NCBI GenBank assembly: GCA_017473345.1
Contig: JAFULL010000122.1
Location: 1-40,718, forward strand
Direction of reading: 5' to 3'
From: Clostridia bacterium
GTDB taxonomy: Bacteria > Bacillota > Clostridia > Christensenellales > Aristaeellaceae
DNA length: 40,718 nt
Part shown: positions 1 through 40,718 of the stretch, piece after piece
How the letters are laid out: every line of letters starts with the position of its first letter
Position numbering within the stretch: the first letter of the stretch is position 1
Notes under the pieces: generated by a model
Seen by the model: the letters and a program-made list of their open reading frames with translations, nothing else
The model's database searches: none
Told to the model about the DNA's origin: nothing
Program-made: the position numbers and the translations under genes

Positions 1-705
1 ACTGTTGGCATCATGCCCGTCAGCGAGAAGGTATCGCTGGACAAGGGGATTGATATCTGGGCCAATTTCGGCACCCATTTCTTCCTGGAACGCCGCGAAC
101 TGGGTATGTTCAACGTCGGCGGCGAAGGCACCGTCACGGTGGATGGGGTTGTTTACGAGCTGGGCTACAAGGATTGCCTTTACATCACCATGGGTGCCAA
201 AGAAGTATTTTTTGAAAGCAAAAATACCGATGCTCCTGCCAAGTTCTATATTGTCTCCGCACCCGCGCACTGCAGCTATGAAACAAGGCTGATCAAGATT
301 GCCGACGCTGCCAAGAAGCCGCTTGGTGCGCTGGAAACCAGCAACAAGCGTGTGATCAATCAGTTCATTCATCCTGATGTGCTGAAAACCTGCCAGCTTT
401 CCATGGGCATGACGGTGCTGGAGCCCGGCAGCGTTTGGAACACCATGCCGGCTCATACTCATGAGCGCCGCATGGAGGTGTACTTCTACTTCGAAGTACC
501 TGAAAACAACGTGGTTTTCCACATGATGGGCGAAGGACAGGAAACCCGCCACATTGTCATGCAGAATGAACAGGCGGTCATCAGCCCCAGCTGGTCCATC
601 CACGCTGGCGCAGGTACCAGCAATTACACCTTTATCTGGGCCATGGGCGGCGAAAATCAGGCGTTTGACGATATGGATGTGATTCCTACCACTGAACTGA
701 AATAA
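1..705 (+). CDS. kduI: 5-keto-4-deoxyuronate isomerase, 5'-truncated by window edge
   Basis: Isomerises 5-dehydro-4-deoxy-D-glucuronate in the cytosolic breakdown of pectin and other uronate polymers. The frame is open from base 1 (T-V-G-I-M-P), so roughly the first 45 residues lie outside; the full family length is about 278 residues. The cupin fold's metal ligands are visible in [13 protein letters not shown] (two His and one Glu) and in SWSIHAG (last His), and the blocks ETCQLSMG-like, [20 protein letters not shown] and FDDMD match the Escherichia coli enzyme closely by eye. The gene ends at a strong hairpin shared with the convergent gene. Its presence suggests use of plant or host uronates. 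The only uncertainty is the missing start. Confidence 0.95.
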
Positions 706-707
706 CC

Positions 708-737
708 AAAACCGGAGCCATTGCGGCTCCGGTTTTT
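708..737. terminator. Bidirectional terminator between kduI and yjbR-like gene
   Basis: A perfect 12-bp stem (708-719 with 725-736) closes a 5-base loop. T-runs are present on both strands, so it can serve both convergent genes. Confidence 0.85.
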
Positions 738-745
738 AACTTGGT

Positions 746-1120
746 TTAGCCTGATATGGCAAACAGCTCAGCGCGTCGGGATTTCGTCAGTGAACGCACG
801 GCACGCTGATAACTGTGAGCAAGCATATCCAGAAGCACATCGTCGGGAACAGTACCATCGAGAGTAACGGTGTTGTTATATGGCTGCTGCACAGGCGGAC
901 AATGATAGCCGCGCCGTACTGTTCCAGGGAAATCTGCACGCCATGCCATTCCCTGCACAGGGTCGCAGCGAAAGCTGACCCAGGCATTCATTGGCATAAA
1001 ACTGGCGAAGATCGGCCCGTGCGTGCCGATACGAATGCAAATGCTGTCGGGGCCGAAGGGATTTTCAGCACAGGCGGCAGGGTAACGCAGGGCGTGGTTC
1101 ATCAATTGCTGCAGGGTCAT
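746..1120 (-). CDS. MmcQ/YjbR-family (DUF419) protein
   Basis: A 124-residue cytosolic protein of the MmcQ/YjbR family, a small fold related to CyaY and described as DNA-binding, with no firmly established role. Family hallmarks are the N-terminal ENPFGPDS block, the VSFRCDP block, and the C-terminal half where FPGTVRRGYHCPP, TVTLDGTVPDDVLLDML and SYQRAVRSL follow the usual pattern (G-Y-H, then a long helix and S-Y). In most members the residues after GYH are a basic N/K-K-x-H-W; here they are CPPVQQPYN, so the surface is divergent. It sits alone, convergent to kduI and divergent from the sugar-dehydratase operon. Confidence 0.8.
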   Translation of the reverse strand: MTLQQLMNHALRYPAACAENPFGPDSICIRIGTHGPIFASFMPMNAWVSFRCDPVQGMAWRADFPGTVRRGYHCPPVQQPYNNTVTLDGTVPDDVLLDMLAHSYQRAVRSLTKSRRAELFAISG

Positions 1121-1206
1121 AAGTCGCCCTCCCTTTTGAAAAGAAAAACTGGATTGTAAGTATTATAGCATTTTTGGAATCCACTGACAATGCGTTGAAT
1201 GCAGGC

Positions 1207-1235
1207 TTTGCATATGTCGATTTCTGTGGTATAAT
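1207..1235 (+). promoter_or_regulatory. Sigma-A-type promoter for the capD-like operon
   Basis: TTTGCA (1207-1212), a 17-base spacer and a perfect TATAAT (1230-1235), with the extended -10 dinucleotide TG at 1227-1228. It lies 45 bases upstream of the GTG start at 1280. Confidence 0.75.
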
Positions 1236-1279
1236 CTAACCTGTATGCGATTTTGCAACTTTTGATTGGAGGGTATCGT

Positions 1280-3199
1280 GTGACTTCTTCCCGTCCCAAA
1301 CTGCAAAGAGCCGCCCGCACATTTGCCTGGGTGCTTATTGATATTGTTCTTCTGCTTATTTCTCTCGCTCTGGCGCAGATCGTGCGCTATTCCGTCAACG
1401 GAAATTATGCGTTTTTCCCCAATTCCATCCGTCTGGCGCCTGCGATGGTCGCAATCACCCTGCTGGTTTTTCAGGGCTTTGATATGTACCGTACCATGTG
1501 GCAGTATGCCACTGCCAGCGACGTGCTGCGCATTGCAGTGGCTGCGCTGGTTTCTGCGGTTTTGACCTATGCGTTTTCGCTGGTGGCAAACCTGTTTGTC
1601 AAACCGGACAACTTGTTCTTGCTGCACCGCATGGTATATCTGCTGCACTGGCTGATGAGCCTCGCGCTGGTTGGTGGTTCGCGCCTGCTGTACCGTATGC
1701 TGGTCACCCGTGAGCGTGTATCGCTGCTGCGTTCTTCCCGCAAGGACGAGGCACAGCGCGTGATGGTCGTTGGTGCAGGCTGGACGGGCGCAAATATTGT
1801 GCACGAGATCCAGCGCGGAAGCTACGGCAACTGCATTCCCGTCGTGGTGGTGGATGACGACCGCATCCGCACCGGATCCCAGCTCAGCGGCGTGCCGGTG
1901 GCACGTGGCAGCGGCAATATCCTCAAACTGGCCAGCGACTACCGTGTGGATGAAATCATCATTGCCATTGCAACGCCCAAGGGCGACCTGAAGCCTTTGA
2001 TCGAAAAGTGCATGGCGACCGGTTGCCGCGTGCGCCGTGTCAATCCCCTGCAGGATGTGAAGGGCGAAAACAGCGCTGCACAGGCCGTGGTGCGCGATAT
2101 CAACATCAACGACTTGCTGGGCCGTCCTGAAGAACAGCTGGATATGGCGCCCGTTGCGGAATTCTTCCGCGGCAAAACCGTGCTTATTACCGGCGGCGGC
2201 GGTTCCATCGGCAGCGAACTGTGCCGCAAGCTCCTTCCGCTGGAGCCTGCGCGTATTGTGCTCTACGATGTGAGCGAAAACTACATGTACGACCTCAACA
2301 GCGAGCTGCGCCTGCAGTATGGCGCTCAGCTGAAGGAAAAGCTTATTCTGTGTGTGGGTTCTGTGCGCGATGAACAGCGGCTGGATGAGGTGTTTGGAAA
2401 GTACAAGCCCCATGTGGTGCTGCACGCTGCGGCGCACAAGCATGTGCCGCTGATGGAGGATTGCCCGGAGCAGGCTGTAAAGAACAATGTGTTTGGCACA
2501 TGGCTTACGGCGCAGACAGCTGTGAAGCATCAGGTGCAGCGCTTTGTGCTGATCTCTACTGACAAGGCGGTCAACCCCACCAACGTGATGGGCGCTACCA
2601 AGCGACTGGCAGAAATGATCATTGAAGCGCTTAATGCGCAGACGGAAACAGAGTTCACCGCTGTGCGCTTTGGCAATGTGCTGGGTTCTCATGGCAGCGT
2701 TGTGCCGCTCTTTGAACAGCAGATCCGCTCCGGAGGTCCGGTCACGCTGACGCACCCGGATATCATCCGTTATTTCATGACCATTCCGGAAGCTGCCAGC
2801 CTGGTGCTGCAGGCGGCGTCTATCGCCCGCGGCGGCGAGCTGTTTGTGCTGGATATGGGCCAGCCCGTCAAGATCCGTGAACTGGCGGAGCGCATGATTC
2901 AGCTGTATGCGCCACGCGAAGGCCGCAAGGTCGAAATCGTTTATGTGGGCCTGCGTCCCGGCGAAAAGCTGTACGAAGAGCTGCTGCTGGCCGGTGAAGG
3001 TATTGCCAAAACGGAAAATGAAAAGATCTTTATTGCCAAGCCGGAAGTCTTCAGTCCAGAAACGCTTCAGAATATGCTCAGCCGTCTGCAGAGCTGCATC
3101 GACGAAAACGGCGATATGCTCAAGTGCCTGCATGAACTGGTGCCCACCTTCCGCGAGGCGGATGCTGTGAACAGCGCAGTGGGGAAGACGGCCGTATGA
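1280..3199 (+). CDS. Membrane-anchored UDP-sugar 4,6-dehydratase/epimerase (CapD/WbpM/PglF family)
   Basis: A 639-residue polysaccharide-biosynthesis protein. The N-terminal quarter has four hydrophobic segments (for example VLLLISLALAQIV and MVAITLLVF). A first Rossmann-like domain follows (VMVVGAGWTGANIV), then the catalytic short-chain dehydrogenase domain with GGGGSIGSE at residues 305-313. The usual YxxxK catalytic pair is replaced by M437-xxx-K441 within STDKAVNPTNVMGATK, the hallmark of membrane-associated WbpM/PglF-type UDP-GlcNAc 4,6-dehydratases. It likely makes an activated deoxy-sugar for capsule or surface glycan. I chose GTG 1280 because GGAGGG ends 6 bases upstream; an upstream in-frame TTG at 1253 would put that site inside the gene. 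It overlaps tadA by 4 bases. Confidence 0.88.
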   Translation: MTSSRPKLQRAARTFAWVLIDIVLLLISLALAQIVRYSVNGNYAFFPNSIRLAPAMVAITLLVFQGFDMYRTMWQYATASDVLRIAVAALVSAVLTYAFSLVANLFVKPDNLFLLHRMVYLLHWLMSLALVGGSRLLYRMLVTRERVSLLRSSRKDEAQRVMVVGAGWTGANIVHEIQRGSYGNCIPVVVVDDDRIRTGSQLSGVPVARGSGNILKLASDYRVDEIIIAIATPKGDLKPLIEKCMATGCRVRRVNPLQDVKGENSAAQAVVRDININDLLGRPEEQLDMAPVAEFFRGKTVLITGGGGSIGSELCRKLLPLEPARIVLYDVSENYMYDLNSELRLQYGAQLKEKLILCVGSVRDEQRLDEVFGKYKPHVVLHAAAHKHVPLMEDCPEQAVKNNVFGTWLTAQTAVKHQVQRFVLISTDKAVNPTNVMGATKRLAEMIIEALNAQTETEFTAVRFGNVLGSHGSVVPLFEQQIRSGGPVTLTHPDIIRYFMTIPEAASLVLQAASIARGGELFVLDMGQPVKIRELAERMIQLYAPREGRKVEIVYVGLRPGEKLYEELLLAGEGIAKTENEKIFIAKPEVFSPETLQNMLSRLQSCIDENGDMLKCLHELVPTFREADAVNSAVGKTAV

Positions 3200-3663
3200 C
3201 GGTACACGAGCGCATGATGCGCCTGGCCCTTGTGGAGGCGCAGAAGGCTTTTGATGAGGGCGAGATCCCCGTTGGCGCTGTGATCGCACAGGGTGAAAAC
3301 GTCATTGCCTGCGCCCACAATCTGCGTGAACAGCGCAAGGATCCTACAGCGCATGCCGAAATGCTGGTCATTCAGGCTGCATCCCAGATACTGGGGACAC
3401 GTCGTTTGAATGACTGCACGCTGTATGTAACGCTGGAGCCCTGTCCCATGTGCGCAGGTGCGCTGGTGATGGCATGCCTGAAAAACTGCTATTTTGGCGC
3501 AAGAGATGAGCGGCAGGGCTGTGCAGAGAGCGTATACGCCCTCACGCGTGATCCGGCCTTTTATCATCGTCTGACCTGCGTGGGCGGACTGTTGGAAGAC
3601 GAAGCATCGCAAATGCTGCGCAGCTTTTTTGAAAGCCGACGGCAGAAAGGGGAACGCGTTTGA
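3196..3663 (+). CDS. tadA: tRNA-specific adenosine deaminase
   Basis: Converts adenosine to inosine at wobble position 34 of tRNA, chiefly tRNA-Arg(ACG). The 155-residue length is typical. The zinc and proton-shuttle residues are His53 and Glu55 in DPTAHAEM and Cys83/Cys86 in EPCPMCAGAL. The DPTAHAE context points to TadA rather than cytidine or guanine deaminases. Its start codon overlaps the stop of the preceding gene (ATGA at 3196), so translation is probably coupled. Its own stop overlaps the TTG start of the next gene. The C-terminal half is slightly divergent (DERQGC where many have GG), but the catalytic core is intact. Confidence 0.93.
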   Translation: MTVHERMMRLALVEAQKAFDEGEIPVGAVIAQGENVIACAHNLREQRKDPTAHAEMLVIQAASQILGTRRLNDCTLYVTLEPCPMCAGALVMACLKNCYFGARDERQGCAESVYALTRDPAFYHRLTCVGGLLEDEASQMLRSFFESRRQKGERV

Positions 3664-4454
3664 AGATCGATACCATTGTAACCGATATGGATGGCACCCT
3701 GTTGTCGCCCGACCGGGTTGTTACGTCCTATACGATGGATGTGCTGAACGAGTGCAAAAAGCGCGGCATCCGGCTGATCCCTGCCAGCGGGCGTACGCAT
3801 CCCAGCATGCGTCCCCATATGGAAAAGCTGAATACCGGCATGCCGTATATAGGCGGCAACGGCTCGGAGATCATCGGAGCGGATCATAAACTGATCGAGC
3901 AGCTTACGCTGGATGTTCCTCTGGCATGCGAGATCATTGCTGCATTGCAGCAGGAAGGTTTCTATGTACAGGTGTATGGAAACGAAGCTTTCTACTACGA
4001 AAAGGAATGCATTCAGGCAGAACGGTACAAGAAAAGTTCAGGCATGAAGGGCGTGGCTGTTGGCGATTTGATCGCATTTTTGAACTTTGCCCCGCCCAAA
4101 GTGCTCAGCGTCAACGATCCGGCTGAAGTGGAACGCTTTTGTCCCATTATGAGCCGTCGTTTTGAAGGTCGCGCTACGTTCACCATCAGCGAACCCAATT
4201 TTCTGGAGGCAGAGCCACTGGGCGCTACCAAGGGCGAAGCCCTTATGAGACTGGCCCGGATGCGCGGCGATATCGTTCCTGAACGTACCGTTGCCTTTGG
4301 CGACAGCATGAACGATGCGTCGCTGCTGGCCTTTACGCCCAACAGCGTGGCCATGGGCAATGCACGCGAGGATCTGAAAAAGCAGGCTGCCTATGTTTGC
4401 CGCACCAATGCGGAAGATGGACTTGCGCATTTTCTGGAAGAGCATGTGCTGTAA
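3660..4454 (+). CDS. Cof-type HAD-superfamily phosphatase
   Basis: A 264-residue cytosolic haloacid-dehalogenase-type hydrolase of the Cof/type IIB group, expected to dephosphorylate small sugar phosphates or cofactors; the substrate cannot be read from sequence. Motif I is TDMDGTLLS with Asp9 and Asp11, motif II lies in PASGRT, and the C-terminal motif IV is FGDSMNDASLL; the cap domain lies between. Translation starts at TTG 3660 overlapping the tadA stop, preceded by AAAGGGGAA. No ATG gives a better-placed start before motif I. It is third in the operon and followed 12 bases later by hprK. Confidence 0.88.
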   Translation: MKIDTIVTDMDGTLLSPDRVVTSYTMDVLNECKKRGIRLIPASGRTHPSMRPHMEKLNTGMPYIGGNGSEIIGADHKLIEQLTLDVPLACEIIAALQQEGFYVQVYGNEAFYYEKECIQAERYKKSSGMKGVAVGDLIAFLNFAPPKVLSVNDPAEVERFCPIMSRRFEGRATFTISEPNFLEAEPLGATKGEALMRLARMRGDIVPERTVAFGDSMNDASLLAFTPNSVAMGNAREDLKKQAAYVCRTNAEDGLAHFLEEHVL

Positions 4455-4466
4455 GGAGGGAGAACG

Positions 4467-5396
4467 TTGATCAACGTCAAGCACTTTTGTGAAAAACTGG
4501 GTCTGGAGGAACTGTCCAATACCAGCTGCAAAGAGATGGATATCAACGTCACCGATATCAACCGTCCCGGCATGCAGTTCACAGGTTTTTATGAATACTT
4601 TGCCCACGAACGCCCGCAGGTGATCGGTAAGGTGGAAATGACCTATCTGGAGTCGCTTGATCCTGATAAGCGTATGAGCGTTCTGGAAAAGTACATGAGC
4701 TATCCGTTGCCCTGCATCATCGTCTGCTGGGGCATGACGCCGCCCAGAGAGCTGATTTCTCTTGCCAATGAACGCGGTATTCCCGTGTTTCAGAGCAAGC
4801 TTCAAACGACGCAGCTTACCTTCCAGACCACCACCTACCTCAACCGTGAGCTTGCGCCCCATGTGACGCGCCACGGCGTTCTGGTGGACGTTTACGGCGT
4901 AGGCGTACTGCTTACCGGCGAAAGCGGCGTGGGCAAGAGCGAGCTGGCGCTGGAACTGGTGCGCCGTGGCCACCAGCTGTGTGCCGACGACGTGGTGGAT
5001 ATCTGCCGCGTGGCGGACGACTGGCTGCTGGGAGAGTCCCCTGCGATGGTCCGCCATTTCATGGAAATCAGAGGCATCGGCATCATTGACATCCGTGCTA
5101 TGTATGGCGTTGGTGCTGTTGCACTCGACAAGTCCATCGATATGGTTATCCATATGGAAAACTGGAATGCCAATAAGGAATACGACCGCCTTGGTCTGCA
5201 GGAGGAATATACCGATATCCTCGGCGTCAAGGTGCCTTATCAGGTGATGCCGGTCCGTCCGGGCCGCAACCTGGCAGTCATTGTGGAGGTGGCAGCACGG
5301 AATCACAGTCTCAAGCGCATGGGCTACAGCGCCGCGCACGAGCTGGATCGCCGATTGAATGCCCTCATCGCCCAGAACAGCGGTATGGACGAATAA
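4467..5396 (+). CDS. hprK: HPr kinase/phosphorylase
   Basis: Phosphorylates and dephosphorylates HPr on its regulatory serine, driving carbon catabolite repression through CcpA in Bacillota. The 309 residues match the usual length. The N-terminal domain is followed by a Walker A loop GESGVGKS at residues 151-158, and the family signature EIRGIGIIDIRAMYG lies downstream of the His-containing CADDVVDI region. The start is TTG 4467, with a strong AAGGAGG at 4453-4459 and no usable ATG nearby. It closes the capD-like/tadA/HAD operon, linking sugar sensing with surface sugar synthesis, though the grouping may be incidental. Confidence 0.95.
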   Translation: MINVKHFCEKLGLEELSNTSCKEMDINVTDINRPGMQFTGFYEYFAHERPQVIGKVEMTYLESLDPDKRMSVLEKYMSYPLPCIIVCWGMTPPRELISLANERGIPVFQSKLQTTQLTFQTTTYLNRELAPHVTRHGVLVDVYGVGVLLTGESGVGKSELALELVRRGHQLCADDVVDICRVADDWLLGESPAMVRHFMEIRGIGIIDIRAMYGVGAVALDKSIDMVIHMENWNANKEYDRLGLQEEYTDILGVKVPYQVMPVRPGRNLAVIVEVAARNHSLKRMGYSAAHELDRRLNALIAQNSGMDE

Positions 5397-5404
5397 GAAA
5401 AAAC

Positions 5405-5433
5405 TTGCAGGAATCCTGTATGTGTTGTATGAT
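5405..5433 (+). promoter_or_regulatory. Probable promoter for asnS
   Basis: TTGCAG, a 17-base spacer and TATGAT in the 90-base gap before asnS. The -35 is weak but the -10 and spacing are good. No terminator is visible after hprK, so read-through is also possible. Confidence 0.5.
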
Positions 5434-5486
5434 GAAAACCAGCGGCTGTAAAAACAGCTTCGCTTTGATGAAAGGAGACATATCCA

Positions 5487-6881
5487 ATGGCGGATATGAG
5501 TATTCGGAAACTTTTTCAGGCAAACCTGACCAGCGGCATCAAGGAGTGCACCGTCTCCGGCTGGGTGCGCACCGTGCGCGACAGCAAGGCCTTTGGCTTT
5601 ATTGAACTCAACGACGGCACCTACTTCAAGAACCTGCAGATCGTGCTGGAAGACGGCATTACGCAGGACTTCGCCGAGATCGTCAAGACCACGCTGGGCA
5701 GCGCTATCCGCGCCACCGGTGAGCTGGTGCTGACCCCCGGCGCCAAGCAGCCCTTTGAACTGAAGGCCACCAAGGTGGAAGTGCTGGGCATGTGCGACCC
5801 CAGCTACCCTCTGCAGAAGAAGCGTCACACCTTCGAATATCTGCGCACCATCGCGCATCTGCGTCCCCGCACCAACACGTTCTATGCGGTGTTCCGCATT
5901 CGTTCGCTGGCTGCGCAACTGCTGCACGCCTTCTTTGCAGAGCGCGGCTTTGTGTATGTGCATACGCCCCTGATCACCACCAGCGACTGCGAAGGCGCCG
6001 GTGAAATGTTCCAGGTGACCACGCTGCCGCTTGAAAACGTGCCCAAGACCGATAAGGGCGATGTGGACTACACGCAGGATTTCTTCGGCAAGCAGACCAG
6101 CCTGACCGTCAGCGGCCAGCTCAACGTTGAAACCTACTGCATGGCTTTCCGCAATGTGTACACCTTCGGCCCGACCTTCCGTGCTGAAAAGAGCTACACC
6201 CCCCGCCATGCTGCTGAGTTCTGGATGGTGGAGCCCGAGATTGCCTTTGCCGACCTGTTTGACGATATGGAACTGGCTGAAAGCATGCTTAAGTACGTCA
6301 TCAGCCACATTTTGGCCGAAGCACCCGAAGAGATGGCCTTCCTCAACAGCTTTGTGGAGAAGGGCCTCATCGACCGTCTGACCGCCATTGTCAACAGCGA
6401 TTTTGCCCGCTGCTCCTATACCGAGGCCATCGACATCCTCAAGTCCTGCGGCCAGAAGTTCGAATATCCCGTGGAATGGGGTGTTGATCTGCAGACCGAG
6501 CATGAGCGCTATCTGAGCGAAAAGCATTTCGGTCGTCCCGTGTTCGTGTACAACTATCCCAAGGAGATCAAGGCCTTCTATATGCGCCTCAACGACGACA
6601 AGAAGACCGTTGCCGCCACCGACCTGCTGGTGCCCGGCGTGGGCGAGCTGATCGGCGGCAGCCAGCGTGAAGAGCGTCTGGATGTGCTGAAGGCCCGCAT
6701 TGCCGAGTGCGGCATGAACGAGGCTGACTATGGCTACTACATCGACACCCGCCGTTTCGGTACCAACCCGCATGCGGGCTTTGGCCTGGGCTTCGAGCGT
6801 CTGGTGATGTACCTGACCGGCATGAGTAACATCCGCGACGTGCTGCCCTTCCCGCGTACCACCGGCAGCGCCGAATATTAA
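5487..6881 (+). CDS. asnS: Asparaginyl-tRNA synthetase
   Basis: Charges tRNA-Asn in the cytosol. The 464-residue class IIb enzyme has an N-terminal OB-fold anticodon-binding domain ([21 protein letters not shown]) and a catalytic core with class II motif 2 ([21 protein letters not shown]) and motif 3 ([15 protein letters not shown]). The absence of the large insertion seen in bacterial AspRS and the [10 protein letters not shown] block identify AsnRS. AAAGGAGA sits upstream of ATG 5487. It ends at a long hairpin at 6883-6920. Confidence 0.96.
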
Positions 6882-6882
6882 T

Positions 6883-6920
6883 CAAACAAACACCCCGCTA
6901 ACCAGCGGGGTGTTTGTTTG
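6883..6920 (+). terminator. Terminator after asnS
   Basis: A perfect 17-bp stem (6883-6899 with 6904-6920) around a 4-base loop, with a T-rich 3' arm, begins directly after the asnS stop codon. Confidence 0.8.
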
Positions 6921-6930
6921 AGGGAGAGTG

Positions 6931-6972
6931 CAAGAGGGAGCCCTTCTTTTGAAAAAGAAGGGCTCCCTCTTG
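6931..6972. repeat. Palindromic hairpin repeat, copy 1
   Basis: A perfect 20-bp inverted repeat (6931-6950 with 6953-6972) with a two-base loop, lying between convergent asnS and the AAA+ gene. A closely related palindrome with the same AGGG-G-C-TTCTTTTG half-site pattern occurs at 37861-37894. It can act as a terminator for the minus-strand operon but looks like a member of a dispersed repeat family. Confidence 0.75.
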
Positions 6973-6980
6973 TATTTCCG

Positions 6981-8000
6981 TTATTCCTGTTCGCCTGCGA
7001 CACGGATGTCGTCAGCCGTCAGGGTCATCAGATCTTCGCGGGTGATGTCAGGATCTGTCGCCAGACGGTTTGCCTGGGCGGATACGGCGCGTTCAAACAG
7101 ATTGCGTACGCCGCGCGCGTTGCCAAAGCCCTTGACGTCGATGCTGTACAGTGCCAGGAGACTCTTGAGCAGGTCGCGGGCGTCATCGTTGAGCGTGTAG
7201 CTGTTCTGCTTGCAGCGCATATCAAAAATAGCCATCATTTCCTCAACGGTGTAGTCGGGGAAATGCAGGAAACGGTTGAATCTACTTTCCAGACCGGGAT
7301 TGGAATGAACAAATTCCTCCATCTGATCAATGTAACCGGCGACGATCACGATCAGGTCGTCGCGGTGGTCTTCCATGGCCTTCAGCAGCGTATCAACAGC
7401 TTCCTGACCATAGTCGTTGCCGCCGCGGCTGGTAAGCGCATAGGCCTCATCGATAAACAGCACGCCGCCCATGGCCGTTTCGATCACCTCGCTGGTTTTG
7501 ATAGCCGTCTGGCCCACAAAACCGGCCACCAGCCCGGAACGATCCACCTCGACCAGATGCCCCTTGGACAGAATGCCCAACGTTTTATAAACGCGCGCCA
7601 TTAGTCGGGCAATCATGGTTTTGCCGGTGCCGGGATTGCCTGAAAACACCATGTGCAGTGACAGGTCGTTGACAGGGAGGTTATTTTCTTTGCGCAGTTT
7701 CTGGATGGTTACAAGATTGATGAGGCTTTCAACCTCTTTTTTCACGGTTTCCAGACCGATGTATCCCGCAAGCTCAGCCTTTAGATCCTCGATGGACTCG
7801 GGCTTTTCTTCTTCAACAGCTTCAGCAGGTTTTTCAGCTTCGGTCTGCAGCTGTGCGTGTGCGTCGGCAGGCTGGACCGAAGGTGTGGACGGTGTTGAAC
7901 CCATGCCCCACAGATCATCTGCAATGCGGTTTAAGTTGCTGCGGGTCATCTGGCTGATCACGTCCATCTGCAGACGGATGATTTCATCTTTGCGATCCAT
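6981..8000 (-). CDS. SpoVK/CbbX-type AAA+ ATPase
   Basis: A 339-residue AAA+ ATPase of the CbbX/SpoVK/EccA group, cytosolic hexamer-forming remodelling enzymes. Residues 1-65 form a charged, low-complexity N-terminal region. The AAA core follows, with Walker A GNPGTGKT at 121-128, Walker B LFIDEA at 181-186, the pore-loop region AGFVGQTA, and a sensor/arginine-finger segment ESRFNRF. The C-terminal helical lid contains FGNARGVRNLFE, a block highly typical of SpoVK/CbbX. Members act in spore maturation, Rubisco activation or type VII secretion; the target here is unknown. It is the last gene of an operon with two envelope proteins, which suggests it remodels an envelope-associated partner. GAGGAAGG precedes the ATG. 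Confidence 0.85.
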   Translation of the reverse strand: MDRKDEIIRLQMDVISQMTRSNLNRIADDLWGMGSTPSTPSVQPADAHAQLQTEAEKPAEAVEEEKPESIEDLKAELAGYIGLETVKKEVESLINLVTIQKLRKENNLPVNDLSLHMVFSGNPGTGKTMIARLMARVYKTLGILSKGHLVEVDRSGLVAGFVGQTAIKTSEVIETAMGGVLFIDEAYALTSRGGNDYGQEAVDTLLKAMEDHRDDLIVIVAGYIDQMEEFVHSNPGLESRFNRFLHFPDYTVEEMMAIFDMRCKQNSYTLNDDARDLLKSLLALYSIDVKGFGNARGVRNLFERAVSAQANRLATDPDITREDLMTLTADDIRVAGEQE

Positions 8001-8018
8001 GGTGTCGCCTTCCTCTCG

Positions 8019-9806
8019 TTAATCCTGCATAAGGGCTGCATTGGGGATGAACAGACGGCAGGGCTGGCCTTTCAGCGTGGTTTCAACATAGGCCCATTCG
8101 GTGCCCATGAAAGCCATCAGGTTGACCTCTGTACCGGCTTTCAGAGTTATAAGGGTCGTCTGACTGCGCAGCGGATCATCGGTAGCATCGGCATTTTTGC
8201 TCAGCCTGATCGGAATGGAGCAGAACTTGATCTGCGGGATGACGGTTTTTTTACCCACCGTCATGTCGTCAATATAGCCAATTCTGCCGCGTGAGCCGTT
8301 GCCTATGGCGTAGCTTACCAGCACCCAATTGCCATCCATACCGTAAATGGCAACGGTTTCATCGGTGGTTACCTGCGCGCCGTTTGCACTCCATGCCTTT
8401 TCGCTGGGAGCGCCGTATACCTTCAGGGTGCGCGCTTTTTCAAAAACAGCGTCAGGCAGCGGGGCAAGCACGGGCGCTTCCTTCAACGCAATCTCATACG
8501 GAGAAGGCGAAGGCGTGGGTGTGGGGGAAGGCGTAGGCGTGGGCGAAGGGGTAGGCGTGGGAGAGGGCGTAGGCGTAGGAGAAGCCGTAGGCGTAGGGGA
8601 AGGCGTGGGCGTCGGAGCGGGTGTTGGACTGGGAGTGACAAATTCCTCAGGGGCGACGCGTTCGCCCTGACGGTTGAGCACATAACCGCTCAGATCGCCG
8701 TCATCGTTCAGGGTAAAGGCGCTGTCGCTGCCAATATCGAGCACACCGGAAAGAACCTCACTGGACAGCACGCCATCTTCAACGGTATAGCCGCTTACCT
8801 GAACAGTCAGCAGTTTGCCGTCATCCGTAAACTGATAGTACACATCGCCTTCGCCGCCCAGCGGTTTCCACAGGCCATGAGTGAGTACATCCACCAGAAT
8901 GGAGTCACTCGCAGCCAAAGGCATAGGCGAAGGCGTAACCACAGGCGCCAGGGAAAAATCAGGATTGAGCGTTTCATCCGGGAAGGGAGTCACGGTAACG
9001 CGGGGGGGAAGCGTAGGCTGCGGAGCAGGTGTTGCGGCAACATAAACAGCAGTTGGACCGTCATCCGCATCCAGCACCGTCCCGGGTACGGCCGTGGCCT
9101 GCGCGCCGCCGCTGAGCATGTGGGACCATGTCAGGGGCAATTCCTCCCAGGGAATATCAACCACTGCTGCCTGTGCGCCAAGGGTGTTTTCAGCATAGAG
9201 CGTGCGAAGCGCTTTTTGGGTGATGTAATACGAATTGGGCAAAGGCAACAGGCCGCTGTCAGTGATCTTGTCCAGCAGAATGCCCTTTTCAGACGCTTTG
9301 GCAAAAACGGCATTGCAGATGGCCTCATCCACAACAGCAGCGGGCTCCTGAAACAGGTCTGCCACAGCAAGTTCGCGCTGGCCGTTAAGATCGACAATGC
9401 TGTAATGGAAAGAAATCTGTGAGGTTTCGGCACCGGCCGCCTGCGTGCGCGCAGAAGCTTCCACAGAGAGAATACCGTCAAAATCGAGGGAGATGCAGTA
9501 GCCGCCGCGAACGGCGTCCAGCCTGCCATCGGTATAGGCTGCGTCATCTGCCAGCTGCGTGTTGCTGGTAAGAGCCAGAATGGGATCGGTGATATTCTGC
9601 TTCAGGAACGCCTCGACAGACGGATCATCACAGGAAAAGGTGGGATAATCCACGGCAATGTTCTGTGTGGCAGTGGTCGTTTCAATATGATTGCGCAAAA
9701 TGGTCACACTGCCGTGGCGACCTTCTTCGGTCACAGACGGCTCTGTGGCCATGGCAGGACAGACGGCCAGCAGCAGAGCCAGCGTCAGAACCAGAAATCG
9801 TTTCAT
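8019..9806 (-). CDS. Secreted DUF3298-like protein with Pro-Thr-Ser linker and SH3-like C-terminus
   Basis: A 595-residue exported protein of unknown function. A Sec signal peptide ([20 protein letters not shown]) is followed by a region resembling DUF4163/DUF3298 as found in RsiV and PdaC ([20 protein letters not shown], then YYITQKAL and VDIPWEEL). A middle domain of about 100 residues comes next, then a long PTPSPTPT spacer encoded by imperfect hexanucleotide repeats near 8503-8632. The C-terminal part looks like two SH3-like modules ([40 protein letters not shown]), which in such proteins often bind cell wall. It sits 15 bases after the membrane-protein gene and 18 before the AAA+ gene. 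Domain names are by-eye resemblances. Confidence 0.7.
8503..8632 (-). repeat. Hexanucleotide-type coding repeats (Pro-Thr/Pro-Ser linker)
   Basis: On the plus strand GGCGTA, GGCGTG, GGCGAA and close variants recur in 6-base units, encoding alternating Pro-Thr and Pro-Ser pairs. The changes are mostly synonymous or Thr/Ser/Ala swaps, so the frame is kept. Such tracts often vary in length between strains. Confidence 0.8.
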
Positions 9807-9821
9807 CTCAGGTACCTCCGA

Positions 9822-11450
9822 TCAAAACTCGCCATCCAGACGGATAGGATAGGAAGACAGGGTGGACAGCGCCACGTATTCTCGCTGCCCGTTTTTCTCG
9901 AGGACAAAGGAATGGGAAAGCGGCTGCGGATAGCTGATGCCGCTGGCGGCGCAAATGGTCAGGCTTCCGGCAGGACCGTCCAGCGTTTTTGTTTCCCAGA
10001 CGATATCGCTGTCTACCGGGCGGATCGAATCATAGGCAAAATCATAATGCTGTTCGCCGCGTACAAACAGGCCGTACTTTCCAGTTTGACTGTCACAAAC
10101 CACCATGGCGTCACAATCGGGATAAATGCTGACTGCTGATGAATGCGCAATGGGGGCAGAGGTATCGGGCAGATGATACACAGAACCATCCGCCGTGTAG
10201 GTCATGGAACAGGCGGAACCAACAACATCCGTCATGTCATCACAGGCAAGCCAGCGGCTGACCGTGCCGTCAGCGCTAAGCACATACAGCAGATAACGCT
10301 GGTCGGTCGCACCAGTATCGACGTAAGCCAGTGTGTGGTCGCCAGTAAAGGGGAAGCTTCGCGCAAACCACAGCGGATTGATGAGCTCGCCACTGAGATT
10401 GACATAGTTGGAACTGCCGTCAGCCTCGCTTTCGACAATGGCCCAGCCCCGGTAGAGGGGATGCAGGAACACCTTTTCACCAAGCTGTGCTTCAATGTTG
10501 TCTGTACGTATTCTTGCCGCACCCTTGGCGGTGATCAGATAAGGAGACTGAGCAACGTAAAAGCCGCCGTCCTGAGGGAGCAGATCCTGCGGGCCAAGCC
10601 CCTCAAAATAGTTCAGCAGCCTGCCTTCGGCAGAGGTGAATACATAGAAATCGTAAGTGCCGTTCGCACGCTGATTGCGGGTTATAATGTTTGCATCAGT
10701 TACGGCAAAAGTTTCCATGTCCAGCGTACCGCTCAGATGACTGATGGCCGAACGGGTACCGTCGGCTACTTCAGTCTTTTGGGCCGCATCGTAAGCCTTG
10801 ACAGGTTCAGGTGTTACAACGGCCTGAAAAGGTTCTTCCGTAGGTTCGATGATCAGTTCATCCAGCCCTGTCATTTCCATCAGCGGCTCGCGAAAAAACC
10901 ATGCTGCACCGCAAAGTACAGCCAGAACCAGCAAAATGATGAGCAGGTTGCGCAGCGCATGCCGATGCTTTCTGGACGTGCGTTTTTCCTCCTGCACCTG
11001 ATAGCCAAGTTCGCTTTCGGAGATCAGTTCTTCTGTATCATCATCCCAGCTGACGCTGCGCGTATGATAAACGTTGCCGGCAGCGCCTGTGTCTTCCACT
11101 TCTTCATCCGCCCAGTTATCATCCAGATACTGGTCCATCTTGGGCGGCGGAGCAAAAGCAGGCTCGGCATCCACTTCCTGACCGGCAGCCTCACGGCTGT
11201 AATAAGCCGAGAAATCAGTCTCGTTGGGCGTATAGCCGGACCATTCAGTCGTTTCGGTCTCTTTGTTGGGTGTATAACCGTTCCATTCATCGACCGGTTC
11301 TTCATTGGGCATATAACTGGCAAAGTTTTCCGTCTGCACGGAAACGTCAGGCTGCTCCTCGGCAGGAGCAAACTCACGCATGGAATAAATGTGCTGCGCA
11401 CGTTCTGCGCGGCGCAAACGCCCTCTGTGGACGGAGTGATTCTCAGACAT
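9822..11450 (-). CDS. Single-pass membrane protein with acidic YxPN-repeat cytoplasmic tail
   Basis: A 542-residue protein I do not recognise. Residues 1-160 are acidic and contain a short repeated motif (SYMPNEE, NGYTPNKE, SGYTPNET, about 13-17 residues apart). A basic stretch KRTSRKHRH precedes one transmembrane helix at about 168-186, predicting an inside N-terminus and a long extracellular C-terminal domain. That domain has repeated aromatic strands (YDFYVFTSAEGRLLNYF, YLLYVLSADGTVSRWLA, GKYGLFVRGEQHYDFAYDSI) reminiscent of WG-repeat or propeller sensors. It is the first gene of the operon with the secreted protein and the AAA+ ATPase and has its own promoter. GAGGTG precedes the ATG. Confidence 0.7.
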   Translation of the reverse strand: MSENHSVHRGRLRRAERAQHIYSMREFAPAEEQPDVSVQTENFASYMPNEEPVDEWNGYTPNKETETTEWSGYTPNETDFSAYYSREAAGQEVDAEPAFAPPPKMDQYLDDNWADEEVEDTGAAGNVYHTRSVSWDDDTEELISESELGYQVQEEKRTSRKHRHALRNLLIILLVLAVLCGAAWFFREPLMEMTGLDELIIEPTEEPFQAVVTPEPVKAYDAAQKTEVADGTRSAISHLSGTLDMETFAVTDANIITRNQRANGTYDFYVFTSAEGRLLNYFEGLGPQDLLPQDGGFYVAQSPYLITAKGAARIRTDNIEAQLGEKVFLHPLYRGWAIVESEADGSSNYVNLSGELINPLWFARSFPFTGDHTLAYVDTGATDQRYLLYVLSADGTVSRWLACDDMTDVVGSACSMTYTADGSVYHLPDTSAPIAHSSAVSIYPDCDAMVVCDSQTGKYGLFVRGEQHYDFAYDSIRPVDSDIVWETKTLDGPAGSLTICAASGISYPQPLSHSFVLEKNGQREYVALSTLSSYPIRLDGEF

Positions 11451-11488
11451 TCTGACACCTCAAAACAGGGAAAAATTCTGCAACTTAA

Positions 11489-11517
11489 AAGATAACACGA
11501 AAAGGCCTATGCGTCAA
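11489..11517 (-). promoter_or_regulatory. Promoter of the envelope/AAA+ operon
   Basis: On the minus strand TTGACG (11512-11517), a 17-base spacer and TATCTT (11489-11494), about 40 bases upstream of the ATG at 11450. Confidence 0.65.
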
Positions 11518-11525
11518 GAAAACAG

Positions 11526-11551
11526 AAAAAGGGACCGGTTTTTCCGGTCCC
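11526..11551 (-). terminator. Terminator after the epimerase-like gene
   Basis: An 8-bp GC-rich stem (11531-11538 with 11544-11551) is followed on the minus strand by TTTTTCTGTTT, about 20 bases past the stop at 11575. Confidence 0.8.
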
Positions 11552-11574
11552 TCTATAGCGTGACATTGCTGTGG

Positions 11575-12597
11575 TTAACCCATGTAGATGGGCATGCCAG
11601 CGATCATGTTTTCGTACTTTTCAATGACCTCATCGCACCATGCATCAAAACGGGGATCAGGCGTCTGACATTCCTCGTGGGAATAGATATATTCCAGCGC
11701 TTCACGCACTCCCTGATCAAAACGGATCGTGGCGTTGAACTGGGGAACAGCGCGCTTGATCTTGGTGTTGTCAAACAGCACGGTGTTGCTCTTGTCGCCG
11801 GTCAGTGCGCCGACCCATTCGGGGCTGAGCATGCCAAGCGTTTCGCTGGCAATGTGAACCATTTTGACCTCTTTGTCCATCACACGTCCGATAGCTTCAT
11901 AGATCTGGTTCCAGGTCAGGCTTTCATCGCTCGTGATGTGGAAAATTTCGCCCATCGCATGCGCATTGCCCATCAGGCCTTCAAAAGCAACGGCAAAGTC
12001 GCGGCTGTGCGTTACGGTCCAGAGGGTTGCGCCGTCGCCGGGAACAATGATCTTTTTCCCCTGGCGGATGCGTTCCAGCACCTGATAGCTGCCGTAAGTC
12101 CCATGCAGGGCAACGGGAACACTGCGTTCGCAGTAGGTGTGGCTGGGACGTACGATGGTCACAGGGAAAAGATGATCGTGATAAGCCTTCATGAGCACAT
12201 CTTCACAGGCGATCTTGTTGCGGCTGTACTCCCAGTAGGGGTTATGAAGGGGCGTACCTTCGGTGATCCACGGAGAGGAAAGCGGCTTCTGGTAGGCGGA
12301 AGCGGAGCTGATGAAAATGTATTGCTGCGTTTTGCCGGTAAACAGGCGGATGTCGCGCTCCACATGCTCCGGAGTGAAGGCGATGAAGTCGGCCACCACG
12401 TCGAAGGTTTCGTCGCCCAGAACACTGGTGACGGCCTGCTCGTCATGGATATCTGCGCACAGCACGCGCGCGCCTTCCGGTACACGGATGGAGGCGTTTC
12501 CGCGGTTAAGCAGGGTAAGATCCCAGCCTTTCTGAACGCAGAGCTTTGAAATTTCAGTGCTGATGGTACCGGTGCCGCCGATAAACAATGCTTTCAT
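11575..12597 (-). CDS. NAD-dependent epimerase/dehydratase-like protein
   Basis: A 340-residue extended short-chain dehydrogenase/reductase. The N-terminal nucleotide-binding motif is KALFIGGTGTISTEI (GGTGxIS, an atypical variant of GxxGxxG that occurs in the CSP41/isoflavone-reductase-like branch). The catalytic region has SSASAYQ, and WEYSRNK provides the YxxxK pair. The C-terminal part (HITSDESLTWNQIYEAIGRVM, AVPQFNATIRFDQGVREALEYI) is typical of bacterial proteins annotated as NAD-dependent epimerases. The substrate is unknown. I chose ATG 12597, with AAAGGAGAACC just upstream; the frame extends 16 codons further without support. It is the last gene of the operon after pepT. Confidence 0.82.
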   Translation of the reverse strand: MKALFIGGTGTISTEISKLCVQKGWDLTLLNRGNASIRVPEGARVLCADIHDEQAVTSVLGDETFDVVADFIAFTPEHVERDIRLFTGKTQQYIFISSASAYQKPLSSPWITEGTPLHNPYWEYSRNKIACEDVLMKAYHDHLFPVTIVRPSHTYCERSVPVALHGTYGSYQVLERIRQGKKIIVPGDGATLWTVTHSRDFAVAFEGLMGNAHAMGEIFHITSDESLTWNQIYEAIGRVMDKEVKMVHIASETLGMLSPEWVGALTGDKSNTVLFDNTKIKRAVPQFNATIRFDQGVREALEYIYSHEECQTPDPRFDAWCDEVIEKYENMIAGMPIYMG

Positions 12598-12613
12598 GAT
12601 GGTTCTCCTTTCA

Positions 12614-13831
12614 TCAGTTGCGGGGACCGCAGATGAGTTCTGCAAGCATGGTCACGCAGGCATCCATGTCTTCTGCAGCAATGTGTTCAAACGGGCCGTG
12701 GTAGGCATATCCGCCGGTGCACAGGTTGGGGCAGGGCAGGCCTCTGTAGCTGAGCTGAGCGCCGTCGGTGCCGCCGCGTGCAGCAATGTCGTGGGGCTCC
12801 ATTCCGGCAATCTTCATGGCCTTGCGGGCATTTTCGATCAGGAAGAAGCAGGGTTCGATCATCTCGCGCATGTTGCGGTACTGCTCGCGCAGGGTCAGTT
12901 TGACAGTGCCTTCGCCCCAGCGATGGTTGAGGATCTTTTCGATGTGCTTAAGCTGCTGCTTGCGCCCTTCGAAGCGTTCGGCACTGTGGTCGCGCACGAT
13001 GTAGACCAGCCTGGCCTTCATGGCGTCGCCCTGCATGTCGCACAGATGGAAGAAACCCTCGAAACCCTCGGTATCGCGCGGGGTTTCACAGGAGGGGAGC
13101 ATGCTGTTGAACTCCATGGCGACCAGACAGGGGTTAATGAGCATATCCTTGGAGGTGCCGGGATGCACGCTTACGCCGGTCACATCCACCACAGCCTCGC
13201 AGGCGTTAAAGTTTTCATAGGACAGGCTGCCCACTGCGCCGCCGTCGACGGTGTAGGCATACTTTGCGCCAAATCCTTCTACGTCAAAATGGAGAACGCC
13301 CAGACCGATCTCCTCATCCGGGGTAAAGGCTACGGCGATTTTGCCGTGCGCTCGGCCGCTTTGGATGATCTGCTCGCAGGCAGTGAGAATTTCGGCCACG
13401 CCGGCTTTGTCGTCAGCGCCCAGCAGGGTAGTACCGTCCGTGGTGATGAGTGTTTTGCCCACAAGCTTTTTCAGCCCCGGGAACTGCGCGGGGGAAAGCA
13501 CGTCGCCTGTGCCCTTGAGCACCACGTCGCCGCCATCGTAATCGGGAATGATCTGGGGCTTGACGTCAATGCCGTTAAACGCAGGGGCCGTATCCATGTG
13601 CGCGATCAGGCCAAGACAGGGCAGTTCCTCCATGCCAGGCGTCGCGGGCAGATCGCCGTAGACAAAGCAATCGTCGGTCAGGCGCACATTGGCAAAGCCG
13701 ATCTGACGCATTTCATCTGCCAGAACGCGGGCCAGATCAAACTGGCACTGACTGGAGGGCGTAACACCGGAAGTTTCGCAGGCAGGCGTGGAGATAGCTA
13801 CATAGCGCAGCAGACGTTCGTAGGCTCTCAT
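12614..13831 (-). CDS. pepT: Peptidase T (tripeptide aminopeptidase)
   Basis: A cytosolic M20B di-zinc aminopeptidase that removes the N-terminal residue of tripeptides. Metal-site and catalytic blocks are all present: IAHMDTAP (His and Asp), LLGADDKAG, the TPDEEIG catalytic glutamates, VHPGTSK in the lid domain, RGGTDGAQLSYRGLPCPN, and GGYAYHGPFEH near the C-terminus. Similarity to E. coli PepT is high along the length (405 residues). An in-frame ATG at 13840 overlaps the AAAGG site, so ATG 13831 with AAAGGA about 9 bases upstream is preferred. It lies 21 bases downstream of an EamA transporter gene and 16 upstream of the epimerase-like gene. Confidence 0.95.
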   Translation of the reverse strand: MRAYERLLRYVAISTPACETSGVTPSSQCQFDLARVLADEMRQIGFANVRLTDDCFVYGDLPATPGMEELPCLGLIAHMDTAPAFNGIDVKPQIIPDYDGGDVVLKGTGDVLSPAQFPGLKKLVGKTLITTDGTTLLGADDKAGVAEILTACEQIIQSGRAHGKIAVAFTPDEEIGLGVLHFDVEGFGAKYAYTVDGGAVGSLSYENFNACEAVVDVTGVSVHPGTSKDMLINPCLVAMEFNSMLPSCETPRDTEGFEGFFHLCDMQGDAMKARLVYIVRDHSAERFEGRKQQLKHIEKILNHRWGEGTVKLTLREQYRNMREMIEPCFFLIENARKAMKIAGMEPHDIAARGGTDGAQLSYRGLPCPNLCTGGYAYHGPFEHIAAEDMDACVTMLAELICGPRN

Positions 13832-13852
13832 GGGGATCATCCTTTCTGTATA

Positions 13853-14722
13853 TCAGCGTTTTGAATGTTTGACAGGAAACAGCTCGCTCACGAGCATTGC
13901 ACCAAGGACCAGCACAGCACCCGCAGCGCCAAGCATCGTCATGGGCTCGCCAAGCACGAATACACTCAGCAGCAGCGCAACCACCGGGTCCAGATAGCTG
14001 AACAGGGCAACAGTCTGCGCATTCAGCTTTTGCAGCGATGCAAAATACATGGCGTAGGTGATACCCGTATGAACGATGGCCACAATCAGCAGCATGGCAA
14101 GTCCGGTCGGTTCAAGTGCAAGCGAAGTCAGGTTTTCAGTAAGCAGCACATATGGCAGCAGAACGATTGCGGCAACTCCCAGCTGGGCAATGGTGGTGTC
14201 AAAGCTGGAAATGCCGCTGAGACGTTTGTTAAACAGAACGACCGTGGCATACAAAACGGCTGCGCCCAAGCCAAGCGCAACGCCTGCCGGGCTGAAGGAT
14301 GCGCCCCCTTCCAGCACGCCGGAAACCAGTATCATGCCAAGCAGCGCAACAGAGGCGCAAGCAGCCTTGAAGGGCGTCAGCTTTTCCTTCAGCACGATGG
14401 GAGAGGCGATCACCACAAAGATCGCGCTGAAGTAGTAGCACAGTGTGGCTACGGCAACGGTCGTATAGCGATAGGCTTCAAACAGAAGGATCCAGTTAAA
14501 GCCCATGGCAGTACCGGTCAAAGCCAGGGTTTTGATGTTGCGGCGGATACTCTTCAGGTCGGGCTTCTGCTTTTTGACCAGCAGCACGCCGAGCAGAAAC
14601 AAGGTACCGATCAGCGCGCGTACCAGCGCGATCATGCTGGAGGGCAGGGGAATCATGCGCACAAACAGACCGATGGTACCAAAGATAAACATCGACAGGA
14701 ACAGTTGCAGTTTGGCGTTCAT
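13853..14722 (-). CDS. EamA/DMT-family transporter
   Basis: A 289-residue inner-membrane carrier of the drug/metabolite transporter superfamily, with ten predicted helices arranged as two EamA repeats. The first repeat begins at MNAKLQLFLSMFIFGTIG and ends near the LKEKLTPFKA segment, and the second ends with LGEPMTMLGAAGAVLVLGAML; both carry the (L)(K/G)E(K/P)xT motif typical of the family. Such proteins export amino acids, metabolites or drugs; the substrate cannot be assigned. The ribosome binding site is poor (GAAAGAAGAA). It lies in the HAD-EamA-pepT-epimerase cluster, where transport of peptide breakdown products would make sense but is only inference. Confidence 0.88.
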   Translation of the reverse strand: MNAKLQLFLSMFIFGTIGLFVRMIPLPSSMIALVRALIGTLFLLGVLLVKKQKPDLKSIRRNIKTLALTGTAMGFNWILLFEAYRYTTVAVATLCYYFSAIFVVIASPIVLKEKLTPFKAACASVALLGMILVSGVLEGGASFSPAGVALGLGAAVLYATVVLFNKRLSGISSFDTTIAQLGVAAIVLLPYVLLTENLTSLALEPTGLAMLLIVAIVHTGITYAMYFASLQKLNAQTVALFSYLDPVVALLLSVFVLGEPMTMLGAAGAVLVLGAMLVSELFPVKHSKR

Positions 14723-14753
14723 AAATCAAGTTCTTCTTTCGGATGAAAATGGG

Positions 14754-15383
14754 TCAGAACAGCTGCAGCAGCTGCACAAGATTGGTAATGATATGGTTGG
14801 GCGTGTCAGAAGAGGAAAGCGGAGCCTGCAATGCGCCAAATCCCTGTTTAAGCCACACGGTATGCATGCCCAAAAGTTTTGCAGGCTGAATATCATTATC
14901 CAGTCTGTCGCCCACCATCACAGCTTGTGCAGATGGGCAACTTGTTTTTTGCAGCGCTGCTTCAAACAAACGTGGATCCGGTTTCATGAGTTGGTAATCC
15001 CATGAAGAGACAACAAGCGAAAGAAATGGCAACAGTTTCCAACTGGACAGTCGTTGTTCAAGCCCGGCGGACTGATTGGCGATTATTCCCAGACTGTATT
15101 TTTGGGGCAGTTCTTTCAGCACTGTAATCGTTTCAGGGTAAAGTTTTTCCAAGGAATGACGATAAGGTGCAACTGCTTGCAGACCATATTTTTGGATGAA
15201 ATTGCGATACTGTGGTTTGCGTTCGACCGTGTTTTGGGCGACCTCCTGCCGAATGATTTCCGGCGTCAGCCCAAGAGCAATGGCTTCGGCTGTCTGAGCC
15301 TGTTCTTCAAAACGACGTTGCCACACATCATCTTCATTGATCAGGGTATAACCAACGTCAAAAAAGATCCAGCGGATTGACAT
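14754..15383 (-). CDS. HAD-superfamily hydrolase (subfamily IA-like)
   Basis: A 209-residue cytosolic phosphatase-like protein. Motif I is WIFFDVGYTLINEDD; its second catalytic position (DxD in the classical form) reads D-V-G-Y, the DVGxTL variant common in HAD-IA hydrolases. A helical cap follows, then the motif II region LGIIANQSAG, a lysine in SSWDYQLMKPDPRLFEAAL and motif IV VGDRLDNDIQPAKLLGM. The DVG variant is seen in house-cleaning nucleotidases and phosphatases; the substrate is unknown. ATG 15383 is chosen because AAAGGA is 8 bases upstream; the ATG two codons earlier is too close. A terminator hairpin precedes the gene. Confidence 0.83.
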   Translation of the reverse strand: MSIRWIFFDVGYTLINEDDVWQRRFEEQAQTAEAIALGLTPEIIRQEVAQNTVERKPQYRNFIQKYGLQAVAPYRHSLEKLYPETITVLKELPQKYSLGIIANQSAGLEQRLSSWKLLPFLSLVVSSWDYQLMKPDPRLFEAALQKTSCPSAQAVMVGDRLDNDIQPAKLLGMHTVWLKQGFGALQAPLSSSDTPNHIITNLVQLLQLF

Positions 15384-15403
15384 GCACATTATCCTTTATG
15401 ACA

Positions 15404-15445
15404 AAAGCCGTCCGCCGCATGCGAATCCATGCAGCAGACGGCTTT
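15404..15445 (-). terminator. Terminator after the CofE-like gene
   Basis: A long stem (about 15 bp with G-U pairs) of GCCGTC...GACGGC type followed by TTTTGTC on the minus strand, starting just past the stop codon at 15453. Confidence 0.75.
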
Positions 15446-15452
15446 GGCAGGC

Positions 15453-16199
15453 TTATTTGACAGGACGGATCAGGATCAGGGGAGTCAGCTCGTCGCCCTG
15501 GCCGCTGGGGTTGTCCGCCATGGCGTCCTGAATCTGCTCGTCAGTGAGGGGGAAGTCCTTGTTTTGGCCCAGCTGGTCGCGCTGCAGGTCGTTGGCGTCC
15601 ATCAGAACGACAGGAATGCCCGTTTCCTTGTACAGCTGCTCACACAGCTCATTGGGGTTGTCGGGGTTGATGAGCGCAAGCTCATGGTACAGCTGGAAGC
15701 TGGAGCGGGTGTAGAAGCCGTCGATGCCGGCAACGCCATGACCGCACACGCGCCAGAACACGCCGTGCATGCCGAAAAGCTTCGTCACAGCGCTCAGCGC
15801 AGCAGCCAGCAGCACGCGGGGCAGACCGCAGATGTCGATGATCATCTGCATCTTGTAGGGCTCATGCGCGCCGACACCGGTGGTGTTGATACCAGCAAAG
15901 CGCCACAGCAGATTGGCCCAGAAGCCGGGCTTGACCTGCTCGCGGGTCTTTACGGACTTGACGCACATGCACATGACCTTGGCGCCAAAAGACAGCATGT
16001 CGCCTTCCTGATACAGGGGACGCACATACTTTTCCACAAGCTCTTTCTGGCTTTCGCCTACCTGAACAAAGTGGGTCTGGATGGCATAGCGGTCGTATTT
16101 GCGGCCGTCCTTGCCTTCGATGGTGCCGCGGTCAAAATAGACGACGCCGTTTTCCTCGCGGCGCTGCTCCTCCAGATTGCGGGAAGGAATGATGCCCAT
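15453..16199 (-). CDS. CofE (coenzyme F420-0:L-glutamate ligase)-like protein
   Basis: A 248-residue protein resembling the F420-0 gamma-glutamyl ligase-like proteins seen in Clostridia. Supporting blocks, judged by eye, are IQTHFVQVGE, EGDMLSFGAKVMCM, IIDICGLPRVLLAAALSAVTKLFG, FWRVCGHGVAGIDGFY, and the acidic VVLMDANDL followed by DNPSGQGDELTPLILIRP. True CofE adds glutamates to F420-0 with GTP. No F420 biosynthesis gene is visible nearby and most Clostridia are not known to make F420, so the native reaction is unclear. Start ATG 16199 has GGAGGCG upstream; an in-frame TTG at 16214 would lie on that site. It is downstream of the helicase by 18 bases. Confidence 0.65.
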   Translation of the reverse strand: MGIIPSRNLEEQRREENGVVYFDRGTIEGKDGRKYDRYAIQTHFVQVGESQKELVEKYVRPLYQEGDMLSFGAKVMCMCVKSVKTREQVKPGFWANLLWRFAGINTTGVGAHEPYKMQMIIDICGLPRVLLAAALSAVTKLFGMHGVFWRVCGHGVAGIDGFYTRSSFQLYHELALINPDNPNELCEQLYKETGIPVVLMDANDLQRDQLGQNKDFPLTDEQIQDAMADNPSGQGDELTPLILIRPVK

Positions 16200-16217
16200 G
16201 GAATTCGCCTCCAAATG

Positions 16218-17405
16218 TTACATGTCCTCGAAGAAGGGTTCGCCGGCCTCATTTTCCAGAATGCCCAGCTCGTTGAACTTGAGCGCAACAGGCTTGGCCA
16301 TGATGTACTTGAGAATGGTGTCGTAGCGAACGCTCTCGGTGTAGGTAAGCAGGGTAAATGCAACGCCGTGCTTTTTGGCGCGGCCGGTGCGGCCGATTCG
16401 GTGCAGGTAGTACTCGTTTTCGTTGGGCAGGTCGTAGTTGATAACGGCCTCCACGTCGTCCACGTCAATACCGCGGGCGGCAACGTCGGTGGCCAGCAGA
16501 ATCTGGAACTTGCCCTTGCGGTAGCCCTGCATCACCTGGTTGCGTGCGGACTGGCGCATGTCGCCATGCAGGCATTCGCAGGGATAACCGGCATTCTGCA
16601 GGCGCTTGCACAGGCGCTGGGTCATGTCCTTGGTGTTGACAAACACCATGATGCGCTGGTAAACGTCGCTGTCGAGCAGGTACAGCAGGTGATCGTACTT
16701 GCTTTCGCGCTCGGTTTCAATAACGTACTGGGTGATCTGCGGACGGTTTTCCTTCGTGGCCTGAATGGTCACTTCAGCAGGATCCTGCAGGTACTTCCAA
16801 GCGATGGTCATGACGTCCTGATTGGTGGTGGCGCTGAACAGCACCAGCTCACGGTCGGACGGCGTGGCTTCAATGATTTTGGTCACGTCCTTGACAAAGC
16901 CCATGTTGAGCATTTCATCCGCTTCATCCAGCACCATGGTGTGGATGGCGTCCAGACGGATGTTGCCGCGGTTCATATGGTCCAGCAGACGGCCGGGAGT
17001 GGCAACCACAATCTGCGGATTCTGCTTCAGCTGGCTCAGCTGCTTGGTGATAGGCTGTCCGCCGTAAAGGCAGGCGATGCGCACACCGGGAATGAAACGC
17101 GCCAGCGCCTTGAGCTCTTCGGTGATCTGCAGGCTGAGTTCGCGGGTGGGGGCCAGAACAAGCTCCTGCACGCGCTTGTCGCTTAAGTTTACATACTCAA
17201 GCATCGGAATGCCGAAAGCGCAGGTCTTGCCGGTACCGGTGGGGGCGATGGCGATCACGTCGCGGCCTTCCATCATCAGGGGAAGGGTCTTCATCTGAAC
17301 GGGGGTCATTTCGGTAAAGCCCATCCGCTCAACAGCCTTGAGGATCTCAGGACTGAGATCGGCGGCTTCGGAAAATTTCATGGTCTGTACAGCTTCTGTT
17401 TCCAA
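16218..17405 (-). CDS. DEAD-box ATP-dependent RNA helicase
   Basis: A 395-residue superfamily 2 RNA helicase that unwinds or remodels RNA, likely in ribosome assembly or mRNA turnover. The Q motif region (GFTEMTPVQ), motif I APTGTGKT at 54-61, motif Ia PTRELSLQ, TPGRLLDH, motif II VLDEADEML, motif III SATT (SAT core), motif V ATDVAARGID and motif VI HRIGRTGRA are all present. It ends soon after the second RecA domain, without the basic or RNA-binding C-terminal extension of CsdA or DbpA, so it is a minimal-core member. The start is TTG 17405, supported by AAGGAG 9 bases upstream; the first ATG is eight codons in without a ribosome site. Confidence 0.93.
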   Translation of the reverse strand: METEAVQTMKFSEAADLSPEILKAVERMGFTEMTPVQMKTLPLMMEGRDVIAIAPTGTGKTCAFGIPMLEYVNLSDKRVQELVLAPTRELSLQITEELKALARFIPGVRIACLYGGQPITKQLSQLKQNPQIVVATPGRLLDHMNRGNIRLDAIHTMVLDEADEMLNMGFVKDVTKIIEATPSDRELVLFSATTNQDVMTIAWKYLQDPAEVTIQATKENRPQITQYVIETERESKYDHLLYLLDSDVYQRIMVFVNTKDMTQRLCKRLQNAGYPCECLHGDMRQSARNQVMQGYRKGKFQILLATDVAARGIDVDDVEAVINYDLPNENEYYLHRIGRTGRAKKHGVAFTLLTYTESVRYDTILKYIMAKPVALKFNELGILENEAGEPFFEDM

Positions 17406-17420
17406 AATGGGTTCTCCTTA

Positions 17421-17666
17421 TCAGGCCTGCTTAGCCAGGCACTCTTCAATGGCGTGGCTCAGCTGATCAGGGCAGGAAGTAGCGCCGCGGCAGGGAATGC
17501 CGCGCAGGCGGTTCATGATCTCTTCGGCGTTCTGGCCGACGACAGCAGCCGCCAGACCAACGGTGTTGCCACGGCAGCCGCCGGTGAATTTGCACTCGGT
17601 GATGATGCCGTTTTCGATTTCAAGATCGATGGCGGTCGAGCAGGTGCCCTTGGTTTTATAATGCAT
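17421..17666 (-). CDS. TSCPD-domain protein (TIGR03905 type)
   Basis: An 81-residue protein consisting of a single TSCPD domain, the small cysteine-containing module also found at the C-terminus of some class II ribonucleotide reductases. Visible features are KGTCSTAIDLEIENG, FTGGCRGNTVGLAAAVVG and GATSCPDQLSHAI, which contains the namesake T-S-C-P-D. The three conserved Cys-containing blocks may bind metal. Its function as a free-standing protein is not established. GGAGAG precedes the ATG. It starts the operon with the DEAD-box helicase 15 bases downstream. Confidence 0.85.
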   Translation of the reverse strand: MHYKTKGTCSTAIDLEIENGIITECKFTGGCRGNTVGLAAAVVGQNAEEIMNRLRGIPCRGATSCPDQLSHAIEECLAKQA

Positions 17667-17810
17667 AACAATCTCTCCTTTTATATGGCTTATTGCAAAT
17701 TAAGCCAATTTATTTATTTCGACACCATACCCCGTTTTCCTTCTTCGTATTTCACATTACGCTGAATTAAGCATACCCTGAGACTATCAGGCATAAAAAG
17801 GAGCGGCGCA

Positions 17811-18668
17811 ATGAGGGTGCTTGTAACAGATGAATCAGGCGTGTGGAAATGCACGCACAGCGAAGCTGCGCCCAAACAGCTTCCGTTTGAACTGGAATGC
17901 CCGTGTACGCCGTGTGCAGCGCATGCGCTGATCGCCTGCTGCTGCGAAAAAACACACGAATGCCTTTGCCTGCAAAGGCACTCCTGGAATCCGGTCAGCT
18001 GCATGCCTGCTGTTCCGGGAATCAGCAGCATGGTATTCTCTCCCTGCGAAAGATACCTGTATCAGCTTGGCACAGAGGCAGACAGCATCCATACGCGCCT
18101 GACCGCAACGGGGGAGTTGCTGTTTGCTGCTCCTGTTGGCGTATTCCCGCGGTCTATGCGCATGATCCAGCAGGGCAGACGTCTGCTGATCGCCGGAGGC
18201 GCTGCGGGCGAAGCCTACATACTACGTGCGCCTGAACTGCTGAATGAACGGACGATTTATACCAGACATGCCTGTTTTTCTGCGGATCTGTGGGCAGGTG
18301 GGATCGTTCTAGTTTGTGCGGCAGAGGGAGACGATATCCATACGGTGATCTATACGCTGTCTGCGCGTGGCGTAAAACCTGCGAAACTGACGGAGCTGCC
18401 CGGCCAACCCGGAGGACTGTGCGTGTGTCCGGATGGGAAGACGGCACTGGTCAGCACGCCCGATGGGCTGATGAAACTGGATCTGTGCAGCGGCATCGTT
18501 CTTTGGAACCGCCCGGAATGGGCTCTGTGTATGCATCTGGAATGTCGCGGCAGCCGGGTACTGATCAGCGATACGCTGGACGGTCGGATCTGTCTGATGA
18601 ACCATAATGCACCGTGGGAGCAGCAGATTCTGTTTCGTGGAACAACAGCACAGGCGTGCTTTCTGTAA
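17811..18668 (+). CDS. Cysteine-rich propeller-like protein, function unknown
   Basis: A 285-residue protein I do not recognise. It has neither a signal peptide nor a transmembrane segment. Repeated strand patterns such as ISSMVFSPCERYLYQLG, GGLCVCPDGKTALVSTPDGLMKLDL and GSRVLISDTLDGRICLM resemble blades of a WD40/YVTN-type beta-propeller (S-P/C-D-G turn followed by hydrophobic strands). About 20 of 285 residues are cysteine, including CPCTPC and ACCC near the N-terminus, far more than in neighbouring proteins; metal binding or disulfide cross-linking is possible. AAGGAG precedes the ATG. It lies upstream of the DUF378 gene and near sporulation genes, so a spore role is conceivable but unproven. 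Confidence 0.6.
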   Translation: MRVLVTDESGVWKCTHSEAAPKQLPFELECPCTPCAAHALIACCCEKTHECLCLQRHSWNPVSCMPAVPGISSMVFSPCERYLYQLGTEADSIHTRLTATGELLFAAPVGVFPRSMRMIQQGRRLLIAGGAAGEAYILRAPELLNERTIYTRHACFSADLWAGGIVLVCAAEGDDIHTVIYTLSARGVKPAKLTELPGQPGGLCVCPDGKTALVSTPDGLMKLDLCSGIVLWNRPEWALCMHLECRGSRVLISDTLDGRICLMNHNAPWEQQILFRGTTAQACFL

Positions 18669-18763
18669 AAAACGTGTATCATTTGTGTGTTCGCTGCGCA
18701 TCCTTTCCATGAAAAGACCCGCCAGCGATACTGGCGGGAACGGATATGAAGGAGGCATGAATC

Positions 18764-18967
18764 ATGCTTAACAAGCTTTCACTGGTGCTGGTCATCATCG
18801 GCGCGATCAACTGGGCGCTGATCGGTATTTTTCAATTTGATCTGGTTGCTTATCTCTTTGGCGGACAGTCCGCCATGCTCAGCCGGGTGATCTATACGCT
18901 CGTGGGTGCAGCCGGACTGTGGTGCATCACACTGCTGTTTGGCGAGCATGCGTCTGTGAAGGAATGA
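18764..18967 (+). CDS. DUF378 small membrane protein
   Basis: A 67-residue protein with two hydrophobic helices, matching DUF378 (YuzA-like) by the pattern LxxISLxLVIIGAINWALIGIFxFDLVAxLFG and a second helix IYTLVGAAGLW. The function is unknown; members are common in Bacillota. AAGGAGG lies 7 bases before ATG 18764. Its last 76 bases overlap the 3' end of the convergent Spo0A-like gene. Confidence 0.9.
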   Translation: MLNKLSLVLVIIGAINWALIGIFQFDLVAYLFGGQSAMLSRVIYTLVGAAGLWCITLLFGEHASVKE

Positions 18968-19683
18968 CGCAGCGCAAGGCGCAGCTGCTGGGCAGCCTGC
19001 AGCAGAAAGGCACGGTTGGTGGGTTTACCGCGTTCGGGATCGATGGTCGCTCCGAAATGACGTTCGATCCCGGCAAGGCTGCCTTGTGTGAATACGCTTT
19101 CCACGGCGACGCGCAGACAGCGCTCTACGGCAGCGGAGGTTGTTGAAAACTGCTGTGCGCAGGAAAGATACAGCGATTCCAGAGGCATTCGTTCCCAATC
19201 CGGCGAAGGGATCAACCGCTGCAAAAGCCAGGAAGCATATTGCCTGCCTTTGTAGCGCTGCGCCAGTCCGATCTCATCCAGAAAGGCATTTACGCTTATA
19301 CATACCTGCGTGTTTTGAACCGCTGCCGCTTTTGGCAGCGGTTTTTGGCTGAGAATACGAATCAGTCTGCAAAGCCGGGATGGAGTAACACCCGGACAAA
19401 CAACCACATCCGCCCATTCAGGTTTTGCAATATAGCATTCAGGCGGGCATATAAACAGTACGCGCGGCGGACAAACCAGCCGTGAAAGGGTTTGACCAAT
19501 CATCATCCCTTCGCAGGCAGACAGGCACTGATGTAGCAGAAGAACGCTGTAGTGTTCTGTTTTGAGCCGACTGACGGCGTCAGCACCGTCGTTTGTCCAT
19601 TCAACGTCCCAGTCTTTACAGACAAGCGTCTGTGCAATGGCACAGGCCATATCCTGATCAGACAAAGCAATCAAAAGCCGCAT
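18892..19683 (-). CDS. Spo0A-like transcription regulator with degenerate receiver domain
   Basis: A 263-residue protein. Residues about 131-241 match the Spo0A C-terminal DNA-binding domain: FLDEIGLAQRYKGRQYASWLL, FSTTSAAVERCLRVAVESV, then the HFGATIDPERGKPTN segment and a final helix LRLAL, equivalent to FNTTASRVERAIRHAIEVA and LFGYTVSMTKAKPTN of Bacillus Spo0A. The N-terminal region has receiver-like strands (LLIAL, YSVLLLH, RVLFIC), but the phosphoacceptor position is His51, the acidic pair is reduced, and the conserved K-P near the end reads C-P. It should therefore not be controlled by a normal phosphorelay. The last 20 residues are an extension past the domain, encoded opposite the DUF378 gene. 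GGGAGGTG precedes the ATG. Confidence 0.82.
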   Translation of the reverse strand: MRLLIALSDQDMACAIAQTLVCKDWDVEWTNDGADAVSRLKTEHYSVLLLHQCLSACEGMMIGQTLSRLVCPPRVLFICPPECYIAKPEWADVVVCPGVTPSRLCRLIRILSQKPLPKAAAVQNTQVCISVNAFLDEIGLAQRYKGRQYASWLLQRLIPSPDWERMPLESLYLSCAQQFSTTSAAVERCLRVAVESVFTQGSLAGIERHFGATIDPERGKPTNRAFLLQAAQQLRLALRHSFTDACSPNSSVMHHSPAAPTSV

Positions 19684-19752
19684 GGGCGCACCTCCCAGGG
19701 GGAAAGATACGCCATGCGGCTTTGTGCTCCTGCTGTGAAAAAAGAAAGGCTT

Positions 19753-19759
19753 TGTCGAA
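19753..19759. promoter_or_regulatory. Candidate Spo0A box upstream of the Spo0A-like gene
   Basis: TTTGTCGAAAAA contains the 0A-box consensus TGTCGAA with the preferred A/T flanks, 70 bases upstream of the Spo0A-like start and just after the stop of the FMN-domain gene. Single TGTCGAA matches are expected by chance a few times in 40 kb. Confidence 0.4.
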
Positions 19760-19764
19760 AAACG

Positions 19765-20628
19765 TCACTGGTTCTGTGCCAGAAAAACGGCTGCTTCGTT
19801 AACGGCATCTACGACTGCGCGTGAGGAGATCGTCGCACCAGACACGGCATCGATATCCTGCCCCAGCGCCAGCGGCGGAACCTTGCTGATGAACAGGCTG
19901 GTAAACGAATCTTCCTTTACTCGGCTGCCAACGCCTTCCGTTTCCATAAAGCGCACGCCGCCAACGTCCAGCTTTTGAATGGCGCCGCTGGTGTCCAGCG
20001 TAAGTCTAACCAGCACCGGGCCGCCATAGCCGATGACGCTTGCATTGGCTGTAAGCACATCCTGCTGTATGATACCGCTGTTTTGCTTCAAATGGGGCTT
20101 CATTTGAGCTGCAGCCGCATTCACGCCGTCGATGATGGCTGTGCTGGTCACGGTGGCGCCAGAAATGCCGTCGATGTCCTGCCCAAGCGTCAGCGGGACG
20201 TGTTTTCCGATGAACTGGTCTGTAAAAGACGCTTCTTTGGCTTTTGCTCCCAAACCTTCCGTTTCGTTGAAATCTGCGCCTCCTACGTGAATGCCTGCAA
20301 GGGTTCCATCTGGACGAATGCCGACGATCAGCTCAATCGGCCCGCCATAGCCCTGCACGGTCTGCTTGACTGCATAGCCCAGCGGTTCACCGCCACGAAG
20401 CACAGTATAGGCCATTTCAAGGCCGTCCTTTGCCTCAATCGTCATTCGTTCAAAGGCATCCATTCCTTCGCCTGCATAAGGAAACAGCTGCCGGAACAGC
20501 CCTTCATGCGTCTGCAGATCGCGGTCCATTTTTGCATCGGCACTGCCGCCTGCAGACAGTGCGGTCACGCCGACGGCTGCAACAACGGCTGCAATGATCA
20601 AACCTGCCCATTTTCGCTGCTTATCCAT
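19765..20628 (-). CDS. Exported protein with two FMN-binding domains
   Basis: A 287-residue protein with an N-terminal membrane anchor (GLIIAAVVAAVGVTALSAGG) and two tandem FMN-binding domains like those of RnfG/NqrC. Each ends in the ApbE flavinylation motif Dxx(S/T)GAT: DGISGAT with Thr159 and DAVSGAT with Thr266. Each is preceded by the matching blocks YGGPIELIVGI / YGGPVLVRLTL and ETEGLGAKAKEASFTDQF / ETEGVGSRVKEDSFTSLF. It should carry two covalent flavins outside the membrane and pass electrons there. No Rnf subunits or ApbE are in the window. It is divergent from spoIIE. GAGGAGG precedes the ATG. Confidence 0.88.
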   Translation of the reverse strand: MDKQRKWAGLIIAAVVAAVGVTALSAGGSADAKMDRDLQTHEGLFRQLFPYAGEGMDAFERMTIEAKDGLEMAYTVLRGGEPLGYAVKQTVQGYGGPIELIVGIRPDGTLAGIHVGGADFNETEGLGAKAKEASFTDQFIGKHVPLTLGQDIDGISGATVTSTAIIDGVNAAAAQMKPHLKQNSGIIQQDVLTANASVIGYGGPVLVRLTLDTSGAIQKLDVGGVRFMETEGVGSRVKEDSFTSLFISKVPPLALGQDIDAVSGATISSRAVVDAVNEAAVFLAQNQ

Positions 20629-20684
20629 TCGTTCAAGCCTCCTCTGCAGGCAGTCTGCCCACCGGAGCGGCGTGCTATGCTCAT

Positions 20685-20691
20685 TGTCGAA
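20685..20691. promoter_or_regulatory. Candidate Spo0A box in the FMN-gene/spoIIE divergent region
   Basis: TTGTCGAAAAG matches the TGTCGAA consensus and lies about 100 bases upstream of spoIIE; a weaker AGTCGAA at 20739-20745 and a TATACT at 20754-20759 follow. Bacillus spoIIE is directly activated by Spo0A, so the location makes sense, but single matches are common by chance. Confidence 0.4.
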
Positions 20692-20788
20692 AAGTGAGGC
20701 AGGAACGACAGTTTTCGCATGCTCATCCGACAGCCAGCAGTCGAAGCCTACGCTATACTGACCGTATATTGATCACAGGAGGCAGCGT

Positions 20789-23077
20789 ATGGTCACATCA
20801 TCCGGCACGACGGGCAAAACCGCGGCCTCATCGCTTTACCGAAAAAAAGGAGTTCTGGCGGCCATTCGGCCTGCGGTCAGACCGGCATTGCTTTCTGTTG
20901 CATTGTTCCTGTTCAGCTTTATCCGCTGCTGGAAGATTCCCTCTCCGTTTACTGCGGCGCTGCTTGCCGCTTTGCCTGGAAAGCCGCCTGCGGTATTGTT
21001 GGCGGGTCTTGCTGCAGGCGCGGGGCTGCGTGTGCTTTGGAATATCGATCCGGACGTCTGGCAATATGTGGGCTGCGGATTTTTGTGGGTGCTGATGCAG
21101 AAGTGTCGCCCGCGTACAAATGTGGAAGCGGCCGCTCTGGGAGGATTGACCATGCTTCCGCGGATCGCAGCGGCGATGATGACAGGGGAAACATTGCCTG
21201 TGATGTACAGCTGTGCAGCCCTTCCGCTGGCGATGCTTTTTGCAGCAGCCATCCGTTATGGGGCTGAAGCCGTACATCAGGCTGGTGCTTCTGCACGTCC
21301 GCTGGAACGCTGTTGTATGCTGATACCGGTTCTGCTGCTGATGATGGGCCTTGGCTTTTTTCGCGTTGGCCCCGTGAATCTGGGCCAGGTGGCTGCAGTA
21401 TGTGCAGTTTGTATTTTTTCATGGATATCCGGCCCGGCATTTGGTGTTCTTGGAGGACTGACGTGCGGCTTTGCGCTTACGCTTGGAGGACATGCCAGCA
21501 TGATCGCTGTCAGTCTCAGTCTGTGCGGACTTTTGTGCGCCATGCCTGTGGTGATCAGCAAACGATGGCTGGCTCTCCCGGCGGTATGCGCTGCATGGGC
21601 TGCGGCAGCACTGCTGATGCTGGACGGTTCATCGGCCCTTGACCTGTGGGCAGCAGGGATAGGAAGCGTTCTGTATATGCTGATCCCGTCAGCGGTTCTG
21701 GAAAAACTGAAGCCGTATCTGCGCGGGAGGCAGTCAGGCGGCCAAACGATGGACAATGCATATGTCAGCCAGCGGATCCGTCATATGCGTGAAGCGATCC
21801 GGCAGTTGGCTCAGGCGCTTCCGGAATACGAAGCACAACCCGCTGAAGATGAACTGAAAAGTACGCTTTGCAGGCAGTGCATGAAACGGGAGGTGTGCTG
21901 GGGCCGCAAATCGGCGAGCACTGAACAGTTGCTCAGCGAAATGATGGAACTTTGCAGCAACGGGAAAGAAATTAATGAAATAACGCTTCCGTCGCTTGCG
22001 GAACATGGGTGCCTGCATGCGGGGCTGGCACAGTCGCTGGTAAAAGATGTGCTGTCCCGTCAGCAGCAGCGCAATACCGCTGTACGGCGTGCACGATATA
22101 AACGCGAAGTAACGCTGACACATCTGGCGGCCCTGTCGGGTACCCTCGGCGAATTGGGCGACATGGCTGTGGGGGAGAGCTTTGACGATCTGCGAGCAGC
22201 GCATGTGATCTCACAGGCACTGGAACAGCTGAACATTCCGGCAAGGCTCAGTTATGCAAGACGTGTGGAGGGTCATCTGCAGGCGGCGCTGCAGACCCGC
22301 GGAATGCCGCAGAAAGCGCTGGATCAGCTGCTTGCCTATTTGGAAACGGAGCAGGAAATGCCGCTTTCGGTCTCGATGGCGGAAAAAGGCGTGATCGAAC
22401 TGGAGGAGATCCCATTGTACAGCGCTTCTGTCGGCATGGCCTCGCTTTGCGCTGACGGCACACAGGGCGACCACTGCGGCGATGCTCTTTCCGCTAAACG
22501 CTGCGAAGGCGGCAGACTGCTGATGATGCTTTGCGATGGAATGGGGCACGGGGAAAAGGCGCATCAGCAAAGCGAAAAAACCATTGAATTGCTTTTGTTG
22601 CTGCTGGAGGTTGGATACACGCGCCATCAGGCCATCACAGCTGTCAATGGAATGATGCTCGGCGCACAGGTGGAGGAACGCTTTTCCACCGTCGATCTGG
22701 CAGATGTGGATTTGTGGACGGGCGAGGTATCGTCCGAAAAGCTGGGCGCGTGCGCGTCGTGGGTGATTCGCGGCAATCACATGAAAAAGATCAGCGGATC
22801 GTCGCTGCCACTGGGGATCATGGAGGAGGCGGCTCCTACAGCCTCGCAGTACCGGCTGCACAGCGGGGATATTCTGGTGCTGATGAGCGACGGTGTGGCA
22901 GACGTTTTTGCAGAGGAAAGCCAGGTGCGTGCTGCACTGATGGACAGCCTGTACATCCAGCCACAGCGAATGGCTGACGCTATTTTGCGAAACGCTTTGT
23001 TGGCTGCGGGGGGAAGTCCAAAGGACGACATGAGCGTGATGGTCCTGCTGTTGTTAAGCCGACAGCAGGTAAGGTAA
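20789..23077 (+). CDS. spoIIE: Stage II sporulation protein E (PP2C phosphatase)
   Basis: A 762-residue membrane phosphatase that dephosphorylates SpoIIAA in the forespore to release sigma-F and takes part in asymmetric septation. The N-terminal 310 residues form about ten hydrophobic helices. A central cytosolic region follows, with a cysteine cluster CRQCMKREVCWG. The C-terminal PP2C domain (about 540-762) has metal aspartates at Asp583 (LCDGMGHG), Asp701 (MSDGVAD) and Asp746/Asp747 (PKDDMS), plus ERFSTVDLADVDLWTGE and SSLPLGI. The length is a little under the Bacillus protein (about 827). AGGAGG precedes ATG 20789. It is good evidence that the organism forms endospores. Confidence 0.93.
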   Translation: MVTSSGTTGKTAASSLYRKKGVLAAIRPAVRPALLSVALFLFSFIRCWKIPSPFTAALLAALPGKPPAVLLAGLAAGAGLRVLWNIDPDVWQYVGCGFLWVLMQKCRPRTNVEAAALGGLTMLPRIAAAMMTGETLPVMYSCAALPLAMLFAAAIRYGAEAVHQAGASARPLERCCMLIPVLLLMMGLGFFRVGPVNLGQVAAVCAVCIFSWISGPAFGVLGGLTCGFALTLGGHASMIAVSLSLCGLLCAMPVVISKRWLALPAVCAAWAAAALLMLDGSSALDLWAAGIGSVLYMLIPSAVLEKLKPYLRGRQSGGQTMDNAYVSQRIRHMREAIRQLAQALPEYEAQPAEDELKSTLCRQCMKREVCWGRKSASTEQLLSEMMELCSNGKEINEITLPSLAEHGCLHAGLAQSLVKDVLSRQQQRNTAVRRARYKREVTLTHLAALSGTLGELGDMAVGESFDDLRAAHVISQALEQLNIPARLSYARRVEGHLQAALQTRGMPQKALDQLLAYLETEQEMPLSVSMAEKGVIELEEIPLYSASVGMASLCADGTQGDHCGDALSAKRCEGGRLLMMLCDGMGHGEKAHQQSEKTIELLLLLLEVGYTRHQAITAVNGMMLGAQVEERFSTVDLADVDLWTGEVSSEKLGACASWVIRGNHMKKISGSSLPLGIMEEAAPTASQYRLHSGDILVLMSDGVADVFAEESQVRAALMDSLYIQPQRMADAILRNALLAAGGSPKDDMSVMVLLLLSRQQVR

Positions 23078-23080
23078 ATA

Positions 23081-23117
23081 AAAGAGGAACAGTGCGTTTT
23101 GCATCGTTCCTCTTTTT
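23081..23117. terminator. Bidirectional terminator between spoIIE and the GNAT gene
   Basis: A 10-bp stem (23081-23090 with 23106-23115) beginning four bases past the spoIIE stop, with a T-run on the plus strand and A-rich 5' arm giving T's on the other. Confidence 0.8.
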
Positions 23118-23121
23118 GATG

Positions 23122-23649
23122 TTACAGCGTGATCCAGAAACGTTTGAGCTCCACATTTTCGTTTGGCTCATGCACGGTGAATTCGTAAACTCCGCCGTTG
23201 GCTAAAATGGTTTTTTCGCTGCCGGTATTACCGTCTATGCATGTAATCAGCACCCGTTCAAGGCCAAGCTGCCTGCAAAGCGGCAGCGCCATGCGCAGCA
23301 TCTCTTTCGCATAGCCCTTTCGGCGTTCGGATGGACGAATGGAGTAGCCGATATGTCCGCCGTACTTTTCAAGATAATCGTTGAAAAAATGTCTTACCTG
23401 CAGCAGCCCCAGCAGTTTGTGATCGGACTTGCGCACAAACATAAACTGCGTTGCAGGTACCAGATGTGCAGGAACAAAAGCCGGATCCTCGGCCAGCAGT
23501 GATATGCGAATATATTCGTGTGGATCTTCGATCTTTCTCAGAGGGCCGCAGCCGTCCATGGAACTGCCGCAGTCCAGAAATTCCTTTCTGTACGCAGCGA
23601 TCTGTTCAGCATATTCAGGCGAGGGATTTATCAGAATGAATTTGCTCAT
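23122..23649 (-). CDS. GNAT-family N-acetyltransferase
   Basis: A 175-residue acetyl-CoA-dependent acetyltransferase. The acetyl-CoA binding motif A is GHIGYSIRPSERRKGYAKEMLRMAL (R-R-K-G-Y-A core), followed by LITCIDGNTGSEKTILANGG, the typical N-xxS-xx-xxxxGG motif B, and ending with ELKRFWITL. Members of this subgroup are annotated as putative acetyltransferases of unknown substrate. Start ATG 23649 has GGGAGG upstream; the frame extends 10 codons further without a ribosome site. It is separated from the barstar gene by a terminator, so it is its own unit. Confidence 0.9.
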   Translation of the reverse strand: MSKFILINPSPEYAEQIAAYRKEFLDCGSSMDGCGPLRKIEDPHEYIRISLLAEDPAFVPAHLVPATQFMFVRKSDHKLLGLLQVRHFFNDYLEKYGGHIGYSIRPSERRKGYAKEMLRMALPLCRQLGLERVLITCIDGNTGSEKTILANGGVYEFTVHEPNENVELKRFWITL

Positions 23650-23668
23650 ACATACCTCCCATAAAACA

Positions 23669-23701
23669 AAAAGCAGCATGTGCTTGCGCCACGCTGCTTT
23701 T
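23669..23701 (-). terminator. Terminator after the barstar gene
   Basis: A 9-bp stem (23669-23677 with 23693-23701) followed on the minus strand by TTTTTGTTTT, about 10 bases past the barstar stop. Confidence 0.8.
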
Positions 23702-23711
23702 GAAATGAGGA

Positions 23712-23990
23712 TCAGGCCACCTCGCGGTAGCTGATCTCCAGATGATAGTTTTCACAGGCTGCTTCCTGAAATACGCGTAGCAGGCGGGGCATATAGTCCG
23801 CCATTCTGCCGCGGGGCTGGGACGGATAGCATACGGTGATGCGCAGCGCATCGGTTTCGCTGGTCAGCTCGTCATGCAGGGCGTCGAGATTGGCGCCGTA
23901 ATAGAAGGGAAAGTTCAGCGCTTCCTTCAGGTAGCTGTGCAGCGAGATCTTTTCTTCAAAGGGAGTCAGGTCGAGTACAATATCTCTCAT
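23712..23990 (-). CDS. Barstar-family ribonuclease inhibitor
   Basis: A 92-residue cytosolic inhibitor that would block barnase by plugging its active site. The core FPFYYGANLDALHDELT matches barstar LPEYYGENLDALWDCLT. Equivalents of the barnase-contacting residues are Tyr30 (barstar Y29), Asp36 (D35), Asp40 (D39), Glu76 (E76) and Glu80 (E80); Trp38 of barstar is His39 here. The C-terminal LLRVFQEAACEN helix aligns with VLQVFREAKAEG. Start ATG 23990 follows AGGAGG; the frame extends 16 codons further into the end of the barnase gene without support. It begins 16 bases after the barnase gene ends, so inhibitor and enzyme should be co-transcribed. Confidence 0.92.
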   Translation of the reverse strand: MRDIVLDLTPFEEKISLHSYLKEALNFPFYYGANLDALHDELTSETDALRITVCYPSQPRGRMADYMPRLLRVFQEAACENYHLEISYREVA

Positions 23991-24006
23991 GGGGAAACCT
24001 CCTGAA

Positions 24007-24864
24007 TCAGTACAGCTGGACAAAGGTCTTGAAAGCATCAGGCGTGTAATAGATCAGCCCGTCGCTGGAATAAACGATGCGCTCGTCGCTGCGCTTGCCG
24101 TCGGTGGTGTTGACGTCACACTCGTACCAGGTGCGGCCCTTGGCGGAGGGCAGCTGCTTTTCGCGGTTCTGGAATTCATCGCCGCCGATGGAACAGCCGG
24201 GCATGACTTCGGCCAGATTATCCTTCTTGGCAGTCCACCCCAGTTCCTTGGCCTCGGCCTTGGTGATATAGTTGCAGGGAAGGGCGCCAAACCTCACCAG
24301 ATACGCAGCCACTTCGCCGATGGAGCTGTACTCGCCGTACTCGTCCAGCTTGATGTTCAGGTCAACAGTAATGGCAGGCTCTGCAGCCTTGGGGGGTTCG
24401 ATGGTCACCTTGATCTGAGTGAAGGTTTCGTAGTGATTGCCAGTGTAGTAGATAAGACCGTCGTTGGAAAAAACAATACGCTTGCTGCCGCGGTAGCCAC
24501 CGTCGAAGTCGATGTCGCACTCCGTCCACTTGCGTCCTTTTTTGTCAGGCAGCGTGCCTTCGTAGTTGCCGAAGCGATCGCCGCCAATGGAGAAACCGGG
24601 AGCAACTTTATGCAAATTGCCCTGCTTGTTGTTCCAGCCAAGATCGCTGGCTTCGTTTTTGGTCAGAAAGTTGTCGGGCAGCCGCTCGTACAGCGCCAGA
24701 TAAACGGCAACTTCTTCCATGCTGTCATACCAGCCGCTTTCCTCCACCGGGTAGTCGGCGGAAGACAGCTTGATAACTTTGGCTGCAAGCGCAGAACTGA
24801 TGGAAAACAGCATCATCAGCGCCATCACAAGCGCAAGCAGTTTGCGTAAAACAGGATGCTTCAT
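24007..24864 (-). CDS. Secreted tandem-domain barnase-family ribonuclease
   Basis: A 285-residue exported protein with a Sec signal peptide (cleavage near SISSALA-A, about residue 27) and two full barnase-like domains, about 50-152 and 183-285, joined by a short linker. Using barnase numbering, domain 1 has Lys27=K69, Asp54=D96, Glu73=E115, Arg83=R125, Arg87=R129, His102=H144 and Tyr103=Y145, but Arg59 is Y101. Domain 2 has K202, D229, Arg59=R234, E248, R258 and R262, but His102 is Ala277 and Tyr103 is Phe278. Barnase cleaves RNA after guanosine using Glu73 and His102; domain 1 should be active and domain 2 inactive. A barstar gene follows directly. AAGGAGG precedes ATG 24864; the PHP gene ends 18 bases upstream. 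Confidence 0.93.
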   Translation of the reverse strand: MKHPVLRKLLALVMALMMLFSISSALAAKVIKLSSADYPVEESGWYDSMEEVAVYLALYERLPDNFLTKNEASDLGWNNKQGNLHKVAPGFSIGGDRFGNYEGTLPDKKGRKWTECDIDFDGGYRGSKRIVFSNDGLIYYTGNHYETFTQIKVTIEPPKAAEPAITVDLNIKLDEYGEYSSIGEVAAYLVRFGALPCNYITKAEAKELGWTAKKDNLAEVMPGCSIGGDEFQNREKQLPSAKGRTWYECDVNTTDGKRSDERIVYSSDGLIYYTPDAFKTFVQLY

Positions 24865-24882
24865 GAGGTTCCTCCTTTGAAA

Positions 24883-25764
24883 TTACAGGATAATGGGATT
24901 GCTCCAGGCGCTGCGGCCCTGCGTATCCATGATTTGAATGCGCACATGTGTTTCATGTTGGTTGGCGTTGCGGGTGAGGTCATAGGATGCATGGGTCAGC
25001 TCTTCGCCGGTGACACAGCGGCTAAAGGCCCATACGGCATTGCTGTAAAAAATGACACGGGAGACGGGGGAACAGCTGACTTCGATTTTGCCGTCCTGTA
25101 CGCTGATCTGCTCAAAAGCAGGGCCCTGCGAGCAGTAGAAACGGCCAGAGTCAAAAGCTTTCAGCAGGCTTTCAGGAGTGAGTTCGTCTGCCTGCACCAT
25201 GGTAAAGCTGCGGCCAGCTTCGCCGTTGTACCAGTGCGAGTCGTCAGAAGCGACAAAGTTGAAGAACGTACCATGCGCAGCAGCAACGTCCAGAATGCTG
25301 GAAGAATCCGCTCGGTCGCCGTTCCAGGGGTAGGTGGAGGCGCTGTTGTAGATCTCGGCAGCAGTGACGTCATAGAGGCCGCTCAGTGTGGCAAGGGTGT
25401 TCAGCGACCATGCGGGATGCGCAATGATCACGCGTCCACCATGGGCGCGGCAGCGGTCGATGCATTCCTGAAACATGCGCGGATAGTCGGAAAAGTCTAC
25501 ATTTTCATCCATGCCGAAGCACACCAGATGAACGACTTCGCCGGGCAGGGAATAGTCCGCCTCCATGCCGCGCAGCACCAGCATGCCATCCTCCATGTGC
25601 GTATTTTCAGATACGACACGGTGATCCGTCAAAGCCAGAAAATCATAACCGCGTTCGCGGTAAAACTGCTTTACCTGCTCAGGCGTGAGCTTGCCGTCGC
25701 TCAGCGTGGTATGGCAGTGAAGGTTGCCTTTGAAAAATGGTTTGTTTGCATCAAACAGGTTCAT
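24883..25764 (-). CDS. PHP-domain metallohydrolase (CehA/McbA-like)
   Basis: A 293-residue protein of the polymerase-and-histidinol-phosphatase superfamily, tri-metal phosphoesterases or hydrolases. Metal ligands are visible in NLHCHTTLSDG (His16, His18, Asp23), LALTDHRV, MEADYS, IIAHPAW and VASDDSHWYNG. The C-terminal 70 residues form a beta-rich appendix (SRVIFYSN, VRIQIMDTQGRSAWSNPIIL), as in CehA/McbA-like hydrolases. The substrate is unknown. ATG 25764 is chosen because AGGGAG lies 9 bases upstream; the frame extends 22 codons further across the promoter -10. It precedes the tandem barnase gene by 18 bases with no terminator between, so the two may share a transcript. Confidence 0.88.
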   Translation of the reverse strand: MNLFDANKPFFKGNLHCHTTLSDGKLTPEQVKQFYRERGYDFLALTDHRVVSENTHMEDGMLVLRGMEADYSLPGEVVHLVCFGMDENVDFSDYPRMFQECIDRCRAHGGRVIIAHPAWSLNTLATLSGLYDVTAAEIYNSASTYPWNGDRADSSSILDVAAAHGTFFNFVASDDSHWYNGEAGRSFTMVQADELTPESLLKAFDSGRFYCSQGPAFEQISVQDGKIEVSCSPVSRVIFYSNAVWAFSRCVTGEELTHASYDLTRNANQHETHVRIQIMDTQGRSAWSNPIIL

Positions 25765-25798
25765 TGCGCAATCTCCCTTCTGAAAAAGATGCACAAGC

Positions 25799-25827
25799 AT
25801 TATAGACCCTTCCCAAAATAAATGCAA
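25799..25827 (-). promoter_or_regulatory. Probable promoter for the PHP-barnase-barstar unit
   Basis: On the minus strand TTGCAT (25822-25827), a 17-base spacer and a perfect TATAAT (25799-25804), 35 bases before ATG 25764. A 10-bp palindrome CAAACGTTTG lies upstream at 25845-25854 and could be an operator. Confidence 0.6.
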
Positions 25828-25887
25828 CAAAAATACAATCTATACAAACGTTTGCTCATGATGAAAAATTGCGTTTTACAAGAGAAA

Positions 25888-25915
25888 AGGAAGGATCTCT
25901 TCTGAGATCCTTCCT
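25888..25915 (-). terminator. Terminator after groEL
   Basis: A perfect 12-bp stem (25888-25899 with 25904-25915) with a TTCT loop, followed by TTTTCTCTTG on the minus strand, just past the groEL stop. Confidence 0.85.
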
Positions 25916-25932
25916 GAAATGGTACCCTCTGA

Positions 25933-27576
<1,644 letters not shown>

Positions 27577-27617
27577 TTACAAACTCAAAGTGGGATTGTA
27601 CTGTGAGTGGAAAAAAG

Positions 27618-27977
<360 letters not shown>

Positions 27978-27980
27978 CCT

Positions 27981-28009
27981 AATATACGGCATTTCTTCCC
28001 AAGTGTCAA
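27981..28009 (-). promoter_or_regulatory. groES-groEL promoter
   Basis: On the minus strand a perfect TTGACA (28004-28009), 17-base spacer and TATATT (27981-27986). Transcription would start within or next to the CIRCE element. Confidence 0.9.
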
Positions 28010-28116
28010 GCGTCCGAAGGACTTTTTTTCGCTTTCAAACCGGAAAAACAGACCATTTTACAAAACGGCCATATTTTCTTCTTTTTTCGTGCATATGTTT
28101 CGCGGCACAGGTTTTA

Positions 28117-28125
28117 TGGTACAAT
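28117..28125 (+). promoter_or_regulatory. Extended -10 promoter for mutY
   Basis: TGGTACAAT (extended -10 plus TACAAT at 28120-28125) lies 24 bases before the mutY ATG; no clear -35 is seen. The rest of the 28010-28116 gap holds T-rich sequence and nothing I can name. Confidence 0.5.
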
Positions 28126-28148
28126 GAAGCTGCAAAGGAGGGGAAAAC

Positions 28149-29189
28149 ATGCACAAGGATGCATCCCTTATGCTGTTGGACTGGTATGATGATTTTAAGC
28201 GTGATCTGCCGTGGCGGCGCACACGGGATCCTTACCATATATGGCTGTCTGAAATTATGCTGCAGCAGACGCGCGTGGAGACGGTCAGGGGATATTATGC
28301 GCGTTTTCTGGAGTTGTTTCCTACGGTACAGGCTTTGGCGCATGCCCCGCAGGAGCAGGTGCTCAAGGCATGGGAAGGGCTGGGCTATTACAGCCGGGCG
28401 CGTAACCTGCAAAAAGCGGCGCAGGTCATCACAAATGAATATGGCGGTGTTTTTCCAAAGAAATACGACGCGATTTTGGCTCTGCCGGGCATTGGCCCCT
28501 ATACTGCCGGCGCCATCGGCAGTATCGCATTTGGCCTGTGTGAACCTGCGGTGGACGGAAATGTGTACCGCGTTGCCTCACGTTTCTGGGGGATTCGCGA
28601 GGATGTTGGCATACCTGCAGTACAGAAACAGATCCGTCAGCTGGTAAAGGAAAGCATTCCGCCTGACCGGCCGGGGGATTACAATCAGGCCCTGATGGAA
28701 CTGGGTGCAACGCATTGCTGTCCTGGTACGCCGCGCTGCGACCTGTGTCCATGGAATGAAATTTGCGACGCCTGCCAGGAGGGTGACGCAGAGGTGCTGC
28801 CCGTACATGAAAAGAAACGTCCGCCCAAACAGATCGACATGGCGGTGTGCCTGCTTACGATGGGAGATAAAATTGCCGTGGTGCAGCGCAGCGAGCGCAT
28901 GCTCAACGGCCTGTATGTGTATTGCCTGATTGAAGAGGAAAATGAGCCCAATGCTGTTTTGCAGTTGATGAAGGAACAGGGGATCGACTGCCGCTTTGTC
29001 AAGGAGCTGGGAGAAGCAAAGCATGTATTCACTCACAGGGTTTGGAACATGAAGCTGCTGCATTACGAACTGCAGTCGCCGCCGGAAGGGATGCAGATGG
29101 TCACACGGGAAGAAATGGCTCGGCTGCCGTTTCCAAGCGCGATGAACGCTGCGGTAAAGGCAGCCAATCAGTTGCTGGAACTGAAATAA
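28149..29189 (+). CDS. mutY: Adenine DNA glycosylase MutY
   Basis: Removes adenine mispaired with 8-oxoguanine. The 346 residues include the catalytic Glu35 (WLSEIMLQQT), the helix-hairpin-helix LPGIGPYTAGAI at 112-123 followed by Asp136 in VDGNVYRV, and the iron-sulfur cluster Cys-X6-Cys-X2-Cys-X5-Cys in THCCPGTPRCDLCPWNEIC. The C-terminal NUDIX-like 8-oxoG recognition domain (KHVFTHRVWNMKLLHYEL) is present and complete. AAAGGAGGGG precedes ATG 28149. It is divergent from groES and stands alone. Confidence 0.96.
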   Translation: MHKDASLMLLDWYDDFKRDLPWRRTRDPYHIWLSEIMLQQTRVETVRGYYARFLELFPTVQALAHAPQEQVLKAWEGLGYYSRARNLQKAAQVITNEYGGVFPKKYDAILALPGIGPYTAGAIGSIAFGLCEPAVDGNVYRVASRFWGIREDVGIPAVQKQIRQLVKESIPPDRPGDYNQALMELGATHCCPGTPRCDLCPWNEICDACQEGDAEVLPVHEKKRPPKQIDMAVCLLTMGDKIAVVQRSERMLNGLYVYCLIEEENEPNAVLQLMKEQGIDCRFVKELGEAKHVFTHRVWNMKLLHYELQSPPEGMQMVTREEMARLPFPSAMNAAVKAANQLLELK

Positions 29190-29222
29190 AAAACGGAGGC
29201 GGGCCTGCTGGCCCGTCTCCGT
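29188..29222 (-). terminator. Terminator after the PepSY gene
   Basis: A 13-bp GC-rich stem (29193-29205 with 29210-29222, one G-U pair) followed on the minus strand by TTTTTTATTT. The plus strand has only a weak T tract, so it mainly serves the minus-strand gene. Confidence 0.8.
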
Positions 29223-29228
29223 CGCTGT

Positions 29229-29900
29229 TTATCGGCGTTCGGTCTCCCATTCTGTGACTCGACCGTTCTGTGCATCGATTGTAAAATCAATCTCCATCCC
29301 ATCAGCGATCACTTCGCCTTCGTAAACAGTCCGCCCGTCTTCTTTTTCAGTCTCAAATTCTGTGATTTTGCCACCGGTCACAATGGACAGCACCAGCTTG
29401 CGGGCGTCATCTGCCGTCAGGGATGCTTCTGATGAAATGAGTGCGGTTTGCGCGTAGAAAAAATCACTTTCGAGCAATGCTCCGGTTTCAGCGTTCAATT
29501 CCACCCAGCCGCTGCTTTCATTTGTGCTCAGATGCACTTTGTACGAATACCGCCCGTCGTCCTTGTCCAGTGTGACAAAATGGATGGAAGCTTCCGGGTA
29601 CAGTTTGAGCACTTCTGTTTCTGCATCGGCCTGTGTAAGAACGACAGACGAACCTCCACGGTCATTGACAGCATCCATCTCTACGCGCTGTATGACGGTG
29701 GCTTGCGGATCAACGGTGACCTCATAACGGTCGCCGTTTACCGTACGAAAGTGGTAGACATTCATTCCGTCATCTTTTTCCGTACGGGTCATTTCTGCAC
29801 CTTCGGGAACAACCGAACGGGCCGTTTCATCAAGTGTTGCAGCAAAAGCGCTGTTAGTCAGGAGGAGCAGCATCAACATAACCAAAACCGTTTTCTTCAT
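29229..29900 (-). CDS. Secreted PepSY-domain protein
   Basis: A 223-residue exported protein with a Sec signal peptide (MKKTVLVMLMLLLLTNSAFA). It contains several PepSY-like repeats: a first region with YHFRTVNGDRYEVTVDPQ, a second with SYKVHLSTNESSGWVELNAETGALLES, and a third with VYEGEVIADGMEIDFTIDAQNGRVTEWE. Each has the typical strand pattern ending in D/N-A-x-T/N-G. PepSY modules are thought to inhibit extracellular proteases or act as envelope sensors. ATG 29900 has AAAGGAG nine bases upstream; an ATG three codons earlier abuts that site. Confidence 0.85.
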   Translation of the reverse strand: MKKTVLVMLMLLLLTNSAFAATLDETARSVVPEGAEMTRTEKDDGMNVYHFRTVNGDRYEVTVDPQATVIQRVEMDAVNDRGGSSVVLTQADAETEVLKLYPEASIHFVTLDKDDGRYSYKVHLSTNESSGWVELNAETGALLESDFFYAQTALISSEASLTADDARKLVLSIVTGGKITEFETEKEDGRTVYEGEVIADGMEIDFTIDAQNGRVTEWETERR

Positions 29901-29992
29901 CAAAATCATCTCCTTTCACGGTGATTTATATGTCAACGCAAAAAAGTCAGCTGAAACGGAAATAAATGTAACAAAAGCGTTTGAATGCAATC

Positions 29993-30020
29993 AAAAGCCG
30001 GAGCCTGTTGGCTCCGGCTT
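29993..30020 (-). terminator. Terminator after mscL
   Basis: An 11-bp stem (29995-30005 with 30010-30020) followed on the minus strand by TTTTGATT, six bases past the mscL stop. Confidence 0.85.
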
Positions 30021-30026
30021 AAATGT

Positions 30027-30476
30027 TTATTTTCCAGCAATATCGCTGCCGCAGTGCTGGCACTTGACGGCTTCGTCATGCACAGCCTGCTTGCAGAAGG
30101 GGCAAAGGCGGGGGGCCTTCTTGGGGGCCTCTTCCTTCTTGGGCATGATCTTGGCCATGGCCTTCACAAACAGGAAAACGCAGAAGGCAATGATGAGGAA
30201 GTTGATGATGTTCTGGATGAAAGCGCCGTAATTCAGGGTGCCGACGCCGGCTTCCTTGGCGGCCTCAATGCTGGCATACTGCTGGCCATCCAGAGCAATG
30301 AACAGGCCGCTGAGGTTCACGCCGCCGGTGATCAGACCGATAACGGGCATGAGCATGTCGTTGACCAGAGAATTGACGATGGTGGTGAAAGCGCCGCCGA
30401 TCATAACGCCGGTTGCCAGTTCCAGAATGTTGCCCTTGGTGCAGAAACGTTTGAATTCATCAAACAGCTTTTTCAT
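30027..30476 (-). CDS. mscL: Large-conductance mechanosensitive channel MscL with C-terminal zinc ribbon
   Basis: A homopentameric channel that opens under membrane tension to release solutes on osmotic downshock. The first helix FCTKGNILELATGVMIGGAFTTIV (pore-lining TM1 with the G-A-rich face) and TM2 FIQNIINFLIIAFCVFLFVKAM are canonical. After the usual amphipathic tail it carries an added zinc-ribbon-like domain with Cys125, Cys128, Cys139 and Cys142 (CPFC and CQHC) that E. coli MscL lacks; similar tails occur in clostridial homologues. Total length is 149 residues. It is transcribed from its own sigma-A-type promoter, next to a potassium-uptake operon, which fits an osmotic theme. Confidence 0.95.
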   Translation of the reverse strand: MKKLFDEFKRFCTKGNILELATGVMIGGAFTTIVNSLVNDMLMPVIGLITGGVNLSGLFIALDGQQYASIEAAKEAGVGTLNYGAFIQNIINFLIIAFCVFLFVKAMAKIMPKKEEAPKKAPRLCPFCKQAVHDEAVKCQHCGSDIAGK

Positions 30477-30512
30477 GTGGTGTCATCCTTTCAGGCATGT
30501 GATCCTGATAAA

Positions 30513-30541
30513 AGAATAGCGGAAGTGTATGGAATTGTCAA
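30513..30541 (-). promoter_or_regulatory. mscL promoter
   Basis: On the minus strand a perfect TTGACA (30536-30541), 17-base spacer and TATTCT (30513-30518), 37 bases before the mscL ATG. Confidence 0.75.
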
Positions 30542-30559
30542 TGAGTGTTTTGATGAATT

Positions 30560-31579
30560 TCATGGCAGCGGAGCATCGCCGTATGAAAAGTAGCCTACGC
30601 AGTCAGCACCGGCGCTGAGAACGCAGCGTGCTGTTTCTGTGATGAAATCATCCTCAATCTGAATGATGGGCCACAGTTTCTGATGCGGCAGGAATGAGGC
30701 GCGTGCTTCAGCAACTTCACGCCCGACCCATGCCGGTGTGAAGCCGTCATGCAGAAGCTGGCGAGCACAGCGGCTGTCTGTCAGGGAAGAACCGCTGAAG
30801 GACTGCAGCTGCGCGCCAAAAGCTTCTTCCATAGCAGCCCATTCATGACCCAGACAGGCTACGCCAAATTCGTGGGGATAGCAGCGGTAAAGCATGTGTG
30901 ACACGATATCCAGCGAACGGCAGGCCGCTGCTGTCTGCCCGACAAAACGCCCCAGTGAAGGCGGAAAAATGAAGGCGCCTGCCATCAGTCCATCACGCAG
31001 CTGATGAACGCGATCAGCAAAATGATCCATATACTGCTGAATACAACTTTCTCGAAAGGCAAACCATTGCTGCAATAACGCCTTGTCCTTTTCAGAAACA
31101 AGACGCGTAGCTGCCAGCCGCTCCACGGACGCACGCACAGCTTCGCCATCAATACCCTGCGCTTGCATCGCTTTCATACAGGCCGGGCAGAAGCAGGTGA
31201 AGAATGGTTCGATGCCTTCGATGGAGGCAAAGGAGGCAAAGCGCGCGCCATCCACCAGAATACCGCGGACATAGGGAAAAGTTTCAGCGCGCATCAATAC
31301 TTCATCCAGCAGACGTTGGGCATTTGCGTGATCATTGGGACAGCCTGAGCGAAACCAAGGCTGGGGTTTGCCAGTGTGATCAATAGCAGGCAGACTGCTA
31401 TTTTCATTCACGCGATATGCACCGCATGAAAGATACAGTTCAATTCCCTCGCTGGACAGTGCGTCCGCTGTTTCTGGCGTGGGAGCGCCCATGACGACAG
31501 CATCAATCTGATGCCTGCGCAGCTCCTGCGCGCACTCTGCGGGATGTTCATTATCAAAGCCGAAGATGAAGGTTTTCAC
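30560..31579 (-). CDS. Putative TIM-barrel glycoside-hydrolase-like protein
   Basis: A 339-residue cytosolic protein resembling uncharacterised TIM-barrel glycosyl-hydrolase-like proteins. It starts with alternating strand-helix units (KTFIFGFDNE, IDAVVMGAP, IELYLSCGAYRV). It then has GCPNDHANAQRLLDEVL, GILVDGARFASF and a C-x-C-x-x-C knot CFCPACMKAM typical of that group. Later barrel strands include GLMAGAFIFPP and LDIVSHMLYRCYPHEFG, ending with SAGADCVGYFSYGDAP. Acidic residues near strand ends (D in VDGAR, E in QIEDDF) could be catalytic, but I cannot confirm this. GTG 31579 is chosen since any earlier start overlaps the esterase gene. The weak AAGGCGG upstream leaves the start uncertain. 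Confidence 0.6.
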   Translation of the reverse strand: MKTFIFGFDNEHPAECAQELRRHQIDAVVMGAPTPETADALSSEGIELYLSCGAYRVNENSSLPAIDHTGKPQPWFRSGCPNDHANAQRLLDEVLMRAETFPYVRGILVDGARFASFASIEGIEPFFTCFCPACMKAMQAQGIDGEAVRASVERLAATRLVSEKDKALLQQWFAFRESCIQQYMDHFADRVHQLRDGLMAGAFIFPPSLGRFVGQTAAACRSLDIVSHMLYRCYPHEFGVACLGHEWAAMEEAFGAQLQSFSGSSLTDSRCARQLLHDGFTPAWVGREVAEARASFLPHQKLWPIIQIEDDFITETARCVLSAGADCVGYFSYGDAPLP

Positions 31580-31596
31580 GTGCTTTAGACCGCCTT

Positions 31597-32385
31597 TTAT
31601 TTCTGCTGTGCTTTTTCCTGATGCACTCGCTGCATCAGGCTGTCCATGGCGTCGACAATAGAGGGCAGTTCGTGTGAGATAGTGCACACATGCGGCACGT
31701 CGTGCAGCCACAGCTTCTGGCGCACACTGCTGCTGACGCCGCCCAGGATCTCGTCCGCGCTGCCCTTCCAGATGGTTTCATCCGCATCGCTTTGCACACA
31801 CAGAATGGGGCATGTGATGCTGAACAGATTTTTGCGCGCCATCTGGATCAGCTTGTGAAGATCGGCGCCTTTGGCTGTGGGAAAACCTGAGTAGCCAAAA
31901 TCATATGTTTTGTCCAGTTTTGCATGCCGTTCTGTTCCTGGCCCCCATGCGATGCGGGGCAGCAGCGGCGCACACAGGCCTGCAAGCGGCAGCAGACGGT
32001 TTTGAACAGCTGTAGGCGCAGAGATGGGCACGCAGGCGTCCACCTTCATCTGCTGGGCGACCAGCAGCGCCAGTACGCCGCCCATGGACAGGCCGCAGAT
32101 GGCGAAGGTTTTTACCTGCTGCATCATTTCAAGCGACGCCTCTTTGGCGGCCTGCAGCCATTGCTGCCAGGTGGCTTTGCTCATGTCATCCTCGCTGGAA
32201 GCATGGCCGGGCAGATTGATGGTGTGTACGGTATAGCCGCGCTGTGCCAGTGCATCGGCTAGTTTGCGCATGTGCGCGCATGTGCCGGTAAAGCCGTGAA
32301 CCAGCAGCACGCCGCAGTCTCCGCCCTTGTGTTTGTAAGGTCGGCATACTTCCCGGTCAAAATAATCATTTTTGTAAGGCTCCAT
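31597..32385 (-). CDS. Alpha/beta hydrolase, carboxylesterase Est30-like
   Basis: A 262-residue serine esterase. The strand-turn GVLLVHGFTGT provides the oxyanion hole, the nucleophile elbow is GLSMGG with Ser100, the acid is likely Asp200 or Asp202 in QSDADETI, and the histidine is in HDVPHVCTISHE. Layout and length resemble the Est30/YvaK carboxylesterases (monoacylglycerol lipase-like). ATG 32385 has AAAGGAG nine bases upstream; an earlier in-frame ATG at 32427 overlaps ktrA. It lies in the KtrAB operon, 22 bases after ktrA and 17 before the TIM-barrel gene. Confidence 0.87.
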   Translation of the reverse strand: MEPYKNDYFDREVCRPYKHKGGDCGVLLVHGFTGTCAHMRKLADALAQRGYTVHTINLPGHASSEDDMSKATWQQWLQAAKEASLEMMQQVKTFAICGLSMGGVLALLVAQQMKVDACVPISAPTAVQNRLLPLAGLCAPLLPRIAWGPGTERHAKLDKTYDFGYSGFPTAKGADLHKLIQMARKNLFSITCPILCVQSDADETIWKGSADEILGGVSSSVRQKLWLHDVPHVCTISHELPSIVDAMDSLMQRVHQEKAQQK

Positions 32386-32407
32386 CAGAAAGACTCCTTT
32401 CCATGAA

Positions 32408-33058
32408 TTATGGTTCCAGTTTTTCAATATCTTCGCGTCTGCCCATCACAAGCAGCACGTCTTCAGATTCAAGCGGCAGATCCGGAGCGGGGGATATCAA
32501 AAAGCGTCCGTCACGCCGGATGGCAAGAATGTTTACGCCATAGCGCCGACGCACATTCAGGCTGAAAATGCTGCTGCCAGCCCACCCAATGGGCAGACGG
32601 ATCTCGATGATCTGGTGATCGTCGCCCAGGTTCATCAGGTCCAGCACATTGGGCGTCAGCATGCTGCGTGCAACACGCGCGCCCATATCCCGCTCGGGAA
32701 AAACCACGCGGTCTGCACTGATTTTGCGCAGTACCTTCGCATGCAGCTCATCATTTGCTTTTGTAATGAGGAAAGGAACACCCAGTTCCTTGAGCAGCAC
32801 CGATATCAGAATGCTGTCGCGCGTGTTTTGCCCAATGCTTACGACGGCTGCGTCAAAGTTGCCTACGCCAAGCGTGGAAAGTGCTGCTTCGTCCGTGGCG
32901 TCCAGCTGCATGGCCTGCGTTACATAGGGGGCGATGGCGGTAACGAGCGATTCGTCTGAATCCACAGCCAGCACCTCATGGCCCAGCTCACAGAGGGTTT
33001 TGGCGACGCTTCTGCCGAACCGGCCAAGGCCGATCACCAGAAACTGTTTGGCTTTCAT
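32408..33058 (-). CDS. ktrA: Ktr potassium-uptake regulatory subunit (RCK protein)
   Basis: A 216-residue cytosolic RCK protein forming an octameric ring that gates the KtrB channel in response to ATP/ADP or NAD(H) and c-di-AMP. The N-terminal RCK_N Rossmann fold has VIGLGRFGRSVAKTLCELGHEVLAVDSD with the acidic D at the end of strand 2. The C-terminal RCK_C domain spans IIEIRLPIGWAGSSIFSLNVRRRYGVNILAIRRDGRFLISPAPDLPLESEDVLLVMG. GAGGAGG precedes the ATG, overlapping the end of ktrB. Order and spacing (13 bases) with ktrB confirm the pairing. Confidence 0.93.
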   Translation of the reverse strand: MKAKQFLVIGLGRFGRSVAKTLCELGHEVLAVDSDESLVTAIAPYVTQAMQLDATDEAALSTLGVGNFDAAVVSIGQNTRDSILISVLLKELGVPFLITKANDELHAKVLRKISADRVVFPERDMGARVARSMLTPNVLDLMNLGDDHQIIEIRLPIGWAGSSIFSLNVRRRYGVNILAIRRDGRFLISPAPDLPLESEDVLLVMGRREDIEKLEP

Positions 33059-33071
33059 GGTTTTGTCCTCC

Positions 33072-34439
33072 TCAGCCGATCATGATCTTTTCTTCAGGAA
33101 AGCGGATGCGTGCAGCCGCTTCCCCGCTGTGCTGTGCCAGGGCAAAGGCCAGCGTGAGCGGCCCTACGCGGCCTAGATACATCAGCGGCATCAGCAGACA
33201 TTGGGATGCTGGCCTGAGGGAAGGCGTATTGGCTGAGGAAAGGCCCGTAGTACTGAATGCGCTAACAACTTCATACAGCAAGTCGATCGTCGGGATGCCA
33301 CTGCCGCGCTCGAATATGCTGATCAGAACGACCGCTGACAGCACCAGCAGCAAACCGATGAAGGCAATGGCCATACTGCGGCGGGCAGTATCCTGCGGGA
33401 TCTCACGGCCGAGCAGCTGAATATGTTCCCGCCCCCGCACAACGTCCAAAACCAGCACCACCAGCATCAAGACGGTGGTGGTTTTGATACCTCCACCGGT
33501 CGATGCAGGCGAAGCGCCAATAAGCATATATACACAGCCCAGCAGCTTGCCGGAATCGCTGAGTTCAGCCTGTTCTACGCTGGCAAAGCCGGCGGTGCGC
33601 AGCGTAACAGCCTGAAACAGGCTGTTGATCAGCCGGACATGCCATGGCATATTCTTGAAGGGTTCACTTTGATATTCCGTCAGCCAAAACAGCAATGTGC
33701 CTGATAAAATCAGAATGCCGGTCAGCAGCAGTACCAGCCGCGCATGAAGCGAAAGCCTGTGAAAACGCAAACGGTGCTGCAGACATTCGAGAATCACGGT
33801 AAATCCCAGTCCGCCCAGCACGATCAGCACACAGATCACCAGCAGGAACAACGGATCATGGGACATGTGTGTCAGGCTGCGCCAACCGCCAAACACGTCG
33901 AAACCTGCGTTGCAAAAAGCGCTGACGGCTGTAAAATAACTGTACCAGGCACCTTTTTTGACGCCGTACAGGGGTATGAGGCGAAGCATCAGCAAAAGTG
34001 CTCCGCCTGCTTCAATGATCAGTGTAAGGAAAAGAAAATGAAGGGACAGCCTCACGGTTCCGCCAAGCGTGGTCTGGTTCATGGAATCGCGAAGCACAAC
34101 GCGCCCGCGAAGCGTCAGGCGTTTGCCCAGCGTTACCATGATGAGCGTGGCAAAGGTCATAAAGCCCAGCCCGCCGATCTGGATCAACACCAGCAGTACG
34201 GCCTGTCCAAACGTCGAAAGCTGCGTACCGGCATCCATGATGGTAAGTCCGGTCACGCATACGGCGGAGGTAGCGGTAAACATTCCCTTCATCAGACCTG
34301 CACAGCGCCCTCCGGAACCCGATACAGGCATGGCAAGGATCAGCCCACCCAGCAGTATGATGATCAGAAAGCCCAGTGCAAGCAGACGCTCAGGCCTGAC
34401 GATGCGATAACTCCAGGATCGCTTGTGCTGTATTTCCAA
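33072..34439 (-). CDS. ktrB: Ktr/Trk potassium-uptake channel subunit
   Basis: A 455-residue integral membrane K+ translocating subunit of the Trk/Ktr/HKT superfamily. Four pore loops with the key glycines are seen: TSAVCVTGLTIMDAGTQ, FCNAGFDVFGGW, RTAGFASVEQAELSD and FSTTGLSSANTPS. Ten or so hydrophobic helices surround them. The start is TTG 34439 with AGGAGG 8 bases upstream; the frame continues another 36 codons upstream across the promoter, which I reject. KtrB begins the operon ktrB-ktrA-esterase-TIM-barrel. Confidence 0.92.
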   Translation of the reverse strand: MEIQHKRSWSYRIVRPERLLALGFLIIILLGGLILAMPVSGSGGRCAGLMKGMFTATSAVCVTGLTIMDAGTQLSTFGQAVLLVLIQIGGLGFMTFATLIMVTLGKRLTLRGRVVLRDSMNQTTLGGTVRLSLHFLFLTLIIEAGGALLLMLRLIPLYGVKKGAWYSYFTAVSAFCNAGFDVFGGWRSLTHMSHDPLFLLVICVLIVLGGLGFTVILECLQHRLRFHRLSLHARLVLLLTGILILSGTLLFWLTEYQSEPFKNMPWHVRLINSLFQAVTLRTAGFASVEQAELSDSGKLLGCVYMLIGASPASTGGGIKTTTVLMLVVLVLDVVRGREHIQLLGREIPQDTARRSMAIAFIGLLLVLSAVVLISIFERGSGIPTIDLLYEVVSAFSTTGLSSANTPSLRPASQCLLMPLMYLGRVGPLTLAFALAQHSGEAAARIRFPEEKIMIG

Positions 34440-34460
34440 ATATATGCCTCCTGAAATATT

Positions 34461-34489
34461 ATTATATTCCCTTTTGCAGCGGTTGTATA
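34461..34489 (-). promoter_or_regulatory. ktrB operon promoter
   Basis: On the minus strand TATACA (34484-34489), 17-base spacer and a perfect TATAAT (34461-34466), about 22 bases before the TTG start. Confidence 0.65.
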
Positions 34490-34518
34490 GAAGCGTTTTT
34501 GTGTTTGCGTTTGGGCGA

Positions 34519-34547
34519 TTGACAAAGTGAACGCAAACCCGTATCAT
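34519..34547 (+). promoter_or_regulatory. ruvC operon promoter
   Basis: A perfect TTGACA (34519-34524), 17-base spacer and TATCAT (34542-34547), 33 bases before ruvC. Divergent from the ktrB promoter with 30 bases between the -35 boxes. Confidence 0.8.
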
Positions 34548-34579
34548 AAATAAGTTAGGAAGATGGGGAGGATTTGGGA

Positions 34580-35074
34580 ATGATCATCCTTGGCATTGAC
34601 CCGGGTCTGGCTACGCTGGGCTGGGGCGTGATCGAAGCGGAGCGCGGCAGGCAGCGGCTGGTCAACTACGGCTGCATCCTCACTACCCCGCAGCAGCGTT
34701 TTCCGGAGCGGCTTAAGCAGATCGGTGAAGATATGCGTATGCTGCTGGAAACCTACAAGCCTGAAGAGATCGCCTTTGAAGAACTGTTTTTTGCCAAAAA
34801 TGTTACAACGGCGCTGACCGTTGGCGCGGCGCGCGGTGTTGCACTGGCAGCCTGTGCGGAATATACCGACAAGCTTTATGAATACACCCCCATGCAGGTC
34901 AAGCAGGCCATCGTGGGATACGGCAAGGCAGAGAAGCAGCAGATTCAGCAGATGGTGAAAATGCTTTTGCACATGGAGGACATCGCCCGTCCTGACGACG
35001 CGGCGGACGCCATTGCCATTGCGCTGACCCATGCGGCAACCGGCCCTGCCAAAGAGCAATTCAAAATGAAATGA
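34580..35074 (+). CDS. ruvC: Holliday junction resolvase RuvC
   Basis: Cleaves Holliday junctions as a dimer during homologous recombination. The 164 residues have catalytic Asp7 (ILGIDPGLATLGWG), glutamate at 67/68 (AFEELFF) and the terminal acidic pair in RPDDAADAIAIALTH. ATG 34580 is preferred over the in-frame TTG at 34574, since GGAGG lies 8 bases before it. It begins the ruvC-ruvA-ruvB-queA unit. Confidence 0.95.
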   Translation: MIILGIDPGLATLGWGVIEAERGRQRLVNYGCILTTPQQRFPERLKQIGEDMRMLLETYKPEEIAFEELFFAKNVTTALTVGAARGVALAACAEYTDKLYEYTPMQVKQAIVGYGKAEKQQIQQMVKMLLHMEDIARPDDAADAIAIALTHAATGPAKEQFKMK

Positions 35075-35084
35075 GGGATGCGCT

Positions 35085-35708
35085 GTGATCGCAATGGTCA
35101 AGGGCATTTTAATGGAAAAAAGCGAGGGCGAGGCCATCGTTATGACCGGCGCGGGTCTGGGCCTTCGTATGATGTGCAGCATGAATACGCTCAGCGGCCT
35201 TCCTGCTGCAGGAGAGGAATGCACGCTGTACACGCATATGAATGTGCGTGAGGATGCCATGGAACTGTTTGGTTTTCTCAAGCGTGAGGAACGCGATATG
35301 TTCCGCCGCCTGATCTCCGTCAGCGGCATCGGCCCCAAGAGCGCGCTGGGCGTGCTGGGCAGCATGCCGCTTTCCGACCTGCGTTTGGCGATTCTGACCG
35401 GCGATGCGGCTGCGCTTTCCCGCGCGCCCGGCATTGGCAAAAAGACGGCACAGCGCATCAGCCTTGAACTGAAGGACAAGCTGGCGCAGGATGCACTGGG
35501 CGGAACTGCCGGTCTGGAGGATTTTGCTGTGACCGCTGCGGTGGATGCACCCGTGCAGGATGCCGTGAGCGAAGCGATGCTGGCGCTCAAGTCCCTTGGC
35601 TATACGCCGCAGGAGGCTGCCAATGCGCTCAAGAGTGTCAAGGGGCAGGCGGATACGCCGGATGAGCTCATCAAGCTGGCGTTGCGTCACATGGCTCAGA
35701 ATATGTAA
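35085..35708 (+). CDS. ruvA: Holliday junction branch-migration protein RuvA
   Basis: The 207-residue tetrameric DNA-binding component of the RuvAB motor. Domain I is an OB-fold (MIAMVKGILMEKSEGEAIVMTGAGLGLRMM), domain II carries two helix-hairpin-helix motifs (LISVSGIGPKSALGVLG and LSRAPGIGKKTAQRISLELKDKL), and domain III (SEAMLALKSLGYTPQEAANAL) binds RuvB. The start is GTG 35085, which aligns with the conserved MIG/MIA start; GAGGG upstream is modest. It lies 10 bases downstream of ruvC. Confidence 0.95.
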   Translation: MIAMVKGILMEKSEGEAIVMTGAGLGLRMMCSMNTLSGLPAAGEECTLYTHMNVREDAMELFGFLKREERDMFRRLISVSGIGPKSALGVLGSMPLSDLRLAILTGDAAALSRAPGIGKKTAQRISLELKDKLAQDALGGTAGLEDFAVTAAVDAPVQDAVSEAMLALKSLGYTPQEAANALKSVKGQADTPDELIKLALRHMAQNM

Positions 35709-35729
35709 TGTGAGGAAAGAGGAACGCAT

Positions 35730-36758
35730 ATGGATGACCGCATCGTTTCCACGGGCTTTCGTCCCGGTGACGACGAGCAGGAAATGAGCCTGCGCCCCAA
35801 AACTCTGCGAGATTACATCGGTCAGGAAAACGTAAAGCAGAATCTGAGCATTTCCATCGAGGCTGCGCTCAAGCGTCACGAACCGCTGGATCACCTGCTG
35901 CTCTACGGCCCTCCCGGTCTGGGCAAGACGACACTTGCCGGCATCATCGCGGCTGAGATGGGGCAGAACATCCGCATTACCAGCGGCCCTGCTATTGAAA
36001 AAGCAGGTGATCTGGCCAGTATTCTGACCAATCTTGCGGATGGTGATGTACTGTTCATCGATGAAATTCATCGTCTGAGCCGTTCTGTGGAGGAAGTGCT
36101 GTATCCGGCCATGGAAGACTATGCGCTGGATATCATGATCGGCAAGGGCCCGACAGCCCGCAGCATCCGTCTGGACCTGCCGCGTTTTACACTGGTAGGC
36201 GCCACCACGCGTGCGGGCCTGCTCAGTGCGCCGCTGCGCGATCGCTTTGGCATCATCTTCCGTCTGGAAATGTATGCGCCCGAGGAACTGGCCATGATCG
36301 TCAGGCGCAGTGCTGGCATTCTGAATGTGAAGGCGGAGGACGACGGCATTCTTGAAATTGCCCGCCGCAGCCGCGGCACACCCCGTCTGGCCAACCGCAT
36401 GCTGCGCCGCGTGCGCGACTTTGCACAGATTCGCGGCGGCGGCATCATCACCCGCGAGGTGGCCCGTCAGGCGCTGGATATGCAGGGTGTGGACGATCTG
36501 GGTCTTGACCAGCTTGACCGCACGATGCTCAGCACCATGATGGATAAATTTGCTGGCGGACCGGTCGGCCTTGAAACGCTGAGCGCCATGACCGGTGAGG
36601 ATGCATCCACCATTGAAGACGTGTACGAGCCCTATCTGATGCAGCTTGGTTTTATGATGCGCACACCCCGCGGGCGCGTGGTGACGCCTGCTGCATACGA
36701 GCATATGGGCCGCAAGCCCCTGACCCCGCCTGAGGAAGGAGAACAGCTGCGTATATGA
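35730..36758 (+). CDS. ruvB: Holliday junction DNA helicase RuvB
   Basis: The 342-residue AAA+ motor that drives branch migration with RuvA. It has [13 protein letters not shown], Walker A GPPGLGKT at 60-67, Walker [11 protein letters not shown], the RuvA-contact hairpin and [22 protein letters not shown], and a C-terminal winged helix with [36 protein letters not shown] precedes ATG 35730. It overlaps queA by 4 bases (ATGA). Confidence 0.97.
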
Positions 36759-37780
36759 AAACCAGCGATTTTGACTATGTGCTGCCGGAAGAGCTGATCG
36801 CTCAGACGCCCATGGAGCCCCGCGATCACAGCCGCCTTCTGGTGTATAACCGCGAAGACAAGAGCATCCAGCACCTGCATTTTTACGACCTGCCGCAGTT
36901 TTTGCGCAAGGGCGATATGCTGGTGGTGAATGAGACCAAGGTCATCCCGGCCCGCCTGCTCGGCGAAAAGGAAGATACCGGCGTGCCGGTGGAGATCCTG
37001 CTGCTCAAGCGTCTGGAAAAGGACGTGTGGGAGGGTCTTGTTCGTCCCGGCAGAAGACTGAAGCCCGGTACCTTCTGCACCTTTGGCAGCGGTCTGCTGC
37101 GTGCAGAGATCATCGACAACGCCGAGGACGGTGGCCGCAAGGTGCGCTTCCATTATGAAGGCGTGTTTGAGGAGATCCTTGATCAGCTGGGCCAGATGCC
37201 TCTGCCGCCCTATATCCACGAAAAGCTGCAGGACAAAAACCGCTACCAGACGGTGTATGCAAAGCAGGAGGGAAGCGCCGCAGCACCCACCGCAGGATTG
37301 CATTTTACCCCCGAACTGATGGCTAAGATTCGCGCTATGGGCGTTGAAATCGTGCCGGTTTTGCTGCATGTAGGCCTTGGAACCTTCCGCCCTGTAAAGG
37401 TGGAGGACCTCAGCGAACATCACATGCATGTGGAACATTATGAGGTCAGTCCCGAGGCGGCTGAAAAGATCAACGCTGCCCGTGCGGCAGGCGGCCGCTG
37501 TATCTGCGTGGGTACCACCAGCGTGCGCACACTGGAAAGCGCTACCGGCGAGGATTGCCAGGTGCGTGCCGAAGGCGGCGATACAGGCATTTTCATTACG
37601 CCCGGTTATACCTTCCACGCTGTGGATAGCCTGATCACCAACTTCCATCTGCCGCAAAGCACGCTGCTGATGCTGATTTCCGCCCTGATGGGCCGCGAGG
37701 AAGCGCTGCGCGTTTACCATGAAGCGGTTGAAGAAAAGTATCGGTTCTTCAGCTTCGGCGATGCGATGATGATTCTGTGA
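36755..37780 (+). CDS. queA: tRNA preQ1(34) S-adenosylmethionine ribosyltransferase-isomerase
   Basis: Adds an epoxycyclopentane from S-adenosylmethionine to preQ1 in tRNA, late in queuosine synthesis. The 341 residues start [25 protein letters not shown] and include [44 protein letters not shown] and [19 protein letters not shown], all diagnostic. The translation start overlaps the ruvB stop. In many Bacillota tgt follows queA; here a terminator follows and tgt is not in the window. Confidence 0.97.
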
Positions 37781-37785
37781 GACAC

Positions 37786-37814
37786 AAAAAAGCCCGGATT
37801 AACCGGGCTTTTTT
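37786..37814 (+). terminator. Terminator after queA
   Basis: A 12-bp stem (37786-37797 with 37803-37814) whose 3' arm ends in six T's, six bases past the queA stop. Confidence 0.9.
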
Positions 37815-37860
37815 GATTGTATTATACCTGAAAAACCAGTTTTCTTCGGGTTGAGCGCGA

Positions 37861-37894
37861 GAGGGGGCTTTCTTTTGCAAAAGAAAGCCCCCTC
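37861..37894. repeat. Palindromic hairpin repeat, copy 2
   Basis: A perfect 34-base palindrome (17-bp arms, centre at 37877/37878) between convergent queA and udk. Its half-site GAGGGGGCTTTCTTTTG resembles the half-site of the 6931-6972 repeat, and the preceding GAGCGCGA resembles GAGAGTGCA before that copy. It sits just past the udk stop on the minus strand and may also terminate udk. Confidence 0.7.
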
Positions 37895-37904
37895 CCGGAA
37901 CCCC

Positions 37905-38513
37905 TCACTTCGCCAGTTCTCCCCGTACATATCCGGCGAGAATATCTTTGATGCGGGCGTTGCGTCCGCCGTGGGCAACGATGACGTCGGCCAGTTCGAT
38001 GTAGTTGCGGATGTGCTTGTCAAACATGGGTTTGACGGTGGTAAGATACTGGGCGGAGATGTTTTCGATGCTGCGGCCGCGCTCGTTGATGTCGCGCTCG
38101 ATGCGGCGCAGAAGACAGATGTCGGTGTCGACACTCATGTAGAGCTTGAGGAACATCAGATCGCACAGGCGCTTGTCATAGAACACATGAATACCTTCGA
38201 TGATCAACACCTGCGGCGGCTGGATCAGCTCGTCGGTATCATCGCGGCGATGTTCGGGATAGTTGTAGGCCTTGCGGGTAATGGGCTGGCCGGAAAGCAG
38301 CAGATTTACATCCTCAAGGAAAAGATCGTGGTCAAAAATATCGGGCTCGTCATAGTTGAGCAGGCAGCGCTGTTCAAAGGGAAGATAGGAGTGGTCTTTA
38401 TAATAGCAGTCATGGTTGATAACGGTGCAGCCGCTGCCGATGGCATCGGCCAGTTCATGGGCTAGCGTGCTTTTGCCGCTTCCGCTTGCGCCGCAGATAC
38501 CGATAATGATCAT
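37905..38513 (-). CDS. udk: Uridine kinase
   Basis: Phosphorylates uridine and cytidine in pyrimidine salvage. The 202 residues begin IIIGICGASGSGKST (Walker A) and contain VINHDCYYKDHSYL, YDEPDIFDHDLFLEDVNLLLSG, VLIIEGIHVFYD (Walker B region), RRIERDINERGRS (lid) and TTVKPMFDKHIRNY, all in the order expected of uridine kinases. ATG 38513 is right at the Walker strand; the frame is open 57 codons further upstream through its promoter, which I reject. The ribosome site AGAGGCAGG is modest. Confidence 0.93.
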   Translation of the reverse strand: MIIIGICGASGSGKSTLAHELADAIGSGCTVINHDCYYKDHSYLPFEQRCLLNYDEPDIFDHDLFLEDVNLLLSGQPITRKAYNYPEHRRDDTDELIQPPQVLIIEGIHVFYDKRLCDLMFLKLYMSVDTDICLLRRIERDINERGRSIENISAQYLTTVKPMFDKHIRNYIELADVIVAHGGRNARIKDILAGYVRGELAK

Positions 38514-38546
38514 TTGAAAAACCTGCCTCTTCTGTGGTTTGACTTT

Positions 38547-38575
38547 ACGATACCAAACCGCAGTTGTGCTGTCAA
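38547..38575 (-). promoter_or_regulatory. udk promoter
   Basis: On the minus strand a perfect TTGACA (38570-38575), 17-base spacer and TATCGT (38547-38552), 33 bases before the udk ATG. Confidence 0.7.
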
Positions 38576-38605
38576 GCAAAATACTGCAAAACCTTTTTTG
38601 ATTGC

Positions 38606-38634
38606 TTGACTTTCGCGCATCCATCCCATATAAT
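38606..38634 (+). promoter_or_regulatory. Promoter of the T-box/tyrS operon
   Basis: TTGACT (38606-38611), 17-base spacer and a perfect TATAAT (38629-38634), just upstream of the T-box leader. Confidence 0.85.
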
Positions 38635-38640
38635 ACCCCT

Positions 38641-38895
38641 ATCGGCTTTGACGGGACCAAGTAGCCCTGACAGGCGCGCCTCAAGAGAGCTTTCGGCTGG
38701 TGGAAGAAAGCGGCGGCAGTCAGGAGGAATACCTCCCCGAGCCCGGCTGTGAACCTTTTTTCAGTAGCAGTCCGACGGTGCGCCGTTTACAGCGCGAAGG
38801 CCTGATGGGGCCTGCAGAGGGCACGCGTATGTGTGCTAAACGGAAGTGGTACCGCGTTTACACGCCTTCCTCCCAATACGGGGGAAGGCGTTTTT
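38641..38895 (+). ncRNA. Tyrosine T-box riboswitch leader
   Basis: A transcribed leader that reads uncharged tRNA and controls termination. The T-box sequence AAGTGGTACCGCG is at 38844-38856 and pairs in the antiterminator. In Stem I the AGTA motif after GACGGGACCA faces a specifier loop between GTCAGG and CTCCCCG; the codon there is TAC at 38730-38732 (tyrosine). AGAGAG and the GGCTGGTGGAAG region match the usual Stem I distal elements. The terminator is the CGCCTTCC...GGAAGGCG hairpin with T-run at 38863-38895. Tyrosine specificity agrees with the downstream tyrS. Confidence 0.92.
38863..38895 (+). terminator. T-box regulated terminator
   Basis: A CGCCTTCC/GGAAGGCG stem with C/G-rich extension followed by TTTTT, mutually exclusive with the T-box antiterminator. 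Confidence 0.88.
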
Positions 38896-38919
38896 CATTT
38901 CATAAGGAGGTTTTGTTTT

Positions 38920-40104
38920 ATGGTAGAAGGCCTGACTTTTGCATCACGTTTTGACAAGGTCACAGGCAGCGCGATCCGCGAGATTTTCAAGTATCTGGCC
39001 AAACCGGGCATGATCAGCTTCGCGGGCGGCAATCCGTCTTTGGCGGCGCTGCCGGACGAGATCTGCGCCGAGCTTGCGCACGACGTGCTCAAGGCCGACG
39101 GCAAGCGCATTCTGCAGTATGGCGCTACGGAGGGTTATCCGCCTTTTGTGGAAAGCCTGCGCGACTATCTGACGCAGCAGTACGACTTCGACTGGGAACT
39201 CAACGGCCTGCTGCCCACCACCGGCTCCACCAGCTGCATGGATCTGGTGTGCAAGGCGCTGCTCAATCCTGGCGATGCTGTGCTGGTGGAAAGCCCCACT
39301 TTCCTTGGCAACATGCAAACGCTGAACCTGTATCAGGCCAAGCTGATCCCGGTGGAAAGCGACGAGGGCGGCGTGATGCTGGACAAGCTGGAGGAAGCGA
39401 TCCAGCAGCATCATCCCAAGCTGTTCTATGTGATCCCTTCTTTCCAGAACCCCTCCGGACGCACGCTGGCTGCCGACAGGCGCAAGCCTATTGCTGAACT
39501 GGCTGCCAAGTATGGCTTCCTCGTGATGGAGGATGATCCCTACCGCGACCTGCGCTATACTGGCGAGCATCTGCCCACCATCAAGAGCTACGACAAGACC
39601 GGCCATGTGGCCTATATGGGCAGCTTCTCCAAGATCATCAGCCCCGGCATGCGCGTAGGCTATCTGGTCGCCGAGAAGGACATCCTGCGCAAATGCACCA
39701 TCGGCAAGCAGGGCACCGACCTGCACACGCCCAACCTCAATCAGGCGATCGTTGATCAGTTCCTGCGCCGTGGACTGCTTGCGCCGCATATCGAAAGCAT
39801 CATCCCTGCCTATAAAGAAAAGATGGAACTGATGCTTAAGGAACTGGACAGCTTCCCTGCCGGCACAAAGTATACCGTGCCCGAAGGCGGACTGTTCATC
39901 TGGGTGGAAATGCCTGAAACCTTCAACGCCACCGAGGTGTTCCAGGAGGCTGTTGAAAACAACGTGGCTTATGTGCCCGGTACGCATTTCTATCCCTACG
40001 GCGGTCATCACAACACTTTCCGCCTCAACTTCTCCAACTCCACGCCTGAACAGATCAAAGAGGGCATGGAGAAACTGCGCAAACTGTTTGAAAAACACAT
40101 GTAA
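38920..40104 (+). CDS. PLP-dependent class I aminotransferase (Kat/ARO8-like)
   Basis: A 394-residue fold-type I aminotransferase of the subgroup containing LysN, kynurenine/alpha-aminoadipate and aromatic aminotransferases. It has [64 protein letters not shown], the PLP lysine Lys238 in [15 protein letters not shown] and the C-terminal LNFSN (Arg of FRLNFSN binds the carboxylate). The substrate is not certain; the tyrosine-specific T-box upstream and tyrS downstream point to tyrosine or other aromatic amino acids. ATG 38920 follows AAGGAGG; an open frame extends upstream into the leader and is rejected. Confidence 0.9.
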
Positions 40105-40130
40105 GTGAAATAAAGAAAGGAAGAAACATC

Positions 40131-40718
40131 ATGCACGTATTGGATATGCTCAAAGAGCGCGGTTTCATTGCTCAGGTCACCTTTGAAGAGGATCTCTACA
40201 AGGCCATGGAAAAGGGCCCTGTCACTTTCTACCTTGGCATCGACCCCACCGCCGACAGCCTGCACGTTGGCCACTTCATGCCCATTATCATGGCCAGCCA
40301 TCTGCAGAAGGCCGGCCATCGTCCCATCATCCTGTGCGGCGGCGGCACTGCCATGATCGGCGATCCCAGCGGCAAGACCGATATGCGCAAGATGCTCACC
40401 AAGGAAACCATCGCTGACAACGTCGCCGCTATCCAGAAGCAGCTGAGCCGCTTCATGGAGTTTGGCGAGGGCAAGGCTACCATGGTCAACAACGGCGACT
40501 GGCTGCTCAACCTCAACTATGTCGACTTCCTGCGCGAAATCGGCGCACATTTCAGCGTCAACCGCATGCTGACCGCCGAGTGCTACAAGCGCCGCATGGA
40601 AACCGGTCTTACCTTCCTTGAGTTCAACTACATGATCATGCAGAGCTACGACTTCCTGCAGCTGTTCAAGACCCATGGCTGCCGTCTGCAGATCGGTGGC
40701 GACGACCAGTGGAGCAAC
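40131..40718 (+). CDS. tyrS: Tyrosyl-tRNA synthetase, 3'-truncated by window edge
   Basis: Charges tRNA-Tyr; the first 196 residues are in the window. The class Ic signature [19 protein letters not shown] contains the HIGH-like HVGH, followed by [17 protein letters not shown], a block typical of bacterial TyrRS, then [24 protein letters not shown] at the tRNA and tyrosine pocket. The KMSKS loop and the C-terminal S4 domain would lie beyond the window. AAAGGAAG precedes ATG 40131. It is 26 bases downstream of the aminotransferase gene, in the same T-box operon. Confidence 0.97.

What the first reader, a model, noticed from the sequence alone, without database searches (positions are those of the whole stretch)
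24007..24864. Natural tandem barnase: an active domain fused to a His102-to-Ala domain
The secreted protein has two full-length barnase domains. Domain 1 keeps all the catalytic residues (K69, E115, R125, R129, H144, Y145). Domain 2 keeps the fold, K202, E248, R258 and R262, but the general-acid His is Ala277, the same change as the well-known inactive laboratory mutant H102A. I know of no described barnase with this two-domain, one-dead arrangement. The dead domain could be a substrate-binding, cell-surface-binding or inhibitor-capturing module.
Basis: partly seen in the sequence, partly recalled or inferred. Interest (0 to 1): 0.8.

Follow-up and report, generated by a model that had tools for sequence, protein, structure and literature searches.

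The report
Live barnase fused to dead barnase
A secreted RNA-cutting enzyme of uncultured Clostridia carries a second copy of itself that has lost the residue needed to cut but, in 33 species, keeps the pocket that grips RNA or the enzyme's natural inhibitor.

Summary
The 285-aa protein with a signal-like start (24007-24864, -) has two barnase domains (PF00545): domain 1 keeps the catalytic residues, domain 2 has Ala at the His102 position. It is no error: I collected 33 distinct tandem proteins from five genera of one family. Each has one live domain (His102 in 33 of 33) and one dead domain (0 of 33); 92 of 92 single barnases keep His102. Dead domains keep Arg83, Arg87 and Arg/Lys59 (33 of 33 each); live partners all have Tyr59. 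The dead domains can be one clade (not rejected), the live ones cannot (p 6e-5), and both orders occur (28 live-dead, 5 dead-live). The dead domain evolves faster than the live one but under purifying selection. All 33 tandems adjoin a barstar gene. So the dead domain looks like an old, selected, ligand-binding pseudo-RNase. Whether it holds barstar (my choice, 0.4) or RNA (0.35) cannot be settled from sequence. My searches of open papers returned no description. A new variant of a known kind.

The parts
24007..24864 (-). tandem barnase, 285 aa: signal-like segment, live domain, short linker (13 residues by the profile bounds), dead domain
24778..24864 (-). N-terminal signal-like segment (about residues 1-29)
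   Evidence: hydrophobic 14-mer after a basic start; by the same criterion 33 of 33 tandems; no signal-peptide predictor was run
24409..24738 (-). domain 1, live barnase: K69, Y101 (barnase position 59), E115, R125, R129, H144, Y145
   Evidence: PF00545 73.3 bits; residues
24010..24339 (-). domain 2, dead barnase: K202, R234 (position 59), E248, R258, R262, A277 in place of His102, F278 in place of Tyr103
23712..23990 (-). barstar (inhibitor), 92 aa, starts 16 bases after the barnase stop codon
   Evidence: PF01337 1.2e-13
24883..25830 (-). CehA/McbA-type PHP metallohydrolase, ends 18 bases before the barnase start codon; the upstream neighbour in some relatives too
   Evidence: NF038032, 97.6 bits, cut-off 80; found upstream in 9 of the 33 tandem and 3 orphan-barstar loci among the stretches held, not found in others
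23673..23692 (-). terminator-like hairpin after barstar
   Evidence: consensus scan only

Best explanation
A guanyl-type RNase, probably exported, whose catalytic domain is fused to an old, non-catalytic copy of itself. SHOWN: two barnase domains, one with the full catalytic set and one without His102; this live-plus-dead pairing in 33 distinct proteins; a barstar gene beside each. INFERRED (about 0.75): the dead domain is kept because its former active-site cleft still binds an acidic ligand without cutting. INFERRED (about 0.4, my choice): that ligand is barstar. The dead domain keeps Arg59, Arg83, Arg87 and mostly Lys/Arg27, the cationic set that holds barstar, and keeps Arg59 where its live partner has Tyr. 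It would be a harmless second docking site that ties up one inhibitor molecule per RNase, so that more barstar is needed to silence the live domain in a cell that the RNase enters. Entry of the RNase into other cells is assumed, not shown.
For: Dead domains: R83, R87 and R/K59 in 33 of 33, K/R27 in 25 of 33, E60 in 32 of 33; live partners: Tyr59 in 33 of 33. Of 92 single barnases with an intact catalytic His, 65 have Tyr59 and 23 Arg/Lys59, so Arg59 seems dispensable for the enzyme, while Lys27/Arg59/Arg83/Arg87 are named as the barnase side of the electrostatic contact with barstar (PMC8837141 passages) and Arg59-Asp35 as its most persistent contact in simulations (PMC11408511 passages). A barstar gene adjoins 33 of 33 tandems against 71 of 91 singles with enough sequence downstream (Fisher p 0.0017, not corrected for kinship). 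Laboratory H102A barnase fusions are purified on immobilised barstar (PMC4742420 passage), so losing His102 does not abolish capture. Three of 17 genomes of the genus lack the RNase but keep barstar beside the PHP gene, as expected if barstar also protects from a neighbour's enzyme. Purifying selection on the dead domain in close pairs: dN/dS 0.06 (L007/L009), 0.10 (L103/L104), 0.09 (L160/L161), 0.17 (three pairs of L077, L080, L087), 0.02 (L155/L157).
Against: The same residues serve RNA: N58, E60 and F56 of the guanine site are kept too. Tyr59 does not exclude barstar: 50 of 68 Tyr59-type singles have a barstar next to them against 21 of 23 Arg59-type (p 0.09). Arg59 may simply be ancestral. 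His102 is itself a main barstar contact (H102A raises koff about four orders), and K27 is Leu in 8 of 33. Distance matrices do not single out the dead domain: partial correlation with barstar 0.41 (dead) and 0.49 (live) over all 33, 0.40 and 0.35 in type A. Barstar position 76 does not follow Arg59/Tyr59. Barstar in excess would defeat a one-to-one sink. The extra Lys residues of type A (38, 39, 82, 104) have no barstar partner that I know of (recalled) and suit a nucleic acid better. The barstar association could be an accident of kinship.
Confidence: 0.4

Rival explanations
1. RNA-holding module. The dead domain binds guanine-containing RNA in its cleft without cutting and tethers substrate for the live domain, like a carbohydrate-binding module on a cellulase.
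For: What is eroded is what cuts (H102 0 of 33, Y103 kept in 9 of 33, E73 Gln in 5, K27 Leu or Arg in 14); what is kept is what binds: F56 32, N58 33, E60 32, R83 33, R87 33 of 33. Fifteen cleft positions carry more positive charge than in the live domain (mean +4.8 against +1.4; higher in 29 of 33 proteins, equal in 2, lower in 2) while the rest of the domain is more acidic. Type A adds K/R at 38, 39, 82 and 104 in 25, 26, 25 and 21 of 28.
Against: Arg59 is absent from most working single barnases of the sample, yet present (or Lys) in all dead domains. The dead domain is acidic overall (mean -7.9). The 15-position set was partly chosen after seeing the consensus; on seven classical positions the means are +2.15 (dead), +1.0 (live) and +2.0 in ordinary Arg59-type single barnases, so there the dead domain is no more basic than those. 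Type B lacks K38 and K82. It gives no reason why all 33 should adjoin a barstar.
Confidence: 0.35
2. Hard-wired asymmetric dimer. Binase forms dimers, in crystals with one active site blocked; a fused dead copy would fix such a dimer and shield the live domain from inhibitor or protease.
For: Binase crystal dimers have one blocked active site, and RNase dimers are linked to inhibitor evasion (PMC4281067 abstract and passages); binase and balifase needed more barstar than barnase, which the authors ascribe to their dimers (PMC8837141 passages).
Against: Linkers run from 5 to 40 residues by profile bounds and both orders occur; the model gives no fixed orientation (pTM 0.51); the PMC4281067 authors think both sites of the binase dimer work in solution; it does not explain why cleft residues are conserved.
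Confidence: 0.12
3. Secretion or folding helper with no ligand, as when H102A barnase is used as a fusion partner to improve export.
For: H102A barnase as export-enhancing fusion partner (PMC4742420 passage); all 33 tandems have a signal-like N-terminus.
Against: In 28 of 33 the dead domain is C-terminal to the live one; without a ligand the cleft residues should drift.
Confidence: 0.08
4. Decaying duplicate without function.
For: His102 is replaced by seven different residues or a gap; the dead domain evolves faster than the live one (median distance 0.71 against 0.48; median dN/dS 0.35 against 0.25, up to 0.74 in single pairs).
Against: dN/dS 0.02-0.17 in the closest pairs, presence in five genera, R83, R87 and R/K59 kept in 33 of 33. 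Open frames are no evidence, since tandems were collected as open frames.
Confidence: 0.05

Closest known systems
Barnase / binase (guanyl-specific RNase, PF00545) of Bacillus
   Different: single-domain there; here a second, non-catalytic domain, and Tyr instead of Arg59 in the live domain
Laboratory mutants barnase H102A (PDB 2c4b) and binase H101N (PDB 2rbi), seen
   Same: the same position lost; 4 of 33 dead domains have Ala and 7 have Asn there
   Different: natural, fused to a live domain, with other catalytic residues eroded too
Simple barnase-barstar gene pairs, described as an incipient toxin-immunity gene order (PMC3482391 passages)
   Same: RNase gene followed at once by barstar
   Different: the RNase has two domains, one dead; orphan barstars occur in siblings
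Binase natural dimer (PMC4281067, abstract and passages)
   Same: two barnase folds together, one site blocked in crystals
   Different: non-covalent, identical subunits, each with intact catalytic residues

Membership tests
PF00545 Ribonuclease (barnase family), domain 1 | profile match over the curated cut-off and barnase fold | tested here: met
PF00545 Ribonuclease (barnase family), domain 1 | catalytic K27, E73, R83, R87, H102, Y103 | tested here: met
   present in the window and in 33 of 33 live domains; activity itself not assayed
PF00545 Ribonuclease (barnase family), domain 2 | profile match and fold | tested here: met
catalytically competent barnase, domain 2 | general acid His102 | tested here: not met
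   Ala277; 0 of 33 dead domains have His
Barstar PF01337 (neighbour) | profile match over cut-off and the acidic helix NLDALxD | tested here: met
   51.2 bits, cut-off 23.4; alignment
Barnase-barstar toxin-immunity pair | barstar inhibits the RNase | not testable with these tools
   gene adjacency only
Polymorphic toxin system | N-terminal delivery module (RHS, WXG and the like) before the toxin domain | tested here: inconclusive
   Pfam shows only PF00545 in the window protein and a signal-like segment precedes it
Anti-phage defence (PADLOC) | match to a defence protein model | tested here: inconclusive
   no match for toxin or barstar; absence from a library excludes nothing

The most novel reading that the evidence does not exclude
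A toxin that carries a dead copy of its own catalytic domain as a sink for its immunity protein: barstar is spent on the harmless domain, which raises the immunity dose a rival needs. One dead lineage appears joined to two different live lineages in opposite orders, so it may behave as a transferable anti-immunity module.
Probability: 0.28. Interest if true: 0.85.

Novelty: new variant of a known kind. Interest (0 to 1): 0.62.

Why it matters
Barnase-barstar is among the best-measured protein pairs, and H102A is its standard dead mutant. Here evolution made the same kind of mutant, kept it across five genera beside a working copy, and left a barstar gene next to it. Because the contacts are so well known, the choice between 'holds the inhibitor' and 'holds the substrate' can be settled with a handful of ordinary binding assays. 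If the dead domain binds barstar, it would be a natural anti-immunity decoy built from a toxin's own fold.

Tried and rejected
Sequencing or assembly error at Ala277: rejected, none of 33 tandem proteins has His there. Recent internal duplication: not supported; the domains are 49% identical in the window (37-54% over the 33) and lie in separate groups of the tree. Functionless duplicate: unlikely. Phage or mobile origin: no relative confirmed in viral contigs (14 pattern matches), none in phage records; five records of the plasmid collection matched, all under 60% identity, and in the four with two joined pieces the record span is about 320-360 bases, one domain long (the best one has no annotated feature there). 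Nearby window genes look like housekeeping: SpoIIE and a MutY-like protein, GroEL and GroES by eye. Wide occurrence: in a sample of 396 genomes of the order two full matches in one frame occur only in the window's genus (5 genomes; the tandem genomes of the four other genera were not in that sample's listed rows), and in 398 of the phylum only in the window's genome (19 with PF00545). Barstar-dead-domain co-variation by distance matrices: not discriminating. Barstar position 76 does not follow Arg59/Tyr59 (by eye). PHROGs: none for the toxin, one weak match of unknown function for barstar. The first count of barstar neighbours missed overlapping genes and was replaced. Literature; I saw titles and abstract starts of the listed part only (for example 25 of 72, 15 of 457), and none names a tandem or a natural His102-less barnase. 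One search returned one paper with the words 'inactive barnase' (PMC10920889, listing only, not read); PMC10028896 (passages) was not used.

Selection of data: 125 distinct barnase ORFs (33 tandem, 92 single) after dropping identical cores and first domains shorter than 90 aa such as L095. The sample is not random: loci came from best matches, from a dead-domain profile scan (47 loci) and from 20 regions that I chose for long open frames or two matches. The 33 tandems come from 33 of the 308 family genomes; this is a lower bound, since the match list was cut and not all one-match genomes were read. The tree used 114 of 159 rows (66 tandem domains, 23 Arg59-type singles, 24 of 69 other singles drawn at random, barnase), without positions 27, 59, 73, 102, 103; its bootstrap had not settled.

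Full report

How general. In the window's genus, 14 of 17 genomes have PF00545, 11 of them with two matches in one open frame; all 17 have a barstar. In the family, 231 of 308 genomes have PF00545. By fetching long-frame and two-match cases and scanning named genomes with a dead-domain profile (47 loci), I collected 125 distinct barnase ORFs, 33 of them tandem, from 33 genomes of five genera of this family (codes g1, g9, g33, g35, g47). The named tandem loci are MAGs of Clostridia or Eubacteriales; 6 of 18 titles name a ruminant gut sample (L054, L057, L061, L066, L077, L087). Samples of 396 genomes of the order and 398 of the phylum gave no full tandem outside the window's genus, but the order sample did not list the tandem genomes of the other four genera.

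The rule. In all 33 tandems one domain is intact and one is dead. Live: K27, Y59, E60, E73, R83, R87, H102, Y103 in 33 of 33. Dead: H102 in 0 of 33 (Gly 11, Asn 7, Lys 7, Ala 4, Gln, Glu, Arg one each, one gap); Y103 in 9; E73 in 28 (Gln in 5); K27 in 19 (Leu 8, Arg 6); but R83 33, R87 33, N58 33, E60 32, F56 32 and R or K at 59 in 33 of 33. The 92 single barnases have H102 in 92 of 92. Position 40 is Asp in 31 of 33 dead domains, 0 of 33 live and 1 of 92 singles, a signature shared by both types of tandem. Thus what cuts has eroded and what binds has been kept. Over 15 cleft positions the dead domains carry +4.8 charges on average against +1.4 in the live ones, while the rest of the domain is more acidic (-12.8 against -4.7). 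I chose that set partly after seeing the consensus. On seven classical active-site positions the means are +2.15 (dead), +1.0 (live) and +2.0 (Arg59-type singles), so there the dead domain is no more basic than an ordinary Arg59 barnase.

History. The order is live-dead in 28 proteins (type A) and dead-live in 5 (type B, genus g33). In a tree of 114 domains with positions 27, 59, 73, 102 and 103 left out, the 28 type-A dead domains form one supported group (99/98) and the 5 type-B dead domains another (100/100). Holding all 33 dead domains together is not rejected (the held tree scores 4.2 log units better; p 0.62). Holding all 33 live domains together is rejected (73.5 units worse, p 6e-5). 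The simplest reading, which these tests allow but do not prove, is one dead lineage joined to two different live lineages in opposite orders. Four single barnases fall among the type-A live domains, which suggests loss of the dead domain in some species. No dead domain was seen standing alone among 92 singles. The dead domain evolves faster than the live one (median distance 0.71 against 0.48), yet in the closest pairs it is under purifying selection: dN/dS 0.06 (L007/L009), 0.10 (L103/L104), 0.09 (L160/L161), 0.17 (the three pairs of L077, L080, L087), 0.02 (L155/L157). Over the 173 of 528 usable pairs, which are not independent, the medians are 0.35 (dead) and 0.25 (live), with single pairs up to 0.74.

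Barstar. A barstar domain follows 33 of 33 tandems, against 71 of 91 single barnases with enough downstream sequence (Fisher p 0.0017, not corrected for kinship). By type, 50 of 68 Tyr59-type and 21 of 23 Arg59-type singles have one (p 0.09), so Tyr59 does not exclude a barstar. I saw one barstar domain per tandem locus, not two; in L077 its frame also holds hexapeptide repeats, as by eye in L080 and L087. In three genomes of the genus (G001, G015, G016) the PHP gene and barstar are adjacent but no PF00545 was found in the genome, even at E 10: orphan inhibitors, in assemblies given as 93-95% complete.

Mechanism. Three readings of the dead domain's cleft compete. (1) Barstar sink: it keeps Arg59, Arg83, Arg87 and mostly Lys/Arg27, named as barnase's electrostatic contacts with barstar Asp35, Asp39 and Glu76 (PMC8837141 passages), and keeps Arg59, the most persistent contact in simulations (PMC11408511 passages), although 65 of 92 single RNases of the sample have Tyr there. 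H102A barnase fusions are purified on immobilised barstar (PMC4742420 passage). Orphan barstars in siblings make an arms race conceivable. Against it: His102 is a main contact, the co-variation test is neutral, Arg59 may be ancestral, Tyr59 enzymes have barstars too, and an excess of barstar would defeat the sink. (2) RNA module: guanine-loop residues and phosphate arginines are kept, and new lysines appear around the cleft in type A. Against it: Arg59 seems dispensable for the enzyme, and the domain is acidic overall. (3) Hard-wired dimer, by analogy with binase, whose crystal dimer has one blocked site (PMC4281067 passages). Against it: linkers of very different length and both orders. I commit to (1) at 0.4, with (2) at 0.35; that some ligand is held in the dead cleft I put at about 0.75. 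That domain 2 does not cut RNA is inferred from the loss of the general acid: an H102A control of an engineered barnase switch showed no significant RNA hydrolysis (PMC10018487 passages).

Novelty. Barnase, barstar and the H102A mutant are textbook. The pairing of a live with a dead barnase was not named in any listing my searches returned (open-licence PMC only, listings cut), and no NCBIfam model matched the protein. It is a new variant of a known kind. Its interest comes from the regularity of the pattern, the apparent reuse of the dead lineage with a second live partner, and the ease of testing it on one of the best-measured protein pairs.

Noticed in passing
L176, L177, L178 (genomes G001, G015, G016): Barstar directly after the PHP gene with no barnase found in the genome: orphan inhibitors with an intact NLDALHD helix.
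   Followed up: yes
L048, L050, L053 (genus g32): Single barnases preceded by a peptidoglycan-binding-like stretch (PF01471 1.6e-15 in L048; the other two judged by eye), another way of adding a binding module to this RNase.
   Followed up: partly
L077:6735-7448, L080:996-1709, L087:6753-7451: Barstar in one frame with hexapeptide repeats as in acyltransferases, in dead-live tandem loci (Pfam run on L077 only; the other two by eye).
   Followed up: partly
L069:6240-7019: Barstar and a pyridoxamine-phosphate-oxidase-like domain in one frame.
   Followed up: no
L071:4988-7990: Barstar and a GH3 glycosidase in one open frame that reaches the contig end; natural fusion or chance open frame not decided.
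   Followed up: no
L085:5186-5500 and L090:5089-5526: A second, upstream barstar beside a Bacillus-type barnase that lacks the usual YYGxNLD motif: possibly a dead inhibitor, a mirror image of the finding.
   Followed up: no
L091: Two barnase frames in a row in Paenibacillus pasadenensis with a barstar match between them, in a frame that overlaps the second one's open frame.
   Followed up: no
L068:2186-2476: Barstar with Glu instead of Asp39, in a locus whose dead domain has a gap at position 102 and Lys at 59.
   Followed up: no
L115:1392-2381, L163:745-1794: Single barnases of genus g41 with an N-terminal region of about 200 residues without a Pfam match (Pfam run on L115 only).
   Followed up: no
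23989-24849 (+): A 286-codon open frame antisense to nearly the whole tandem barnase gene; probably a by-product of codon use.
   Followed up: no
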